Assembly: GCF_021246445.1 (NCBI RefSeq)
Contig: NZ_JAJQXW010000001.1
Location: 1,940,168 to 2,004,167, forward strand
Reading direction: 5' to 3'
Source of the DNA: Rhabdothermincola salaria
GTDB taxonomy: Bacteria; Actinomycetota; Acidimicrobiia; Acidimicrobiales; Acidimicrobilacustridaceae
Length of the DNA stretch: 64,000 nucleotides
Part shown: positions 1 through 64,000 of the stretch, piece after piece
Layout of the letters: each line of letters opens with the position of its first letter
Numbering within the stretch: the first letter of the stretch is position 1
Notes under the pieces: model-generated
What the model was told of the DNA's origin: nothing
Seen by the model: the letters and a program-made list of their open reading frames with translations, nothing else
Database searches by the model: none
Position numbers and translations under genes: made by a program

Positions 1-2784
1 GACGAGGCCGTCGGCCAGCACGGCGCTCTCGACCGGGAGCGGCCGGTAGCGCAGGGCCTCGGCGCACCGGTCGTGCAGATCGGCGGCGAGGGTGGCCGAC
101 CCGAAGTCGGTGTCCTCGAGCACCGAGTGCACCAGGGTGCCGAACGCCTTGCCCCCGGGGACATCGAGCAACGGCAACGGGTGGAGCCCGGACTCGACGG
201 GTTCGTCGTCGACCGGGACGAGCGCGGGTTCGTCGTTGCCGCCCTCGGGGGGCAGGTCGGGCGGGAGGTCCATGAGGTCGGCGAGGGGCGGGGCCGGGTC
301 GGCCGGGTCCGGGGGACGGTGGGCCCCGGCGGCGTGGGCCGCGTGGGCGATGCCGGTGAACGACCAGATGGCCCACCGACGGTCGATCGGACGGTGGGCC
401 ACGGCCACCGACAGCTCGTCGGTCGGCGACGGATGCCGGTGGTGGGCCTCGCCGAGCGGTGGGGTGACCTCGACCACCGAGATGCGGCCGTCGGACCGAG
501 CGGCCAGAGCCGGGAGGTCGACCTCACCGTCACCCGCCCCTTCGAGCACGCGCTGGAGCTCGGACCGCCCCCCGCGCGGCGGTCGCGCCCACCACACGAC
601 CAAGCGGTGCTTGGCCCGAGTGAGCGCCACATAGAGCAGACGTCGAGCCTCGTCCTGGTTCTCCTCGGCGTTGCGCTCGGCGACGGCCTTCACGGGTCCC
701 GTGCCGGCCCCGTCGTCGTTGGTGGGGATGGCGTTGGTGTTCACGTACCGCGTGCCATCGATCCAGCCGTGCCCGATGTCGTTGCCGCTCGTGGTCTGGG
801 TCCACATCGTCGGGCAGAGCACGACGGGGAACTCGAGGCCCTTGGCCTTGTGCACGGTGAGGATCTTGACGGTGTCGTCGTCGCGGTCGATGCGGCGAGC
901 GAGCACCTCGGAGGCCACGCCCTCGTCGTCGGCCACGGTGGTGCCCGACAGCGCCATCTCGTCGAGGACGCCGAGGAGGGCCGCCGGGCTGGTGCGCCGA
1001 CCACCGGACGCGGTGTTGAGCAGCTCGGCCACGTGGTCGAGGTCGGTGAGGTCGCGTTCGCCCGTGGGCCGGACCAGCACCCGGGCGGGCAGCCCGGCAC
1101 CGCGCACCGCACCGAGCATCGCCGGCAGCCCCTGTTCGACGAGCAACCCGGCCCAGCGCCGAAGCTGTTCGGCGAGGTCGGCCATGGCGTCGTCGCCGAG
1201 GTCGACCATCGACGAGGCGTCGTCGTCGAAGAACCACCCCAGGGCGGCAGCCCGGGCCGCTCCGGGGCTGGCCGGGCGATCGAGGGCCACCAACAGGGCG
1301 CGCCACTGGCGGGCGGCGGCGCTGTCGAGCACGCTGTCACCGGAGCTGCGCGCGGCGGGCACACCCGCCGCGGCGAGCGCCTCTGCGTAGGCGTCGGCGT
1401 CGACGTTGGAGCGCACGAGGATGCCGATGTCCGAGGCCTGCAGGCGGCGACGCTCCCCGTCGTCGACCAGCTCGGCGTGCTCCAAGAGGCGCACGACCTC
1501 GGCAACGAGGTCGACCGCCACGCCGGCGCGCGCCGTCCGCGTGTCGTCGTCGCCCGGGCGATGACGGAACTGCAAGGGGGCCGGGTCGGCGTCGGGGCCG
1601 GTGTCGAAGAAGCGAGGCTGGCTGCTCCCGGGGGCCCCGTCCACCGGCCGAAAGGCCACCGACGGGTGGCCGAACGCGACGCCGGCGAAGACCTGATCGA
1701 GGGCCTCCAGCAGTGCCTGGTCGGTGCGCCAGTTGGTGCCGAGCCCCACGACCTCACCCCCGTGGCCGTGGGCGTACTCGAGGGCGGTGAGGTAGGCCGA
1801 CAGCTCGGCGGACCGGAACCGGTAGATGGACTGCTTGGGGTCGCCCACGATGACGGTGTCGACCGGGTCGGCGGGGCCCTCGAGGAACGCCCGGCGGAAG
1901 ATGTCCCACTGCACGGCGTCGGTGTCCTGGAACTCGTCGACCATCACCAGCGAGAACCGCTTGCGCAGCGCGGCGACGATGGCGGTGCCGGCGCCGCCGG
2001 CCAGGGCGTCTCTGGCCTCGGAGATGAGCCCGTCGAACGTGCGTCGCCGCTCGGTGGCCCGGCGGGCGAGGACGTCGGCCACCAGGTCGTCGACCAGGGC
2101 CGCGGCCTGGTCGAGCAGGGCCGCCCGGACTCGGGCCTTGGCCGTGAACCTCTTCCCGGTGTGTTCGGCCCACTCGTCGCAGTCGACGGTGTACATGCGG
2201 GCCGAGGGCATGCGCAGACGCAGCTTGACCGCCTTGAGCACCGCCTCGACGTCGAACGGCACGGGCGTCGAGTGGCCGTGGTCGCGGAGGAAGCGGTCGA
2301 CGACCAGCTCACGGATGTCGGTGTCGTCGTCGGTGATGGCGCCGGTGCTGCCCCCACCGCTGGCCACCACCCGGCTGCAGAACCCGTGGATGGTGGAGAT
2401 GGTGGCGGCGTCGAAGTCGGTCACCGCCGCGGTGACGCTGGCGAGGCGCCGCACTCGCTCCCGGTCGTCGAGCGGGTCTCCGTCGCGCCGACCGAGGGCA
2501 TCGAGCACGTCGTCGTCAGTGGGGGGGCAGCCGGCCGCCAGGTGGGCGGCCGCGGCCACCAGGCGATCGCGGACCCGACCCCGGAGCTCGGCGGTGGCGG
2601 CCTCGGTGAAGGTGACGATGCAGAGCTCCGAGGCGGCCAGGCCTCGTTCGGCGATGGCACGCGTGGCCAGACCGGCCAAGGCATAGGTCTTGCCCGTGCC
2701 GGCGCTGGCCTCGATGACGGTGAGACCGGAGGGCAGCGGACCGCAGAGATCGAGGTCGTGCAGCGCGGGGACGGAGCCGGTCAC
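1..2784 (-). CDS. recB: RecB, exodeoxyribonuclease V beta subunit (C-terminus beyond window)
   Basis: This is the helicase/nuclease beta subunit of RecBCD, which unwinds and degrades double-strand ends for repair. The frame opens with a GTG at 2784 that overlaps the recC stop (GTGA), so the two are translationally coupled. The first 30 residues contain a Walker A motif, EASAGTGKT. Further UvrD-type helicase motifs follow: VDEFQDTD (Walker B), GDPKQSIYRFR, the late-helicase segment HKAKGLEFPVV and VALTRAKHRLVVWW. About 928 residues are visible and the C-terminal nuclease domain is cut by the left edge. The usual third gene, recD, would lie further left if present. The strong opposite-strand reading frame here is a GC-codon shadow. 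Confidence 0.93.
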   Translation of the reverse strand, partial: MTGSVPALHDLDLCGPLPSGLTVIEASAGTGKTYALAGLATRAIAERGLAASELCIVTFTEAATAELRGRVRDRLVAAAAHLAAGCPPTDDDVLDALGRRDGDPLDDRERVRRLASVTAAVTDFDAATISTIHGFCSRVVASGGGSTGAITDDDTDIRELVVDRFLRDHGHSTPVPFDVEAVLKAVKLRLRMPSARMYTVDCDEWAEHTGKRFTAKARVRAALLDQAAALVDDLVADVLARRATERRRTFDGLISEARDALAGGAGTAIVAALRKRFSLVMVDEFQDTDAVQWDIFRRAFLEGPADPVDTVIVGDPKQSIYRFRSAELSAYLTALEYAHGHGGEVVGLGTNWRTDQALLEALDQVFAGVAFGHPSVAFRPVDGAPGSSQPRFFDTGPDADPAPLQFRHRPGDDDTRTARAGVAVDLVAEVVRLLEHAELVDDGERRRLQASDIGILVRSNVDADAYAEALAAAGVPAARSSGDSVLDSAAARQWRALLVALDRPASPGAARAAALGWFFDDDASSMVDLGDDAMADLAEQLRRWAGLLVEQGLPAMLGAVRGAGLPARVLVRPTGERDLTDLDHVAELLNTASGGRRTSPAALLGVLDEMALSGTTVADDEGVASEVLARRIDRDDDTVKILTVHKAKGLEFPVVLCPTMWTQTTSGNDIGHGWIDGTRYVNTNAIPTNDDGAGTGPVKAVAERNAEENQDEARRLLYVALTRAKHRLVVWWARPPRGGRSELQRVLEGAGDGEVDLPALAARSDGRISVVEVTPPLGEAHHRHPSPTDELSVAVAHRPIDRRWAIWSFTGIAHAAHAAGAHRPPDPADPAPPLADLMDLPPDLPPEGGNDEPALVPVDDEPVESGLHPLPLLDVPGGKAFGTLVHSVLEDTDFGSATLAADLHDRCAEALRYRPLPVESAVLADGLV

Positions 2785-5700
2785 GGTGCCCCCGAGACGC
2801 CCGACGGGCCGGCCACGGCGTCGGCGGTTGCATCGCCCGACGCGTCGAGGTCGGCCGTGCCCAGGACCAGGAGGGCGGTGCGTTCGAAGGTGCCCCACAG
2901 CCGCTCGGCCCAGCAGGCCAGCCGGGACTCGTGGTCGCCCCAGCCCTCACCCGATTCGTCGGGCCGCCGCGGCTGGGCGAGCACCACCTCGGGATCGGTA
3001 CCGAAGAGCTCGGCCACGAAGCGGTCGCCGGCCTCCCCCACGCCCGGGTGCTTGGACACGTAGATCGCGCCCGCCGCCGACGGTCCGCCCTCGTGGTACG
3101 CACGCGTGGTGGCGGCGAACGCCGGCACCGCGTCGCACGACGCCCGGCGGTGCAGGTCGATCGCGACCCGGAGCACTTCGGGGGCGTCGCCGGGGGTGCG
3201 CAACGCCACCCGTTCGACCGCCACACCCCCACCCTTGCGGGCTCGACCCACGAGCGCGACCTCCCAGGCGACCGACGGGTCGTGGGCGTGCAACAGGGCC
3301 GCCTGGACCCACGCCACCAGCAGGTCGCGATCCTTCAGCCGCGACGCCGTGAGGGTGAGGTGCTGGGCACCGACGATCCCGTCGAGCTGGCCGACGATGC
3401 GCACCGGCGCGCCATCGGCACCGGTGACGCTGACGTCGATGGTCACGGACTCGGGATCCGCGAGCGCACCGCCTGCCACCACTGTCGCGGCCGACACCAG
3501 GTCGTCGACCTGTTCGCAGGCCGCGTCCAGGCTCTCGTCGCCGAACGCGAGCGGGGGCACGCTGCCCCGGCGGCGCTGGGCTCTCGACCACTGGGCCAGG
3601 GCCCTGCTGTCCCAGGCCGCACCGCCTCGGAGGCGGTGGGTGAGCAACTCGTCGGACACCTTCCAGCGCTCGAGGGGGCCGAGGGTGAAGGGGATGAGGT
3701 CGTCGCGGGCGCTCGCCGCCTCGGGCAGGGACACCCCCAGGCGGTCCCGCAGCAGGACCTGGGCCGGGTTGCGGCACGCCGCCAACAGCTGGGCCACGGT
3801 GACGACGCCGCCGTCGTCGAGCGGCGCCAGGGGCTCGACGAGGAAGGACTGCCCGCGAGGCACCGGAGCTGCGCCGCCGCGTCGGGCCGAAGCCGCCTCG
3901 AGCGCGACGGTGTCGAAGCCCCAGGGCCCGTCGTCGTCGAGCCCCCGGGTGAGGAAGTTCCGCTCGGACCAGCTCTGGCGGGGGTGGTCGACGGTGATCG
4001 CCGCTCGCACTGCGTCCTCGGAGCCCTCGACCCGCGCGGTGGCGTCGAGCACGTCGAGGAGCTCGGCCACGGGCACCGCGGGAGGGACGGGGGCGTTGGA
4101 GCGGACATCGTGGCCGTCGCTGACGATCACCAGGCGCTCGCCGGCCGCCATCACGGCATCGAGCAGCTGCGCCCGCGCCTCGCTGCGCGGGTCGCGGTCG
4201 CCGACGCAGGGCGGGTCGGCGGTGAGGTCCTCAGCCGCGGCCAGTGCCCCCGCCCCGGTGCCGTCATCGAGACCGAGCAGGCAGATCACCCGGTGGGGCA
4301 CGCCCCGCTGGGCGGTGAGCGACGAGACGGTGACCGCTCCGGTGCCGAAGCGGGCTCGGCCCCCTCCCCCACCCAACCGGGCCCGGACCAGAGCGGCGAG
4401 ATCGAACGCCGCCACCTGCGTGGGTCGGGGTTCGCCGTCGACGGTCGCCTCGGAGGCGAAGTCGGCGAGGAGGCGCTCGAGGCGACCCCACTGCCAGGCC
4501 TCGTCGTCGGGGAGCCGGCACAGGTCCCCCACGGCAGCGGCCAACCGCTCGGTCCACGCGTGCACCGGCGCGGCGCGGCGCAGGCCCTCGACGGCGAGAT
4601 CGAGGCGGTGGACGAAGTCGGCCAACCGGCCGGCGATCTCGACGTCGCGACCCTCGACGTCGGCGAACGGCACGACGTCGTCGGGACCGAGGCGCACACC
4701 GTCATCGGCCATGGCCGCACCGAGGAGGAGCTGGTCGAGTCCGGCCCGCCAGGTGTGCACCTCGAGGTCGGCCGGGATCCCGAAGTCGGCGTGGTGCTCG
4801 GGCCCGAGGCCCCACCGCACGTTGGTCTGCTCGACCCAGTCGGCGATGCGATCGAGGTCGGCCGGTTCGAGGCCGAACCGATCGCGGACCGGAGGTCGGG
4901 CCAGCAGGCCGAGCACCTCGCTGGAACGGAAGCGACCGTCGAGCAGATCGAGGAGGCCACCGACCGCGTCGAGCAGCGGCGTGTCCTGGCGGAGGGTGCG
5001 GTCGGCGACGCGCACCGGGACAGCAGGCAGCCCATGGGCGGGGTCGCCGGCGAAGGTGGCTTCGACCAGCGGGGCGAAGCGCTCGATGTCGGTGCACAGC
5101 ACAGCGATGTGGCGGGGCTCGAGCGCCAGGTCGTCGTCCTGGAGCAGGTGCAAGATGGCGTCGCGGAGGACCTCGACCTGGCGGGCCGTGCCGTAGCAGC
5201 GGTGCCAGCGCACGCTGCGGTCGCCCCGGCTGACGACGAGTCGGCGGTCGAGACCGCCCGGCGGGGGCGGACCAGGCGGGGCGGCATCGCCGGCGACGTC
5301 GTGCTGCAGGCGCTGCAGCAACGACGACGGCTCGGCCTCGGGGCCTGCGGCGGTAGGGGCATCGACCGATGCGTCGGCCGCGGTGGCGGTCTCGAGCAAC
5401 AGCAGGTGAGCCTCGCGGGACGTGCGGCCCCAGCTGTCCACCAACGGATGGCCGCCCTGGGCGGCGAAGTCGTCCTCGCTGCGGGGCAGCGGCCGCGAGA
5501 CGCGCTCGGCCTCACCCAGCTCGTGGCGCAACCGGTGCCAGCGGGCGGGCGACGCGGCCGGGGCCAGCACGTGCACGTCGACGTGGGCCGACAGCGCGTC
5601 GAGCACGTCGAGCTGGGGCGTCGGGAGGCTGGCCAGACCGAAGAGGAACACCCGGGGCGGCAGCAGCTGGGCCACCACCACGCCGGCCACGGTGCCGGCC

Positions 5701-6269
5701 CGGCGCAGCTCGGCGACGAGGGCGCCGAGCCGCTCGGCGTCGCTGGTGCCCCCGAGGTCGGCGCGGACCTCGCGCCACAGGGCGGGTTGCCAGCGGTGGG
5801 GTGGGGCCAGCGTGGCCCCCACCGCGTCGACGTCGTCGCCGAGGCTCCAGCGCTGCACCATGGTCGGACGGTGCAGGGCGTAGCGGTCGAAGAGGTCGGC
5901 GATGGCCCGGGCCCGCACCGCGTCGGGGCTCTGACCGAAGTGGTCGGGCTCGTCGCCCAACGCCTCGTACACCGCCCAGGTGAGCGGACCCACCGACCAG
6001 GACCCGAGACCGCAGCGGTCGCCGAGCGCCCGGCGCACGAGCGTGGCGGGGAAGACGAAGTCGACGTTGGCCACGATGCCGTCGCCCGCGCCCGGGGCGC
6101 TGGCACCGAGGCGGGCCGCCAACCGACCGGTGAGCCAGCGCCGGAGCCCGTCGCCGGGGACCACCACGACCTCTCGGGCGAAGGGGTCGTCGAGCGGCAC
6201 CGCGAGCGCGTCGGCGAGCTGGTCCGCCAGGGGTTCGAGCGACCCCGCCACCGAGAGATGCATCGCCAC
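2781..6269 (-). CDS. recC: RecC, exodeoxyribonuclease V gamma subunit
   Basis: This is the gamma subunit of RecBCD, an inactive helicase-fold protein that recognises Chi-like sequences and splits the strands. The product is about 1162 residues, close to the family size. It carries typical RecC segments such as VVPGDGLRRWL near the N-terminus, VSSLTAQRGVPHRV in the middle and FLVEPLAPL before the C-terminal domain. I chose the GTG at 6269 because TAGTGT lies 7 bases upstream, which makes a leaderless start. The ATG two codons later (6263) is the alternative. A further in-frame ATG at 6320 would place the promoter inside the gene and is unlikely. The gene overlaps recB by 4 bases. Confidence 0.92.
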   Translation of the reverse strand: MAMHLSVAGSLEPLADQLADALAVPLDDPFAREVVVVPGDGLRRWLTGRLAARLGASAPGAGDGIVANVDFVFPATLVRRALGDRCGLGSWSVGPLTWAVYEALGDEPDHFGQSPDAVRARAIADLFDRYALHRPTMVQRWSLGDDVDAVGATLAPPHRWQPALWREVRADLGGTSDAERLGALVAELRRAGTVAGVVVAQLLPPRVFLFGLASLPTPQLDVLDALSAHVDVHVLAPAASPARWHRLRHELGEAERVSRPLPRSEDDFAAQGGHPLVDSWGRTSREAHLLLLETATAADASVDAPTAAGPEAEPSSLLQRLQHDVAGDAAPPGPPPPGGLDRRLVVSRGDRSVRWHRCYGTARQVEVLRDAILHLLQDDDLALEPRHIAVLCTDIERFAPLVEATFAGDPAHGLPAVPVRVADRTLRQDTPLLDAVGGLLDLLDGRFRSSEVLGLLARPPVRDRFGLEPADLDRIADWVEQTNVRWGLGPEHHADFGIPADLEVHTWRAGLDQLLLGAAMADDGVRLGPDDVVPFADVEGRDVEIAGRLADFVHRLDLAVEGLRRAAPVHAWTERLAAAVGDLCRLPDDEAWQWGRLERLLADFASEATVDGEPRPTQVAAFDLAALVRARLGGGGGRARFGTGAVTVSSLTAQRGVPHRVICLLGLDDGTGAGALAAAEDLTADPPCVGDRDPRSEARAQLLDAVMAAGERLVIVSDGHDVRSNAPVPPAVPVAELLDVLDATARVEGSEDAVRAAITVDHPRQSWSERNFLTRGLDDDGPWGFDTVALEAASARRGGAAPVPRGQSFLVEPLAPLDDGGVVTVAQLLAACRNPAQVLLRDRLGVSLPEAASARDDLIPFTLGPLERWKVSDELLTHRLRGGAAWDSRALAQWSRAQRRRGSVPPLAFGDESLDAACEQVDDLVSAATVVAGGALADPESVTIDVSVTGADGAPVRIVGQLDGIVGAQHLTLTASRLKDRDLLVAWVQAALLHAHDPSVAWEVALVGRARKGGGVAVERVALRTPGDAPEVLRVAIDLHRRASCDAVPAFAATTRAYHEGGPSAAGAIYVSKHPGVGEAGDRFVAELFGTDPEVVLAQPRRPDESGEGWGDHESRLACWAERLWGTFERTALLVLGTADLDASGDATADAVAGPSGVSGAP

Positions 6270-6276
6270 GCCGGCG

Positions 6277-6282
6277 ACACTA
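6277..6282 (-). promoter_or_regulatory. -10 element of leaderless recC promoter
   Basis: On the minus strand TAGTGT is followed by 7 bases and then the in-frame GTG at 6269. There is no Shine-Dalgarno sequence. This is the actinobacterial leaderless layout seen repeatedly in the window. Confidence 0.6.
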
Positions 6283-6437
6283 CCGACGCCCTGTGACAGC
6301 CCACCGCGGGGTCCCGCCACGGGGACGGGCCCACGGGCTCGACCCTGGTCGCCGGCCGAGGCTCGATGCCCGACCTCAGCTCTCGGCCGATGGCCCGACC
6401 TCGGGGTCGCGGCCCCGGTCCGCCGACCCCCATCCCG

Positions 6438-7295
6438 TCAGGGCAGCGGCACCAGGTCCTCGTGGGCGTCGAGCGGCAGGTCGCCGTCGATGGTGACGGT
6501 CATCTCGTTGGCCAGCAGCTCGGCGGTGCCGTCGAGCACGGTGAGGAAGGCGGTGTCGGCCGCATCGCGGCCGGTGGCGACGCGCAGCAGCGACCGGCGG
6601 GGGGCGAGACGGGTGGGGTCGAGCACCCACCACACCCCGTCGAGGTGGGCCTCGACCACGGCGTGGAACTCCATGGGGCTGAGCCCGGGTGCGTAGACGG
6701 CCACGAGCCGGGCCGGCACCCCGAGGGCCCGCAGGGCGGTGATGGCGAGGTGGGCGAAGTCGCGGCAGACGCCCTTGCCGGCGAACAGCGCGTCGGCCGC
6801 CGTGTCGAGGGGCCCGCTGGCGCCCGCTTCGTAGGCGAGGCGCTCGAACACCCAGTCGGCCACGGCGAGCAACCGGTCGGCGCCCGGCTCGAGGTGGCCC
6901 AGCTCCTGGGCGAAGAAGCCCATCATCTCGTCGGACGGGCAGTAGCGGCTCTGGCGGCGGTACACCACCTGCTCGTCGTCGAGGTCCCGGCGGGGGTCGG
7001 GCACCGGGGCACCGATCGCCCCGAGCACGGCCGCGTAGCTCATCTCCAGCCGCCCCTCGGACACGGACACCACCTGGGCCAGGCCCTCGTGGGCGGTGGT
7101 CATGGTGGCCACCGGGACGGGTGCACCGTCGAGGGTCACCACGAGCGACTCCTCCAGCCGGTTGCCGGCACTGGCCGCGGGAGCGACCTGCAGCACGACC
7201 TGGCACGCCGCGGTCACGTCGAGGGTGAACCCGCACGAGACCCGCCACAGGCGGTGCACCGCAGAGGTGGCGGCGGGACTGGTGGTGGTCGTCAC
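6438..7295 (-). CDS. Transglutaminase-like cysteine protease-fold protein
   Basis: The protein has about 285 residues. It has an N-terminal beta-rich domain of the kind found in bacterial transglutaminase-like proteins (from about residue 10) and a transglutaminase core. The catalytic triad is visible as Cys in GKGVCRDFAH (about residue 174), His in MEFHAVVEAH and Asp in WWVLDPTR. Family members are proteases or amidases acting on peptide or isopeptide bonds; the substrate cannot be told. I start at the GTG at 7295 (VTTTTSP), because residues further upstream are Arg/Pro-rich shadow sequence and TACCCT lies about 30 bases upstream. It is monocistronic, with 168 bases separating it from recC. 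Confidence 0.8.
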   Translation of the reverse strand: MTTTTSPAATSAVHRLWRVSCGFTLDVTAACQVVLQVAPAASAGNRLEESLVVTLDGAPVPVATMTTAHEGLAQVVSVSEGRLEMSYAAVLGAIGAPVPDPRRDLDDEQVVYRRQSRYCPSDEMMGFFAQELGHLEPGADRLLAVADWVFERLAYEAGASGPLDTAADALFAGKGVCRDFAHLAITALRALGVPARLVAVYAPGLSPMEFHAVVEAHLDGVWWVLDPTRLAPRRSLLRVATGRDAADTAFLTVLDGTAELLANEMTVTIDGDLPLDAHEDLVPLP

Positions 7296-7490
7296 GGGCT
7301 GGTCACGGGCCGGGGCACGGCTCCAGGGTACGGAGACCCCATCCGGTCCCGACGGGGCGGACCTCGCTCGCCCCGGAAGATCACACGGCCGAAACACTCG
7401 AGCGGGGCCCCCGCCGGATCGCCTCAACGGGCCCCGGCAGGCGATCGTCGCGGCGATGGACGGCCCCCCGTCCCACCCGGCCCACCTTGC

Positions 7491-8252
7491 TCAGGTCCCC
7501 TCCAGCCACTGCTCGAGGGTGGCGTCCTCCCAGTCGTCGGGCCCGTACACGGTGCGAGGCAGCGGCGTCATCACGTGGGTGGTCCCCCCGGTGGTGAACT
7601 GGGCCGACCGCCGTTCCCAGTCGACGAGACGCTGGTCCGGCTCGCCTTCGTCGCTCAACCCCCGCGCCGCGTCACGGTTGGCGCGCAGCCGCGCCTGGGA
7701 AGCGATGTCGGTGGCCCACACCATCACCACCTCGTGGGGGTTGGACAGCACCTCGTACAGGCCGGTCGGCTCGTGGCCGTACTCCCGCATGAGCGGCACC
7801 CGCGTCTCGGCCACCTCGGCGAGGAAGTCGAGGGCGGTGCCGGGTCGCACCTCGAGGATCTCGTTCACGAACAGGCTGCCCTTGACGCCGCGTGCCGCGA
7901 TCTCGTCGGTCGTGGGGCTGCCGGGCACCCCACCGCACAGGCGGTCGAAGCCACCGCTGCGCCACTCGGCCGCCTTGTCCCACCAGTCGCCGTAGAAGGC
8001 CTTGCGGCGCTTCAGGTTGAGGCGGTCGACGTTCTTGGCCCAACCCGTCCAACCCTCGGTGCCCACGTCCCAGATGTTGACGACCTGGGGCCAACGGCCA
8101 CCCCCGTAGGCGCAGACGTAGAAGGAGCCCTGCAGGCTGTTCATCTCCGGCATGCGCTGGACCGGGTCCTGCCAGAGGTGCTCCATGTAGTCGTACTGGC
8201 CCTGGCCGACCACGTCGACCACCTCGTAGAGGTACAGCGCCCTGTTCGCCAT
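7491..8252 (-). CDS. NIPSNAP/dimeric alpha-beta-barrel-like hypothetical protein
   Basis: This 253-residue protein starts with ATG at 8252, preceded by a good GGGGGAGG ribosome site. It is rich in aromatics (YLYEVVDVVGQGQYDYMEHLW, split by short loops). Its repeated LYEV segments, at about residues 8 and 165, suggest two ferredoxin-like halves as in NIPSNAP-type proteins. I recognise the fold only tentatively and see no catalytic motif. It lies 52 bases downstream of the gene at 8305-8856 on the same strand. The two may therefore share the promoter and palindrome at 8872. Confidence 0.6.
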   Translation of the reverse strand: MANRALYLYEVVDVVGQGQYDYMEHLWQDPVQRMPEMNSLQGSFYVCAYGGGRWPQVVNIWDVGTEGWTGWAKNVDRLNLKRRKAFYGDWWDKAAEWRSGGFDRLCGGVPGSPTTDEIAARGVKGSLFVNEILEVRPGTALDFLAEVAETRVPLMREYGHEPTGLYEVLSNPHEVVMVWATDIASQARLRANRDAARGLSDEGEPDQRLVDWERRSAQFTTGGTTHVMTPLPRTVYGPDDWEDATLEQWLEGT

Positions 8253-8304
8253 TCGTCGTGGCCTCCCCCGTCAGCGTGCCCGAGGCCCGCAGTCTGGCGC
8301 GGGC

Positions 8305-8856
8305 TCAGCCGTCGACGGACGACGACGCACCGAGGGCCTCGCGCCACAGCTCCTCGACCAGCACCTCACCGAACAGCCAGCGCGCCACCTCGTCGAGGCG
8401 GTCCTCGTAGCCGGCGAGGCCCACCCGCAGCCGCACGGCCGAGACCGCCACCTCGGCGTCGACGAGCACCGCGCAGGTGATGGCCTCGCCGGGCAGGCCG
8501 AACTGGTTGCGAGCGGCCAACCCGGCCACGTCGTCGGGCGGCAGGCAGGTGGCGAACCACCGCTCCGGCGCCGGTCCCGACGACGACCAGTAGAGCCCTC
8601 CACCCAGGTCGCGCAGGGATCCGCCGAGCTCGACACCGGCGACCAGATCGAAGCAGTCGACGTTGCCGGGCACCGCGGCGGCCAGCAGCGCGGCGCGCGC
8701 CTGGCAGGGGGTGACGTCGGCGGACGGGTGGCGCGACACCACCAGGTCGCGGTCGCCGGTCTGCATCCTCAGCTCGGCACCCGGCACCGCGTGGGCCAGC
8801 ACCACCGTCTGGCGCAGCAGCGCCCGCTCCGCACCCGTCCGTCGCTGTTCGCTCAT
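8305..8856 (-). CDS. Hypothetical protein behind a palindromic operator
   Basis: This 183-residue protein is not recognised. It looks soluble, has no signal peptide or membrane segment, and contains Cys in VTPCQAR, NVDCFDL, FATCLPP and AITCAV. I chose the ATG at 8856 (MSEQRRTG) because AGAAAGG sits just upstream and a perfect 16-base palindrome lies 16 bases further. Any longer N-terminus would read through that palindrome. It is followed by the NIPSNAP-like gene. The operator suggests metal-dependent control (inference). Confidence 0.65.
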   Translation of the reverse strand: MSEQRRTGAERALLRQTVVLAHAVPGAELRMQTGDRDLVVSRHPSADVTPCQARAALLAAAVPGNVDCFDLVAGVELGGSLRDLGGGLYWSSSGPAPERWFATCLPPDDVAGLAARNQFGLPGEAITCAVLVDAEVAVSAVRLRVGLAGYEDRLDEVARWLFGEVLVEELWREALGASSSVDG

Positions 8857-8871
8857 CCCCACGACCTTTCT

Positions 8872-8887
8872 GTTAGGTATACCTAAC
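8872..8887 (-). promoter_or_regulatory. Perfect 16-bp palindrome, candidate DtxR/MntR-family operator
   Basis: GTTAGGTATACCTAAC is a perfect palindrome ending 16 bases before the start codon of the gene at 8856. The half-site TTAGGT matches the outer half of DtxR/IdeR iron boxes, but the spacing is shorter than the usual 19-bp box. TATACC inside it could be the -10, so a bound repressor would block the promoter. Confidence 0.55.
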
Positions 8888-8954
8888 ACCATAGGGAAGG
8901 CACCCGTGCGGAGCAAGGCTGGACCGTCGCCCGGGGCACGACAGGTCGGGGGAC

Positions 8955-8960
8955 TAGCGT
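8955..8960 (+). promoter_or_regulatory. -10 element upstream of DUF4190-like gene
   Basis: TAGCGT lies 46 bases before the ATG at 9007. This predicts a leader of about 40 bases that includes the ribosome site GGAG. Confidence 0.45.
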
Positions 8961-9006
8961 TCGGGGCACCGTCGGCGCCCCGTCCGGCAGCACTCTCGGA
9001 GACGAC

Positions 9007-9294
9007 ATGAGCGACACCACCTCCAACCCCACCGGTCCCGTCCCCACCAACCCGATGGCGGTGGGCGCGCTGGTGATGTCGATCTCGTCGCTGTTCTTCT
9101 GCGGACCCGCCGGGGTCGTCGGATGGTGGCTGGGGCGCCGGGCCGAGCAGGACATCCTGGCCTCTCCCCCGCAGCAGGGCGCCAAGATCGCCAAGGCCGC
9201 CAAGATCATCGGCCTCGTCGCCGTCGGCCTCTGGGTGCTGGGCGTGGTCATCATCGCCGTGATCGCACTGATCGCCGCCATCGGCGGCGACTGA
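9007..9294 (+). CDS. Small DUF4190-like membrane protein
   Basis: This 95-residue protein has a polar N-terminus, a hydrophobic segment at about 18-40, a short basic/alanine-rich loop (GRRAEQDIL, AKIAKAAK) and a second membrane segment at about 65-92. This is the two-helix hairpin with an internal amphipathic loop typical of DUF4190-type proteins, whose function is unknown. The ribosome site GGAG precedes the ATG. The protein at 10174 is a paralogue of the same plan with a Pro-rich extension. It heads a run of plus-strand genes. Confidence 0.75.
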   Translation: MSDTTSNPTGPVPTNPMAVGALVMSISSLFFCGPAGVVGWWLGRRAEQDILASPPQQGAKIAKAAKIIGLVAVGLWVLGVVIIAVIALIAAIGGD

Positions 9295-9304
9295 ACCGCC
9301 CGCC

Positions 9305-9766
9305 GTGCCCCGTCTCCTCGTGGTGCACCACACGCCGTCGCCGGCGACGCACACCCTGCTCGAGGCGGTGCTCGACGGCGCCCGCACCGACGAGCTCGAC
9401 GACATCGAGGTCGTCACCCGGCCGGCCCTCGGCGCCACCACCAGCGACGTACTGGCCGCCGACGGCTACCTCCTCGGCACCCCCGCCAACCTGGGCTACC
9501 TGTCGGGGGCGCTCAAGCACTTCTTCGACACCATCTACTACCCGTGCCTCACCGACACCGTGGGGCGCCCCTTCGGGCTGTGGGTCCACGGCAACGACGA
9601 CACCACCGGCGCGGTGACCGGCGTCGAGAAGATCACCCGAGGGCTGCAGTGGAAGCTGGTCCAGGCGCCCCTCGAGCTCACCGGCGCCCCCACCCGGGCC
9701 GACACCGATGCCTGCTGGGAGCTGGGCGCCTCGGTCGCCGCGTCGCTGGCCGAGGGGTTGGCGTGA
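9305..9766 (+). CDS. Flavodoxin-like / NAD(P)H-dependent reductase family protein
   Basis: This 153-residue protein begins with a GTG 10 bases after the previous stop. The N-terminal VVHHTPSPATHTLLE matches the FMN phosphate-binding loop of flavodoxin-like proteins. GYLLGTPANLGYLSG followed by LKHFFDTIYY matches the loop that cradles the flavin in WrbA/NADPH-FMN reductase-type folds. It probably binds FMN and acts in cytosolic electron transfer or quinone reduction; the partner is unknown. Its stop overlaps the start of the zinc-ribbon microprotein (GTGA), so the two are probably co-translated. Confidence 0.75.
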   Translation: MPRLLVVHHTPSPATHTLLEAVLDGARTDELDDIEVVTRPALGATTSDVLAADGYLLGTPANLGYLSGALKHFFDTIYYPCLTDTVGRPFGLWVHGNDDTTGAVTGVEKITRGLQWKLVQAPLELTGAPTRADTDACWELGASVAASLAEGLA

Positions 9767-9969
9767 CCACCCCCGCCCCCGGCCGCGACACCCCGAACTC
9801 CGAGACCACCGACCCCGAGTCCACCACCTCCGGGGCCGGGACCGGCCGGACCGAGGCCCGAGGGTGCGAATCGTGCGGCGGACCCCACGCCTCGGTGATG
9901 GACACCCCCGACGGACCCTCCCGCCTGTGCCCGCCATGCGCCACCCTCCACGGGCTCGGCTGCCCATGA
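9763..9969 (+). CDS. Zinc-ribbon microprotein (68 aa)
   Basis: The GTG at 9763 overlaps the stop of the flavodoxin-like gene in a GTGA junction. The first 30 residues are Thr/Pro/Glu-rich and look disordered. The C-terminal half holds two CxxC knuckles, CESCGG and LCPPCATLHGLGC, which could bind one zinc ion. It might be a small partner of the flavodoxin-like protein. I do not recognise the family. Confidence 0.6.
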   Translation: MTTPAPGRDTPNSETTDPESTTSGAGTGRTEARGCESCGGPHASVMDTPDGPSRLCPPCATLHGLGCP

Positions 9970-10091
9970 GGCCTCGCCCCACCTCCCGCCCGTGGCGGTC
10001 GTCCCCAGGTCCTGGGCCCGGGCGAGCGCACCCCCCGCCGCACGGGAGCACGGAGGACATCGCACCGGGGACCCGCCGGCAACGGTCCCGG

Positions 10092-10097
10092 TAGTGT
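10092..10097 (+). promoter_or_regulatory. -10 element upstream of Pro-rich DUF4190 gene
   Basis: TAGTGT lies about 77 bases before the ATG at 10174, in the 204-base gap after the zinc-ribbon gene. Apart from this element I see nothing in the gap. Confidence 0.45.
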
Positions 10098-10173
10098 CGC
10101 CGATGCGCGCCGGCTCGGGCAGCCGACCGGCGCACGCCACCAGCGGGCAGCGATCTCTCGAGCGAGGGCGACG

Positions 10174-10788
10174 ATGAGCGACCAGGACCGACCTCAGGAC
10201 CTCCCGTCGAACCCTCCGCCGTACCCACCCCAGAGCGACCCCTGGTACCCACCCGCGGCGCCGCAGTCGACGGCACCACCCTCCAGCGCAGGACCGGGCC
10301 AGGCCCCGCCCCGGTGGATGCCGCCGGCCGGCCCGGGCCAGCCGCCCCCGCCAGGACCCCCCGGAGGCCCGTACGCACCCGGACCCGACCCGTCCGGCGC
10401 CGGGCCCAACCCCTACGGCCCCGGGCCCAACCCCTACAGCCCCGGACCCAACCCGTACGGTGCCGGACCGAACCCGTACGCCCCCGCCCCGGGCGCCGGT
10501 TCGCGCACCAACAGCAACGCGCTGGTCGCCCTCATCGTCGGGGTGGTCGCCCTCGTCGCGTGCCAACCCCTCGGGCTGGTCGCCTTCTTCCTGGGCCGCA
10601 GCGCCCGCAAGGAGATCGCCGAGTCGCAGGGACACCAGGACGGCGACGGACTGGCCGTGGCCGGGCAGGTGATCGGTCTCGTGAGCTGCGCCATCTTCGT
10701 CCTGTCGATCCTGGCCGTCGTCGTCATCATCGTGATCAGCGTGATCACCGCCGCCGCCACCTCCGACCCGAGCACCACCTCGTTCTGA
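10174..10788 (+). CDS. Pro-rich DUF4190-like membrane protein
   Basis: The protein has 204 residues. The first 110 are a Pro/Gly/Tyr-rich cytoplasmic tail containing an imperfect GPNPYxPGPNPY repeat (about residues 76-105). A DUF4190-type domain follows, with two membrane helices at about 115-140 and 165-195 and a polar loop, GRSARKEIAES, between them. The repeat tail resembles tails that make low-affinity multivalent contacts in actinobacterial membrane proteins. It is a paralogue of the gene at 9007. The ribosome site GAGG precedes the ATG. Confidence 0.75.
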   Translation: MSDQDRPQDLPSNPPPYPPQSDPWYPPAAPQSTAPPSSAGPGQAPPRWMPPAGPGQPPPPGPPGGPYAPGPDPSGAGPNPYGPGPNPYSPGPNPYGAGPNPYAPAPGAGSRTNSNALVALIVGVVALVACQPLGLVAFFLGRSARKEIAESQGHQDGDGLAVAGQVIGLVSCAIFVLSILAVVVIIVISVITAAATSDPSTTSF

Positions 10789-10795
10789 CGTCGCC

Positions 10796-11194
10796 ATGGC
10801 CGAGACGATCCCCACCGACGACGGGGTGGACGCCGCGCTCGCCGCCGTGCGCCAGCGCTGTCTGGCCCTGCCCGAGGTCACCGAGAGGCTCTCGCACGGG
10901 GCGCCCACGTTCTTCGTGCGGGGCACGACCACCTTCGTGATGTTCCACGACGACCACCATGGCGACGGCCGCCTGGCGCTGTGGTGCGCGGCGCCGTCGG
11001 GGGTGCAGGCCGAGCTCGTGCGCACCGAGCCCGACCGCTTCTTCCGCCCGCCCTACGTGGGCCACCGCGGCTGGATCGGCGTGCGCCTCGACGTGGCCCC
11101 CGACTGGGACGAGATCGAGGGGATCGTCACCGAGGCGTACCGCTGCGTGGCCCCCAAGCGCCTCGCCGAGCGTCTCGACGACGACCGGCCCTGA
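10796..11194 (+). CDS. MmcQ/YjbR family protein
   Basis: This 132-residue protein begins 7 bases after the previous stop. LALPEVTERLSHGAPTFFVRG, read in two parts, and the following FVMFHDD segment match the MmcQ/YjbR (CyaY-like) fold. The segment VGHRGWIGVRLD is the characteristic second half, and the C-terminal helix AYRCVAPKRLAERL completes the domain. These proteins have a DNA-binding-like fold but no proven general function. It is probably co-transcribed with its plus-strand neighbours. Confidence 0.8.
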   Translation: MAETIPTDDGVDAALAAVRQRCLALPEVTERLSHGAPTFFVRGTTTFVMFHDDHHGDGRLALWCAAPSGVQAELVRTEPDRFFRPPYVGHRGWIGVRLDVAPDWDEIEGIVTEAYRCVAPKRLAERLDDDRP

Positions 11195-11245
11195 CGACGG
11201 CGACCGGGCGCCGGCGGGCCCGTCGGGCGTGGCAGGCTCACGGCC

Positions 11246-12436
11246 ATGGAGCTCTTCTTCGACGATGCCGACATGGACGGTCAGCTGCAGCGCTCGGTGA
11301 GCGCGGCGTACTCGGGGTCGGCCGACGTCGGCGAGGTGCTGGCGGTGGCGGCACGCATCACCCCCGGCGACTACGACAGCTGGTGGCAGGAGTGGTCGGC
11401 GCTGGCCGAGACCAGCGACCGCGCCGCCGCCGCCGCCCGCCAGGCCGGCCACACCGTCTCGGCCACCAAGGCATTCCTGCGGGCCACCGAGTACTGGCGC
11501 CAGGCGTGGTTCTTCCTGCGCCACGACCTCGACGACGAGCGCCTGCAGTCCGGATGGCGGCGCCACCGGGCCTCCTTCCGGGCGGCCACCGAGCTGTGGC
11601 CCCACGCCACCACCTGGCTCCGGGTGCCCTTCGAGGGGGTCCACATGGAGGGCTACCTCGTGCGGCCGGCCGACGACGACGTGGCCCGCCCCACCGTGAT
11701 CGCGCCCTGTGGCTACGACTCGGCCGCCGAGGCGGGGTGGGCGGCCACCGGCTACATGGCGCTCAGCCGGGGCTGGAACTTCGCGGTCATGGAGGGCCCG
11801 GGTCAGGGCGGGATGCTCTACGAGCACCGCGTCCCCATCCGCCCCGACTTCGAGGTGCCCTTCGCCGCCATGCTCGACGACCTGGTGGGACGGCCGGGCG
11901 TCGACCCCGACCGACTGGCGCTCGTCGGGCGCAGCTTCGGCGGCTACCTGGCCCCGCGGGCGGCCGCCTTCGAACCCCGCATCGCCGCCCTCGTGTGCGA
12001 CCCCGGCCAGGTCGAGTTCACCTCCCGCATGGCCACCCAGATGGGCGACGAGCTCACCGCCAAGGTGCTGGCCGGCGATCCCGAGACCGACGCGTCGCTC
12101 CAAGACATGCTCGAAGGTCCCCGCAACACCGAGTACTGGGGGGCCCGCATGGCCACCCACGGCCAGGGCACCTTCGCCGGCATGCTGCGCGAGCTGCACC
12201 GCTTCGACATCACCGACATCGCCGGACGCATCACGTGCCCCACGCTCATCACCGAGGGCGAGGGCGACTTCGCCAGCCAGAGCACCCAGCTACGAGCGCT
12301 GCTCACCGGCGACGTCACCCTCGTGCACTTCGACATCGCATCCGGCGCAGGGGGGCACTGCGAAGGCTTGGGGGCCACGCTGTTCGAGCAGGCCACCTTC
12401 GACTGGCTCGAGGATCGCCTGGGCCACGCCCCCTGA
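11246..12436 (+). CDS. Alpha/beta hydrolase of the FrsA / dihydroxypseudooxynicotine hydrolase type
   Basis: This 396-residue protein has an N-terminal helical cap (residues 1-120) and an alpha/beta hydrolase core. The nucleophile elbow is GRSFGGY with Ser230. The oxyanion region is VIAPCGYDSAAE and the late acidic and His segments are TEGEGDF and GGHCEG. The long helical N-terminus resembles FrsA-like esterases and C-C hydrolases acting on degradation intermediates. The substrate cannot be told. CAGGCT sits 7 bases before the ATG, a near match to the leaderless layout. Confidence 0.8.
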   Translation: MELFFDDADMDGQLQRSVSAAYSGSADVGEVLAVAARITPGDYDSWWQEWSALAETSDRAAAAARQAGHTVSATKAFLRATEYWRQAWFFLRHDLDDERLQSGWRRHRASFRAATELWPHATTWLRVPFEGVHMEGYLVRPADDDVARPTVIAPCGYDSAAEAGWAATGYMALSRGWNFAVMEGPGQGGMLYEHRVPIRPDFEVPFAAMLDDLVGRPGVDPDRLALVGRSFGGYLAPRAAAFEPRIAALVCDPGQVEFTSRMATQMGDELTAKVLAGDPETDASLQDMLEGPRNTEYWGARMATHGQGTFAGMLRELHRFDITDIAGRITCPTLITEGEGDFASQSTQLRALLTGDVTLVHFDIASGAGGHCEGLGATLFEQATFDWLEDRLGHAP

Positions 12437-12524
12437 CCGCCACCTGCCTGCCTGACCCCGACCTGAACGTCATCTGACCGTGGCCGAGGCCTGCGCCCTG
12501 CGTGCGCCGGACCGACCAGCCACG

Positions 12525-12530
12525 TATCGT
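12525..12530 (+). promoter_or_regulatory. -10 element upstream of PAS-GGDEF gene
   Basis: TATCGT gives a predicted transcript start near 12537. The leader is about 80 bases and ends in the GAGGA ribosome site of the gene at 12617. The 180-base gap holds nothing else I can identify. Confidence 0.45.
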
Positions 12531-12616
12531 CTCCCGGGGCGGCGGGTCTCCCACCATCCGTGGTGGGTCGGGGAAGGGACAACTCGGGTGGCCACGGAAC
12601 CGGACGAGGACTGGCG

Positions 12617-14287
12617 GTGAACCCCGAGCCGTTCACGATCCGCCACGACCTGTCCCGCCCCTTGGCCGACTGGGACCTCGACGCGCTGGTCGCCCTGAGC
12701 GCCGGCGCCCAGGTGCAGGCCGAGGGCGAACCCGACGCCGTGGCCAGGGTCCTGCGGGCGGTCCAGGGCGACGCCGTCGTGGTCAACCACGTCAGCGACC
12801 TCGGACGGGGGTTGCACACGGTGCACCCCCTCGACCGCACGCACATCGTGGCCGCCTGGCGCCGGGCCCGCGACCACCCGGGGGAGGTCGTCGAGGTCCA
12901 CTGCCGCAGCGCTCGCGGCGACGGTTGGGGCGCGAGCCGCCAACGCTTCCTCAACCTCTACGGCCACCCCGAGCTGGCCGTTTTCTGCATCCTCACCGAC
13001 GAGTTGGCCACGGCCGATGTCGAGTTCACCACCCCCGACACCACCGTCGTGATGGGCGCCCCCGCCCGCTGGGTGCTCATGCACACCAGCCCCATCGGCG
13101 GCATCGAGTCGGTGGAGGGCACCATCGAAGAGCTCCTCGGCGTCCAGTCCGCGTCGCTCGTGGGCACCACCGCCATCGACCTCGTCGACCTCGACGACCA
13201 GAACGCGGCCCTCGGGATCTTCGCCGAGGCCATCCGCGAACCGGGACGGGCCATCTCCGCCCAGCACCGGCTCCGACGACCCGACGGCACCACACTGTGG
13301 GTCGAGAGCACGCTGCTGTTGACCCCGCCCCGGTCCCATCCCTCGGGACCGGCCGACGACTCCACCCTCGTCGTGCTCGTCGTCGACGCCACCGAGCGAC
13401 GGGCCCAGGAGGCCGCGCTGCAAGCCAGCCGCGAGGAGGCACGAGGGCTGGCCGAGGAGTTCCGGCTCCTCGCCGAGGAGGTGCCCTCGGGCGTGTTCCG
13501 CGCCGACATCGGCGGCAACGTGCAGTTCGCCAACTCCCACTTCGTCGACCTCGCCGGCGGCCGCCCGGTGGCCAACCTCGCCGACCTCGCCCACCCGGGC
13601 GACCGCGACCGGGTGGAGGCCGCCCGGGCCGCGGCCATCCGCCACCACGACGACGGCCGACCCGGCGACGACACCGTCACCGTCGAGTTCCGCTCGGCGT
13701 TGCCCGACGGCGGCAGCCGCTCGCTGCGGGTGCGAGCCCCCCGCAGCGGCTCCGGTGCTCCGTCCGGGCTCATCGGGGTGTTCACCGACTCCACCCCCAC
13801 CGCCCGGCTGCGCGAGGAAGCCCGCACCGACCCCCTCACGGGCCTGCGCAACCGCACGGCCCTCGACGACCACATCGAGACCGCCATCGGTGCCGGCCGC
13901 GAGGTGGCGGTGATGTTCATCGACCTCGACCGCTTCAAGGAGGTCAACGACGCCCACGGCCACCATGCGGGCGACGCCGTCCTGCAGGTCGTGGCCAAGC
14001 GCCTCCGCGGCTGCACTCGACCCACGGAGATGGTCACCCGCTACGGGGGCGACGAGTTCGTGATCGTGAGCACCGACCCCGCACCCGACATCCTCGAGAA
14101 CCTCACCGGGCGCGTGCACGGGGTGCTCGACCACCCCATCCGGGTCGACGGCCTGCTGTGGCAGCCGTCGGCCAGCCTCGGCCTGGCGTTGTCGGAGCCG
14201 GGCGACGGCCCCGCCGACGTGCTGCACCGCGCCGACCACGAGATGTACCAGGCCAAGCAGCGCCGCCGCCGGCCGGCGTCGTCGTAG
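12617..14287 (+). CDS. PAS-GGDEF diguanylate cyclase
   Basis: This 556-residue protein probably makes cyclic di-GMP from two GTP. A weakly conserved sensory region fills residues 1-150. PAS-like domains follow at about 155-275 (GIESVEGTIEELLGV) and 285-400 (VFRADIGGNVQFANSHF). The GGDEF domain runs from about 405 and has an intact RYGGDEF near residue 476. The inhibitory I-site position reads RPTE rather than RxxD, so product feedback may be weak. I start at the GTG at 12617 because GAGGA lies 6-7 bases upstream; the upstream in-frame ATG at 12560 has no such signal. It faces the next GGDEF-EAL gene convergently. Confidence 0.85.
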   Translation: MNPEPFTIRHDLSRPLADWDLDALVALSAGAQVQAEGEPDAVARVLRAVQGDAVVVNHVSDLGRGLHTVHPLDRTHIVAAWRRARDHPGEVVEVHCRSARGDGWGASRQRFLNLYGHPELAVFCILTDELATADVEFTTPDTTVVMGAPARWVLMHTSPIGGIESVEGTIEELLGVQSASLVGTTAIDLVDLDDQNAALGIFAEAIREPGRAISAQHRLRRPDGTTLWVESTLLLTPPRSHPSGPADDSTLVVLVVDATERRAQEAALQASREEARGLAEEFRLLAEEVPSGVFRADIGGNVQFANSHFVDLAGGRPVANLADLAHPGDRDRVEAARAAAIRHHDDGRPGDDTVTVEFRSALPDGGSRSLRVRAPRSGSGAPSGLIGVFTDSTPTARLREEARTDPLTGLRNRTALDDHIETAIGAGREVAVMFIDLDRFKEVNDAHGHHAGDAVLQVVAKRLRGCTRPTEMVTRYGGDEFVIVSTDPAPDILENLTGRVHGVLDHPIRVDGLLWQPSASLGLALSEPGDGPADVLHRADHEMYQAKQRRRRPASS

Positions 14288-14304
14288 GAAGGGCGAGAGC
14301 CGAC

Positions 14305-14324
14305 CGGGCCCCGAGAGGGGCCCG
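14305..14324. terminator. Hairpin between two convergent GGDEF genes
   Basis: CGGGCCCC, a GAGA loop and GGGGCCCG form a perfect 8-bp stem in the 42-base gap between the two convergent genes. It can act in both directions. It has no U-tract, as is usual in this GC-rich window. Confidence 0.6.
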
Positions 14325-14329
14325 AGGGG

Positions 14330-17300
14330 TCACCGGGCTTCGGCCTCGATCCAGTCGAGGAGGGTGGCGCCGTCCACCGGGCGGCTCCACAGGTAGCCCT
14401 GCCCCCAGTCGCAGCCCAGCTCGACCAGCTCGGCGGCCTGCGCCTCGCTCTCGACCCCCTCGGCGATGGTGAACAGGTCGACGGCGTGGGCCAGAGCGAT
14501 GATGCCCTCGACGATCGCCCGGTCGCGGAGGCTGTCGGTGAGCCCGCTCACGAAGGTGAGGTCGATCTTGAGGCAGTCGACCGGCAGGCGGCGCAGGTAG
14601 GTCAACGACGAGTACCCGGTGCCGAAGTCGTCGATGGCGATCTGCAGGCCGAGGTCGCGCAGGGCCCCGAGCCGGGCGATGGAGGTGACCGGATCGCCCA
14701 TGACCGCCGTCTCGGTGATCTCGAGCATGAGCCGGGTCGGGTCGATCCCGGTCTCGGCCACCACGGCCTTCACCCGGTCCACCAGGTCGGGCTGGGCCAG
14801 CTGACGGGCCGACAGGTTGACCGAGACCATCGACGGGGCCGACCTCCCCGACTCCTGCCACGCGCAGAACTCCCGACAGGCCTGGGCCAGCGCCCACTCC
14901 CCGATGGGGTTGATGAGCCCGGTGCTCTCGGCCACGTCGATGAAGCGCGCCGGGGCCAGCAGGCCGTGCTCGGGGTGCTCCCAGCGCAGGAGGGCCTCCA
15001 CCCACACCCCTTCGGTGCCGTCGGCGCGGGCGAGGGCGACCTCGGGCTGCCAGACGAGGCGGAACTCGTCGCGTGGCAACGCGCGGCGGAGGTCGTTGGT
15101 GAGATCGAAGCGCTCGATCGCCCGGTCGCGCATCTGCGTGTCGAAGATCTCGTGGCGGGATCGCCCTTGCTCCTTGGCCCGGTACATGGCCCCGTCGGCC
15201 TCGCGCAACAAGACGTCGGCCGACGCCTCCTCCCCCGTGCGTGCGGTGATGCCGATCGATGCGGTCACGTAGGTCTCCACCCCGTCGATCGCGATCGGGG
15301 TCGCCATCGCCTCGGCGACGCGCTCGGCCACCATCGCGGCCTCGGTGACGTCGTGGACGCCCTCGCAGAGCACGGCGAACTCGTCGCCGCCGAGGCGGGC
15401 CACGGTGTCGCCGGCTCGCACCGCGTCGACGAGGCGTTCGGCCACCACCACCAGGAGCTGGTCGCCCACGTGGTGGCCGAGGGCGTCGTTCACCAGCTTG
15501 AACCCGTCCAGATCGATGACCAGCACGGCCAGCGTGGCCCCGTCGCGCTGGGCAGCCGCCGCCGCATGCTCGATGCGGTCGACGAGCAGGGTGCGGTTGG
15601 GGAGTCCCGTGAGGCCGTCGTGCAGGGCCAGGCGCCGCAGCTCGCCCTCGGTCTCGGCCTGGTCGAGTCTGGCCGAGACGATGTTGCCCAGCGCCACCAC
15701 GAAGTTGGCCTCGTCTTCCCCGAACGAGCGGTCACCCAGGGCGAAGCCGGCGAGCACGCCGTGGTCGGCGCCCCGGCGACGCACCGGCACCGCGACCACC
15801 GCCTCCACCGGGAGGACGAGCTGCTCCATCCATGTGCGATAGCGGGGGTCGCGGGCCAGACCGGTGAGGATCGGCTCGCGTTCGATCCGAGGCAGGAACG
15901 CCTCCAGCAGCCCGGCCTGGGCCTCGGTCAGGGGTTCGCCCTTGCGGGCGGTGAGGGCGCCGAACTGCGCTCGGACCACCGCGCCGTGGGCGGTGGCCTC
16001 CCCCGTCTGGCGGTGGGCCAGCTCGACGAACATGGCGATGTCGACCCCCGCGGTGCGGGCCAGGCTCTCGGTGACCACGTCGATCACGGCGTCGACGTCG
16101 CCCTCGGCCAGGGCCAGCTGGCCGACCCGGGCGATCTCGGCCTGCATGGTCGCCTGCCGCTCCAGGTCGCGCCGGGCGGCCACCTTCTCGGTGATGTCCG
16201 AGGACACCCCGATGAAGCCCGCGACCCGTCCATGGTCGTCGACGATCGGCGTGTTGTGGATCGAGAGCGGCACCTGCGCGCCGTGCCTGGTCTCCACCAC
16301 GATCTCGTCGGTCCACGGTCGGCGCTCCCTCATCGCCGCAGTGGCGGCGTCGATGTGCTGGGCACCCTCGACCACCGGCGCCACGTCGCCCGCCAGGCGT
16401 CCGATCGCCTCGCGCGCGCTCCAGCCGAAGAGCCGCTCCGCGGCGCTGTTCCAGTAGGTGACCCGAGCCTCCCGGTCGGTGGCGATCACCACCTCGCCCA
16501 CCGACGACAACAGCTCCGCCTGGAAGCGCATCGCATCGCGCGCGGCTCGGCTCTCGGTGATGTCGTGCATGTTGCTGAGGACGCCGTCGGGCCCGAGGTG
16601 GTCGGTGCGGTTGGTGAGGTACACCTCCATCCATCGCCACCCGCCGTCACGGTGCCGAAGCCGCATCTCCGCCGACGACGTGGCCCCCGGTTCCCCCTGC
16701 ACCGCCGTCCACGCCTCGAGGGTGAGGTCGAGGTCGTCCGGGTGCACGTCGTCGGCGAGGTCCTCTCCCAGATAGTGCTCCGGAGGGAACCCGGTGATGG
16801 ACTCGACGCTGTCGGTGATCCACAGCGCCCGTCCCTCGCGGTCGAGCACGCTCACCACGTCGCGGCCGAGGGAGAGCACGGCCTGCAGCTGGGCTTCGCT
16901 CTGCACCGCCCGTTGCCGAGCCTCGGCCTGTGCCTCACGATCGGCGAGGGCCTGCAGGGCGAAGGCGACGTCGGCCGCCAGTTGCTCGAACAGCTCGACC
17001 AGCCCGTCGTCGAACATGCCCACCCGCGACCCGTAGAGGGCCAGCGAGCCCACGATCGTGTCGTGCACGCTGATCGGCAGGCAGCACGACGACGCCAGGC
17101 CTCCTGCCACGACCCCGCGGCGATGCACGTCGTAGGGCGTGGCCGCGGCGATGTCGTGCACGACGCACGGCCGGCCCTCGGCGATGGCACGAGCCGACGG
17201 CAGTGGGCTGTCGAGCGAGATCGTCGTCTCGGCCACCCGTTCCGCCCCCAGGCCCGCCGCCGCCAGCGGGACGAGCGACCCTTCCTCACGACGCTCGCCC

Positions 17301-17491
17301 ACCCAGGCGAGCACGATCTCGGGGTCCTGCACCGCGACATCGCACACGCCCTGCAGGATCTCCTGTCGGGTCGCGGCCCGCAGCACGGCGCCGTTGGCGG
17401 CCGCCAGCATCGAGTAGAACCGCCCTCGGCGGTGGCCCGCGCTCACGGAGCGTGCGCTGCCGTGAGCGGCGGGTTCTCCGTCGGCCGTCAC
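14330..17491 (-). CDS. GAF/PAS-GGDEF-EAL bifunctional cyclic-di-GMP enzyme
   Basis: This is a large cytosolic sensor of about 1053 residues. The order is an N-terminal GAF-like domain (about 30-195), a PAS with PAC segment (about 215-330), a second PAS (about 335-450), a second GAF (about 475-610), GGDEF (about 625-790) and EAL (about 805-1050). The cyclase motif is RLGGDEF with an intact RAGD inhibitory site. The phosphodiesterase motifs are all present: EALLRW, VNLS, EITET, IDDFGTG, LKID, AEGVES and QGYLW. It can therefore plausibly both make and degrade cyclic di-GMP. I start at the GTG at 17491 because GGGGGGAG lies 6 bases upstream. Confidence 0.9.
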   Translation of the reverse strand: MTADGEPAAHGSARSVSAGHRRGRFYSMLAAANGAVLRAATRQEILQGVCDVAVQDPEIVLAWVGERREEGSLVPLAAAGLGAERVAETTISLDSPLPSARAIAEGRPCVVHDIAAATPYDVHRRGVVAGGLASSCCLPISVHDTIVGSLALYGSRVGMFDDGLVELFEQLAADVAFALQALADREAQAEARQRAVQSEAQLQAVLSLGRDVVSVLDREGRALWITDSVESITGFPPEHYLGEDLADDVHPDDLDLTLEAWTAVQGEPGATSSAEMRLRHRDGGWRWMEVYLTNRTDHLGPDGVLSNMHDITESRAARDAMRFQAELLSSVGEVVIATDREARVTYWNSAAERLFGWSAREAIGRLAGDVAPVVEGAQHIDAATAAMRERRPWTDEIVVETRHGAQVPLSIHNTPIVDDHGRVAGFIGVSSDITEKVAARRDLERQATMQAEIARVGQLALAEGDVDAVIDVVTESLARTAGVDIAMFVELAHRQTGEATAHGAVVRAQFGALTARKGEPLTEAQAGLLEAFLPRIEREPILTGLARDPRYRTWMEQLVLPVEAVVAVPVRRRGADHGVLAGFALGDRSFGEDEANFVVALGNIVSARLDQAETEGELRRLALHDGLTGLPNRTLLVDRIEHAAAAAQRDGATLAVLVIDLDGFKLVNDALGHHVGDQLLVVVAERLVDAVRAGDTVARLGGDEFAVLCEGVHDVTEAAMVAERVAEAMATPIAIDGVETYVTASIGITARTGEEASADVLLREADGAMYRAKEQGRSRHEIFDTQMRDRAIERFDLTNDLRRALPRDEFRLVWQPEVALARADGTEGVWVEALLRWEHPEHGLLAPARFIDVAESTGLINPIGEWALAQACREFCAWQESGRSAPSMVSVNLSARQLAQPDLVDRVKAVVAETGIDPTRLMLEITETAVMGDPVTSIARLGALRDLGLQIAIDDFGTGYSSLTYLRRLPVDCLKIDLTFVSGLTDSLRDRAIVEGIIALAHAVDLFTIAEGVESEAQAAELVELGCDWGQGYLWSRPVDGATLLDWIEAEAR

Positions 17492-17700
17492 GTCTCGCTC
17501 CCCCCGTCCGAGCGCTTCCGCCCCCCCACACACTCGCCTCGGCCGAGTCTAGGGCTCGCCGTCGGCCCGCGACTCGGAGTCGGCCCGGCTCCCGACGCCG
17601 GCTCCGACGGACCGTCCCCTCGGGTCCGTCGCCCCGACCGTCATCGCCGACCGGCGCTCCACGGCTCGACGACCCGACGCTTCGTCGCCGGAAACGCCGA

Positions 17701-17731
17701 GATCCCGGCGCGAGTCCAGCGCGCCGGGATC
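17701..17731 (-). terminator. Terminator after the DUF6458-like microprotein
   Basis: GATCCCGGCGCG, a 7-base loop and CGCGCCGGGATC form a perfect 12-bp stem. It lies 33 bases past the stop of the gene at 17764-17910. Confidence 0.75.
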
Positions 17732-17763
17732 GTCGTGGGGACGGTGACGTCCTGCGGGGATCG

Positions 17764-17910
17764 CTAGGCCCTCGAGCGACCGGACGTGACGGCGGCGACG
17801 ATGAGGCCGACCACGCCGACGGCGGCGACGATCCAACCGATGGTCGAACTGGCGAAGAGGGCGATGAGCACCCCGACGACGATGACGACGAGCGCAGCTC
17901 CGATGGTCAT
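17764..17910 (-). CDS. DUF6458-like two-helix membrane microprotein (48 aa)
   Basis: This short gene encodes two membrane helices (about residues 3-20 and 24-41) joined by SSTIGW and ends in a basic tail, SGRSRA. The pattern MTIGAALVVIVVGVLIA matches DUF6458-type actinobacterial proteins of unknown function. The ATG overlaps the stop of the CHASE-GGDEF gene (ATGA). A near-perfect ribosome site, AAGGAG with 7 bases of spacing, lies inside the last codons of that gene. Coupling to a membrane-bound cyclase suggests a small partner subunit (inference). A strong terminator follows. Confidence 0.8.
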   Translation of the reverse strand: MTIGAALVVIVVGVLIALFASSTIGWIVAAVGVVGLIVAAVTSGRSRA

Positions 17911-19712
17911 GATGATTCTCCTTGTGGGTCCGTTGGTCGGGGCGGGCCTCCCGACCCCGGTCCCACCTCCTCTACCCCTGCGCTCGCCGGAACAGTCCCG
18001 TCGGTGACGGCCTCTCGGATCGCGAACCGCTCCGCCAGGCGGTCCCGTAGCTCGGGTCGATAGGTGACGAAGCGTCCGCGGCCCGACTCCTTGGCGTCGT
18101 AGAGCGCCAGGTCGGCGTCGCTCAGCAGGGCGTCAGCGTCGGGGCGAACCCCCTCGGCGATGCCGATGCTGAGGCCGACCACCACCGAGCGAGGAGGATC
18201 GGTGTCGAGCACGAAGGGCTCGCGGACCGCCTCGAGCAACCTCTCGGCCACCAGCTCCACCGACGCTCCACCCGGAGCGCTCTCGGTGAGCACCACGAAC
18301 TCGTCGCCACCGAATCGGCCGAGCGTGTCGGATTGGCGCAGGGCGCCCCGGAACCTCTCGGTGACGGCCTTCAGCAACTCGTCGCCGACGGCGTGGCCGT
18401 AGGTGTCGTTCACCGCCTTGAAGCCGTCGAGGTCCGCGAAGAGCGCGGCGGGCACCATCCCCGAGCGCGGCGCCCGTTCGAGCAGGTGCGCCGCCCGATC
18501 CAGCACCAGCGTCCGGTTGGGCAGATCGGTGAGCGGGTCGTGCAGGGCCAGGTGGGCCAGCTCGGCGGTGCGCTCGTCGACGAGGTCCCACGCCCTCCGC
18601 TTCGACGAGGCCAGCACCCGCACGATGATGAAGGCCAGGAGGAAGTTCACCAGCACACCCACCGCGGCGAGGAGGGCGAAGCCGTTGACCTGGGAGGGCG
18701 TCGGCGACGGCTCGATGGCGAGGGCCAGCTCCCACCGACCGGTCTCGCCGAAGGTGGCGAGCCGTTCGGCCGGGCCTTCCGGGGCACCGCCGGGGCTCGT
18801 GGCCTCGGCCACCACGAAGGAGGTGCCGTCGGGCTCGACCCGGGTGAGCACCGCGCCGACACCCGCGTAGTCGTCGAGCACGTCGGTGAGGATGCTCTCG
18901 ACGTCGACGGCGGCGATGAGCCAGCCGCGGATGGGGGCGCCCTCGGTCCCCAGTGGCACCGCGGCGTCCACGAAGACCGGCTGCACGACGGTGAGGAACG
19001 AGTCGTCGCCGGCGTCGAACGGCACCGTCACGGTCCCCCCGGTGGCCTCGGCCGCGGCGAACGCCGAGCGCACGTCGAGCTCGGCCCCCGTGGCGAAGCG
19101 CAGCGGTCCGCCGCAGAGGTCGAGGACCTCGGGCGCGAAGGCGAACGCCGCCGACTGCTGCACGCCGGCCCGGCCGAGGCAGTACACGGGGCGGTCGCCG
19201 GGGGGCTGGATGCCGATCTCGGCGGCGACGTCACCATCCGGATCGACCTCCCGCTCGGAGGTCTCGGCCACGAAGGTCGCCAGCTCGTCGGCCGGCACCC
19301 GCTCCACGTAGCCCAGCCCGTCGATGTCGGGGAAGCGCTCGGCCACCGCCTGCCCGTCGAACCAGACCTGCAGCTCGCCGGGAGCGATCTGACCAGCGGC
19401 CAACGACACGAAGGCCCGGGCGGCGAGGATGAGGTCGAGGTTCCGCCGCAGCCGGCTCTCGACGGCCTCGGTGACCGTCACCTCGGTGTTGTCCACGCTG
19501 CGCTCGGCGTCGGCTCCCAGCTGCTGGGCGGTGAGCAGACCCGCCAGCAGGGCCACGACCACCCCCACGGCGAGGATGGCCCACGCCCACCGCTCGGCCC
19601 GACTCGTCGTCCTCGTCGAGGACGACGACAGCGGCGGGTCGGACGCTTCCGAAGGGGACGGTCCCGATGCGGCACTCGGCCCAGCCGGGCCCGTGGGCCC
19701 TTCGGTGGCCAT
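17907..19712 (-). CDS. Membrane CHASE-domain diguanylate cyclase
   Basis: This 601-residue protein has a Ser/Thr-rich N-terminus, a membrane helix at about 42-63, and an extracytoplasmic CHASE-type sensor at about 75-300 with FPDIDGLGYVERVP as its recognisable core. A second helix lies at about 341-366, and a GGDEF domain at about 390-560. The active site is RFGGDEF near residue 466 and the inhibitory site RQSD is intact. It should sense an external ligand and make cyclic di-GMP inside the cell. I start at the ATG at 19712 (MATEGP). The longer frame upstream is Arg/Pro-rich shadow. Its last bases carry the ribosome site for the microprotein. Confidence 0.88.
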   Translation of the reverse strand: MATEGPTGPAGPSAASGPSPSEASDPPLSSSSTRTTSRAERWAWAILAVGVVVALLAGLLTAQQLGADAERSVDNTEVTVTEAVESRLRRNLDLILAARAFVSLAAGQIAPGELQVWFDGQAVAERFPDIDGLGYVERVPADELATFVAETSEREVDPDGDVAAEIGIQPPGDRPVYCLGRAGVQQSAAFAFAPEVLDLCGGPLRFATGAELDVRSAFAAAEATGGTVTVPFDAGDDSFLTVVQPVFVDAAVPLGTEGAPIRGWLIAAVDVESILTDVLDDYAGVGAVLTRVEPDGTSFVVAEATSPGGAPEGPAERLATFGETGRWELALAIEPSPTPSQVNGFALLAAVGVLVNFLLAFIIVRVLASSKRRAWDLVDERTAELAHLALHDPLTDLPNRTLVLDRAAHLLERAPRSGMVPAALFADLDGFKAVNDTYGHAVGDELLKAVTERFRGALRQSDTLGRFGGDEFVVLTESAPGGASVELVAERLLEAVREPFVLDTDPPRSVVVGLSIGIAEGVRPDADALLSDADLALYDAKESGRGRFVTYRPELRDRLAERFAIREAVTDGTVPASAGVEEVGPGSGGPPRPTDPQGESS

Positions 19713-19958
19713 GACCCCTCCCGGGCCCGGCTGCGCTCCGATGCCGCTTGCGTCCACACCCCGAGCCTTGCACCGCCGCCCGGCGGGCGCCGGGGGACCG
19801 GGTCCCGGAGGGCGTCGCCATGGGTCCCAGGCCGACTGGGTCGCGCGCACCGGGCCGTTCGGACCAGGTCGGTGGCGTCGGGTACGGCATTCCCGCCCGG
19901 GCGCCGTGGGGGCAGGGAGCGAGGGCCCGCCCGACCGGCGGCGAGCGCGCCGCAGGCC

Positions 19959-20618
19959 TCAGTCGAAGACGAGGTCGTCGCGCAAGGAGCGCTTGATCTC
20001 GGCGAAGCCAGGCGTGGCCGCCAGGAGGCGCACGGCGTCCCAGAGACGCACCGCGTCCTCGCCCTTGGGGGCCTGGGAGATGACGGGGCCGAACAGCGAG
20101 TTCTCGCGCTCTGTGCCGGGGTCGAAGGTGAGCAACGGCGTGCCCACGTCGCGTCCGGTGCGACCGAGCGCGGTGTCGGCCTCCTCGCGGAGGACGTCGT
20201 CGAGCGAGGCGTCGTCGGCTGCGGCCGCCAGCCCGGGCGGCAGACCGACCTCGGCGAGGACCTCGGCGACGAGGTCGTCGGGGATGGGCTGGCCCTTCCA
20301 GATGGCGGTGCTCAGCCCGCCGGGGTGCAGGCGGGTGCCGGCCGCGGTGTAGAAGTCGGCGATCACGTCCTCGCCGTGCTCCCGGCGAGCGGCCGCCGCC
20401 ACCCGCAGCAGGTCGCGGCCCAGACCGTGCAACGCCGGGTAGGCAGGCGGGAACTCGGCCCCGTAGTCCTTGCCCTCGTTGACGACGGCGAGCGCGATGA
20501 AGCGCCAGCGCACCCGGTAGTCACGGCGCGCGGCGACCTCGGTGACCCACCGGCTGGTGACCCATGCGAAGGGGCAGATGGGATCGAAGAAGAACTCGAG
20601 GTCGGGGCGCTCGCTCAT
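19959..20618 (-). CDS. DsbA-like, mycothiol-dependent nitroreductase (Rv2466c) family protein
   Basis: This 219-residue thioredoxin-fold protein has a helical insertion. FFFDPICPFAWVTSRW near the N-terminus is the family signature. In characterised Rv2466c-type enzymes this position is CPWC, which uses mycothiol. Here it is CPFA, so the second Cys is missing and a disulfide with itself is impossible. It may instead work as a monothiol enzyme or as a 2-hydroxychromene-carboxylate isomerase relative. The ATG at 20618 has TAGGGT 7 bases upstream and no ribosome site, so it is probably leaderless. Confidence 0.78.
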   Translation of the reverse strand: MSERPDLEFFFDPICPFAWVTSRWVTEVAARRDYRVRWRFIALAVVNEGKDYGAEFPPAYPALHGLGRDLLRVAAAARREHGEDVIADFYTAAGTRLHPGGLSTAIWKGQPIPDDLVAEVLAEVGLPPGLAAAADDASLDDVLREEADTALGRTGRDVGTPLLTFDPGTERENSLFGPVISQAPKGEDAVRLWDAVRLLAATPGFAEIKRSLRDDLVFD

Positions 20619-20625
20619 GGGCTCC

Positions 20626-20631
20626 ACCCTA
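20626..20631 (-). promoter_or_regulatory. -10 element of leaderless DsbA-like gene
   Basis: TAGGGT, then 7 bases, then the ATG at 20618 on the minus strand. Confidence 0.6.
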
Positions 20632-20711
20632 CGGAGCGCTCCGCCCACCACCACGACCTGGGACCCCATCGATCGTGGCCGGCGCCGAGTCGGTGCCGAG
20701 GCGACGCCGCG

Positions 20712-21239
20712 TCAGTCGGGGCGCCGCTCGAGGTCGCGGTAGGTGATGTCGGTGCGGTCCCTTGCCCCGACGGTGAAGTCGTCCTCGAAGACGAACCGGG
20801 CGCCGGCGTCGAAGGGCACCTCGTAGGTCCAGTCGAAGGCGCACACCCGGTGGGCGATGCGCCAGGAGCCGTCGCGCCGTTCGAAGCGGTCGACGTAGCG
20901 CAGGGCCAGGATCATGTCGGTGGCCCGGCCGTCGTCGTCGGGGCGGCTGAGGTGGTGGGCGATGCAGTAGGTGTCCACCTGGGCCACGTCGCCCTCGATG
21001 CTGCGGAAGTGCGGATCACCGATGAAGTGGTGGGTAGCGGCGAAGTGCGGGAGCACCTCCACCACCCAGCGGGCGAACTCGGTGCCCGTGCCCCGGAACG
21101 AGTTGTGGTCGTCGTAGCCGTCGGGGTGGTAGCTCGACGCCATCAGCTCCTCGTCGAGGCGGTCGGTGCCCCGGGCCAGTCGCTTGACGACGTCGCGGAT
21201 CTCTTCACGGGCGAGCAGCTCGTCGAGGTCCATGCTCAA
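20712..21239 (-). CDS. NTF2/SnoaL-fold protein coupled to a Rieske oxygenase
   Basis: This 175-residue protein has the SnoaL/NTF2-like layout. The N-terminal helix is LLAREEIRDVVKRLARGTDR, followed by SSYHPDGYDDHNSF. The central strand carries ATHHFIGDPHF and the late strands carry YVDRFERRDGSWRIAHR. Its ATG overlaps the stop of the Rieske gene (ATGA). Beta subunits of aromatic-ring dioxygenases also have this fold and size, so it may be the small subunit of that oxygenase. A stand-alone isomerase or hydratase is the alternative. Confidence 0.78.
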   Translation of the reverse strand: MSMDLDELLAREEIRDVVKRLARGTDRLDEELMASSYHPDGYDDHNSFRGTGTEFARWVVEVLPHFAATHHFIGDPHFRSIEGDVAQVDTYCIAHHLSRPDDDGRATDMILALRYVDRFERRDGSWRIAHRVCAFDWTYEVPFDAGARFVFEDDFTVGARDRTDITYRDLERRPD

Positions 21240-22561
21240 CCGCCCAGGGGCTGCATCTGGCTGGGTGAGATGCCCAGGTAGCGCTCGAGGTTGCGGTGCA
21301 GGTTGATGGCCCGCACCTCCTCGCTGCTCATCACCACGTGGGTGGGCCGTGCCTGGTGCATGCCCCGCTGGATGCCCTCGAGCAGCTCCACGTCCTGGCC
21401 GATGACCAACCCGAGCGGTGTGCCCGCCGGTAGGGACATCTCCTCGACACGCGTACGGGGCGAACCCTCCGGGCGCCGGTGCAGCAGGAACATCACCAGG
21501 TGGGCGTCGTCGGGGGTGGCGCCGGGGCGGGCGATCAACACGTTGACCATGTCACCCCAGATCAACACGGTGGCGTTGGGGAACAGGTTGTACTGCGACA
21601 GGTTCATGATCTCGTCGACCGTGTAGCCCGACATGTCGACCCCTCGGGCCGCCTGCACGTCGCGCACCCGCTGGGCGAACACGTCGCGAAGAGTCTGACC
21701 CTCGGGGATCTCCGGCAGCGGATCGCCGTCGGCGGCCCCGAAGCGGGCTCCCTGGGTGGCCACCATGCCCTCCCACACCTGCTCGTCGGTGACATCGCGC
21801 AGCCGCGGGCTGGGCAGGCCGTACTGCTGGTAGCAGACCCCGGTGTGGGTCCACAGCCGCTGCGGCGAGTGGATGTCGTCGATGGTGGGCAGCATCTCGG
21901 GGTGGATGCCCTGCACGTGGTAGATCTCCGAGAAACCCTCGGCCACCACCTTCCAGTTGGCCGGGGCGGGCACCGAGATGGCGGCATCGGCATGGAACTC
22001 CATGAGCCCGGCCCAGTCGGCGTCATGCCACATGCCGTCCATGTACTCGGGCAGCGCCATGGCCTCCGGGTCGGGGTTCACGAAGACCAGAGGCCCCCAG
22101 GTGTCCACCCGGGCGGGGGCCAGACCGTGGTCTTCGGTGCGGAACCCGGCGCCGAACCCCTTGCGGGAGGGCACCTCGCGCAGGGTGCCGTCGAAGTCCC
22201 ACGCCCACCGGTGGAACGGGCAGCGCAGCTCCTCGAGGCCCGAACCGGCCCCGGTGCAGATGGCCGAGGCCCGGTGGGGGCAGCTGTTGAGGAACGCCCG
22301 CAGCTCGCCGTCGTCGCCCCGCACGACGAGCACCGAGAGGTTGCCGGTCACGTACTCGAAGAAGTCGCCGGGCTCGGGCACGTGGTCGATGGTGCAGGCG
22401 ATCTGCCAGGCGAAGGGCCACATGCGCTCGGCCTCCATGGCCGCGAACGTGGTCGAGGTGTAGCGCTCGCGGGGGATGCGCACCGGCGCCACCGACGGGG
22501 TGATGGTGGTGTCGACGAGGTCGGGGTCGGACAGTCCGGTCACAGGGTGGCCGATGGCCAT
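21236..22561 (-). CDS. Rieske non-heme iron oxygenase, alpha subunit
   Basis: This 441-residue oxygenase has a Rieske [2Fe-2S] domain at about 45-165. The cluster ligands are CPH in NSCPHRA and CPFH in LRCPFHRW. The catalytic domain's mononuclear iron ligands appear in EIYHVQGIHPE (His-x4-His). It should hydroxylate an aromatic, steroid or related hydrophobic ring using electrons from a separate reductase, which is not in the window. The ATG at 22561 has a perfect GAGGAG ribosome site 7 bases upstream. It is divergent from the P450 gene and coupled to the NTF2-fold gene. Confidence 0.88.
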   Translation of the reverse strand: MAIGHPVTGLSDPDLVDTTITPSVAPVRIPRERYTSTTFAAMEAERMWPFAWQIACTIDHVPEPGDFFEYVTGNLSVLVVRGDDGELRAFLNSCPHRASAICTGAGSGLEELRCPFHRWAWDFDGTLREVPSRKGFGAGFRTEDHGLAPARVDTWGPLVFVNPDPEAMALPEYMDGMWHDADWAGLMEFHADAAISVPAPANWKVVAEGFSEIYHVQGIHPEMLPTIDDIHSPQRLWTHTGVCYQQYGLPSPRLRDVTDEQVWEGMVATQGARFGAADGDPLPEIPEGQTLRDVFAQRVRDVQAARGVDMSGYTVDEIMNLSQYNLFPNATVLIWGDMVNVLIARPGATPDDAHLVMFLLHRRPEGSPRTRVEEMSLPAGTPLGLVIGQDVELLEGIQRGMHQARPTHVVMSSEEVRAINLHRNLERYLGISPSQMQPLGG

Positions 22562-22741
22562 GGCAGCGCTCCTCGGAGAAGGCAGGCCCGCCGCGCGGGC
22601 GGACCGTCGGACACGGATCACCGAGGGACCTTCAGCGCGCATCCGAGCCCCCCGGCGATGCGTTCGTCGCCACCTTGCCACACCCCTCGGCGCACCCGCC
22701 CGCCGGGCGGTCCGGGCCGCGGGACCCGACACCCCCGCTGA

Positions 22742-22747
22742 TACCGT
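22742..22747 (+). promoter_or_regulatory. -10 element upstream of P450 gene
   Basis: TACCGT lies in the 273-base divergent gap between the Rieske and P450 genes. The predicted transcript starts near 22754. I see no clear operator in the gap. Confidence 0.4.
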
Positions 22748-22834
22748 CGTCATCGTCGCCGGTGGCCCGACCGGCACCCCTTTCGCTCCACGGCCCGTCT
22801 CGGCCGTGTGCGTGCCCGGGAGGCGCGTCGTCCC

Positions 22835-24094
<1,260 letters not shown>

Positions 24095-24113
24095 ACGCCG
24101 GACCAGGGCGGCC

Positions 24114-24131
24114 GGCCGGGCGCGCCCGGCC
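24114..24131. terminator. Perfect 18-bp GC palindrome between convergent genes
   Basis: GGCCGGGCGCGCCCGGCC lies 20 bases after the P450 stop and about 40 bases after the stop of the convergent DAC-like gene. It could terminate both. It has no U-tract. Confidence 0.45.
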
Positions 24132-24171
24132 GCGGCGACACACCAATCCGCCGGGTCCGACCCCTCGAGGG

Positions 24172-25593
24172 TCAGAGCGGGGGCGGGCCCAGCAGGGTGG
24201 CGACCACGCGGCCGTCGCGGAACACGGTGATGTCGCCGTCGGCCGACACCTTCAGCACCACCATGGCCGTCTTCGACAGCGACTTGGCCGCCGCAGTGCG
24301 GGCCCCCTCGTGCTCGCTGTCGGCGCTGTCGACGATGGCGCCGTAGGCCAGCAGGCGACCGTCGCGGTCGACGATCGTGGCCCCGTCGAGCAGGGCCAGG
24401 CGGGCGAGGGTGACGTCGTCGATGTCCTTGGCGTCGATGAGGTGGTGCAGCTTCGTCTCGGGGCGCATGGCCAGCGGATCGACGTCGTCGCGCAGGTCGT
24501 AGCGGTCCTTGAGCGGCACCGTGCCGTCGATGGCCGAGGCGTCGTCGACGATGGCCAGGATGGCCCCACCGCGGTCGCCCGAGACGATGAAGGCGGCGTC
24601 GACGACGATGCCCGCCGCCTCACCGCCGCCGATCATGCGCTCGACGAGCGCCGCCAGCTGCAACGGGAACGCCGACCAGTGCTCGCCTCGGCGCACCAGG
24701 AACGGACGGCCCGAGAGGAAGGTCCAGATGCTGCGATCGGCCCGGAGGAAGAAGCCGAGCCCACCGAGACGGCGGCTGGCCGCAGCCACCAGCGAGCCGC
24801 TCTCGACCAGGGCGACGCTGCGCCGGGGGCTGGCCATGCGCCGCCCGGCCGGACTCAACGCCGGCTCGAGGGTGACGTCGTCGGTGGCCAGGCGGTCGAT
24901 GCGATGCCACTGCAGCTCGGTGCGGGCGTGGCCGTGGCCGTCGACGACCAGCACGGACCGCTGCCCGTCGAACAGCAACGGGGCCCGCTTGGCGGCGCGC
25001 ACGTCGGCCGGGTAGTCGAACAGCAGCCGCGGATCCTCCTCCAAGACGTCGGCGATCAGCACCCCGTGGGTGAGGTCGTGGGACTCGACCCGGGTGGAGC
25101 TGAGCTCGACCAGGTACTCGATGACCTCGCCCACCAGCGCGGCCTTGTGGGCCTGGTCGGCGGAGGACGGCACGTAGTCGGCCAGCACCTCGGCGGCCAC
25201 GACGTCGCGCAGCGCCCGTCGCACGGCCGGGTCGAGCCGACCGGTGACGGGGTCGACGGCCGTGCCCCGGAACCGCTCCGCGGCCCGCAGGCCCGCTGCC
25301 GGGAGGCCGCCGAGCATCTCCATGAGGGGTTCGGACCCCTCCTGGAGCAGACCGGCGATGCGCTCGTCGAGGCACACGGTGCAGGTGGTCTCCCAGCCGT
25401 CGGGGCCCGACGCGGTGGCGCTGACGGACCCGGGGCCCTCGAGGCCCGTGTGGGAGTCCTCGCCCGGGTGCTGGTGCGACAGCCCGACCGACGCCCCGAA
25501 CATCACCCCGGCGAGGACGCGCGTGACCGCCTCGCCCACCGGGTCCGGGGGCTCGACGTGCGGCTGGGAGGTGTCGATGTCGGCTGCGGTCAC
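24172..25593 (-). CDS. DisA_N/diadenylate-cyclase-like protein with degenerate RHR motif
   Basis: This 473-residue cytosolic protein has a C-terminal DAC (DisA_N) fold. ARLALLDGATIVDRDGR contains the conserved DGA (about 403-405), followed by LLAYGAIV and GARTAAAKSLSKTAMVV. In active diadenylate cyclases the last element reads GxRHRxA and binds ATP; here it is GARTAAA (Arg432, then Thr and Ala). The N-terminal 380 residues have a CTVCLDE pair of cysteines and a segment like the sensor domains placed before DAC domains. It may bind rather than make cyclic di-AMP. I start at the GTG at 25593. Confidence 0.7.
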   Translation of the reverse strand: MTAADIDTSQPHVEPPDPVGEAVTRVLAGVMFGASVGLSHQHPGEDSHTGLEGPGSVSATASGPDGWETTCTVCLDERIAGLLQEGSEPLMEMLGGLPAAGLRAAERFRGTAVDPVTGRLDPAVRRALRDVVAAEVLADYVPSSADQAHKAALVGEVIEYLVELSSTRVESHDLTHGVLIADVLEEDPRLLFDYPADVRAAKRAPLLFDGQRSVLVVDGHGHARTELQWHRIDRLATDDVTLEPALSPAGRRMASPRRSVALVESGSLVAAASRRLGGLGFFLRADRSIWTFLSGRPFLVRRGEHWSAFPLQLAALVERMIGGGEAAGIVVDAAFIVSGDRGGAILAIVDDASAIDGTVPLKDRYDLRDDVDPLAMRPETKLHHLIDAKDIDDVTLARLALLDGATIVDRDGRLLAYGAIVDSADSEHEGARTAAAKSLSKTAMVVLKVSADGDITVFRDGRVVATLLGPPPL

Positions 25594-25685
25594 CCCCTCA
25601 GTCTGCCGAACCGACCGCCGGTTCTGACGGGTCGAGGCGAGACGGCCGGCGGGACGCGATCGGCGCCACGCTCCGCGCAAGCCGG

Positions 25686-25703
25686 GAGCCAGGCGCCTGG
25701 CTC
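25686..25703 (-). terminator. Perfect 18-bp palindrome after VOC gene
   Basis: GAGCCAGGCGCCTGGCTC begins 7 bases past the stop of the gene at 25710-26636. It fits a short GC-rich terminator, but could instead be a protein-binding site for the DAC-like gene promoter region. Confidence 0.45.
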
Positions 25704-25709
25704 GGGGCG

Positions 25710-26636
25710 TCAGTCGAGAGCGCCGCTGGCCGAGGTGACCTCGATGAGCTCGAGGCACTCGCCGTCGGGGCCGGGCCAGAAGAGCACCCGCAGCAGCGGG
25801 AGGTCGTCGCCCACCGACAGCTCTCCGGTGGGGGCGAAGGGCTCGCTGCCGGCGGCGCGCACCACGGCTTCGTCGCGGGCGCAGTCGTCGGTCGACCACG
25901 CCATGCGGAACAGACCCAGCTCGTTGGCTCCCCGCACCCGTCGGTCGCCGCTCGTGGGCGCCACCGGTCGGTGCCACTGCACGAGCGACACCCCGAACTG
26001 CGAACCGCTGTCGGCCACGTCGGCCCGGCTGTACTCGACCGCGCCCTCGACACCGAAGAGCGACCCGTCAGCCGACGCCCCCTCCCAACGGCCCACCAGC
26101 CGCAGCCCGAGCACGTCGAGGTAGTAGGAGAGCGACTCGTCGAGGTCGACGGTGTTGACGACCACGCGGGCGATGCGGGTGTCGTCGCCGTCCTCGAGCT
26201 GCACGGCCACGCCATCGGGATCGGCGACCATGGCCGTGGGCACCGACGCCCCCTCGGGGTCGACGACCGGGGACGGCCCGGCGAGGAGCCGCCCCCCATG
26301 GGCGGTCACGGCGTCGAGGACCTGGTCGAGCTCGGGCACGGTGAGCACCAGCCGGGAGAAGCCCGGTTCCCACATGGTGGCCGGCGAGGCGCCGGTGGGC
26401 GGCGGCACCGTCCACTGCAACAGGTCCAACGACAGACCGTCGTAGCCACAGTCGCCCTGGAGCATCCAGGCGTCCCAGGCCACCTCGTCCAGACCGAAGG
26501 CGCTACCGGGCTGGGGCCGGCTCGGCACCGTGCGGGTGACCGGCTGCAACCCCAACGCCTCGTAGAACGCCACGGACCGGGCGAGGTCCGTGCAGTTGGA
26601 GTTGACGTGGTAGATGCGAGAACCCCCGATGGCCAT
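25710..26636 (-). CDS. Tandem VOC (glyoxalase/dioxygenase-fold) protein
   Basis: This 308-residue protein has two VOC modules, at about 1-140 and 150-300. The first begins IYHVNSNCTDLARSVAFYEALG and the second VVVNTVDLDESLSYYLDVLG, quoted here as the family start pattern of each module. Metal-ligand positions such as the His in IYHVN and Glu in LELIEV are present, but the set is not complete in the first module. The reaction could be a lyase, isomerase or ring-cleavage dioxygenase step. TACGGT lies 6 bases before the ATG, a leaderless layout. It is divergent from the secreted-protein gene. Confidence 0.78.
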   Translation of the reverse strand: MAIGGSRIYHVNSNCTDLARSVAFYEALGLQPVTRTVPSRPQPGSAFGLDEVAWDAWMLQGDCGYDGLSLDLLQWTVPPPTGASPATMWEPGFSRLVLTVPELDQVLDAVTAHGGRLLAGPSPVVDPEGASVPTAMVADPDGVAVQLEDGDDTRIARVVVNTVDLDESLSYYLDVLGLRLVGRWEGASADGSLFGVEGAVEYSRADVADSGSQFGVSLVQWHRPVAPTSGDRRVRGANELGLFRMAWSTDDCARDEAVVRAAGSEPFAPTGELSVGDDLPLLRVLFWPGPDGECLELIEVTSASGALD

Positions 26637-26642
26637 GGCCCA

Positions 26643-26648
26643 ACCGTA
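26643..26648 (-). promoter_or_regulatory. -10 element of leaderless VOC gene
   Basis: TACGGT, 6 bases, then the ATG at 26636 on the minus strand. Confidence 0.6.
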
Positions 26649-26718
26649 GGCCGATGGCCCAGCCCCGTGTCCGCCACCGCAGGCCGCGACATCTCCGACT
26701 CCCCCGGCCCACGTCCAC

Positions 26719-26724
26719 TAACGT
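26719..26724 (+). promoter_or_regulatory. -10 element of secreted VTPRFTG protein gene
   Basis: TAACGT predicts a start near 26731 and a leader of about 30 bases with GAGG 6 bases before the ATG at 26762. Confidence 0.5.
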
Positions 26725-26761
26725 CTCGTTCGACTCGCCCCCGGACACTTCGAGGTCACAC

Positions 26762-27799
26762 ATGTTGCGCCCCCTTGCCAAGGTGGGAGCGGCTGCGGCC
26801 GTCCTCGCCGCCGCCACCCTTTTCTCCGCCTCCCCCGTCTCCTCCCAGGACTCGGGCCCGGCCATGGGCTACACCCTCCTCACGCAGGGAGGGGAGGTGC
26901 GGGACTGCCGGCTGGCCACCATCGACCTGACCACCGCCGAGGTCAACGCGCTCCCCGCCGCGTTCAGCGGGAACGCCTGCGTCAACGACCTGGCCGTCGC
27001 CCCTGACGGCACCGTGTGGGGCATCAGGGAGGGGCGGCGCCTCGCCCTCGCCGACGCCTCGTTCGCCCCTCAAGCCGAGTCACCGCTGTCCCTCGTCGCC
27101 TTCGACCCCACCACCGGCGCGGTCACCAACACGGTCACCATCGACATCCCGGGCCCCGACGGCAACGCCTTCCTCCCCGAGGGCGGCCTGGCCATCACCC
27201 CCGACGGCACGGTGTGGGCGCTCTTCGCCGCCGACGCCTGCGACGACGGGAACCAGAACTGCCTGTGGACCATCGATCCGTCCACCGGGTCGGCCACCCT
27301 CGTCGGGGAGACCGGCACGCTCGAAGAGGAGATGTTCGGGCTGGCCGCCTGCTCGGCCGGCGTGGTGACACTCACGATCGACGGTCGCAACGGCCCCACA
27401 TCCGTGCCCGCCTTCGTCCCGAACCCGGACGTGGGCTTCCTCGACCCGGCCACCGGCCTGCTCACCGAGGGCCCGGCCATCGCCGACACCGTGGTGGGCT
27501 ACGACTGCAGCGGCAGCGCCGGCTGGGCGCTCACCGGGGCGTCCATCATCGAAGACCGGTCCGTGCCCCAAGCCGTGAACGCGACGCTCACCAGCTTCGA
27601 CCCCGCCACCGGCGCGCTCTCCGAGATCGCCGCAGTGAACCCAGCTGAGTCCGACGTCGTCCTGCTGGCCGTGGCCCCCACCGTCCCGCCGCCCCCCAGC
27701 ACCACCACCACGACGGAGGCGGCCCCGGCCACCACCTCGGCCCCGACCACCACCTCGGCAGCGTCGCCGGCCGTCGTCACCCCCCGCTTCACCGGCTGA
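26762..27799 (+). CDS. Secreted beta-propeller-like protein with C-terminal VTPRFTG tail
   Basis: This 345-residue protein has a signal peptide (MLRPLAKVG, then a 15-residue hydrophobic core and an SASPVSSQ cleavage region). The body repeats segments of the type LAVAPDGTVWGI, LAITPDGTVWALF and FDPTTGAVT, each with Asp-Pro-x-Thr-Gly turns. These suggest a WD40/NHL-like propeller of four to six blades. Cys pairs (DCRLAT/NACVND, DACDDGNQNC) may form disulfides. A Thr/Ala/Pro-rich linker (about 310-335) follows, and the protein ends in PAVVTPRFTG. That ending is also found on the unrelated DUF4397 protein at 48810. There is no membrane anchor after it. Confidence 0.82.
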   Translation: MLRPLAKVGAAAAVLAAATLFSASPVSSQDSGPAMGYTLLTQGGEVRDCRLATIDLTTAEVNALPAAFSGNACVNDLAVAPDGTVWGIREGRRLALADASFAPQAESPLSLVAFDPTTGAVTNTVTIDIPGPDGNAFLPEGGLAITPDGTVWALFAADACDDGNQNCLWTIDPSTGSATLVGETGTLEEEMFGLAACSAGVVTLTIDGRNGPTSVPAFVPNPDVGFLDPATGLLTEGPAIADTVVGYDCSGSAGWALTGASIIEDRSVPQAVNATLTSFDPATGALSEIAAVNPAESDVVLLAVAPTVPPPPSTTTTTEAAPATTSAPTTTSAASPAVVTPRFTG

Positions 27800-27839
27800 C
27801 CCAGACCCTCCCGGCCCCACCGGCCGGTTGCCAGCACTC

Positions 27840-27868
27840 CGAGGGCCGGTCGCCACGACCGGCCCTCG
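27840..27868 (+). terminator. Terminator after secreted VTPRFTG gene
   Basis: CGAGGGCCGGTCG, the loop CCA and CGACCGGCCCTCG form a perfect 13-bp stem 40 bases after the stop. It is the strongest hairpin in this intergenic region. Confidence 0.75.
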
Positions 27869-27941
27869 TCGCGTCCGGCTTCTTCTCCTGCGGCATCGTC
27901 TGGTACCGACCTGGCGGCCACCGCCTGGACCCGGGGCGGGC

Positions 27942-28790
27942 CTAGTCGAGCGTCGGTGACGCGGGCAGGCGCAGAGCCTGCATGTCGTCGTGGCGGCCGC
28001 GGATCTGGTCGTGGTAGCTGGGCTTGGTGGGGATCCAGAAGCGGTCGGCCCGCACGGCGTCGAGGACCAGGTCGGCGACCTCGTCGGGAGCCATGCCCGA
28101 CGCGGTGGAGTCGCGGATGGCGGCGTCGACGAATTCGGCGTCGGGCGTGGGGTCGGGACGGAGCCGGTCGACGAAGCGCTCGGGCCGGTTGCGGCCCGAG
28201 GTGCCGATGCCGGTGGCCACCAGGCTCGGCACCAGGCACGACACGCCGATGGGCGCGCCCACCGAGGCCAGGTCGTGGGCCAGGCACTCGGTGAGGCCCA
28301 CCGCCGCGAACTTCGAGCCGTAGTAGGGCCCGGAGTACGCGTTGGTGACCAGGCCGCCCATGGAGGCCGTGGTCACCACGTGCCCGGGCTCGCCACCAGC
28401 GAGCATCCGGGGGACGAACGAGCGGATGGCGTGCACGATGCCGAAGTAGTTGACGCCCATCGTCCACTCGAAGTCGGCGACGGTGCGCTCCCACACCAAC
28501 CCGCCGGTGAACACCCCCGCGTTGGCGCACACCAGGTGCACCCCGCCGAACTCGGTGTACGCCGTCTCGGCCAGCATCTCCACGTCGGAGGCCGACGACA
28601 CGTCGGTGCGCACCCCGATCGCGGTCGCGCCACCATCGGCCAGGGCGGCCACGGTGGCGTCGAGCGCCGGCTGCTCGATGTCGGCCGCCACCACCCGCAT
28701 GCCCTCGCCGGCGAACCTCTGGGCCATCGCCTGCCCCATGCCGCTGCCGGCACCGGTGACGACGGCGACCCTTCCTTCGAGTTGATCCAT
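27942..28790 (-). CDS. Short-chain dehydrogenase/reductase
   Basis: This classical SDR has 282 residues. The cofactor motif is TGAGSGMG, the structural motif CANAG, the catalytic Ser is in TTASMGG and the Tyr/Lys pair is in YYGSK. Asp in AADIEQ after the second strand favours NAD over NADP. It probably oxidises a hydroxyl intermediate of the neighbouring pathway. TAGCGT lies 7 bases before the ATG at 28790, so it is likely leaderless. A GTG three codons upstream is in frame but sits too close to the -10. It lies downstream of the amidohydrolase-aldolase pair on the same strand. Confidence 0.87.
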   Translation of the reverse strand: MDQLEGRVAVVTGAGSGMGQAMAQRFAGEGMRVVAADIEQPALDATVAALADGGATAIGVRTDVSSASDVEMLAETAYTEFGGVHLVCANAGVFTGGLVWERTVADFEWTMGVNYFGIVHAIRSFVPRMLAGGEPGHVVTTASMGGLVTNAYSGPYYGSKFAAVGLTECLAHDLASVGAPIGVSCLVPSLVATGIGTSGRNRPERFVDRLRPDPTPDAEFVDAAIRDSTASGMAPDEVADLVLDAVRADRFWIPTKPSYHDQIRGRHDDMQALRLPASPTLD

Positions 28791-28797
28791 GCGGGGC

Positions 28798-28803
28798 ACG
28801 CTA
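28798..28803 (-). promoter_or_regulatory. -10 element of leaderless SDR gene
   Basis: TAGCGT, 7 bases, then the ATG at 28790 on the minus strand. It shows that the SDR has its own promoter even though it follows the amidohydrolase gene closely. Confidence 0.6.
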
Positions 28804-28832
28804 CGTGGCTCGGCGCCACGGCGCGGCCGACC

Positions 28833-30098
28833 TCAGAACGCCTCGGGATCCTCCTGCACCGACTCGGGCACGGGGAACCGGTAGAGGTCGGCGGCGTTGG
28901 CCCAGGTGATGCGACGGACGTCGTCGGCGGGGAGGTCGCCGATCTCGCGGTGCACGATCTCCTGGGTGTTGGGCCAGGTGGAGTCGCAGTGCGGGTAGTC
29001 GCTCTCCAGCAGGATGTTCTCGACCCCGATGCGCTCGCGCTGCACGAACGACGAGGGATCCTCCACCGCACAGAACCAGAAGTTGCGCTTCAGGACCTCG
29101 GCCGGGGTGAGGTCGGTGCCGGTCCAGGTGCCGTACATGTCGTGGTAGCCGAGCATGTGGTCGAGGCGGTCCATGAGCCCGGCCACCCAGCCGATGCCGC
29201 CCTCGCTCATGCAGAGCTTGAGGTCCGGGAACCGCACCGGAAGCATCGAGTACAGCCAGTCGATGGCCGCGAACATGGCGTAGCCGAAGAACAGCACGCC
29301 CACCGTGTCGGGCGGGGCGTCGGGGGCGGTGGCCGGCGAGGTGCCCGACGAGCCGATGTGGAGGTTCACGACCGTGCCCGTCTCGGCGCAGGCGGCCATG
29401 AGCGGGTCCCAGTGTCCGGAGTGCAGCGTGGGCAGGCCCAGCATGTGGGGGGCCTCGCTGAAGGTGATGGCCTTGAAGCCCCGCTCGGCGTTGCGGCGCA
29501 CCTCGTCGGCGGCCACCTCGGGATCGAGCAGCCACGGGATCTGACAGGGGATGATGCGGTCGGGGTGCGACCCGGCCCACGACTCGATGTGCCAGTCGTT
29601 CCAGGCCCGCACGGTGGCCATGGCCAGCTCGGTGTCCTTGGTGGTCAGCTGGAGGCGCTGGCCGGCGAACCCGGGCAGGAACGACGGGAAGTTGACGCTG
29701 GCGTACACGCCGTTGAGGTCCATGTCGGCGATGCGGGCGTCGATGTCCCAGGCGCCGCGGCGCATCTCGTCGAAGCGGGCCGGTTCGAACGAGTACTCGC
29801 TGACCGGGCGACCCACCACGGCGTTGAAGCCCACGTTGGGGAACTCCTGGCCGTCGTAGACCCACACCTCGGCCCCGTCGTCCTTCTCCACGATCTTGGG
29901 TGCCCGGTCGGCCAGCGCCGCCGGCACCCGTCCGTCGAAGGTGTCGGGCGGCTCGACGATGTGGTCGTCGGCCGAGATGATCGTGTAGCGGCGGGCCCGC
30001 CGTTCGGGCTCGGGCAGGAACGTGACCGAACCGGTCTTGGACTTGCCGCCGGTGGTGAAATCGGCGTTGGCGGCCAGATCGTCGATGCTGATGCTCAT
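28833..30098 (-). CDS. Amidohydrolase_2 family metal hydrolase/decarboxylase
   Basis: This 421-residue TIM-barrel protein belongs to the Amidohydrolase_2/ACMSD-like decarboxylase family. Its metal-binding start is ISADDHIVEPPDTF. It has VNLHIGSSG for the central His and LLESDYPHCDSTWP for the late Asp. Relatives decarboxylate aromatic acids or hydrolyse ring-cleavage products. The ATG at 30098 overlaps the aldolase stop (ATGA) and has a GGAGG ribosome site 7 bases upstream. The longer open frame upstream of 30098 lies antisense-like over the aldolase gene and is not coding. Confidence 0.87.
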   Translation of the reverse strand: MSISIDDLAANADFTTGGKSKTGSVTFLPEPERRARRYTIISADDHIVEPPDTFDGRVPAALADRAPKIVEKDDGAEVWVYDGQEFPNVGFNAVVGRPVSEYSFEPARFDEMRRGAWDIDARIADMDLNGVYASVNFPSFLPGFAGQRLQLTTKDTELAMATVRAWNDWHIESWAGSHPDRIIPCQIPWLLDPEVAADEVRRNAERGFKAITFSEAPHMLGLPTLHSGHWDPLMAACAETGTVVNLHIGSSGTSPATAPDAPPDTVGVLFFGYAMFAAIDWLYSMLPVRFPDLKLCMSEGGIGWVAGLMDRLDHMLGYHDMYGTWTGTDLTPAEVLKRNFWFCAVEDPSSFVQRERIGVENILLESDYPHCDSTWPNTQEIVHREIGDLPADDVRRITWANAADLYRFPVPESVQEDPEAF

Positions 30099-30937
30099 GT
30101 GAGGACCTCCGGGGATTCGCGCAGGAGCCGGCGTACGGCGCCGGCCCAGAAGACCTCGGTGCCCCGTTCGAGCAGCGACGCCTTCATGGGCGGACGCACC
30201 GCCGACGGGACGGTGGTGGCCGCCCGGCCCGACGTCACCACGTCGAGCATCAGGCGGCACTGGCGGTCGAGGGTGGCCGCCTTGTAGGTGGCCTCCTCGA
30301 TGGTGGCGGCGGTGACGATGACCCCGTGGTTGGCCAGGATGACCACCGAGGCGTCGCCGATGCGGTCGGCCAGGTCGGCGCCCAGCTCGGCGGAGTCGAC
30401 CTCGCCGGCGTACTCGCTCACGAAGGCGACCTCGCCGTCGTACATCGAGGACTGCTGGTGCAGGAACTCCGGGACCAGACCCAGGGCCGCCAGCACCACG
30501 GCGTGGTACGGGTGGTTGTGCACGACCACCCGGGCGTCGGGTCGGCGACGGTGCAGCTCGGTGTGGATGTGGAAGGCCGGGGTGACGTCCCAACGGCCCT
30601 CGACGACCCGACCGTCGGCGTCGACGCGGCAGATGTCGGAGGCGCAGATCTCCTCCCACCACAGCCCCCACGGGTTGACCCACATCGAGTCGTGGCCCTC
30701 GGGCGCCCAGGTGATGTGCCCGGCGATGTTCTCGCAGAAGTCGTGGGCGGCGAGGATGCGGAAGGCGCAGGCCAGGGCCTGGCGTTCGTCGAGGTCGACC
30801 CCGATGGGCGGGGTGATGCTCGGCGACCACACCTCGGCGCCCCCCTGGCTCAGGGTGAGGCCGTCGGGGACGGCGCCTTCGGAGATGGCGGCGTCGGCGC
30901 GGCCCGTCGTCGGTGCTGTCGTGGTCTCGGCGCTCAT
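30095..30937 (-). CDS. Class II aldolase/adducin family protein
   Basis: This 280-residue protein has zinc-ligand histidines in HIHTELHRRRPDARV and VVHNHPYH, and the later ILANHGVIV. These match the class II aldolase/adducin fold used by fuculose-phosphate aldolase and by aromatic-acid decarboxylases. GHITWAPEGHDSMWVNPWG is the conserved N-terminal substrate region. I start at the ATG at 30937 (MSAETTT), with GGGGGG upstream; a second ATG three codons earlier is possible. It is coupled to the amidohydrolase gene, so the pair probably handles successive steps of one pathway. Confidence 0.85.
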   Translation of the reverse strand: MSAETTTAPTTGRADAAISEGAVPDGLTLSQGGAEVWSPSITPPIGVDLDERQALACAFRILAAHDFCENIAGHITWAPEGHDSMWVNPWGLWWEEICASDICRVDADGRVVEGRWDVTPAFHIHTELHRRRPDARVVVHNHPYHAVVLAALGLVPEFLHQQSSMYDGEVAFVSEYAGEVDSAELGADLADRIGDASVVILANHGVIVTAATIEEATYKAATLDRQCRLMLDVVTSGRAATTVPSAVRPPMKASLLERGTEVFWAGAVRRLLRESPEVLT

Positions 30938-31030
30938 GGCGACCATCCCCCCGGGTGGTGGCGTACACCCCTGACACTAGTGCTCACCCGCACCGGCCCC
31001 ACCGGGGCCGTCTGTGGTGCACTACCTCCC

Positions 31031-32572
31031 ATGGGGACCGGGGGCACGACACGACACGACGACCACGCCGACGCCGCGACCGAGTCGGTCGGCCCCGGCC
31101 CGGTGGTGCGCACCGAGCACGGGCCGGTGCGGGGCCGGGCCCTGCCAGGGGGCGCGGTCGCCTTTCGGGGGATCCGCTACGGCGCCCCACCCACCGGCAT
31201 GCTCCGGTGGCGGCCACCGGAGCCGCCCGCGGGGTGGTCCGAGGTCCGCGACGCGCTCGAACCGGGGCCGGCCGCCTGGCAGCCCGCCGGCGGGCCGCTC
31301 GACGGTCTCGTCCCGGGCATGGCCCCCGCGCACCAGGGCGACGACTGCCTCTCGCTCGACGTCTGGACCCCGGGCGTCGACGACGGTGTCCGACCCGTCC
31401 TCGTCTGGATCCACGGCGGGGCCTTCAGCCTCGGGGCCGGTTCGCTGCCCGTGTACGACGGCGCCCGACTGGCCGCCGAGCACGACGTCGTGGTGGTCAC
31501 CGTGAACTACCGCCTCGGCGTCTTCGGGTTCCTCCACCCCGACGACGCCTCCGCCACCCCCAACGTGGGCCTGCTCGACCAGGTCGCGGCCCTCCGGTGG
31601 GTGCGTGACACCATCGCCGGGTTCGGTGGCGACCCGTCCAACGTCACCGTGTTCGGCGAGAGCGCCGGCGGTGGCAGCGTGCTCTCGCTGCTGGCCATGC
31701 CGTCGGCGACGGGCCTGTTCCACCGGGCGATCGTGCAGAGCGGCGCCACCGACCTGCTGCTCGACCGGGAGGCCGCCGCGCTGGTGGTCGACGCCGTGGC
31801 GCGGGCGGCCGGTCTCACCGCCGGCGACGTCGACGGGCTGCGGACCCTGCCCGCCGCCGCCCTGCTCGAGGCCCAGGCCACCGCGGCGAAGGAGCTCTTC
31901 ACGACGGTGGGCACCATGCCCTTCCACCCGTGCGTCGACGGCGAGGTGCTGCCCACCTCGTGGCTCGACGCCGCCGCCCGGGGTGTGAACCCCGTGCCGC
32001 TCGTCATCGGCACGACCCGAGACGAGATGGCGCTGTTCTCGGCCATGGACCCGCGGGCCGCCGCCCTCGACGACGCCGGGCTACGACGCCGCCTCGACCG
32101 CGCCGGCCACGACACCGACCTCGTCGTCGACGCGTACCGGACCGTCGGCGTGGTCGACCCCCCGCACGTCTGGTCGAGGGTCCAGACCGACACGCAGATG
32201 TGGGTACCCGCCCAACGACTCGCCGAGGCCCACGCCCGCCACGCGCCCGTGTGGGTCTACCGCTTCGACCGGCCCGCCGCCGACCCGAGGCTCGGCGCCT
32301 GCCACGGGGTGGACATCCCGTTTCCGTTCGGCACCACCGACACGGGTGGGTGGGGCGACTTCCTCGGCGACCAGCGCTCGGCCTCGGCCCTGTCCGCCGT
32401 GGTCCGCCGGCTGTGGACCGCCTTCGCCCGCCACGGGCGACCCGACACCGAGTCGGTCGACTGGCCGGCTCACGGCCCCGACCGCGCCACCCTGTTGCTC
32501 GACGACGCCGTCACCGTCGTCCACGATCCCGACGCGGCCGTACGGCGCCTCTGGAGCGATCCGCAGCCCTGA
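31031..32572 (+). CDS. Type-B carboxylesterase
   Basis: This 513-residue esterase/lipase has the signatures FRGIRYGAPPTG near the N-terminus, EDCLSLDVW-like QGDDCLSLDVWTPG, the oxyanion HGGAFSLGAG and the nucleophile FGESAGGGS with Ser211. The Glu is probably in TRDEMALFS and the His in ACHGVDIPF. It hydrolyses an ester, substrate unknown. It is divergent from the aldolase gene. I start at the ATG at 31031. No clear ribosome site is visible. Confidence 0.88.
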   Translation: MGTGGTTRHDDHADAATESVGPGPVVRTEHGPVRGRALPGGAVAFRGIRYGAPPTGMLRWRPPEPPAGWSEVRDALEPGPAAWQPAGGPLDGLVPGMAPAHQGDDCLSLDVWTPGVDDGVRPVLVWIHGGAFSLGAGSLPVYDGARLAAEHDVVVVTVNYRLGVFGFLHPDDASATPNVGLLDQVAALRWVRDTIAGFGGDPSNVTVFGESAGGGSVLSLLAMPSATGLFHRAIVQSGATDLLLDREAAALVVDAVARAAGLTAGDVDGLRTLPAAALLEAQATAAKELFTTVGTMPFHPCVDGEVLPTSWLDAAARGVNPVPLVIGTTRDEMALFSAMDPRAAALDDAGLRRRLDRAGHDTDLVVDAYRTVGVVDPPHVWSRVQTDTQMWVPAQRLAEAHARHAPVWVYRFDRPAADPRLGACHGVDIPFPFGTTDTGGWGDFLGDQRSASALSAVVRRLWTAFARHGRPDTESVDWPAHGPDRATLLLDDAVTVVHDPDAAVRRLWSDPQP

Positions 32573-32651
32573 CCCGGTCGAACCCGGTGCCGCCTCGCGG
32601 GTGGGGCACGGGATCGGCCCGCCTCTGGTGCGCCGCGTCGTCGGGTTCAGG

Positions 32652-34808
32652 TCAGAGCCGGGCCAGGACCGGGCTCAGATCCAGGGCGGTGGCGGGCGCC
32701 GCCTCGTGGAGCGCGGCGCCCACGGCGAGGTCGACGCCCGCACCGACGGCGGCGTCGAGGATCTCCGGGGTGTCGATCCCCTCGCCCATGACCTGGGCGC
32801 CGAAGGCATGCCCCAGGCCCACGAGAGCCGACAGCACCCGCCCACCGTCGGGGCGGGCCGCCCGCACGGTGAAGGCCTCGTCGATGCGGACCACGTGCAC
32901 CGGGAAGGCCGTCAGCCGGGCCAGGCTGGAGCTGCCCGTGCCGAAGTCGGCCACGGCGATCCGCACCCCCAGCTCGTCGAGGGCGAACAGCTCGGCCGCG
33001 GCATCCAACGACTGGATGGTGGCCGCCTCGGGCACCTTGACCCCGACCTGATCGACGGTCAGCCCCAGCCGGCGGAGCCGTCCGCGGAGCTCGTCGGCGA
33101 AGCCGGGCACCAGCTGGGCCACGGTCACCGGCAGACAGAGCGCGGCCTCCGGGTGCTCCCTGAACAAGGGGGCCATCTCGCCCAGGGCCCGCTCCATGAC
33201 GGCCTCGCCCAGCACGCCCACCAGCCCCGCCTCGCGGGCCACCGCCCACACCTCGGTGTCGGGTGGGCCGGGCGGCCGGACGTCGAGGCTCCTGTCCCGG
33301 CCCTCGGGCCCGGCCCACCGCACCCGCGGGTCGAGCCCGGTCACGACGCCGTCGCGCAGCCGGTAGGAGAGCTGGTAGTCGAGGGCCACCCCGGGACCGT
33401 CGAGCATCTCGCGCAGCCGCTCCTCGCGCGCCACCCGATCCAGCAGCTCCCGACGATGGCGGGATCGGAACCGCACGGCCCGGTTACGACCCGCGCCCTT
33501 GGCCCGATAGAGCGCCAGGTCGGCGTCGCGGAGGATGGCGCCGGGCGCCATGCCGGGCCCCACGTCGCGGAGCCCGACGCTGGCGCCGGTGCTCACCACC
33601 ACCCGGCTGCCATCGAGATCCACCTCCACCGGCTCGTTGAGCGAGGCGAGGATGCGTTCGGCCAGGGCGTCGGCCCCGCCCTCCTCGAGATGGGTGGCCG
33701 CCACCACGAACTCGTCGCCCCCCAGACGCGCCACCATGTCGGTCTCCCTGACCGACGCCGAGAGCCGCTCGGCCACCACCCGCAACAGCTGGTCGCCGGC
33801 CTCGTGGCCGTGGGTGTCGTTGACGATCTTGAAGTCGTCGAGATCGACGAACAGCACCGCCGCGTCCCCGTCGGGTGCCGGGCCGTCACGGCCGGGAACC
33901 GAGGACCCCGAGGTCACCGCCTCCAAGAACTCGAGCAGAACGGTGCGGTTGGGCAGGCCCGTGAGCACGTCGTGGGTGGCCCGGAAGGCGAGCTCGGCCG
34001 ATGCCGTTTCGGCCTCCCGGCGGGCCTCGGTCTCGGCGGCCAGGAGGCGACGCCGATCGGTGACGTCGTTGAGGTAGACGCAGATCCCGGAGCCGAGCGC
34101 CTGGACCTGCACGTCGAACCAGAGCCCCGAGGGGTACGAGGCCTCGAAGCGCTCGGCCGGCCCGCCGTCGGCCACCCGACGGTAGGCCGCCTCGAACTCG
34201 GTGCCCACCGCGTGGGGGAAGACCTCCCAGAGGTCCCGGCCCTCGATCTCGGGGGCCGACACCCGGAACAGCTCGGCCCCCTTGCGATTGAGGTAGGTGA
34301 TCCGCCAGTCGGCATCGATCGCGATGTAGACGGTGGGGATGGCGTCGAGGATCTCGGCCACCCGGTCGGCCTCGGCTCGGGTGTCGGTGACGTCGATGGC
34401 CACGCCGACCAGGCCCAGGGCACCGGGCTCGGGCACCCGCGACCGCATGAGCACCGAGCGCCGCCCTCGCACCGGGTGCTCGACGTGCATGACGACCTCG
34501 CCCTCGACGAGCTGGTGGCCGTCCCAGAAGGCGTCGAGCACCCGCTCGCGGTCGTTCGGGTCGCACAGCCGGTAGACGTCCTCGAGGCGGACGGGGGCGC
34601 CACGCGCCACGCCGAAGATCTCGTACATCGTGGGACTCCAGGACAGCTCGCCGTCGCTGGCGTGGTCCCAGCTCCAGATGCCGATGCCGCTGGCCCGGAC
34701 GGCCGCGTCGAGCAGCGCCGCCGAGCGCTGGAGCTGGCGCTCGATCGCGTCGCGGTCGGCGGCGTCGCTTTCGCTGCCGGATCGATCGGAGTCGTGGTCG
34801 AGGGTCAT
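32652..34808 (-). CDS. PAS-PAS-GGDEF protein with a degenerate EAL domain
   Basis: This 718-residue cytosolic protein has PAS with PAC at about 35-145, a second PAS at about 150-265, GGDEF at about 285-450 with RLGGDEF near 361 and an intact RETD inhibitory site, then an EAL-type domain at about 470-715. The cyclase part looks active. In the EAL part, EALLRW reads DPRVRW, VNLS reads LPVTV, EITET reads KVPEA, DDFGTG reads ADFGTG and QGYLW reads VGAAL. Catalytic metal ligands are therefore missing, and this domain probably only senses or binds. CGGAG precedes the ATG. Confidence 0.88.
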   Translation of the reverse strand: MTLDHDSDRSGSESDAADRDAIERQLQRSAALLDAAVRASGIGIWSWDHASDGELSWSPTMYEIFGVARGAPVRLEDVYRLCDPNDRERVLDAFWDGHQLVEGEVVMHVEHPVRGRRSVLMRSRVPEPGALGLVGVAIDVTDTRAEADRVAEILDAIPTVYIAIDADWRITYLNRKGAELFRVSAPEIEGRDLWEVFPHAVGTEFEAAYRRVADGGPAERFEASYPSGLWFDVQVQALGSGICVYLNDVTDRRRLLAAETEARREAETASAELAFRATHDVLTGLPNRTVLLEFLEAVTSGSSVPGRDGPAPDGDAAVLFVDLDDFKIVNDTHGHEAGDQLLRVVAERLSASVRETDMVARLGGDEFVVAATHLEEGGADALAERILASLNEPVEVDLDGSRVVVSTGASVGLRDVGPGMAPGAILRDADLALYRAKGAGRNRAVRFRSRHRRELLDRVAREERLREMLDGPGVALDYQLSYRLRDGVVTGLDPRVRWAGPEGRDRSLDVRPPGPPDTEVWAVAREAGLVGVLGEAVMERALGEMAPLFREHPEAALCLPVTVAQLVPGFADELRGRLRRLGLTVDQVGVKVPEAATIQSLDAAAELFALDELGVRIAVADFGTGSSSLARLTAFPVHVVRIDEAFTVRAARPDGGRVLSALVGLGHAFGAQVMGEGIDTPEILDAAVGAGVDLAVGAALHEAAPATALDLSPVLARL

Positions 34809-34866
34809 GCCGGGAGCTCCGGAAGGTCTCGACGCCCGATCCCGCCCGGACGCACCTTCACCACTC

Positions 34867-34872
34867 AGCGTA
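34867..34872 (-). promoter_or_regulatory. -10 element upstream of degenerate-EAL gene
   Basis: TACGCT on the minus strand predicts a start near 34860 and a leader of about 50 bases. Confidence 0.45.
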
Positions 34873-34958
34873 GGCAGACGGACACGATCTGCCCTGAGTC
34901 GAACGACCCTTCGGCAGTGACCCTGGTCACCGAGAGGGGGTGGAACCGAGGGAGCGGG

Positions 34959-35900
34959 TCAGGCGACGACCGTCCGGAACCGCTCGACGGCGCCCGAGAG
35001 GTAGTCGGTGGCCGCGTCGCGGCCCTCGGGCAGCGCCACGGTCAGGCGGACATCGGTGACCCCGGCGGCGACGAGGGCGGGCACGCTCTCCATGGTGGCG
35101 TCGAGGTCGACCGACCCGTCGCCTCGGCGCACGACGTTGGCGTAGCCCATCACCTGCAGGCCGGAGGGGTCGCCGCCGGCGGCCTCGACCAGCTCGCGCA
35201 TCTCGGCGATGCCGGTGACCGGGTCGGCCATCGCCGCGCCCCACGGGATCCATCCAGAACCGAAACGGGACAGGCGCCGCGCCACGGCCTTGTTGGGTGT
35301 GCCGCTCACCCAGATCGGCACACCGCCCTCCTGGAGGGGCTTGGGCATCTGGTGGATGCCCTCGAAGGTCAGATCCTCGGACTCGTAGCTGGCCCGCGGC
35401 TCGCGCCACAGCGTCTGGCACACCTCGAGGGTCTGGTCGAGGAGGCGGCCCCGCCCGTCGAACTCGAGGCCGGCCGCCTCGTACTCCTCGCGCTGCCAGC
35501 CCACCCCGACGCCGAGGTCGAGGCGTCCGCCGGAGAGCACGTCGATGGTGGCCGCCGTCTTGGCCAGCACCACCGGGCGGCGCAGGGCGGCGATGAGGAT
35601 GCCGGTGCCCAGCCGGATGCGCTCGGTGAGGGCCCCGATGGTCGTGAGGACGACGAGCGGATCGAGCCAGTGCCCGTCGGGGCCGGTGGGCTGCTTGCCG
35701 CCGGCGGAGCCGCCGACCTTGGGATCGGCGTAGGCGTCCATGTTCTCGCCGAAGGCCACGTGCTCGGACACCACGAGGCGGTCGATGCCGGCGGCGTCCA
35801 TGGCCAGGGCCTGGTCGAGCAGCGACGACCACCCGCCCGGGTCCTCGGCGGAGAACGTCCGCAGCTGCATGGAGATCTGGGGCGTGGCGGTGGGCGACAT
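34959..35900 (-). CDS. LLM-class F420-dependent oxidoreductase
   Basis: This 313-residue TIM-barrel protein belongs to the luciferase-like family. It has the N-terminal AMDAAGIDRLVVSEH, the central RIRLGTGILIAALRRPVVLAK (read in parts), and DVLSGGRLDLGVGVGW, which is diagnostic for the F420-binding LLM class. GVPIWVSGTPNKAVAR completes the barrel. It probably reduces or oxidises an organic substrate using F420. The ATG at 35900 has AGGAG 5 bases upstream. It is divergent from the NTF2-fold gene at 36054. Confidence 0.87.
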   Translation of the reverse strand: MSPTATPQISMQLRTFSAEDPGGWSSLLDQALAMDAAGIDRLVVSEHVAFGENMDAYADPKVGGSAGGKQPTGPDGHWLDPLVVLTTIGALTERIRLGTGILIAALRRPVVLAKTAATIDVLSGGRLDLGVGVGWQREEYEAAGLEFDGRGRLLDQTLEVCQTLWREPRASYESEDLTFEGIHQMPKPLQEGGVPIWVSGTPNKAVARRLSRFGSGWIPWGAAMADPVTGIAEMRELVEAAGGDPSGLQVMGYANVVRRGDGSVDLDATMESVPALVAAGVTDVRLTVALPEGRDAATDYLSGAVERFRTVVA

Positions 35901-36053
35901 GGGGTCTCCTGCGGGTGGGGAGGCGTACTGGGAGCTCGGCGTGGTCGGGTGACCATCCTGTCCCATCCTCGCCCGCCGGTCAGACTGGACCGGCGTGAGG
36001 CGACGAGAAGCCGGACGGCCCGCAGGGGTCGGCCCGGCCCGAGGAGGACACCG

Positions 36054-36581
36054 ATGAGCGACCTGGAGGCACGGCTGGCACGGCTCGAAGCCACCGAGGA
36101 GATCCGCCAGCTGGCCGCCCGCTACGCGCTCGCCCTCGACCAGCGCGACGTGCAGGCTCTGGCCGCGCTCTTCGTCGACGACGTGCGCACCGGCGACGGG
36201 CGGGTGGGCCGCGAGGCCCTCGCCGACTGGTTCGACCCGATCCTGCGGCCCTACTCGACCACGTTCCACCTCATCGGCAACCACGTCATCGACCTGGTGG
36301 ACGAGGACCACGCCACCGGGGTCGTGTACTGCCGACCCGAGCACGAGGTGGGCGACCTCTGGGTGGTCATGCCCATGCAGTACTGGGACCGCTACGAGCG
36401 CCGCGACGGCCACTGGTACTTCGTCAGCCGCTCCCCCAAGGTCTTCTACGCCGCCGACGTGCTCGAGCACCCCTTGCGGGTGCCCGAGCGGTTCCACTTC
36501 CCGGGCAACCCCATGATCACCCGGGCCGAGCTACCCGGGCGATGGGAGACCTGGCAGGCCTTCTGGGACCCCAAGCCCTGA
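36054..36581 (+). CDS. SnoaL/NTF2-fold protein
   Basis: This 175-residue protein starts at the ATG at 36054 with a GAGGAGG site. EATEEIRQLAARYALALDQRDV is the family's N-terminal helix, quoted in part, followed by LAALFVDDVRTGDG. The central strand contains TFHLIGNHVIDL and the late strand YWDRYERRDGHWYF. Possible roles are dehydratase, isomerase or ring-hydroxylating small subunit. It is divergent from the LLM gene. The 137 bases after it hold a 12-bp palindrome (36654-36665) but no gene. Confidence 0.78.
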   Translation: MSDLEARLARLEATEEIRQLAARYALALDQRDVQALAALFVDDVRTGDGRVGREALADWFDPILRPYSTTFHLIGNHVIDLVDEDHATGVVYCRPEHEVGDLWVVMPMQYWDRYERRDGHWYFVSRSPKVFYAADVLEHPLRVPERFHFPGNPMITRAELPGRWETWQAFWDPKP

Positions 36582-36718
36582 GCCGGGCCACCACGGGGCA
36601 TCCACGGGTGGAGCGCCGCTCGAACACCCTGGTAGCGACCTCCGGGGGTGCCGGAGACCGGTCTCGCCGGGCCGGACAGCGACTGCAGCACGCCGCATGC
36701 CCGGGCGACGACCTCACG

Positions 36719-37750
36719 TCAGGCCGGGGTGATGGCCTCGCGCTCGTCGCGACCGTCGGCGTGGCGGGCGAAGCGGACCGCCTCGGGCCCGTGGACGGGG
36801 CCGTCCTCCGGCCACGGCCAGCCACCGAAGCCGTCGCGCTGGTAGTCGGCGAAGGCCTGGCGGATCTCGTCCTCGGTGTTCATCACGAACGGTCCGTAGC
36901 GAGCCACCGGCTCGCCGATGGGACGCCCCTGCAGCACCATCACCTCCACCGGGCCGTCGCCGGCGGTGAGGTGCAGGCCCCGGTCGGAGCGGACCAGGGC
37001 GCCGGTGTCGGCGTCGATGCGCTCCCCGTCGATCTCGAGAGAGGGGCCGTCGAAGAGGTAGAGCACCCGCAGCGTGTCCGGTGACGCGGGCGCCTCCAGG
37101 TCCGCCTCGGCCCCGGGCTCCATGGTGAGGTGCCACACGCCGAGGTCGGCCTCGGGTCGCGCCGCCCAGGAGTGAGGGGGCGGATCCGGCGGCGTGGCCC
37201 CGTCGAGCGATCCCACGATCACGGTGATGTCGGTGCGCCGACCCGCCTCGTCGGTGCGCACCACCTTGGGGATGTCTCGGTCCCACAGCATGGTGAAGTA
37301 GGGCTCCACCAGCTTGTGCTCGGCCGGCAGGTTGATCCAGATCTGGAACAGCTCGCCGGTGTTGGGGCGGTCGGTCTCGAGCAGGGGGAACATCTCGCTG
37401 TGCACCACCCCGCGTCCGGCGGTCATCCACTGCGCGTCGCCCCGGCCGAAGCGGGCCGCCGCCCCCATCGAGTCGGCGTGGTCGATGAAGCCCTGGCGGG
37501 CGTAGGTGAGGGTCTCGAAGCCCCGGTGGGGGTGCTGGGGGAAGCCGGGGACGCGGTCGCCGTGGTACATGCGCCAGCCGTCGATGCCCTCGAAGTCGGA
37601 CCCGATCTGGCGCCCGGCCAGCGAGGCCGCCGGCGCGAAGGACCCGTCGCCCTCGGGGTAGGCGTCGAGGTGGTGGGCGCAGAACAAGAAGGGGTCGACC
37701 GTCGGCCAGTGCAGACCGAGGGGGAACGTCTGTTGCACGGACGAGCTCAT
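36719..37750 (-). CDS. Pirin family protein
   Basis: This bicupin has 343 residues. The N-terminal metal-binding segments are HPHRGFET and VHSEMFPL, the pattern of pirins with quercetinase-like folds. The C-terminal cupin contains LYLFDGPSLEIDGE and FVMNTEDEIRQAFADYQ, the usual pirin ending. Some pirins cleave flavonols and others act as redox-linked regulators, and this cannot be decided here. TACGCT lies 6 bases before the ATG at 37750, so the message is probably leaderless. Confidence 0.88.
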   Translation of the reverse strand: MSSSVQQTFPLGLHWPTVDPFLFCAHHLDAYPEGDGSFAPAASLAGRQIGSDFEGIDGWRMYHGDRVPGFPQHPHRGFETLTYARQGFIDHADSMGAAARFGRGDAQWMTAGRGVVHSEMFPLLETDRPNTGELFQIWINLPAEHKLVEPYFTMLWDRDIPKVVRTDEAGRRTDITVIVGSLDGATPPDPPPHSWAARPEADLGVWHLTMEPGAEADLEAPASPDTLRVLYLFDGPSLEIDGERIDADTGALVRSDRGLHLTAGDGPVEVMVLQGRPIGEPVARYGPFVMNTEDEIRQAFADYQRDGFGGWPWPEDGPVHGPEAVRFARHADGRDEREAITPA

Positions 37751-37756
37751 GGCTCC

Positions 37757-37762
37757 AGCGTA
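37757..37762 (-). promoter_or_regulatory. -10 element of leaderless pirin gene
   Basis: TACGCT, 6 bases, then the ATG at 37750 on the minus strand. Confidence 0.6.
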
Positions 37763-37791
37763 GAGGTCCTTGCGCGCACAAACAACGCCCT

Positions 37792-37826
37792 GCGTACCTG
37801 TCGGGAAAGAGCGCCACCCCCCAGCG
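37792..37826. repeat. 35-bp dispersed repeat, copy 1
   Basis: This begins GCGTACCTGTCGGGAAA and ends CACCCCCCAGCGC. It matches the copy at 38876 at 32 of about 35 positions in the same orientation. It lies between the divergent pirin and SDR promoters. Confidence 0.7.
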
Positions 37827-37911
37827 CCGTCCATCGACAGCTTCGCCGGTGGGTCACGACACGAGTGGGACACGAGTGGGACTCGACCGGGGTCCGAGGG
37901 AGGTCGACCGG

Positions 37912-37917
37912 TAGCGT
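37912..37917 (+). promoter_or_regulatory. -10 element of leaderless SDR gene
   Basis: TAGCGT, 6 bases, then the ATG at 37924. Confidence 0.6.
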
Positions 37918-37923
37918 GAGGCG

Positions 37924-38847
37924 ATGAGCTGGAGCCTGGCCGATGTCCCCGATCTCACCGGCACCACCGCTCTCGTCACCGGGGCCAACAGCGGGCTCGG
38001 CTACGAGATCAGCCGGGCCCTGGCCGGACGGGGCGCCCACGTGGTGATGGCCTGTCGCAACGTCGACAAGGCCGCGGACGCCGCCGCACGGGTGAACGCC
38101 CACGCCGGTGCCGGTCCCGGCTCCGCCTCGGTGATGTCCCTCGACCTGGCCGACCTGGCCTCGGTGCGCGCCCTCGGGACCCGAGTGCGTGACGAGCTGC
38201 CCCGACTCGACCTCCTGGCCAACAACGCTGGACTGATGGCCGTCGACGAATCCCGAACGGCCGACGGGTTCGAGATGCAGTTCGGCGTGAACCACCTGGG
38301 CCACTTCGTGCTGACCGCGGAGCTGGCCCCGCTGCTGGTCTCCGCGCCCGGCGGGCGCGTCGTCACCATGGCGTCGATGGGCCACCGGGCGGGGCGCATG
38401 GACTTCGACGACGTCATGTTCGATCGTCGCCGCTACCAGCGCTGGCCCGCCTACTTCCAGTCCAAGCTGGCCAACCTGCTCTTCACCCTCGAGCTCCACC
38501 ACCGGTTCCGCCAGGCCGGGGTCGACACCCTCGCCGTCGCCGCCCATCCCGGGTACGCCCACACCGACCTCGGCCACGAGGGCAGCGGATGGCTCAACCG
38601 CCTCATCGACCCGCTGGGCGGGCTGGCCTCGCAGTCCGCAGCCCGGGGCGCCGAGCCCTTCCTGCGGGCCGCCACCGATCCGGCCGTGACGAGCGGCGAG
38701 TACTACGGGCCCCGCCTGATGGCCTGGGGCGACGCCGTGCTCGAGACCCCGAGCGCCCGCGCCCGAGACACCGACGACGCCCGGAGCCTGTGGGCCCTCT
38801 CGGAATCGCTCACCGGCACCACCTTCACCGTCCCGCGCGCCGCCTGA
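37924..38847 (+). CDS. Short-chain dehydrogenase (retinol dehydrogenase/protochlorophyllide reductase type)
   Basis: This 307-residue SDR has TGANSGLG, ACRN after the second strand (NADP-type), LANNAG, the Ser region MASMGHRAG and YFQSK for Tyr/Lys. The pattern NHLGHFVLT and AHPGYAHTDL is typical of RDH/LVR-like reductases acting on bulky hydrophobic ketones or aldehydes. It is leaderless by layout. It is bracketed by two copies of a 35-bp repeat, at 37792 and 38876. Confidence 0.88.
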   Translation: MSWSLADVPDLTGTTALVTGANSGLGYEISRALAGRGAHVVMACRNVDKAADAAARVNAHAGAGPGSASVMSLDLADLASVRALGTRVRDELPRLDLLANNAGLMAVDESRTADGFEMQFGVNHLGHFVLTAELAPLLVSAPGGRVVTMASMGHRAGRMDFDDVMFDRRRYQRWPAYFQSKLANLLFTLELHHRFRQAGVDTLAVAAHPGYAHTDLGHEGSGWLNRLIDPLGGLASQSAARGAEPFLRAATDPAVTSGEYYGPRLMAWGDAVLETPSARARDTDDARSLWALSESLTGTTFTVPRAA

Positions 38848-38875
38848 CCCCGGCCCACCCCGGGTCGCCACCCAC

Positions 38876-38910
38876 GCGTACCTGTCGGGAAAACGCGACA
38901 CCCCCCAGCG
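38876..38910. repeat. 35-bp dispersed repeat, copy 2
   Basis: This begins GCGTACCTGTCGGGAAA and ends CACCCCCCAGCGC, with three differences from copy 1 in the middle. It lies 29 bases after the SDR stop and is followed by a hairpin containing the related TCAGGTACGCG. Confidence 0.7.
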
Positions 38911-38917
38911 CACAACA

Positions 38918-38945
38918 CCGTCAGGTACGCGAGCGGACCTGACGG
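38918..38945. terminator. Hairpin between convergent genes
   Basis: CCGTCAGGT, a 10-base loop and ACCTGACGG form a perfect 9-bp stem. It lies between the SDR (plus) and the NAD(P)-binding gene (minus) and could stop either. Confidence 0.5.
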
Positions 38946-38995
38946 GGAGGGCCCCGGTGAGGGATGGTCGCGGCCAGGGTCGGGCGCCGGGTGGA

Positions 38996-40072
38996 TCAGG
39001 GCAGGCGGACCTGGGCGGCGCCGGTGATGGGCGGCAGGTCCCGCGGGCCGAGGGGCCCAGGGCGGGCCTCGCACACCGCCGGGATGGCGTTGACGATGCG
39101 GTTGGCCGCCGAGGCGTTGCCGCCTCCGGCTGCGCCCGGCTCTCCGGGCTCGGTGCCGTGGACGCTGACCGTGAGGTTCGGGTGGCCCGAGAGCACGATG
39201 CGGTGCTCGCCACCCGGCGAGGACGAGCTCGGCCAGTCCGGGGCGCAGGCGTCGTCGATCCGGGTGATGTGCTCGGCCACCACGAACGGCTTCCCACCCA
39301 CGTTCCCCTGCACCTCGAACCGGAACGCCCCCTGCGTGCCCGCCTCGAACACGCCCATACCGGGGACGTCGACGGTGCGTTCCAGCGCCCGACGCTCCAC
39401 CGAGGTCGTCACCGACTCGAGCTCCACCTCGAGCATCTCGGCGACGATGCGCACCATCGGCGCCCACACCATCTGCAACGAGAAGTCGTGCAGCATCAGG
39501 GGCAGCTCGTCCATCGTCTTCCCGAAGCCGATGACCTCGCGCACCACCTCGGGGGCGTCGTAGAGGGCGTAGTTGAAGACCTCCTGCATGCGCAGCTCGG
39601 TGATGTCGGCCCCCACACCGCTCACCAGGCCGGGGAGGATGTCGAAGGCCCAACCCGGGTCGATGCCCGACACGAACACCGACGACGACCCCGTGGCACA
39701 GGCCGGTTCGATCACGTCGAGGAGCTCACGGGGCGCCGAGGCCGGATGCAGGAGGGGATAGAAGGAGGTGGACACGACGTCCTTGCCGGCCTGCAGGCAC
39801 CGCAACAGGTCGGTGACGGCGTGCTCGGGGCGGGTGTCGGCGGTGGCCGTGTAGACCACGCAGTCGACGTCGTCGGCCAGCGCCCGAGCGGTGTCGTCGG
39901 TGGCGGCCACGCCGAGGGGGTCGACGAAGGCCAGCTCCCCGGCGTCGCGCCCGACCTTGGCCGGGTTCGACACCACCACCCCCACCAGCTCCAGATCCCG
40001 GTGGGCGGCCACCGCCCGGATGGCCGGCCGCCCGGCGTTGCCCGTCCCCCACACCACCACTCGATAGGTCAT
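38996..40072 (-). CDS. DapB-like NAD(P)-binding oxidoreductase (Rv0926c-type)
   Basis: This 358-residue protein begins with a Rossmann fold, VVVWGTGNAGRPAIRAV, followed by LVGVVVSNPAKVGRDAGEL. TATADTRPEH and GKDVVSTSF give the dihydrodipicolinate-reductase-like second half, and SGIDPGWAFDILP marks the substrate region. These proteins are found beside catabolic oxidoreductases in actinobacteria and resemble 2,4-diaminopentanoate dehydrogenase, but the true substrate is unknown. TAGTGT lies 6 bases before the ATG (leaderless). Confidence 0.82.
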   Translation of the reverse strand: MTYRVVVWGTGNAGRPAIRAVAAHRDLELVGVVVSNPAKVGRDAGELAFVDPLGVAATDDTARALADDVDCVVYTATADTRPEHAVTDLLRCLQAGKDVVSTSFYPLLHPASAPRELLDVIEPACATGSSSVFVSGIDPGWAFDILPGLVSGVGADITELRMQEVFNYALYDAPEVVREVIGFGKTMDELPLMLHDFSLQMVWAPMVRIVAEMLEVELESVTTSVERRALERTVDVPGMGVFEAGTQGAFRFEVQGNVGGKPFVVAEHITRIDDACAPDWPSSSSPGGEHRIVLSGHPNLTVSVHGTEPGEPGAAGGGNASAANRIVNAIPAVCEARPGPLGPRDLPPITGAAQVRLP

Positions 40073-40078
40073 GCCCGG

Positions 40079-40084
40079 ACACTA
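40079..40084 (-). promoter_or_regulatory. -10 element of leaderless DapB-like gene
   Basis: TAGTGT, 6 bases, then the ATG at 40072 on the minus strand. Confidence 0.6.
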
Positions 40085-40201
40085 GGTGTCGGCCGTCACA
40101 GATGGAGGGTCGAGCCGACGCTCAGGCGCCCCGGCAGGGACGGCATCGACGTGACAGGCTGACGCGGTACCACGCGGCACCGATCGGACCGGGGGACACC
40201 G

Positions 40202-41221
40202 ATGCCGACCCATCAGTCGACCGAACCCAGCGCCGAGGCCGCCTCGGCGCCCCGAAGCGGGATCGAGGCCCTCACCGTGGTCGCGCACTCGGCGGGCGGT
40301 GCGCTCTCCACGATGGTGGACACGGCGTGGGCGGCGGCCGCCGCCGCTGACCGCGTCGACCTCGTCGACCTCGCCACCCGCGCCATGGCCCGTCCGCACG
40401 GCCTGGCCCCGCTCCCCCGCCCCACCCGCTTGGGACCGAGCCCGTGGTCATCCACCGCCGCGGACGACTGGCGCCGGCTCGACTCGCTCGCCGACACCGA
40501 CCGGGCGGTGGTCGCCTTCGCCGAGCAGATGAGCCTCGACGTCTCCGCCATCGACGACACCCACCGCGCCGCGGTGGGGGCCGCCCTGGGCCCCGCCACC
40601 GGCGACGTGGTGCAGGCCCTCTGGGTGTTCGACTACGTCCCCCGGGTGCGGTCCGCCCTCGATGCCCTGTTCGGCGCGGCACCGTGGGAACCGTTCGGCG
40701 CCGAACCCTGGCCCGAGGCCCCACCGGGCTCGTCCGCCGCCGACATCTGGTCGGCGATCGACGCCTACATCCGGATCGTGCCCCGCCTCGACGCCCTCGA
40801 CCCCGTGGTCACCGAGCTGGTGCGCCTCCGCGGGGCCCGCCAGCACCAGTGCCGGCTGTGCCAGTCACTGCGCAGCCGCCCTGCCCTGCGGGCCGGAGCG
40901 GGTGACGAGCAGTTCGCGGCCGTCGACCACCATGCCGACAGCGAGCTGCCCGCCGCCACCAAAGCCGCCCTCGCCCTCACCGACGCCATCGTCTGGCTGC
41001 CGGGGCGGATCGATCCCGCCGTGGCCGCATCCGTGCGCGACGAGCTCACCGACGCGCAGGCCGTGGAGCTGGTGCTCGACGTGGCCCGCAACGCCACCAA
41101 CAAGATCGCGGTGGCCTTCGCCGCCGACGCACCCCACGTCGACGAGGGGTACGAGATCTACGAGATCGATCCCGACGGTGAGGCCGTCTACGGCCTCAGC
41201 CTCGACGAGGAGGACACGTGA
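40202..41221 (+). CDS. AhpD/carboxymuconolactone decarboxylase-like protein
   Basis: This 339-residue, all-helical protein has an AhpD-like core at about 195-300. LVRLRGARQHQCRLCQSLR carries a CxxC redox pair next to His in the CMD/AhpD position, and ALTDAIVWLPGRID is the second helix pair. AhpD-like proteins use this CxxC for peroxidase-linked thiol chemistry. The N-terminal 190 residues are an extension of unknown role. GGGGGA precedes the ATG. It overlaps the next gene by GTGA, suggesting co-translation. Confidence 0.75.
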   Translation: MPTHQSTEPSAEAASAPRSGIEALTVVAHSAGGALSTMVDTAWAAAAAADRVDLVDLATRAMARPHGLAPLPRPTRLGPSPWSSTAADDWRRLDSLADTDRAVVAFAEQMSLDVSAIDDTHRAAVGAALGPATGDVVQALWVFDYVPRVRSALDALFGAAPWEPFGAEPWPEAPPGSSAADIWSAIDAYIRIVPRLDALDPVVTELVRLRGARQHQCRLCQSLRSRPALRAGAGDEQFAAVDHHADSELPAATKAALALTDAIVWLPGRIDPAVAASVRDELTDAQAVELVLDVARNATNKIAVAFAADAPHVDEGYEIYEIDPDGEAVYGLSLDEEDT

Positions 41222-41550
41222 CCGCAGCCGCCCCCATGCCCGAGACCGTCACCGACGCCGTCACCTTTCTGGCCAGCGAGGGCTACGTGGAGGACCTGCA
41301 GGTCTGCCCGGTCGGCATCCTGCGCAGCGGCCACGACGATCCCCACCCGGTCGACGGCGCGATCGTCGACTACACGTTCCGCTTCGAGGGCCCCACCGAT
41401 CCAGGCGACGAAGCCATCGTGCTCGGGGTGCGCTGCTCGCAATGGGGCGTCAAGGGCGTGATCATCTCGGCCTACGGGCCCGACGCCGACCCGGAGGAGG
41501 CCGCCGTGCTCAACGCCCTGGCCCGATCTGCCTCGAGGCCCTACGACTGA
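41218..41550 (+). CDS. Hypothetical protein coupled to the AhpD-like gene
   Basis: This 110-residue soluble protein is not recognised. It begins with a GTG overlapping the AhpD-like stop. It has alternating strands (VDYTFRFEGP, EAIVLGVRCSQWGVKGVIIS) and two cysteines, one in LQVCPVG and one in VRCSQW. The tight coupling suggests it works with the AhpD-like protein. Its 3' end overlaps the stop of the convergent MFS gene by 10 bases. Confidence 0.65.
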   Translation: MTAAAPMPETVTDAVTFLASEGYVEDLQVCPVGILRSGHDDPHPVDGAIVDYTFRFEGPTDPGDEAIVLGVRCSQWGVKGVIISAYGPDADPEEAAVLNALARSASRPYD

Positions 41551-42932
41551 TCGGCGGCGGGTGGCCGGACCCGGCGGGGCAGGAAGAGTGCGGAGACGGC
41601 GGCGGCCACCAGGCCGAGGGCGGCGGCGATGGCCATGGACCAACGGAAGGCGGACGTGGTGGCGGCGGTGCCGACGGCCACCGTCAACCCCGACACCGAG
41701 GGGATGACGGCGAGGGCCACCAGCCCGGCGGTGCGGGCGATGGCGTTGTTGACCCCGCTGGCCGTGCCCACCAGGCGTTGGTCCACGCACGCCATCACGC
41801 TGGCGGTCAACGGGGCGACGAAGGCGACCAGACCGAGCCCGAGCAGGATCGAGCCGGGCAGGACGCCGGTGGTCCAGCTGGTGTCGACGTCGATGCCGGC
41901 GAGGACCACCACCCCGGCGACGGTCAGCAGCGGTCCGACGACCATCTGGGGACGGGGTCCCCATCGGGTGGCCAGCGCCCCCGAGCGGGCCGAGCCGAAC
42001 AACAACAGCAACGTGGCCGGGATGAGCGAGCTGGCCGCGGCCAGCGCCCCGAAACCGGTCACGACCTGGAGTTGGTAGACGACGAAGAAGAAGACGCCGC
42101 CCAGCAGGGCATAGAGGGCGAAGGTCACGATGCTCAGCACCGTGAAGGTGCGGGACTCGAACAGTCGACCCGGCACCAGCGGAGCCGCGCTCCGTCGCTC
42201 CCACACCACGAAGGCCACCGACGCCACGATCGCGGCGACCGAGGCGACGACCACCAGCGGATCGCCCCAGCCGTCGTCGGCCGCCCGGTTGAGGGCCAGG
42301 GTCAGGCCGGCCAGGGCGACCACCGCCAGCCCGGCACCCGCCAGGTCGAACCGACCGCCGGGGACGCGCACGACGGTGGGGGTGGCCCGCACGGCCACGA
42401 CCGAGACGAGGACCAGCGGCACCGACAGCACGAAGGCCCAGCGCCAGCCCGGCCCGTCGATCAGCCACCCACCCAGGATGGGGCCGATGGCGCCGGACAG
42501 CCCCGTGAGGCCCGCCCAGGCCCCGACGGCGCGAGCCCGATCGTCGGGCACGAACGACGCCTGCACGAGCGCCAGCGACGTGGGCGTGAGGAGGGCCCCG
42601 CCCACGCCCTGGAAGAGGCGGGCCAGGACCAGGAACCACAGCGACGGGGCGAGAGCGCAGGCCAGGGTCGCCAGCGCGAACCAGACCGCCCCGACGACGA
42701 AGACCCGCCGGGATCCATAGCGATCACCCAGCGCGCCGCCCAGCAAGATGAGCGAGGCGAGGGTGAGCAGGTAGGCGGTGAGCACCCACTGCACGCCGTC
42801 GCCACCGACCCCGAAGTCGTCGGCGATGGCCGGCACGGCGACGTTGACCACGGTGCTGTCGAGGAAGGCCACCCCGCTGGCGAGCACCGTGGCGCCGAGC
42901 GCCACACGGCCCCGGGTGGACCCGAGCGACAA
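41541..42932 (-). CDS. DHA2-type MFS multidrug exporter
   Basis: This is a 14-helix-type MFS transporter of about 463 residues. Motif C-like SGAIGPILGGWL, GDRYGSRRVFV (motif A) and FLDSTVVNVAVPAI (the DHA2 helix-1 motif) are all present. It should export hydrophobic compounds in exchange for protons. The marked start is a TTG at 42932. An in-frame ATC at 43001 sits 6 bases after TAGGGT, the leaderless layout, so translation may begin there and add 23 polar residues. It is divergent from the Cys-rich microprotein gene. Confidence 0.85.
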   Translation of the reverse strand: MSLGSTRGRVALGATVLASGVAFLDSTVVNVAVPAIADDFGVGGDGVQWVLTAYLLTLASLILLGGALGDRYGSRRVFVVGAVWFALATLACALAPSLWFLVLARLFQGVGGALLTPTSLALVQASFVPDDRARAVGAWAGLTGLSGAIGPILGGWLIDGPGWRWAFVLSVPLVLVSVVAVRATPTVVRVPGGRFDLAGAGLAVVALAGLTLALNRAADDGWGDPLVVVASVAAIVASVAFVVWERRSAAPLVPGRLFESRTFTVLSIVTFALYALLGGVFFFVVYQLQVVTGFGALAAASSLIPATLLLLFGSARSGALATRWGPRPQMVVGPLLTVAGVVVLAGIDVDTSWTTGVLPGSILLGLGLVAFVAPLTASVMACVDQRLVGTASGVNNAIARTAGLVALAVIPSVSGLTVAVGTAATTSAFRWSMAIAAALGLVAAAVSALFLPRRVRPPAADQS

Positions 42933-43050
42933 GAGGGCGGCTCCGGGAGGCTCGGATCCGGTCGGCCGGTCAGTCGGGTGGGCACTGACTGCGTCGTCGA
43001 TGCCCGAACCCTACGACGATCGAAGTGGGTGCCGGAGGGCCTCGCGTCCT

Positions 43051-43066
43051 ATACCCTAGGGGGTAT
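43051..43066 (+). promoter_or_regulatory. Copper-type (CsoR/RicR-like) operator overlapping a start codon
   Basis: ATACCCTAGGGGGTAT is an inverted repeat, with ATACCC and GGGTAT around TAGG. It resembles CsoR/RicR copper-repressor sites (TACCC, 4-5 bases, GGGTA). TATACC at 43050-43055 would be the -10, and the last two bases are the start of the ATG at 43065. A bound repressor would therefore cover promoter, transcript start and start codon. Confidence 0.65.
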
Positions 43067-43229
43067 GTGCCAACGAGCTACGTGCCCCACCTGTGACCGT
43101 CCCACCTTCGCCGGCTGCGGCATGCACGTCGAGCAGGTCCTCGGCGACGTCCCCGCCGATCAGCGCTGCCGGTGCTCCGCCTCCGCCCCGTCGGGTGGTT
43201 CCCTCCTGAGTCGCCTTTTCGGTCGCTGA
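43065..43229 (+). CDS. Cys-rich microprotein (54 aa) under copper-type operator
   Basis: This small protein has six cysteines, at 2, 7, 10, 18, 35 and 37. The segments are MCQRATCPTCDRPT, FAGCGMHVEQVL and VPADQRCRC. This spacing (CxxC, GCGxH, VPxxxRCxC) occurs in a widespread family of uncharacterised short proteins. The His beside GCG and the paired cysteines could bind one or two metal ions. The ATG lies in the right arm of the copper-type palindrome and the message would be almost leaderless. A GC hairpin near 43287-43310 follows. The role is probably metal binding or delivery (inference). Confidence 0.8.
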   Translation: MCQRATCPTCDRPTFAGCGMHVEQVLGDVPADQRCRCSASAPSGGSLLSRLFGR

Positions 43230-43378
43230 CCCACCGGGCAGCCGTCGCCCGGGCCCCGGTGAGGCCTCCAGTTCACGGGCTGCTCGCACCCGGCGTCGCG
43301 CCGGGGTCCCCGGACGCGCCATCATGGGCACCGAGGCGCCGACCGACCGGCGCCACCGCACTCGCCCGGGGGGACGCC

Positions 43379-44566
43379 GTGAGCCCGAACGTGAACCTGC
43401 TCGACCCGACCTGGTACGTCGACCCGTTCGACGCCTACCGCTGGCTCCGCGACGAGTCACCGGTCCACTGGGACCCGGTCCAGGAGATCTGGGGCATCTC
43501 GCGTCACGCCGACGTGCGCACCGTCGAGCACGACACCGCCGCCTTCTCCTCGCTGCCCGGCTCGCGCCCCAAGACCGACCAGCTCGACGACACCTCGATG
43601 ATCAACCGCGACGACCCGGCCCACCAGAGCCAGCGCATGGTCGTGGCCCGCCGGTTCACGCCGCGGGGGGTGCGCAGCCACGAAGACCGCGTCCGCGACC
43701 AGGTCACCGCCATCCTCGACGAGGCGTCGGCCGACGGCGGGTGCGAAGCCGTCGAATCCATCGCCTCGCGCCTGCCCGCCATGATGATCTGCGACCTGCT
43801 CGGCTACGACCACGACCTGTGGCCCAAGGTCCGCGAGTGGTCCGAGGTCACCATGTTCGAGGCCGGGCAGACCTCCCCGACCGGCGGGGGCTTCAAGTCC
43901 CAGTCCGACGCCAGCGCCAACGCGGTGCTCGACTTCGCCACCGAGACCATGAAGGTCATCGCCGCCCGTCGCGACGACCCACGCGACGACCTCATCTCGG
44001 TGTGGGCCCACACCGAGGTGCACGGCCAGCCCTGGACCGACGGCGAGATCCTCACCGAGGCCCTCCTCGTGCTCGACGGCGGCGCCGAGACCACCCGTTC
44101 GGTGATCGCCGGCATCATCGCCGAGCTGGCCCGCCGCCCCGAGCAGAGGGCCCTCCTGGCCGAGGACCCCGGGCTGTTGTCCACCACCGCGGTGGAGGAG
44201 TTCATCCGCTGGATCAGTCCCATCTCCAACATGCGCCGCACCGCCACCCGCGACACCGAGCTGCACGGCCAGACCATCCACGAGGGCGACGAGGTGCTGC
44301 TGCTCTACGGGTCGGCCAACCGCGACGAGCGCATCTTCGACCGCCCCGACGACTTCGACGTCACCCGCCCCCACAACCACCACGTGGCGTTCGGGTTCGG
44401 CACCCACTTCTGCCTTGGCGCGTCACTGGCCCGCCTCGAGCTGCGCGTGCTGTTCGAGGAGATGGTCCGCCGCTTCCCCTCCTGGAAGCTCGTCGGCCCC
44501 GAGCCGGAGATCGTGCCGGCCACCTTCACCCGCGGCTACGGCGCGGTCAACATCGAGTTCGGCTGA
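43379..44566 (+). CDS. Cytochrome P450 (second)
   Basis: This soluble P450 has 395 residues. The I-helix is LDGGAETTRS, the ExxR motif EEFIRW and the heme loop FGFGTHFCLGASLA with Cys345. It differs clearly from the P450 at 22835 in its N-terminal half, so it is not a recent duplicate. GGGGGG lies 5 bases before the GTG start at 43379. The reading frame open upstream to 43172 runs over the microprotein's 3' end and is not used. A terminator follows. It needs ferredoxin partners that are not in the window. Confidence 0.9.
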   Translation: MSPNVNLLDPTWYVDPFDAYRWLRDESPVHWDPVQEIWGISRHADVRTVEHDTAAFSSLPGSRPKTDQLDDTSMINRDDPAHQSQRMVVARRFTPRGVRSHEDRVRDQVTAILDEASADGGCEAVESIASRLPAMMICDLLGYDHDLWPKVREWSEVTMFEAGQTSPTGGGFKSQSDASANAVLDFATETMKVIAARRDDPRDDLISVWAHTEVHGQPWTDGEILTEALLVLDGGAETTRSVIAGIIAELARRPEQRALLAEDPGLLSTTAVEEFIRWISPISNMRRTATRDTELHGQTIHEGDEVLLLYGSANRDERIFDRPDDFDVTRPHNHHVAFGFGTHFCLGASLARLELRVLFEEMVRRFPSWKLVGPEPEIVPATFTRGYGAVNIEFG

Positions 44567-44589
44567 CCCCGGGGGGCGCCCCCTCGACG

Positions 44590-44612
44590 GTCGGCCCGTG
44601 CACGGGGCCGAC
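44590..44612. terminator. Bidirectional terminator between P450 and TauD-like gene
   Basis: GTCGGCCC, a 7-base loop and GGGCCGAC form a perfect 8-bp stem in the 70-base convergent gap. Confidence 0.6.
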
Positions 44613-44636
44613 GGGTGCCCGGTGCCAGCGCCTCGT

Positions 44637-45467
44637 TCAGCCGCCGGCGGCCGCCGGATCCTCGGTGACGTACCTGACGTCGGAGGCCAGACGCCCCTCC
44701 GGCGGCGGTCGGCCGTCGTCGCTCCAGGCCCAGATGCGCCAGAAGCGCCGATCCAGGTCGTGATAGGCGTCGCGGGAGTGCACCACCCGGTAGTTGTCGG
44801 CGCAGAGCGCCTCACCGGCGGCGAGGTGCACACGCGGTGCCCAGGTGCGCACCGACTCGAACACCTCGGCCACCTGGTCGATGCAGTGCTCGTGAGCCCG
44901 GGCCAGCGGGCCCGGCACCGCCCGGATGTGGTCGCGCAGCGCCACCACGATGACCTGGCGACGCCCCGACGGGGTAGTCGACACGAGGGTTCCGCGGCGC
45001 GGTGGCGCTCCCGGCGCGGTGAGGTCGACCTCGACGTCACACATGAAGCGCACCAGCTCGGCCCCGCCGGGGTCGGCGGCCAGGGCGTCGAGCACGCGAT
45101 AGGCGTCGACGACGGTCGAGGCGCCGTCCCCCTCGCTCGGTCGCTCGCACAGCAGCACCATCGTGTCGGGGCCGTCGAGGCCGTAGGTGAAGCCGTCGGT
45201 GTGCAGCGGCAGCGGCACCTCGTGGGCACCGTCGACGCGGATCTTGGGGTCCTTGTCGCCCCCTTCTCGCACCTCGACCGGCGGAGGGCCGGCACGGAGC
45301 CGGTCGCCCAGCAAGGTGGCGGCCAGGGTCGCCGCCGATGACTGCGAAGGCTCGAGCCCGGTGAGGATGCAGGCACCGACGCCGGCCACCAGTTCGGCGG
45401 CGTGGGTGGGGTCGTCCGTGCGGGACGGTTCGAGACCGGCAGCGATGGCAGCGATGGCGTCGAGCAA
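44637..45467 (-). CDS. TauD/TfdA-like Fe(II)/2-oxoglutarate dioxygenase
   Basis: This 276-residue protein has the iron ligands His and Asp in PLHTDGFTY (about residue 88) and the distal His in YRVVHSRDAY. Arg in RRFWRIWAW fits the 2-oxoglutarate carboxylate site. GEALCADNYRVVHSRDAY (read in parts) matches the family's C-terminal region. It hydroxylates or desulfonates a small substrate, which is unknown. I start at the TTG at 45467, because GAGAGG is 5 bases upstream and TACATT (45497-45502) gives a short leader. No ATG or GTG start fits the promoter. Confidence 0.78.
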   Translation of the reverse strand: MLDAIAAIAAGLEPSRTDDPTHAAELVAGVGACILTGLEPSQSSAATLAATLLGDRLRAGPPPVEVREGGDKDPKIRVDGAHEVPLPLHTDGFTYGLDGPDTMVLLCERPSEGDGASTVVDAYRVLDALAADPGGAELVRFMCDVEVDLTAPGAPPRRGTLVSTTPSGRRQVIVVALRDHIRAVPGPLARAHEHCIDQVAEVFESVRTWAPRVHLAAGEALCADNYRVVHSRDAYHDLDRRFWRIWAWSDDGRPPPEGRLASDVRYVTEDPAAAGG

Positions 45468-45496
45468 GGGAACCTCTCTCCAACGGGGCGCACGGA

Positions 45497-45502
45497 AATG
45501 TA
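45497..45502 (-). promoter_or_regulatory. -10 element of TauD-like gene
   Basis: TACATT on the minus strand predicts a leader of about 24 bases with GAGAGG before the TTG at 45467. It supports the unusual start codon. Confidence 0.5.
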
Positions 45503-45599
45503 GCCCCCAGCCACCCCCGCCCCCGTGGTCGGCCGGGCCTTCACCGCACCCACCCACCGACCGGATCGCGCCGTGTCCGACCGCGACCGGCCGGCCACG

Positions 45600-45605
45600 T
45601 ACACT
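45600..45605 (+). promoter_or_regulatory. -10 element of leaderless SnoaL-like gene
   Basis: TACACT, 8 bases, then the GTG at 45614. There is no ribosome site. Confidence 0.5.
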
Positions 45606-45613
45606 GCCGGGCC

Positions 45614-45991
45614 GTGGGGGACGACGACGCTCGAGCACTGGTCCGACGCTGGTGGAACGACGTCTGGGGCGAGGCGAACCCCGACGCCGTCGACGACATC
45701 TGCACCGACCCCTACACCCGCCACACCAGCCTGGGCACCGAGCGCATCCCTCTCGCCAAGTACAAGAAGCGCCTGGCCGAGTCGATGCACGTGATGCGCG
45801 GCGCCGAGACCACCATCGACGACCAGGTCGTGGCCGGCGACAAGGTATGGACCCGGGCCACGAGCCGCGGGGTGAACCTCAGCACCGAGAGTCGCCAGGT
45901 GCTCACGTGGATGATCGTGCACCGCATCGAGGACGGCCGCATCGCCGAGAGCTGGACCGCCGCGCTCCCCGGGGTCGAGTGGGAGTCGTGA
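45614..45991 (+). CDS. SnoaL-like ester cyclase-fold protein
   Basis: This 125-residue protein starts with GTG at 45614 by leaderless layout. The N-terminal VRRWWNDVWGEANPDAVDDI and CTDPYTRHTS are the SnoaL/polyketide-cyclase pattern, quoted in part. The C-terminal strand is TWMIVHRIEDGRIAESW, a very typical ending. It could be a cyclase, hydrolase or dehydratase. It stands alone between divergent and convergent neighbours. Confidence 0.8.
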   Translation: MGDDDARALVRRWWNDVWGEANPDAVDDICTDPYTRHTSLGTERIPLAKYKKRLAESMHVMRGAETTIDDQVVAGDKVWTRATSRGVNLSTESRQVLTWMIVHRIEDGRIAESWTAALPGVEWES

Positions 45992-46062
45992 CCGCCGGGC
46001 CCTGAGGCCCACGACACCTTCGCCGCTGGCGGACCACGACCAGCCGGCCCGCACCCGCCCGG

Positions 46063-47391
46063 TCAGCCCAGGCCGAGGACGACCTCGCGGTCGCTGAACC
46101 GGCGCCGGCGCAGCACGAAGACCACCATCACCACCAGCACCACGGCACCCATGATCACGAAGGTGGTGCGCAGCCCGATGGCGTCGGCCAGGGCGCCGAG
46201 GGGCAGGGCGGCGATGCCGAAGCCGCTGAAGCCCAGCATCACCAGCGACTGGATGCGCCCGTGGTAGTCGAAGTCGCTGAGGTTCAACAGCAGCGAGTTG
46301 GTCATGGTCTGGTAGGTGAGGCTCATGCCGCCGGTGAACATCAGCGCCACCACCGCCAGCCAGAAGAGGGGCATGAGGCCGAGGGTGATGAGGCCCACCC
46401 CGAAGCCGATGCCGGCGACGGTGACGAACCGCCAGGGGTCACGCCGTCCGCCGCTGCGGGCGGCGAAGAGCCCGAAGGCGATGGCGCCGACGGCCGAGGC
46501 CGCACTGAGCACGCCGTAGCCGGTCGACCCGGTGTCGAAGATGCCGTCGGCCACGGTGGGCAGGAAGGCCATGAACGGGTAGCCGATCATCACGATGACC
46601 AGGGAGCTGGTGACGAGCAGCGCCAGGTCCGGACGCCGGCGGACGTAGCGCAGGCCGTCGGCGAGCTCCCCCCACGGCGACCCGTGGATCCGCTCCGGGT
46701 GGGGCGGGGCGGGCGGCAGGAACACGGTGAGCACGGTGCCGAACAGGCAGAGGGCGCCGCTGGCGATGAAGACGCCCTCGAGGCCCCACGTGAAGGCGGC
46801 GATCACGATGCCGGCGATGGTGGGCCCGATGACCCGCATGCCCTCCGCCCCCATCTGGGCCAGGACGATGGCGTTGGACAGGATGCGACCGTCGACGATC
46901 TCGGCCGTGTAGGACATGCGGGCCGGCCCGAACAGGGCGAAGGCCACCGCCTGCAGGGCGCTGGCGCCCATGAGCATCCAGTACTCCACGACGTCGAGCA
47001 CCAGCGCGACGCCGATCCACATCGAGGATGCCACCAACAGCAGCTGGGACACGACGAGCACGGTGCGCTTGGGCAACCGGTCGGCGGCCACGCCTCCGAA
47101 CGGCGTGGAGATGAGCATGGCGATGCCGAACGCCAGCAGCACGCCGCCCAGCCCGGCGTTGGTGCCGGTGAGCTCGCGGGCCAGCCAGCCCCGGGCGATG
47201 GCCTGGGCGTTGACGGCCATGAACACGAACAGGCCAGAGAACCACAGCTTGCGGTAGGCCGGCACCGCCATGGCGGCGAAGGTGGACGACGCGAGGACGG
47301 GGGCGGTGGCGACGTGGTCGGCGGGCGGCGATGGGGAGGTCACGGGGTCACCGGAGACGTCCTCCACGTCGATGCCGTCCTCGCCGTCCAC
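46063..47391 (-). CDS. MFS transporter, EntS-like (MFS_3)
   Basis: This transporter has about 442 residues and twelve predicted helices. VPAYRKLWFSGLFVFMAVNAQ is its opening pattern, quoted in part. FGGVAADRLPKRTVLVVSQ is motif A and FDYHGRIQSLVMLGFSGFGI lies in the second half. These place it with EntS-like exporters, which move siderophores or drugs outward. I start at the GTG at 47391, 7 bases after TAGCAC, a near match to the leaderless layout. GTGs 8 or 16 codons later are alternatives. Confidence 0.82.
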   Translation of the reverse strand: MDGEDGIDVEDVSGDPVTSPSPPADHVATAPVLASSTFAAMAVPAYRKLWFSGLFVFMAVNAQAIARGWLARELTGTNAGLGGVLLAFGIAMLISTPFGGVAADRLPKRTVLVVSQLLLVASSMWIGVALVLDVVEYWMLMGASALQAVAFALFGPARMSYTAEIVDGRILSNAIVLAQMGAEGMRVIGPTIAGIVIAAFTWGLEGVFIASGALCLFGTVLTVFLPPAPPHPERIHGSPWGELADGLRYVRRRPDLALLVTSSLVIVMIGYPFMAFLPTVADGIFDTGSTGYGVLSAASAVGAIAFGLFAARSGGRRDPWRFVTVAGIGFGVGLITLGLMPLFWLAVVALMFTGGMSLTYQTMTNSLLLNLSDFDYHGRIQSLVMLGFSGFGIAALPLGALADAIGLRTTFVIMGAVVLVVMVVFVLRRRRFSDREVVLGLG

Positions 47392-47530
47392 CTCGCAAGT
47401 GCTATCAGGGTTGCGTCGCGGGCACGAAGCGACGACGGGGCGACCGGTGGAACGACCGGGGTGCCGGCCACGGCGCCTCGGACGTGGGAACGTGGGCGCT
47501 GACCAGCGACGGAGAAGGGTGGAGACGACG

Positions 47531-48067
47531 ATGGTGAGCGATCGCAACCCGTGGGAGCGCCCGGCGGTCATGGGATCGCTGTTGGCCGCGCTCATCGTGG
47601 TCGGCCTCGCCGTGGGCGCCTACGCCGGTTCGTCGGTCGCCGACAGCGAGCGCGACCGCCTCAGCGAGTGCGCCGCAGCCCAGATCGCTGCGCTCGACCG
47701 GGCCGCCGCCGTCACCGAGCCGATCGGCACCACCCCCGCCGCGGTCCCGGCGCCGGCGGACCTGGACACCATCGTGGTCGAGCTCACCGCCATCGGCGAC
47801 GAGCTCGAGGCCCGCTCGGTGGGCGAGTGCCGGGCCAGCAGCGACCCCGGCTTCCTGCGCCGGGTCACCCAGCTGCACCAGGCCCGCACCGACGCGGTCA
47901 CCGATCTCCGGGCCGCCGGCGAGAGCGGCGACGCGGCGGCCCAGCAGGCCGCCCTCGACCGGCTGTCGTCGGTCCGCACCGAGATCGACGTCGAGATCTG
48001 TGCCCAGCTGGGCTGCGAGAGCGAGGTCGGCCCGCCGGCGCCCTCGTCCGACCGGCCCACTGAGTGA
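47531..48067 (+). CDS. Membrane-anchored hypothetical protein
   Basis: This 178-residue protein has one N-terminal membrane helix (about 13-34) preceded by a short basic segment. The rest is Ala/Asp/Arg-rich with helical heptads (about 40-70 and 120-165), probably a short coiled coil outside the membrane. Four cysteines (SECAAAQ, GECRAS, EICAQLGC) could form disulfides. GGAG lies 6 bases before the ATG. The family is not recognised. Confidence 0.65.
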   Translation: MVSDRNPWERPAVMGSLLAALIVVGLAVGAYAGSSVADSERDRLSECAAAQIAALDRAAAVTEPIGTTPAAVPAPADLDTIVVELTAIGDELEARSVGECRASSDPGFLRRVTQLHQARTDAVTDLRAAGESGDAAAQQAALDRLSSVRTEIDVEICAQLGCESEVGPPAPSSDRPTE

Positions 48068-48118
48068 TTTCGGGCGAAACGCGGCATACTTGCTCGTTCC
48101 GTCGCTCGAAAGGCTCCC

Positions 48119-48634
48119 ATGGACTTCGCCATCGGCTCCAAGGTCATCTATCCGTCCCACGGCACGGCGGTCGTCACCGGTCGCTCCGAACGCGAGGTCG
48201 ACGGTGAGAAGGTGACCTACCTCGAGCTCTCCGTCGCCGCCGGCGAGGAGTCGTGGCGAGGTGGGGCCCTCAAGGTCTCGGTGCCCGAGGACCGCGCCGA
48301 GGACCTGGGCGTGCGCCCGGCCATCTCCGCCGACGAGGTCGACGACGTGCTGGCCGTGCTGGCCGTCACCAATGTGCGGGTGCCCACCAACTGGTCCCGC
48401 CGGTTCAAGAACCACCAGGAGAAGATGAAGTCCGGCGACATCTACGAGTGCGCCGAGGTGGTCCGCAACCTGTCGCTGCGTGAACGTTCCTCCAAGCTCT
48501 CCAGCGCCGAGAAGGCCATGCTGGGCAAGGCCCGCCACATCCTCGTCTCCGAGTTGGCGGTGTCGTGGGACTGCTCCATGGAGGACGCCGGCGACCGCAT
48601 CGACGCCGTCCTCGACGGCCTCGCCGTCGCCTGA
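48119..48634 (+). CDS. carD: CarD family RNA-polymerase-binding regulator
   Basis: This 171-residue protein has an N-terminal RNA-polymerase-interaction Tudor-like domain (FAIGSKVIYPSHGTAVV, residues 3-60) and a C-terminal helical DNA-contact domain (NWSRRFKNHQEKMKSGDIYE; SSAEKAMLGKARHILVSEL). CarD stabilises open complexes at rRNA and many other promoters. GAAAGG precedes the ATG by 5 bases. It stands alone with its own terminator. The neighbours are not the ispD/ispF pair found beside carD in mycobacteria. Confidence 0.93.
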   Translation: MDFAIGSKVIYPSHGTAVVTGRSEREVDGEKVTYLELSVAAGEESWRGGALKVSVPEDRAEDLGVRPAISADEVDDVLAVLAVTNVRVPTNWSRRFKNHQEKMKSGDIYECAEVVRNLSLRERSSKLSSAEKAMLGKARHILVSELAVSWDCSMEDAGDRIDAVLDGLAVA

Positions 48635-48655
48635 GCGACCTCGCCTGAACGACTC

Positions 48656-48688
48656 GAACGTGCCCCGGTCCCCAGCCGGGGCACGTTC
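48656..48688 (+). terminator. Terminator after carD
   Basis: GAACGTGCCCCGG, a 7-base loop and CCGGGGCACGTTC form a perfect 13-bp stem 21 bases after the stop. Confidence 0.8.
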
Positions 48689-48745
48689 ACGCCCGGCCCC
48701 ACTCGGCCACCGCTGAGGGTCGCGGGCACCAGCACCCGCACGCGA

Positions 48746-48773
48746 CGATGCCCGCCCCGAGGGGCGGGCATCG
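48746..48773 (-). terminator. Terminator after DUF4397 gene (twin of 49742)
   Basis: CGATGCCCGCCCC and GGGGCGGGCATCG pair perfectly around GA. The central 22 bases are identical to the hairpin at 49742-49769. Confidence 0.75.
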
Positions 48774-48809
48774 CTCGACGTCAGGACCGCTGAAGAGCGG
48801 AGTGGACGA

Positions 48810-49613
48810 TCAGCCGGTGAAGCGAGGCGTCACCGTTGCGGGCTGGGCCGCAGCCGTGGTGGTCGGACCGGCCGTGGTGGTGGTGGTCTCGACGGGGACC
48901 TCGCACGGATCGAGCTCGATCAGACCGGTGAAGGCGTCGGCGCCACCATCGGCGCCGCCACCCGCGTACACCAAGATGTTGAAGCCCGGGATGGTGGTGA
49001 CGTCACCGAGCGGGATGAGCACGTCGGTGGTGCCGGTGGCCACGATGGCGGCGTCCTCGACGACGAGGCCGCCCGGGACGTCGAGGATGCTCTGCGCGCC
49101 CTCTTCGAGGTCCTGGATCAGCACGGTCTGCTCACCGGCGATGGTGCCCACGACGTCGACGGTCCCGGCCGCGGCGCCGTGACGGGCCGTGATGCGACCC
49201 TCGCCCTCGGCGAAGCAGCTGGAGTCGTTGGGCCAGACGGCGATGCTGGGCTGACCCTCGCCGCTGAGCCAGACGGCAGCCACGGTGATGTCGTCGCCGG
49301 GCTCGAGGACGAGGTCGCCGCCGATGTCGGGCTCGCCCTCACAGAGCTGGTCGGCGCCGACGTAGATGGCCACCGGGATGGTGACAGCGGGGAGCGTGAG
49401 CGGTCCGAGGGTCTCACCCCAGCTGAAGTTGCCGTCGATGACCTCGCCACCGGCGCAGACCGTGACGGTGAAGGGTTCGGTCGGGGCGTCATAGGTGGCG
49501 TCGTGGACGATGGTGACCTGGGCGGTTCCACCGTCGGTCCCGGCGCCGGCGGTGGCCGGCATCAGACCCACGGCCACCAGGGCCATCACGGCCAAGAGGG
49601 CAAGGCGCTTCAT
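48810..49613 (-). CDS. Secreted DUF4397-type protein with C-terminal VTPRFTG tail
   Basis: This 267-residue protein has a signal peptide (MKRLALLAVMALVAVGLM, then ATAGA). It has two DUF4397-like beta-sandwich repeats at about 28-125 and 130-230 (QVTIVHDATYDAP; ARHGAAAGTVDVVG; IPLGDVTTIPGFNILVYAG). Cysteines are paired (VCAGG/LCEGE/SCFAEG). A Thr-rich linker, VETTTTTAGPTTTAAA, precedes the end, PATVTPRFTG. The last seven residues equal those of the propeller-like protein at 26762, with different codons for VTP. A very good AAGGAG site precedes the ATG. It is probably a cell-surface or released protein. Confidence 0.85.
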   Translation of the reverse strand: MKRLALLAVMALVAVGLMPATAGAGTDGGTAQVTIVHDATYDAPTEPFTVTVCAGGEVIDGNFSWGETLGPLTLPAVTIPVAIYVGADQLCEGEPDIGGDLVLEPGDDITVAAVWLSGEGQPSIAVWPNDSSCFAEGEGRITARHGAAAGTVDVVGTIAGEQTVLIQDLEEGAQSILDVPGGLVVEDAAIVATGTTDVLIPLGDVTTIPGFNILVYAGGGADGGADAFTGLIELDPCEVPVETTTTTAGPTTTAAAQPATVTPRFTG

Positions 49614-49676
49614 TTTTTCTCCTTGTGATCGACGCAGGGGTCCGGGCGACGGGGGCCGCACGACGCGTCGGGCGAG

Positions 49677-49682
49677 AGACTA
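49677..49682 (-). promoter_or_regulatory. -10 element of DUF4397 gene
   Basis: TAGTCT on the minus strand predicts a leader of about 57 bases ending in AAGGAG before the ATG at 49613. Confidence 0.45.
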
Positions 49683-49741
49683 GACGAGATCGTGTCGCGG
49701 GTCACGGGTTTCTGCGGCACCGTCACCGGCGTGCTACGCGA

Positions 49742-49769
49742 CGGTGCCCGCCCCGAGGGGCGGGCACCG
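49742..49769 (-). terminator. Terminator after peroxiredoxin gene (twin of 48746)
   Basis: CGGTGCCCGCCCC and GGGGCGGGCACCG pair perfectly around GA. The core matches the hairpin at 48746. Confidence 0.75.
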
Positions 49770-49807
49770 GAGCACGATCAGACAGGGAGCTCTCGGACAG
49801 AGTGCCC

Positions 49808-50290
49808 TCAGAGGCGCTCGAGGACCGCCGAGCAGGAGCTGACCTCGATGCCGCCGCCCTCCTCGACGTCGAGGTTGGTGACGACGCCGTCCTCGATGAT
49901 GGCGGCGTAGCGACGCGACCGGGTGCCGAGGCCGAAGCCGCTGCCGTCCATCACCAGGCCCATGGCCTCGGTGAAGGCGCCGTTGCCGTCGGCGAGCATG
50001 ACGATGTCCTCGCCGACGCCCTGGTCGTCGCCCCAGGCGTCCATCACGAAGGCGTCGTTGACCGCCACGCACACGATCTTGTCGACGCCCTTGCCCTTGA
50101 CCTGCGAGGCGGCCTCGACGAAGCCGGGCAGGTGGACCTTGGAGCAGCCGGGCGTGAACGCACCCGGAACCGCGAAGAGCACGACCTTGCCCTCGCCGAG
50201 CAGCTCGCCGGTCTGCACCTTCTGCGGGCCCTGCTCGCCCATCACGTGCGCTTCGACGTCGGGAACCTTGTCACCAGTGGAGATAGCCAT
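49808..50290 (-). CDS. Peroxiredoxin (Prx5-type)
   Basis: This 160-residue thiol peroxidase has the peroxidatic motif PGAFTPGCSKVHLPGF with Cys49. A second cysteine is near the C-terminus in SSCSAVL (Cys153), which could resolve the sulfenic acid. VNDAFVMDAWG is diagnostic of the Prx5 group. It reduces hydrogen peroxide and alkyl peroxides in the cytosol. TATGTT lies 6 bases before the ATG at 50290, so it is leaderless. The longer in-frame upstream extension is shadow. Confidence 0.9.
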   Translation of the reverse strand: MAISTGDKVPDVEAHVMGEQGPQKVQTGELLGEGKVVLFAVPGAFTPGCSKVHLPGFVEAASQVKGKGVDKIVCVAVNDAFVMDAWGDDQGVGEDIVMLADGNGAFTEAMGLVMDGSGFGLGTRSRRYAAIIEDGVVTNLDVEEGGGIEVSSCSAVLERL

Positions 50291-50296
50291 GTCGCG

Positions 50297-50302
50297 AACA
50301 TA
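50297..50302 (-). promoter_or_regulatory. -10 element of leaderless peroxiredoxin gene
   Basis: TATGTT, 6 bases, then the ATG at 50290 on the minus strand. This is one of the clearest cases in the window. Confidence 0.65.
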
Positions 50303-50376
50303 GGACAGCCGCACGGGCGCTCGCGCCCCGGGCGGCCAGGAAACCCCGGGACGTCCGACCACCCGCCCAGGCGGGC

Positions 50377-51219
50377 TCAGACCTCGAAGCGCCACCCGTC
50401 GCCGTCGGCCACGATGCGGCCGGCGCTGGGGGCGGCGTAGTGCGTGCCGATGACCAGGGTCCCCTGGTCGCCGTGCTCGGCGATCAGGCGGCGACGCGAC
50501 GCCGCACCCATGGTGGCGTCCCAATCGGCGGTCATGCCCCAGTCGGGTTCGGCCCACTGCACCGGGTGGTGGGTGGCGTCGCCGGTGATGAGGGCCCGCT
50601 CCCCGCCGGACTCGATGAGGACCGAGACGTGGCCCGGCGAGTGGCCCGGGGTGGGCACCAAGCGCACCTCGCCGGTGAGGCGGTGGTCGGCGTCGACGAG
50701 GTCGGCCTGACCGGCCTCGACCACGGGGGTGACGGTGTCACCGCAGTTGAGGGCGTAGCCGCCGGGCTCGGCCATCCAGTGCTCGTACTCCGAGCGGCAG
50801 AACAGGTAGCGGGCGTTGGTGAAGGTGGGCACCCACCGGTCCCCCTCGAGGCGGGTGTTCCACCCCACGTGGTCGAAGTGCAGGTGGGTGCAGCACACGA
50901 CATCGATGGTGTCGACGGCGAAGCCGGCCGCGGCCAGGCGGTCGGGGAAGTCGGCCGGTCCTCGCAGGCCGTCGAGACCAGGGATGGCTCGATCGCCGAC
51001 GCAGGTGTCGACCATGATGCTCAGCCCCTCGCTCTGCACCACCAGGGCGTGGATCGACAGCTCGGTCGTGCCGTCGGCGTCGGCGAAGTGCGGGGCCAAC
51101 CACCCCAGGTGCGGGGCCAGGGCCTCCGGCGTCGCCGCCGGCACCAGCCCGCTGATGGGCAGTGTCTGCTCGAGCTCGACCACCTTGGTGACGACGACGT
51201 CGCCGATCTGCCAGCGCAT
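50377..51219 (-). CDS. MBL-fold metallo-hydrolase
   Basis: This 280-residue protein has the zinc motif THLHFDHVG (about residue 112), followed by PGHSPGHVSV, TGDATHHPVQ and a late GTHYAAPS. It matches quorum-quenching-lactonase-like and AttM-like MBL hydrolases by length and layout. The substrate is unknown. A GGGGGGAG site precedes the ATG. It is downstream of the K+ channel gene on the same strand, with 61 bases between. Confidence 0.87.
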   Translation of the reverse strand: MRWQIGDVVVTKVVELEQTLPISGLVPAATPEALAPHLGWLAPHFADADGTTELSIHALVVQSEGLSIMVDTCVGDRAIPGLDGLRGPADFPDRLAAAGFAVDTIDVVCCTHLHFDHVGWNTRLEGDRWVPTFTNARYLFCRSEYEHWMAEPGGYALNCGDTVTPVVEAGQADLVDADHRLTGEVRLVPTPGHSPGHVSVLIESGGERALITGDATHHPVQWAEPDWGMTADWDATMGAASRRRLIAEHGDQGTLVIGTHYAAPSAGRIVADGDGWRFEV

Positions 51220-51280
51220 GGATGTGCTCCCCCCTCGTGTCCGTGCCCCGACGGTGTAGCGCGCCGGCGGCCGGCGTGCC

Positions 51281-52975
51281 TCAGGAACGCCCGGCCTCGA
51301 CGAACGTGGCGAAGAAGCGGGCCTCGGACTCCTCGTCGCCGATGAGCAACAGGTCGCACCCCTCGACCATGACCGTGTCGGGCTGGGCCGGCTCGAAGTG
51401 CCCGGCGGTGACGGCCACGGCCACCACCGTGCAGCCGCTGCGTTCTCGGACGCGTGCCTCGCTGATGGTGCGGGCCATCAATCGACGAGGTACCGGCACC
51501 CGGAACACGTCGAGGCCGTCGGCCAGCTGCAGCGTGTTGTCGGGCGTGAGCACGTTCCAGATGGCGTTGGCGCCGGTGGAGGCATAGGAGAGCACGCTGT
51601 CGGCACCGGCGCGGTGCAGCGTCGACACGTTGCGGTCGAGCCGGGCCCGGCTGATGATCTGCATCTCGGGGCGGAGCTTGCGGCAGTAGATGGTGAGGTA
51701 GACGTTCACGTCGTCGTCGTGGGTCGTGATGATGGCGGCCCGCGACTGGTGGATGCCGGCCTCCTCGAGCACGGTGAGGTCGGCGGCGTCGCCCACCACG
51801 TAGACCGACGGGTCACGGACCCGTTCGGGGAGCTGCTCCACGATCCGGTGGGGGATGCCGGCGGCGGCGAGGGTCGCCCCGGCGGCACGCCCGACCCGAC
51901 CACCCCCGATGATCACGACCGGCGCGTCGAGGATGTCGGACTCCCCGAAGTGCTCGTCCCAGCGGTCGAGCTGGGCTCGGTTGCCGGCCAGCACGATGGC
52001 GTCGTGGACCTCGAACACCGCGTTGGGGCGAGCCACCGCCAGCTCACCGCGGTCCCACACCCCGGCCACGGTGAGGCCGGTGAGCGGGCGGATGTTCGAC
52101 TCGAGGAGCGTGCTGCCGACGAGGGTGCGGGGGGTGGCCGCCTCGGCGATCAACAGGTCGCCGAACTCGCCGATCACGACGCTGCGGCCGCCCGGGGTGA
52201 GCACCCGTCGCGCCAGGGCGGTGCCCAGCATCACCCCGAGCTCCAGGACCTCGGTGCAACCGGCCATCTCGAGGATGTCCACCGAGGCGTGGCGGTTGGC
52301 GGTGGCCACGATCGGCACGTCGTGGGTGATCTCCTGGACGGTGAAGGCCACGTTGGTGTTGGTGGTGTCGCCTTCGGTGGCCACCACGAGGGCGGCCTGG
52401 TCGACGCGGGCGGCCCGGAACGAGGCCGGGTCGTCGAGCGCCCCCACCATCACCCGGAACCCTTCGTCGTAGAGGCGCAGGGCCCGGTCGACGTCGTCGA
52501 TCATCGCCGCGTAGGGGATCCCGGCCTGGTCGAGGCGACGGACGAGGGACTCCTCGATCGGACCGACACCGGTGAGCAACACGTGCCCCGACGTGCTCCG
52601 AGGCAGCTGCCGCGGGGCGCGCGCCCGCTGACGGGCCTCCATCCAGGGCACGAAGATGAACTGGATGAACGAGAAGGGCAGCAGCACCAGGATGAAGACC
52701 GAGCCCGACAGCAGCACGACCACCGAGAAGACACGGCCGACGTCGGACTCGAAGGTGATGTCACCGAAGCCGAGCGTCGACATGGTGACCACCGTCCAGT
52801 AGACGGCGGTGGCCCAGCTGTGGGTCTGGCCCTCGTACTCCATGATCTCGTGGAAGACGGCGCTGAAGAGCACCACGATGATCACGAAGACCACCAAGAG
52901 GACGCCCAGCACCCGCAGGTTGCGCCGCCCGTGGGGGTTGGCCAGGTAGCTGAAGATGGCCCCGAGGGATTTCAC
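51281..52975 (-). CDS. Potassium channel with two RCK (TrkA-N/TrkA-C) modules
   Basis: This 564-residue protein has a first helix at about 21-41, a pore with the selectivity filter TLGFGD (about 66-72), and a second helix at about 80-106. RCK module 1 (about 128-335) has a degenerate GVGPIE nucleotide loop, and RCK module 2 (about 345-560) has an intact GGGRVG loop. TrkA-C-like regions follow each. It resembles GsuK/Kch-type channels gated by nucleotides or cations. I start at the GTG at 52975, 4 bases after the lipoprotein stop. The two genes are probably one operon. Confidence 0.88.
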   Translation of the reverse strand: MKSLGAIFSYLANPHGRRNLRVLGVLLVVFVIIVVLFSAVFHEIMEYEGQTHSWATAVYWTVVTMSTLGFGDITFESDVGRVFSVVVLLSGSVFILVLLPFSFIQFIFVPWMEARQRARAPRQLPRSTSGHVLLTGVGPIEESLVRRLDQAGIPYAAMIDDVDRALRLYDEGFRVMVGALDDPASFRAARVDQAALVVATEGDTTNTNVAFTVQEITHDVPIVATANRHASVDILEMAGCTEVLELGVMLGTALARRVLTPGGRSVVIGEFGDLLIAEAATPRTLVGSTLLESNIRPLTGLTVAGVWDRGELAVARPNAVFEVHDAIVLAGNRAQLDRWDEHFGESDILDAPVVIIGGGRVGRAAGATLAAAGIPHRIVEQLPERVRDPSVYVVGDAADLTVLEEAGIHQSRAAIITTHDDDVNVYLTIYCRKLRPEMQIISRARLDRNVSTLHRAGADSVLSYASTGANAIWNVLTPDNTLQLADGLDVFRVPVPRRLMARTISEARVRERSGCTVVAVAVTAGHFEPAQPDTVMVEGCDLLLIGDEESEARFFATFVEAGRS

Positions 52976-52979
52976 CGGC

Positions 52980-53546
52980 TCATCCCGTCCTCACCTCGAG
53001 TCCATCGCCCCCTTCGGCGCCACCCACTTCGAAGGGCAGGCGCTCGGCGAGGCCGAGCACGATGTGGAGCTCGTCGTCGTCGGGGCGGGGGACGACGAGC
53101 AGCTCCCGGACGTAGTCGAGGGGTCCGGGGACCACCTCGGCCATCCCGCCACCGTCGAGGTCGCTGGTCGCCCCCTTCAGGGTGACCACGAGGGCCTCGT
53201 TGGAGTCCACGTCCACGTCGTCTCCCCGGGCGTCGAGGACGGGGGCGTCGGCATACGCCGCGATCCACTCGCCGGGGCCACCATCTACTCGGAGGGTGAT
53301 GACGTCGACGCAGCCGTCCTTGTCGGTCTCGACCGCGGTGAGGGCCGACCGGTCGACGTCGTCGGATCCGCCTTCCACGGGGTCGGCCGCCCCCGAGAAG
53401 GGGCAGTCGGCCGCCGAGAGAGGGCTCAGCGTGCCGTCCTGGCCGTCGTCCCCGCACCCGGCCACGAGGGCGCCGGCCACGATGAGCGCGGCGAGCATCC
53501 GAGGGGCGCGCCGGCGCAGCGGTGCCGGTTGAGGAGCACGAGGCAT
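52980..53546 (-). CDS. AMIN-like lipoprotein upstream of the K+ channel
   Basis: This 188-residue protein has an N-terminal signal with a lipobox, LVAGC, so it should be lipidated and held at the outer face of the membrane. The mature part has GPGEWIAAYADAPVLDARGDD and HIVLGLAERLPFEV (quoted in parts), which resembles AMIN-like beta domains of actinobacterial lipoproteins. It ends 4 bases before the channel start, so a functional link with the channel is likely but unproven. Confidence 0.7.
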   Translation of the reverse strand: MPRAPQPAPLRRRAPRMLAALIVAGALVAGCGDDGQDGTLSPLSAADCPFSGAADPVEGGSDDVDRSALTAVETDKDGCVDVITLRVDGGPGEWIAAYADAPVLDARGDDVDVDSNEALVVTLKGATSDLDGGGMAEVVPGPLDYVRELLVVPRPDDDELHIVLGLAERLPFEVGGAEGGDGLEVRTG

Positions 53547-53624
53547 GCCCGCCAGTGTCCCACCTGTCGCCGCCTCGGCAGGTCCGACCCGGCGCGCCCG
53601 GCGCGACAGGTGTTGCATGGGGCC

Positions 53625-55193
53625 ATGACCTCCGGCAACGGCACGTCCCCCGACGCCCACCCCTCCGACGAGCGACGCGCCCCGGTCCCCGACCGCGACC
53701 GCCCCGTGCTGGTGGCCGGAGCCACCGGCTACATCGGTCGGCGTCTGGTCGGTGAACTGGTGGCCGAGGGCCGGAAGGTCCGGGCCATGGCCCGCAACCC
53801 GGCCAAGCTCGCCGGCGAGGAATGGGCCGACGTGGTGGAGATCGTGCGCGGTGACGTGCTCGACCCGGCATCGCTGACCGAGGCCTTCGAGGGGGTGGGT
53901 GGTGCCTACTACCTGATCCACTCGATCGGGGGCGAGGACGACTGGGAGGAGCGTGACCGGCGGGCAGCGGCCAACTTCCGCGACGCCGCCGCGAACGCGG
54001 GCGCCAGCCAGATCATCTACCTGGGCGGCCTCGGCGACGACGCCGGGGCGTCGCTGTCACCGCACCTGCGCAGCCGCCACGAGGTGGGACGCATCCTGGC
54101 CGACGGTGCGGTGCCGGCCACCGAGCTGCGCGCCGCGGTGGTCATCGGGTCGGGCAGCGCCTCGTTCGAGATGCTGCGCCACCTCGTCGAGGTCCTCCCC
54201 GCCATGGTCACCCCGAAGTGGGTCGAGACCCGCTGCCAGCCCATCGCCGTGCGCGACGTGCTCGCCTACCTCGTCGGCGTGCTCGACGAGCCCCACGCAC
54301 TCGGCCGGGTCCTCGAGATCGGCGGGCCCGATGTGCTGACCTACCGCCAGATGATGGAGGTCTTCGCCGAGGTCGAGGGCCTGCGCCGCCGGCTCATCGT
54401 CACCGTGCCCGTGCTGTCGCCGTCGCTGTCGTCGCGCTGGGTCGGCCTGGTCACGCCACTCCCGTCGGACCTGGCCCGGCCGCTCATCGACAGCCTCGTC
54501 AACGAGGTCGTGGTGCACCAACCCGACATCCTCGACATCGTCCCCCGGGACCTGCTCACCTACCGCGAGTCGCTCGAGGTGGCCCTGCGACGGGTCGAGG
54601 ACCTCCAGGTCGCCACGACCTGGGCCGACGCCGAGCTGCGCGGCCGCAACCCGGCGGACCCGCTGCCCGCCGACCCGGACTGGGCGGGCGGAACCCTCCT
54701 CGGCGACGTCCAGGAGGGCACGTCGACCGCCGCTCCCCACCTGCTGTTCGCCACCATCTGCGGCATCGGAGGCACCCGGGGCTGGATGACGGGAGATGTC
54801 TGGTGGCGGATCCGCGGCACCCTCGACCGCCTCGTGGGCGGCATCGGCATGCGGCGCGGTCGCCGTCACCCCGACGACCTGCGCACCGGCGACGCGCTCG
54901 ACTTCTGGCGGGTCGAGGCCTACGAGCAGGACCACCTCCTGCGGCTCCGGGCCGAGATGCGCCTCCCGGGCCAGGCGTGGCTGGAGTGGACCGTGTCCCC
55001 CGCGGGAGAGGGCAGCGCGGTCACCCAACGAGCGCTCTTCCACCCTCGTGGGCTGGCCGGGCGCGTCTACTGGTTGGCCGTGTCACCCTTCCACCGGGTG
55101 ATCTTCGCCCCGATGCTGGCCCGGCTGGTGGAGATCGCCGAGAGCGGCGGGCACCTCCCGACCACGGGAGATCCGGACCGCGACGCCGTCTGA
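53625..55193 (+). CDS. NAD(P)-binding protein fused to a DUF2867 domain
   Basis: This 522-residue protein starts with an acidic tail followed by an extended-SDR Rossmann fold (VAGATGYIGRRLV, about 29-45; HSIGGEDDW; GGLGDD). It has a C-terminal DUF2867-type domain at about 335-510 (GDALDFWRVEAYEQDHLLRL; WLAVSPFHRVIF). This fusion is common in actinobacteria, where it is annotated as an NmrA-like or epimerase-like reductase of unknown substrate. It faces the CtaG-like gene convergently with only 13 bases between stops. Confidence 0.85.
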   Translation: MTSGNGTSPDAHPSDERRAPVPDRDRPVLVAGATGYIGRRLVGELVAEGRKVRAMARNPAKLAGEEWADVVEIVRGDVLDPASLTEAFEGVGGAYYLIHSIGGEDDWEERDRRAAANFRDAAANAGASQIIYLGGLGDDAGASLSPHLRSRHEVGRILADGAVPATELRAAVVIGSGSASFEMLRHLVEVLPAMVTPKWVETRCQPIAVRDVLAYLVGVLDEPHALGRVLEIGGPDVLTYRQMMEVFAEVEGLRRRLIVTVPVLSPSLSSRWVGLVTPLPSDLARPLIDSLVNEVVVHQPDILDIVPRDLLTYRESLEVALRRVEDLQVATTWADAELRGRNPADPLPADPDWAGGTLLGDVQEGTSTAAPHLLFATICGIGGTRGWMTGDVWWRIRGTLDRLVGGIGMRRGRRHPDDLRTGDALDFWRVEAYEQDHLLRLRAEMRLPGQAWLEWTVSPAGEGSAVTQRALFHPRGLAGRVYWLAVSPFHRVIFAPMLARLVEIAESGGHLPTTGDPDRDAV

Positions 55194-55206
55194 GCCGGGT
55201 CGGAGA

Positions 55207-56091
55207 TCAGCTCACCGACGTCGACGGGGTGGCGTCGGCCACGGGCGCGTCGTCGTCGGTGCCCGGGTCGACGTCGGCCTCGAACGCAGGGATGCCGGCG
55301 TTCTCGAGGGCTTGGCGCTGGTACATCCAGTGCAGGAAGCGCACGGCGATCTGGGACCAGATCACCAGACCCCCGACGACCTGCATGACGGCGGCACCGA
55401 GGTGCTGGTCGTCGAGCGGGCCGAATCCCTCGAAGACGCGGGGCGCCAGCTCGAAGGTGGAGAACAGCGGGTAGTCGCCCCAGGTCATCCACCAGGCGGT
55501 GGGCAGCGGGGCGATGGACTGCACGATCAGGTACACCATCGCCAACGGACCCACCAGGCGGGGGGTGAGCGGCGCGGGCGGCTGCACGGGGAACCACAGC
55601 AGGAAACCGGCCACGATCCAGAACAGGTCGAGGGCGAACGACCCCAGCGGGCTGCCGATCATGCGATCCGACACCATCGGCGTGTTGATGGTGAGCAGGA
55701 TCACGTTGGCGCCGATGATGCAGAACAGTGGGGTGCTGACCACGCGCACGAAGGCACGGCGGCGCGCCCCCGCCTGCAGCCAACGGCCGACCACAGGGGG
55801 GCAGCCGTAGAGCAAGAGGGGCAGCACGATGAGCACCACGAGGACCTGGCGGGCCATCTGGACCGAGAGCAGGTAGCCGGCCCCCATCGCCGCCATGGGC
55901 CAGTCGGTGGCCACCAGCAGCAGGGCCACGCCGGCGAAGGCCGCCACCTTGCGCCGCAGCGGGAAGTCGCGATCGCGTCGGAACCCGGCGATCAGCAGCC
56001 CGACGAGCATGATCGTCAGCAACCAGGCACCCAGGTACGGGCTCCACTCCCAGTTCCACACCTTGCCCTCGGCCGAGCACCACCAACTCAC
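55207..56091 (-). CDS. CtaG-family cytochrome c oxidase assembly membrane protein
   Basis: This 294-residue protein has seven to eight predicted helices. WNWEWSPYLGAWLL opens helix 1, and TPMVSDRMIGSPLGSFALD and DQHLGAAVMQVVGGLVIW are the family signatures (quoted in parts). CtaG-type proteins help load copper into caa3/aa3 oxidases. I start at the GTG at 56091, which overlaps the SCO stop (GTGA) and has GGGAG 8 bases upstream. An ATG at 56106 is the alternative. It is the third gene of a copper-delivery operon. Confidence 0.87.
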   Translation of the reverse strand: MSWWCSAEGKVWNWEWSPYLGAWLLTIMLVGLLIAGFRRDRDFPLRRKVAAFAGVALLLVATDWPMAAMGAGYLLSVQMARQVLVVLIVLPLLLYGCPPVVGRWLQAGARRRAFVRVVSTPLFCIIGANVILLTINTPMVSDRMIGSPLGSFALDLFWIVAGFLLWFPVQPPAPLTPRLVGPLAMVYLIVQSIAPLPTAWWMTWGDYPLFSTFELAPRVFEGFGPLDDQHLGAAVMQVVGGLVIWSQIAVRFLHWMYQRQALENAGIPAFEADVDPGTDDDAPVADATPSTSVS

Positions 56092-56732
56092 GTGATCGAC
56101 TCCCATTCGATGGTCTCGAGCTGGGGCAGGTCCTCGACCCACACCTGCTCGGTCGCCCCGAAGGGGTAGACGATGTGCGCCTTGTCGTCGGGGGTGAACA
56201 CCACCACCTGGCTGGGGTGCCCGACGGTGTAGTTGCCGCTGGTGTCGTCGGGGATCACGGCGCCCGGGAGCTGGAGCTGGGCCATGGCCCGATCGATCTC
56301 CTCGGGGGTGGCGGTGAGGCCCACGAAGCGGTCGTCGAAGCGGTCGAGGTAGGTGCGCAGCTGCTCGGGGGTGTCACGCGCGGTGTCGACGCCGACGAAG
56401 ACCATGTTGGGCACACCGCCCTCGAGCTGCGCCCTCTCGAACGCCGAGGAGATCCGATCGAGGTGGATGGGGCACACGTCGGGGCAGCTGGTGTAGCCGA
56501 AGAACACGAGGGTGAGCTCGCTGGCGGTCTCGGTGCGCAGGTCGTAGGGCTGGCCCTCGGTGTCGGTGAACACCACGTCGGGCTTGTCGAGGGCGTCGCC
56601 GAGCATCGAGCCCTGCAGGCCGTAGCGCTCCGCGCCGGCCCGGTCGAACTGGTCGGGGGGCGAGGTGCACGAGGCCAGCAGCACCAGCCCGACCATCGCC
56701 CCCAGGACGGCCGCGACGCGCCGCGAGATCAC
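56088..56732 (-). CDS. SCO1/SenC/PrrC-family copper chaperone lipoprotein
   Basis: This 214-residue protein has a lipobox, LLASC, and then a thioredoxin-like fold with the copper motif TSCPDVCP and the third ligand His in VGHPSQVVV. It delivers copper to subunit II (CuA) of cytochrome oxidase. It overlaps both neighbours by 4 bases. Its GTG start overlaps the PCuAC stop and its stop overlaps the CtaG-like start. Confidence 0.92.
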   Translation of the reverse strand: MISRRVAAVLGAMVGLVLLASCTSPPDQFDRAGAERYGLQGSMLGDALDKPDVVFTDTEGQPYDLRTETASELTLVFFGYTSCPDVCPIHLDRISSAFERAQLEGGVPNMVFVGVDTARDTPEQLRTYLDRFDDRFVGLTATPEEIDRAMAQLQLPGAVIPDDTSGNYTVGHPSQVVVFTPDDKAHIVYPFGATEQVWVEDLPQLETIEWESIT

Positions 56733-57256
56733 CTGCTCACCTCCCCGGGGTCGACGACCTCGACGTCGATGCCGATCTCGCCGGCGTCGGCGAAGTCGAG
56801 CACCAGCTCCACCACGTCACCGACCTCCAAGCCGTCGGGCACCGCCACCATGAGGTGGAGTCCGCCCGGTGCCAGGGCCAGCTCGCCGCCGGCGGGGACC
56901 TCGAGGTCTCCCGCCTCGTCCATGGTGACCTGGCCGTCCTCTGCGATCTCCGTGCGGTGCACCATCGCCCTGTCGCCGTCGTCGGTGCGGGCCCCGAGCA
57001 GCGTGTCGACCTCGGTGCCGGTGTTCTCGATGGTCATGTACGCCGCGCCCATGGGCCCGGCCGGCACCGGCATCACGGGGTCGACCACGCTGACCCCTGC
57101 CTCGGCGGCCGACGGGGCGCCGTCGGTGGCGTCGTCGTCACCGCAGGCCCCGACGGCCACGGCGACGAGGAGCAGGAGGGCCAGCGGCGCGCCCACGCCA
57201 CGGCGTCGACGTGCCGGGCGGGGATCGCTGGACCCGAGCGGGGGGCGGATCACCAC
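56729..57256 (-). CDS. PCu(A)C-type periplasmic copper chaperone lipoprotein
   Basis: This 175-residue protein has a lipobox, AVGAC, and a beta-barrel copper chaperone domain. The ligands are Met/His in RAMVHRTE and the pair His-Leu-Met in GGLHLMV, which fits the H-x(n)-M...H-x-M Cu(I) motif. It hands copper to SCO and then to CuA. It is first of three overlapping genes, so the chaperones are made together. Confidence 0.88.
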   Translation of the reverse strand: MVIRPPLGSSDPRPARRRRGVGAPLALLLLVAVAVGACGDDDATDGAPSAAEAGVSVVDPVMPVPAGPMGAAYMTIENTGTEVDTLLGARTDDGDRAMVHRTEIAEDGQVTMDEAGDLEVPAGGELALAPGGLHLMVAVPDGLEVGDVVELVLDFADAGEIGIDVEVVDPGEVSR

Positions 57257-57356
57257 GCCTCAATCCAACCAGCCCGGAGCCCCCGGCACACATCGGGGAG
57301 ACCCCCGGTTGACGTGACGTCGGTCTCCCCACAGGCGGCCGGCGGACTCGGCACCG

Positions 57357-58418
57357 TCAGTCCCGCTGCTGTTCGAGGGCGAGCACGTCGCCGACCACAC
57401 CCACCCGCACCGTGGCCCCCACCGGGGGCAGGCCGGCCGACGGCCACCGGGCCATGAGCTCCACCCCGTCGACGACGAGGTCGACCGCGGCCTCGTGGCC
57501 GCGGAAGCGCACGGCCCGCACCTCGGCGAGCACGCCCGCGCCACCCGGTGCCACGTCCTCGGGCCCGAGGAGGCGGAGCTGTTCGGGGCGCAGGAAGATG
57601 GTCGTCGACCCGGCCGGCGCGGGCCGCCGCAGCCGCAGGGGGCCGAGGGCACCGGTGACGGTGGGACCGTCGACGATGCCGGGGATGGCGATGGCGTCGC
57701 CGAGGAAGGCGCCGACCCAGGTGTCGTGGGGTTCGCGGTACAGCTCGGCCGGCGGACCCACCTGGATGATGCGCCCGGCGCGCATGACGGCCACGGCGTC
57801 GGCCATCTCGAGGGCCTCGGCCTGGTCGTGGGTCACCATGACCGCGGTGGTGCCCGCCTCGCGGAGCAGACGGGTGACCTCGGCGCGGACCTCGGCGCGG
57901 AGCCCGGCGTCGAGGGCGCTGAAGGGCTCGTCGAGCAGCACCATCGAGGGCCGGGGGGCCAGGGCCCGGGCCAGCGCCACCCGCTGTTGCTGCCCCCCGG
58001 AGATCTCGTGGGGACGGCGCCCACCGAGGCCCTCGAGGCCGACCATGGCCAACAGCTCCTCGATGCGCGCCGTTCGGGTCGCCTTGTCGAGCTGGCGCAA
58101 CCCGAAGGCCACGTTGCCGGCCACGTCGAGGTGAGGGAAGAGGGCGCCTTCCTGGGGGACCAGGCCGATGCCGCGCTTCTCGGGGGGGAGGTGGGTGCCA
58201 TCGGCGTCGAGCTCCACCCCGTCGAGCTCCACCCGGCCGGCGCCGGGGCGTTGCAGGCCGGCGATCACCCGCAACAGGGTGGTCTTGCCGCAGCCCGACG
58301 GGCCCAGCACCGCCACGATGCTCCCGTCGGCGACCTCGAGGTCGACCGAACGCAGCGCCGCCACCGGCGGCCGGCCGGCGAAGGTGACCGACAGCCCCTT
58401 GACGACGAGGTGGCTCAT
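57357..58418 (-). CDS. ABC transporter ATPase (ferric iron type, FbpC-like)
   Basis: This 353-residue ATPase has Walker A GPSGCGKTT, Q-loop VPQEGALFPH, signature ISGGQQQR, Walker B MVLLDEPFSALDA and the switch VTHDQAEAL. A TOBE-like C-terminal domain (about 245-350) follows, as in FbpC. The ATG overlaps the permease stop (ATGA). It energises iron import with the two genes upstream. Confidence 0.92.
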   Translation of the reverse strand: MSHLVVKGLSVTFAGRPPVAALRSVDLEVADGSIVAVLGPSGCGKTTLLRVIAGLQRPGAGRVELDGVELDADGTHLPPEKRGIGLVPQEGALFPHLDVAGNVAFGLRQLDKATRTARIEELLAMVGLEGLGGRRPHEISGGQQQRVALARALAPRPSMVLLDEPFSALDAGLRAEVRAEVTRLLREAGTTAVMVTHDQAEALEMADAVAVMRAGRIIQVGPPAELYREPHDTWVGAFLGDAIAIPGIVDGPTVTGALGPLRLRRPAPAGSTTIFLRPEQLRLLGPEDVAPGGAGVLAEVRAVRFRGHEAAVDLVVDGVELMARWPSAGLPPVGATVRVGVVGDVLALEQQRD

Positions 58419-59947
58419 TCCCGTGACCTGCGATCGCCCACCGCGCTCAGCACGGCGGTGGGCAGCGCCGCCAGCACCACGATGAGCACGGCGTAGGGGG
58501 CGGCGGCGGCGTAGGAGACGCTGCTGGTGGCGTCCCAGAGCCGGGTGGCGAGGGTGTCGAACCCGGTCGGGCGCAGGAAGAGGGTGGCGGGCAGCTCTTT
58601 CATGACGGTGAGGAAGACGAGGGTAGCGGCGGCCGCGATGCCCGGGGCCGCCAGCCGCAGCACCACTCGGCGCCACACCCCCCACACCGAGGAACCGAGC
58701 GAACGGGCCACGTCCTCGAGGCCGGGCGGGATCTGGGCCACGGCGGCCTGGATCGACCCGAGGGCGAGGGACATGAACAGCACGGCGTAGGCGACGATCA
58801 GGACCGGCAGCTCCTGGTAGAGCGAGGGCACGACCCGGATGGCGAGGAACACCATGGCCAGGCCGACCACGACGCCGGGGAGGGCGTGGGCGGTGTAGGC
58901 CGCGCTCGATGCCACCTTCGACAGCCGGCCCTGGTGGCGGACGGCCAGCAGCGCCACCGGCAGGGCCAGCACCACGACCAGCAGCGCACCCAGCGCGCCG
59001 ACCAGCAGGGTGTTGCCGGCGGCGTCGACGACCTGGGAGGTGTCGGCCCGGGAGGTGCCCCGCGACCACCAGCGGACCATGCCCCACAGGGGCACACCGA
59101 GGCTGAAGCCGACCAGGGCGACCGGCACGGCCAGCGCCGGCCAGCGCCACGCGCCCAGCCGCAGGACGGGCTGGGGTCGCACGGCTCCGGCCCCGATGCG
59201 GGCCGCTCCGTGACGGTGCCGGTAGCGCGACTCGATCAGCACGATGGTGATGGTGAGCACCGCCAGCAAGACCCCCAGCACGGCGGCGGGGGTGCGATCG
59301 AACGACGCCCGGTACGACTGGTAGATGGTGTAGGTGAGGACCTCGTGACGCATGGTGGCGACAGCGCCGAAGTCGCTCATCACGTAGAGGCCGACGAGGA
59401 GGCCGCCGCCCACCGCGGCCGTGCGGATCTGGGGCAACGTGGTGCGCCAGAAGACCGTCAGGCGCCGGCTGCCGAGCGTGCGGGCCACGTCCTCGAGGGC
59501 AGGGTCGCAGCGGCGCAGAGCGGCCATGACCGGCAGGTACACGTAGGGGTAGGAGATGGTGGTGAGCACCAGCACCGACCCGCTCATCCCGGCCAGATCG
59601 GGGCGGAAGCCCAGCCAGCTCCACGCCGCGACGTAGGAGGGCAGGGCCAGGGGCAGGCCCACGAGCACCTGCACGACCCGGCGACCCGGGATGTCGGTGC
59701 GGGTGACGAGCCAGGCCATGCCCACCCCGATGACCAGGCAGAGGGTGGTGACCACGGCGGCCAGCCACAACGACCGGAGGGTGAGCTCCAGGGTCCGCGA
59801 CCGCCACAGGGTGTCGAGGAACGCCCCCCACCCCTGGTCGGTGGCCCGGATGACCAGGTAGACGATCGGGCTGACGGCAACCACCGTGGCCACCAGGGCG
59901 CCCACCATGAGGGGCACAGGAGCGCGACGGCGAGAGGGGGCCGACAC
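58415..59947 (-). CDS. Iron ABC transporter permease (FbpB-like, fused double domain)
   Basis: This 510-residue permease has about twelve helices in two homologous halves. Each half has an EAA loop, EDVARTLGSRRLTVFW and EDVARSLGSSVWGVWRR, which contacts the ATPase. The fused layout is typical of Fe(III) permeases. The GTG start at 59947 lies inside the 3' arm of the hairpin at 59936-59966. This may lower translation relative to the binding protein. Confidence 0.9.
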   Translation of the reverse strand: MSAPSRRRAPVPLMVGALVATVVAVSPIVYLVIRATDQGWGAFLDTLWRSRTLELTLRSLWLAAVVTTLCLVIGVGMAWLVTRTDIPGRRVVQVLVGLPLALPSYVAAWSWLGFRPDLAGMSGSVLVLTTISYPYVYLPVMAALRRCDPALEDVARTLGSRRLTVFWRTTLPQIRTAAVGGGLLVGLYVMSDFGAVATMRHEVLTYTIYQSYRASFDRTPAAVLGVLLAVLTITIVLIESRYRHRHGAARIGAGAVRPQPVLRLGAWRWPALAVPVALVGFSLGVPLWGMVRWWSRGTSRADTSQVVDAAGNTLLVGALGALLVVVLALPVALLAVRHQGRLSKVASSAAYTAHALPGVVVGLAMVFLAIRVVPSLYQELPVLIVAYAVLFMSLALGSIQAAVAQIPPGLEDVARSLGSSVWGVWRRVVLRLAAPGIAAAATLVFLTVMKELPATLFLRPTGFDTLATRLWDATSSVSYAAAAPYAVLIVVLAALPTAVLSAVGDRRSRE

Positions 59948-59966
59948 CTCGTCGGTGCCGGCCCCC
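59936..59966 (-). promoter_or_regulatory. Intercistronic hairpin containing the permease start codon
   Basis: In the transcript, GGGGGCCGGCACC, the loop GACGA and GGUGUCGGCCCCC form a 13-bp stem with one G-U pair. The GUG start of the permease gene is in the 3' arm. Such hairpins after a binding-protein gene often reduce downstream expression or protect the upstream message. Confidence 0.6.
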
Positions 59967-59997
59967 TCCCGTGAGAGCGTCGTCGGCTCCGCGGCGA

Positions 59998-61032
59998 TCA
60001 GCTGAGGAGGCCCTTCTCGGTCAGCAGCGCCTGGGACGCCTCGAGCGACTTCAGGTCGGCCAGGTCGAGGGCGGGCCCGTCGAGCTCGGCGAGGGGCGGC
60101 ACGCCCTCCGGGTTGGGCACGCCGGGCACGACCGGATACTCGAAGGTCTCCTCCACGAAGTAGGTCTGGCCGGCGTCGGACAACAGGTACTCGACGAACG
60201 CGAGGGCCGCCTCGTTGCCCTCGCCGCTGGTGGTGATGCCCACGGCGGTGGCGTTGATCAGACCGCCGGGGTCGCCGTCGACAGGGAAGACCAGCTCGGC
60301 CACCAGCTCGTCACCCAGCTCGGGCGCGGAGCGAGACCAGTAGTAGTGGTTGATGAGCCCGATGCCGATCTGGCCCTCGTTGACCGCGTCGAGGATGGCC
60401 ACGTTGTTCTCGTAGGACTCCGTGTCGTTGGCGATCATGGCGTCGAGCCACTCCGAGGCGGCTTCTTCGCCCTCGGCCACGCGGTACCCGGTGACGAACG
60501 ACTGGAAGCTGGCGTTGGTGGGCGCCCAGGCGACCTGACCCTCGTACTGGGGGTCGGTGAGGTCGGCCACGCTGGTGGGCGGGTCGTCCACCAGCTCGGG
60601 GTTGTACACGATCGCCCGACTGCGGCCGGTGACGCCGACCCAGAGGTCGTCCTCGGACGGCGCGAAGCGGGGATCGACGGAGTCGACGACCTCGGCCGGC
60701 AACGGGGTGAGCAGGCCGGCATCGGCCAGCGCGCCCATGGCGCCGACCTCCTGGGAGTAGAAGACGTCGGCCGGGGTGCCCGACCCCTCCTCGAGGATCT
60801 GGGCGGCCATCTCGGCGCTGTTGCCGTAGCGGACGTCGACGGCGATGCCGGTCTCCTCGGTGAACTGGTCGATGAGGGGTTGCACCAGGTTCTCGGACCG
60901 GCCGCTGTAGAGGGTGAAGCTGCCGTTCTCGCTGTCGCTCGCCCCGTCGTCGGAGCCGCACGCGGCGGCGACGAGGGCGATGACGAGCACGAGGAGGGCG
61001 ATGGGGCGCAGCCGTCGGCGTGAGGGGGACAT
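59998..61032 (-). CDS. Ferric iron-binding lipoprotein (FbpA/FutA-like)
   Basis: This 344-residue substrate-binding lipoprotein has a lipobox, LVAAAC, followed by an FbpA-like bilobal fold (LYSGRSENLVQPLIDQF; DVFYSQEVGAMGAL). NHYYWSR carries the paired tyrosines that bind ferric iron, and DPGGLINATAVGI is the conserved closing region. GGAG precedes the ATG at 61032. A palindrome resembling an iron box overlaps its promoter, so it should be induced in iron shortage. Confidence 0.92.
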   Translation of the reverse strand: MSPSRRRLRPIALLVLVIALVAAACGSDDGASDSENGSFTLYSGRSENLVQPLIDQFTEETGIAVDVRYGNSAEMAAQILEEGSGTPADVFYSQEVGAMGALADAGLLTPLPAEVVDSVDPRFAPSEDDLWVGVTGRSRAIVYNPELVDDPPTSVADLTDPQYEGQVAWAPTNASFQSFVTGYRVAEGEEAASEWLDAMIANDTESYENNVAILDAVNEGQIGIGLINHYYWSRSAPELGDELVAELVFPVDGDPGGLINATAVGITTSGEGNEAALAFVEYLLSDAGQTYFVEETFEYPVVPGVPNPEGVPPLAELDGPALDLADLKSLEASQALLTEKGLLS

Positions 61033-61091
61033 CAGTGGAGCTCCTGGACGAACGGGTGACGACGAGCCGGGTGTCGGCTTGCCGGGCGCTC

Positions 61092-61112
61092 ACTGTAAGG
61101 GGAGCCTTACAG
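61092..61112 (-). promoter_or_regulatory. Iron-box-like operator over the -10 of the iron transporter
   Basis: CTGTAAGG and CCTTACAG surround GGAG (61093-61112). On the minus strand TACAGT (61092-61097) is the likely -10, and the leader would be about 53 bases. The TAAGG/CCTTA half-sites resemble DtxR/IdeR boxes. Confidence 0.6.
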
Positions 61113-61144
61113 GTGGCGCAAGGCGTCCTCGTCGAACGAGGCGC

Positions 61145-62050
61145 TCACACTGGGTGCTTGGCGCCGTACATCTCGGCGTCGGCGTCTTCGATGAGGGCAT
61201 CGAGGGTCGACGAGCTGGCCGGACCGGCCGCCGTCCCGACGGTCACGGTCACCCGGCGCTCAGGCAGCTCGACAGAGGCTCGACCACGCACCCGCTGGGC
61301 GATCTCCTCGACGTCACCGATCCCCGAGATGCCCGGGCACACCGCCACGAACTCGTCGCCGCCATAGCGGACCACCACATCCCCCGGTCGGAGCACGGCG
61401 AGGAGCCCACCGGCGATCTGCTGGAGGACCTGGTCGCCCACGCCGTGGCCCAGCTCGTCGTTGATCGCCTTGAACCCGTCGACATCGACGAAGAGCACCG
61501 CCACCCACCCGGTGCTCCCGGCGCCGAAGAGGGACTGCGCCGCGGTGCGCAGAAGGCTGCGGTTGCCCACGCCGGTCAGGGCATCGGTGTGGACCTCCCG
61601 TGAGAGCTCGCGTTGGGCCTTCAGGAGCATGTCCTCACGCGTGTGGCGATCGGTGATGTCGAAGCACGTCCCGATGTAGCCGAGGAACGAGCCCATGGCG
61701 TCGTACCGAGGACCGCCGACGTCGAGGATCCACCGGAACACCCCGTCGGCCCGGGCCAGCCGGTACTCCATCTCGAAGGCCTCATGGCGACCGAACGCGT
61801 CGGTGTAGGTGCGCAGACAACGGTCGCGATCGTCGGGATGGACTCCGTCCAACCATCCCTGGCCGCGTTCCTCGTCGAGCGAGCGTCCTCTGAAGTCGAG
61901 CCAGGTCCGGTTGAACTCGACGCACATGCCGTCGGTGTTCGACGCCCAGAGCAATGCCGGATGGGCATCGGCCATGGCTCGGAACACCTCCACCTGCCGA
62001 CGCAACCAATCGACCTCTTCGTGACCCTCGTCGACAACAGCTCCCGGCAC
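61145..62050 (-). CDS. PAS-GGDEF diguanylate cyclase (small)
   Basis: This 301-residue cytosolic protein has a PAS domain with PAC (about 15-130; HPALLWASNTDGMCVEFNRTW, quoted in part) and a GGDEF domain at about 145-300. The active site is RYGGDEF near residue 228 and the inhibitory site RPGD is intact. It should make cyclic di-GMP. I start at the GTG at 62050 with GGGGGAG 5 bases upstream. TACGAT at 62107-62112 is the likely -10. It follows the iron operon region but is a separate unit. Confidence 0.87.
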   Translation of the reverse strand: MPGAVVDEGHEEVDWLRRQVEVFRAMADAHPALLWASNTDGMCVEFNRTWLDFRGRSLDEERGQGWLDGVHPDDRDRCLRTYTDAFGRHEAFEMEYRLARADGVFRWILDVGGPRYDAMGSFLGYIGTCFDITDRHTREDMLLKAQRELSREVHTDALTGVGNRSLLRTAAQSLFGAGSTGWVAVLFVDVDGFKAINDELGHGVGDQVLQQIAGGLLAVLRPGDVVVRYGGDEFVAVCPGISGIGDVEEIAQRVRGRASVELPERRVTVTVGTAAGPASSSTLDALIEDADAEMYGAKHPV

Positions 62051-62189
62051 GTTCTCTCCCCCGCGTCCTGGCGTCGACCGCACCACTCCCCCCGGCGAGG
62101 TCCGCGATCGTAGCGGTGACCGTGGAAAGCTTCCGATTCGACACCTCGGGACGCCGCCCGACCCGGTGCCTGCCCCCGAGGAGACGACC

Positions 62190-63593
62190 ATGACCACGAC
62201 CAAGGAGGCCGAGCCGAGGCCGTCGCTCTCGGTGGCCGAGCGTCGCGAGCTCGGGCGTCGCGCCCGGCAGGTGGTGCCCCGTTCCGCCCTCGGTGAGTGG
62301 GCGCCGGCCGCCGAACGCGATCCGCTGTCGCTGCTGGCCGAGCAGGAGCTCACCCGAGTCCCCGAACTGGTGCCCATCCGCCACCAGCGCATGGCCGTGT
62401 CACCGTTCACCTTCTTCCGCGGGGCGGCCAAGGTCTTCGCCGCCGACCTGGCCGGCGCCCCCCGCACCGACCTGAAGGTGCAGCTCTGCGGCGACGCCCA
62501 CCTCACCAACTTCGGGGGCTTCGCCTCACCGGAGCGCCGTCTCGTCTTCGACCTCAACGACTTCGACGAGACGCTGCCCGGCCCCTTCGAGTGGGATCTG
62601 AAGCGCCTGGCCGCCAGCTTCGAGGTGGCGGCGCGCGGCAACGGCCTCGACGAGGCCGACCGCCCCGCCCTGCAGCGAACGCTCGCCACGACCTACGCGT
62701 CGGCCATGCAGCAGTTCTCCTCGATGTCGCACCTCGACATCTGGTACGCCCACCTCAGCCTCGACCAATTCGGCGAGTACTGGGACACCTCCCTCTCCGA
62801 CGCCATGCGCTCTCGGGTCGAGAGGACCGTCCACAAGGCCCAGGGCAAGGACCGTCTCAAGGCGCTGCGCAAGCTCACCACCGTCCGCGACGGCGAGCCC
62901 CGGTTCCTCAGCGACCCCCCGCTGCTCGAACCGGTGACCGAGCTCCCGTCGCACCCCGAGCACGACAAGGTCGTCGAGATCGTCGCGACCGCCTTCCAGA
63001 ACTACCGCCGCACCCTGCAAGCCGACCGACGGGTGCTCCTCGAGCGCTACCGCTTCGTCGACCTGGCCCGCAAGGTCGTCGGGGTGGGCAGCGTCGGCAC
63101 CCGCTGCTGGGTCGCCCTGCTCATGGGCAAGGACGACGACGACCCGCTCTTCTTGCAGGTGAAGGAAGCCGAGGCCTCCGTGCTCGAGCCCCATCTGCGA
63201 CCCAGCGGCTTCGCCCAGCACGGCCAACGGGTGGTCGAGGGCCAGCGGCTCATGCAGGCCACCAGCGACATCTTCCTCGGCTGGGAGCGGCTGCACGGCG
63301 TCGACGGTCGCGACCACGACTACTACTTCCGCCAGCTCTGGGACTGGAAGGCCTCCGCCGACGTCGACGGCATGGACCCGGCCCTCCTCGCCCGCTACGC
63401 CCAGATGTGCGGATACACCCTGGCCCGGGCCCACGCCCGGTCCGGCGACGCCGTCGCCCTGTCGGCCTACCTCGGTGGCGGCAAGGCCCTGGGCGAGGCG
63501 ATGGTGCGGTTCGCGTCCGTCTACGCCGACCAGAACGAACGCGACCACGAGGCCTTCGTGGCGCACGTCGCCTCGCCCGAACGGTCCCCCTGA
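62190..63593 (+). CDS. DUF2252 family protein
   Basis: This 467-residue protein has the DUF2252 signatures FFRGAAKVFAADL, LCGDAHLTNFGGF, FDLNDFDETLPGPFEWDLKR and RQLWDWKAS (quoted in parts). The fold is thought to be protein-kinase-like, with HGDxHxxN replaced by CGDAHLTN, so it may bind ATP or a phosphorylated small molecule. The role is unknown. GAGGAG lies 6 bases before the ATG. It is divergent from the small PAS-GGDEF gene. Confidence 0.88.
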   Translation: MTTTKEAEPRPSLSVAERRELGRRARQVVPRSALGEWAPAAERDPLSLLAEQELTRVPELVPIRHQRMAVSPFTFFRGAAKVFAADLAGAPRTDLKVQLCGDAHLTNFGGFASPERRLVFDLNDFDETLPGPFEWDLKRLAASFEVAARGNGLDEADRPALQRTLATTYASAMQQFSSMSHLDIWYAHLSLDQFGEYWDTSLSDAMRSRVERTVHKAQGKDRLKALRKLTTVRDGEPRFLSDPPLLEPVTELPSHPEHDKVVEIVATAFQNYRRTLQADRRVLLERYRFVDLARKVVGVGSVGTRCWVALLMGKDDDDPLFLQVKEAEASVLEPHLRPSGFAQHGQRVVEGQRLMQATSDIFLGWERLHGVDGRDHDYYFRQLWDWKASADVDGMDPALLARYAQMCGYTLARAHARSGDAVALSAYLGGGKALGEAMVRFASVYADQNERDHEAFVAHVASPERSP

Positions 63594-63624
63594 GAGAGCC
63601 GGGGCCGAGGCCAGGGCGGTTGGC

Positions 63625-63630
63625 TACTGT
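63625..63630 (+). promoter_or_regulatory. -10 element of Pro-rich gene at right edge
   Basis: TACTGT predicts a start near 63637 and a leader of about 42 bases with GGGAGG before the ATG at 63679. Confidence 0.5.
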
Positions 63631-63678
63631 GTCGCCGCGGCTGCACCGGCGCCGCATCGGCCACGGGAGGCTGCTCGC

Positions 63679-64000
63679 ATGACGTACGACCCCACACCGT
63701 CCGGGGACCCCACACCGGATCCCGACGCGACGCCCGGGTCCGACGATCCCACCCCGGCCGCGACCCCCGACACGAACGCCACCGACGCCACCGTCGTGGA
63801 GACCCCGGCTCCCGAGACCCCGGCTCCCGAGGCTCCCGCCGCCGACCAGAGCGCCCCCACCGGCGAGCCCACCCAGACCTGGGCCGCCCCCGCCGCCGAC
63901 CAGAGCGCCCCCACCGGCGAGCCCACCCAGACCTGGAGCCAGGCCCAGCCCCGCAGCCCGCAGGCCCAGCCCCCGGCCGAGCCCGGTTGGTGGCAGGCCT
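63679..64000 (+). CDS. Pro/Ala/Thr-rich protein, N-terminal fragment
   Basis: The ATG at 63679 follows GGGAGG by 8 bases. The visible 107 residues are acidic and Pro/Ala/Thr-rich, including two exact copies of PAADQSAPTGEPTQTW with an 18-residue period. The fragment ends in EPGWWQA, which resembles the start of GWW(K/Q)ASDG-type tails found before membrane domains in this class. The rest is beyond the window. It may be a membrane protein like that at 10174. Confidence 0.7.
   Translation, partial: MTYDPTPSGDPTPDPDATPGSDDPTPAATPDTNATDATVVETPAPETPAPEAPAADQSAPTGEPTQTWAAPAADQSAPTGEPTQTWSQAQPRSPQAQPPAEPGWWQA
63835..63936 (+). repeat. Two 48-base identical copies, period 54 bases
   Basis: Copies at 63835-63882 and 63889-63936 are identical and in frame, encoding PAADQSAPTGEPTQTW twice. 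The lack of synonymous drift suggests a recent or actively homogenised duplication. Confidence 0.85.

Follow-up and report, generated by a model that had tools for sequence, protein, structure and literature searches.

This locus raises the question why two proteins with unrelated bodies should end in exactly the same seven residues, VTPRFTG, directly at the stop codon. Both are encoded in the window, that is, the whole 64-kb stretch of DNA analysed here (Table 1), and the sequence-only reading had regarded their common end as a candidate sorting signal. Its description of the two genes was accurate: the translations end in PAVVTPRFTG (protein 1, 27767-27799, plus strand) and PATVTPRFTG (protein 2, 48842-48810, minus strand), each followed by TGA, and the VTP codons differ in the DNA as claimed (GTC ACC CCC in protein 1, GTG ACG CCT in protein 2). 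The last four codons and the stop, CGC TTC ACC GGC TGA, are the same in both genes. BLASTP aligned the two proteins over the seven residues VTPRFTG alone, all other pieces having E values of 2.1 or more, which bears out the claim that no body sequence is shared and excludes homology of the two proteins. The pattern P-x-[FY]-T-G-stop has exactly two matches in the window, compared with a mean of 0.02 in 100 shuffles, none of which contained two. In this sample, which was not picked for the tag by the present analysis, two of the three proteins with a signal-peptide-like start and no lipobox are tagged; the third (at 47519) may be a signal anchor.

Table 1. Coordinates of the two tagged window proteins and of their parts
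Feature	Position	Strand	Basis
Protein 1, tagged and exported-looking, 345 aa	26762..27799	+	ORF
Protein 1, order of parts: signal peptide, beta-propeller-like body, Thr/Ala/Pro linker, VTPRFTG			
Protein 1, putative signal peptide (~residues 1-31)	26762..26854	+	hydrophobic N-terminus, in-house heuristic, not SignalP
Protein 1, Pro/Thr/Ala-rich linker	27677..27775	+	sequence
Protein 1, C-terminal tag VTPRFTG and stop	27776..27799	+	
Protein 2, tagged and exported-looking, 267 aa	48810..49613	-	Pfam PF14344
Protein 2, order of parts: signal peptide, DUF4397 body, Thr-rich linker, VTPRFTG			
Protein 2, putative signal peptide (~residues 1-26)	49536..49613	-	in-house heuristic
Protein 2, Thr-rich linker	48834..48899	-	sequence
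Protein 2, C-terminal tag VTPRFTG and stop	48810..48833	-	

The body of protein 2 matches the DUF4397 model PF14344 with 34.5 bits (cut-off 30.6). Protein 1 gave sub-threshold Pfam matches only, with DUF4394 on top. Its AlphaFold model, built from 4 sequences, is all-beta with a mean pLDDT of 68 and a low-confidence, unstructured tail; from residue 301 to the end the pLDDT per ten residues declines from 71 to 48, and there is almost no secondary structure. Because the best Foldseek matches, which are Kelch propellers, are weak (TM about 0.4), a propeller-like fold of protein 1 is likely rather than firm. Three tagged homologues of protein 1 with 33-35% identity were found in a relative (G014), where they are encoded on one strand within 4.1 kb (L231, G014:C263).

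The tail is not confined to these two proteins. In the genome to which the window belongs (3.9 Mb, 7 contigs) the pattern P-x-[FY]-T-G-stop matched 25 times, versus 3 times for a reversed control pattern, which excludes a tail restricted to two proteins. Two of the 25 matches are spurious, namely a 21-codon frame (L009) and a frame with TGG and no stop (L017), the last codon of the pattern also admitting TGG and thus extra false matches; the remaining 23 are ORF ends with many different bodies. Among the 22 proteins scanned with Pfam, these bodies include peptidases and hydrolases (trypsin, peptidase M28, alpha/beta hydrolase) as well as NHL/propeller, fibronectin III, bacterial Ig/cadherin repeats, DUF4397 and Gly-rich domains, and no Pfam model of the tail was found in them. 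The bodies are partly related, since there are Gly-rich paralogues, three of them at 44-50% identity to a fourth, and two tandem pairs occur among the tagged genes (in L108 and L117). By an in-house hydrophobicity rule, 18 of the 23 tagged ORFs have a signal peptide within their own 3-kb locus; the other five (L002, L007, L013, L014, L019) overrun the locus, and a hydrophobic N-terminus is seen for them in longer stretches, giving a signal-peptide-like start in 23 of 23 according to this heuristic. Throughout, the calling of genes, signal peptides and membrane helices relied on in-house scripts, not on SignalP or Prodigal. In a MAFFT alignment of 22 of the 23 proteins (L022 had been missed by the in-house gene caller), invariance is limited to Met1, a single Pro close to the signal peptide and the P, F, T and G of the tail. 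Stretches from this genome comprised 298 predicted genes, 22 of which end in PxFTG; 19 of these belong to the signal-peptide class (n = 40) and 3 were classed otherwise through the chosen start (Fisher p 3e-16, with a tagged fraction that is biased because the stretches were selected around tags). As the sequence-only reading had supposed, the tag recurs on exported-looking proteins that belong to several unrelated families, and most of these proteins have a Thr-rich linker.

The tag can be written as [hydrophobic]-x-P-x-[F/Y]-T-G-COOH, typically VxPxFTG and then the stop. Its motif was tabulated from 71 distinct tails, each 20 residues or longer, of the own genome, its family, family f6 and named genomes; five named matches judged to be chance frames, L009, L017 and L045 had been excluded beforehand, and a 27-residue frame (L047) was retained. 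Position -3 is F in 70 tails and Y in 1, where P, F/Y, T and G are imposed by the search pattern; position -4 is R in 28, A in 20, T in 8, S in 7 and K in 4, position -7 is V in 39, A in 18, I in 6 and L in 4, and T, P and A are commonest from -20 to -12. Across genomes the tails differ at -4, -6 and -7. Other endings were sought only in two analyses with relaxed patterns, which yielded a single other end, AHTG (L113:2425), among the 298 genes of the own stretches, and two in the 239 genes from relatives, PxFAG and PSMTA, once each; the PxFAG protein (L232:1015-2178) is a homologue of a tagged protein. In G545, four of the tagged proteins read end in PxYTG.

A search of related genomes showed that the tag is restricted to certain lineages. 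In a survey of 61 genomes (the own genome and 60 relatives), 37 genomes of the same family had 616 matches versus 104 for the control, 36 of the 37 exceeding their own control, as opposed to 50 matches versus 97 in 23 genomes of other families; G041 (family f6), with 17 matches versus 1 and real tails, was kept out of the latter sum. One stretch of G041 (L119, G041:C46:1-16000) carries four adjoining tagged genes, two per strand, which cluster by BLAST with two untagged neighbours and one tagged gene of L120. Tag loss was considered for two low-count relatives (G004 and G021) and rejected, as three and four real tagged proteins, respectively, remain. Two larger surveys searched for F only and thus undercount PxYTG: a survey of 396 genomes from the whole phylum gave 11 to 25 matches in the three members of the own family, the top counts outside the family being 8 (control 5) and 7 (control 1, G211), and in 248 genomes of the order, apart from the own family and G041, the counts were conspicuous in G514 (family f125), G597 (f20) and G545 (f3), with 7 matches versus 1 in G540. 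Real tagged proteins, some glycosidase- and phosphodiesterase-like by reading, are present in G514, G597 and G545, so that together with G041 real tags occur in four genomes from four other families. The other sampled members of f125, f20 and f3 have at most 4 matches each, and the tag is therefore patchy within these families. In contigs of 84,980 species, exact VTPRFTG-stop was found 11 times in 10 stretches. Six of these matches (5 stretches, 4 genomes) look real and belong to Acidimicrobiia or an unplaced Actinomycetota MAG, one being labelled Microthrixaceae; the other five were judged to be chance frames.

The sequence-only reading had implied that cytosolic proteins should lack the tail. 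This holds for the own genome, where all tagged ORFs have a signal-peptide-like start by our heuristic and 0 of 13 predicted lipoproteins are tagged, but not for three relatives of genus g12, in which proteins with an N-terminal ubiquitin-like domain and no signal peptide end in PxFTG (L034:430-1116 in G024, L187 in G016, L232:8552-9235 in G019). Two of these fusions match PF00240 (ubiquitin) with 97.5 and 78.2 bits, the third was assigned by sequence, and a PDB search found L034 to be closely similar to eukaryotic ubiquitin. The ubiquitin fusions may be exported by another route; if not, the link between tag and export is not a strict one. A signal peptide is also missing by the in-house rule from tagged L039 and from two tagged ORFs of L146, both among the six convincing exact matches, and one of six predicted lipoproteins of G597 is tagged (L227:5490). 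A further tagged protein, L040:397-1371 (minus strand, G018), has an apparently cytosolic N-terminal domain followed by an internal Tat-like signal, SRRQVLQRLALGAAAIAIF, and has no match in Pfam.

What the tag may do is suggested by related bodies with other C-termini. Of 31 genomes selected from the order as tag-minus, 7 encode DUF4397 proteins (8 distinct proteins), and 7 of the 8 have a hydrophobic segment and basic residues at the C-terminus. Before the hydrophobic segment, five of them (L154, L156, L157, L158, L160) show a clear NTG, DTG or LPVTG and two (L152, L155) a GTG or NSG; the eighth protein (L153) is without any C-terminal signal. Protein 2 aligns with three tag-minus DUF4397 proteins (E 2e-5 to 4e-8) yet ends in VTPRFTG. 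Similarly, the repeat proteins L126 and L129, which end in LPATG or LPSTG, a helix and RRR, align with L181 and L039, which end in PSFTG-stop; all four are from the own family. For the Gly-rich body, 3 of the 31 tag-minus genomes gave matches, with no useful tails. Because the DUF4397 and repeat families swap the tag with xTG/LPxTG-helix-basic ends, we infer that it serves for anchoring or sorting: it probably occupies the place of a surface anchor and does the anchoring signal's job. Four of the eight tag-minus DUF4397 genes lie no more than about 1.1 kb from a sortase match (G040:C145, two places in G042:C1, and G052:C116), which suggests a DUF4397/sortase pair in tag-minus genomes.

The own genome encodes one sortase (L057:8519-9514), which is class-E-like (143.7 bits with the class E model, under the cut-off of 160). 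Sortases were found in 34 of the 37 family genomes, the 3 without one being 71-85% complete, and in 58 of the 61 surveyed genomes, and they are equally common in tag-minus genomes. As a gene discriminating tag-plus from tag-minus genomes the sortase thus fails, and no protein family whose presence matches the tag, as envisaged by the earlier reading, was found, the sortase being the only enzyme family tested. In a tree of 30 sortase loci, one per genome out of more than 100 sortase matches, nine of ten own-family sortases fall into one clade with TLMAC or TLMGC at the catalytic Cys. No tag-specific feature emerged among these 30 loci, because tag-plus G041 has TLTAC and tag-minus G047 has TLMAC at this motif; the main sortase of the family looks simply inherited. 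At least seven proteins of the own genome carry an LPYTG-helix-basic end (seven read out of eight family matches), and all seven ordinary sortase signals read are LPYTG. Three such proteins with long Thr-rich linkers are clustered at L136:2933-6273 (minus strand, about 403.9-407.3 kb of own contig C3). There is no tagged gene in the 20-kb stretch of the own sortase (L057), and in an all-against-all comparison of 537 predicted genes in 36 stretches no dedicated gene kept recurring up to three genes away from tagged ones, as would be expected of a many-to-one system. Recurrent neighbours considered as enzyme candidates, in 346 and then 537 genes, were mainly generic families, named by reading as SDR, crotonase and acyl-CoA dehydrogenase, and were rejected.

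We assign a probability of roughly 0.55 to the reading that the tail is an envelope sorting or attachment tag for exported proteins, whoever reads it. Judging from the sequences, tagged proteins would be exported through their N-terminal signal peptide, and the Thr/Pro/Ala-rich linker may then span the wall and present the free C-terminus, by analogy with LPxTG proteins. The fixed ending suggests that an extracytoplasmic enzyme or receptor would read P-x-F-T-G together with the free carboxylate, and the xTG-helix-basic signals on proteins of the same families suggest that the tagged protein would thereby be fixed to the envelope. Sortase-like transpeptidation between Thr and Gly, with glycine as the only leaving group, is the leading, unproven proposal for the chemistry, and the class-E-like sortase is the first, equally unproven, candidate for the reader. 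C-terminal sorting tags set which proteins a lineage displays at the cell surface, and they point the way to new transpeptidases and proteases. The present tag marks about two dozen exported-looking proteins of the own genome, proteases and other hydrolases included, and would predict an envelope address for proteins otherwise read from sequence as merely secreted; it is short, helix-free and easily searched and fused to a reporter, and it gives a clear target for an enzyme hunt.

Other explanations of the common end fare less well. Chance likeness of the two C-termini has a negligible probability and was rejected, given that none of the 100 shuffles contained two matches and that the tail outnumbers the reversed control 25 to 3 genome-wide. 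It is also very unlikely that a linker-plus-tail cassette of DNA, functionless by itself, was copied by duplication or recombination, although CGCTTCACCGGCTGA is identical in both window genes and tagged paralogues are neighbours at several loci (L108, L117, L119, L231): the upstream codons differ between the window genes, the tails vary at -4, -6 and -7 across genomes, and the tag has been kept over 37 family genomes and occurs in four further families. The codon and position pattern thus disfavours copied DNA. A C-terminal cap against tail-specific proteases, or a terminal Gly that is modified (e.g. amidated), would agree with the constancy of the terminal Gly and free carboxylate, with bodies that are in some cases ordinary hydrolases and could work when released, and with the tag on ubiquitin fusions without signal peptide. 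However, homologous bodies elsewhere bear anchoring-type C-termini, and protection alone gives little reason for P-x-F-T-G to be fixed; we consider such a cap or modification improbable.

If the tail is an envelope tag, as we prefer to read it, there is still a choice of readers. A sortase is the obvious candidate, albeit unproven, as one is present in the own genome, the tag ends in Thr-Gly and helix-free substrates are possible. The latter follows from two precedents: AbpA, which has no helix and ends in LPKTSAVK, is anchored by SrtB with cleavage between T and S (PMC4974636), and LPETG-amide alone is incorporated into the S. aureus wall by SrtA (PMC3929722). Against a sortase, the tag has Pro at P4, not P3, nothing visible retains the tagged protein at the membrane, and at least seven LPYTG-helix-basic proteins are already available to the own sortase as candidate substrates. 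Within the envelope-tag reading we give a sortase the smaller share of the probability and another reader the larger. The tag would have the same role and a different reader if, in several Acidimicrobiales families, the helix-free and purely C-terminal signal PxFTG/PxYTG-COOH, carried by some ten to thirty exported proteins in each genome, were recognised not by a sortase but by an undescribed enzyme or receptor outside the cytoplasm, for example a dedicated receptor that holds the protein non-covalently in the envelope, an enzyme that links it to a glycan or lipid, or a transpeptidase of another type. This proposal, which is possible rather than probable, agrees with the breach of three defining features of sortase signals, with the coexistence of ordinary LPYTG proteins in the own genome, and with the patchy presence of the tag (G597 in f20, G514 in f125, G545 in f3), which fits a separable system; it is weakened by the lack of a recurrent dedicated gene near tagged genes (36 stretches, 537 predicted genes) and of a candidate enzyme family, with sortase as the only family tested.

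Among known systems, the LPXTG and LAXTG signals of sortase classes A and E share with the tag the signal peptide, the Thr/Pro-rich linker, the upstream Pro and Thr-Gly, and the LPYTG signals of the own genome share aromatic-Thr-Gly. In contrast to LPXTG signals, no membrane helix follows the motif of the tag, the stop codon standing directly after Gly (by pattern), and there is no basic end, R and K being confined to -4 within the motif. The core of sortase motifs is P-x-T, which puts Pro at P3 (PMC5148588), whereas the tag reads P-x-[F/Y]-T-G with Pro at P4 in 71 of 71 tails, a spacing imposed by the pattern. The earlier reading was thus right that this is not a standard sortase signal, helix and basic tail being absent and Pro lying one place too early. 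The AbpA/SrtB system of oral streptococci resembles the tag in its TM-less signal in the last residues, which is read by a sortase (PMC4974636). This system has one substrate beside its sortase, still P-x-T spaced, whereas the tag has some ten to thirty substrates scattered over each genome and no adjoining enzyme was found. The accessible portion of the Ilumatobacter coccineum genome report gives 13 LPXTG ORFs and mentions no such tag (PMC3910706). The string PRFTG was not found in the open-access literature, where other spellings of the tail gave only a false match and no description of a C-terminal sorting signal in Acidimicrobiia was found; in the broader open-access literature no such tag was among the matches listed. 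NCBIfam (E up to 0.1) matched the 22 own tagged proteins with 23 families, all of them body families, and with no sorting-domain model; some of these families bear the names of sorted proteins of other bacteria (ScyF, rhombotarget A).

The C-terminal domains of type IX secretion, which are folded, roughly 80 residues long and found in Bacteroidota, resemble the tag as a C-terminal address for many unrelated cargos, whereas the tag comprises 5-7 residues and occurs in actinobacteria. PEP-CTERM and GlyGly-CTERM tags consist of a motif, a helix and a basic end; in contrast, the present tag is the motif alone, and the helix requirement of PEP-CTERM-like systems fails. Like PEP-CTERM/exosortase, GlyGly-CTERM/rhombosortase and MYXO-CTERM/myxosortase, it is a short C-terminal tag common to many unrelated exported proteins. 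Such short, lineage-restricted C-terminal tags on many exported proteins are described in the available parts of three reports (PMC1569441, PMC3237569, PMC11980579), the last of which assigns a tripartite architecture to MYXO-CTERM. The tag of this locus belongs to these C-terminal sorting tags, and what is new about it is that it does without the CTERM helix, stands at the extreme C-terminus and has many substrates.
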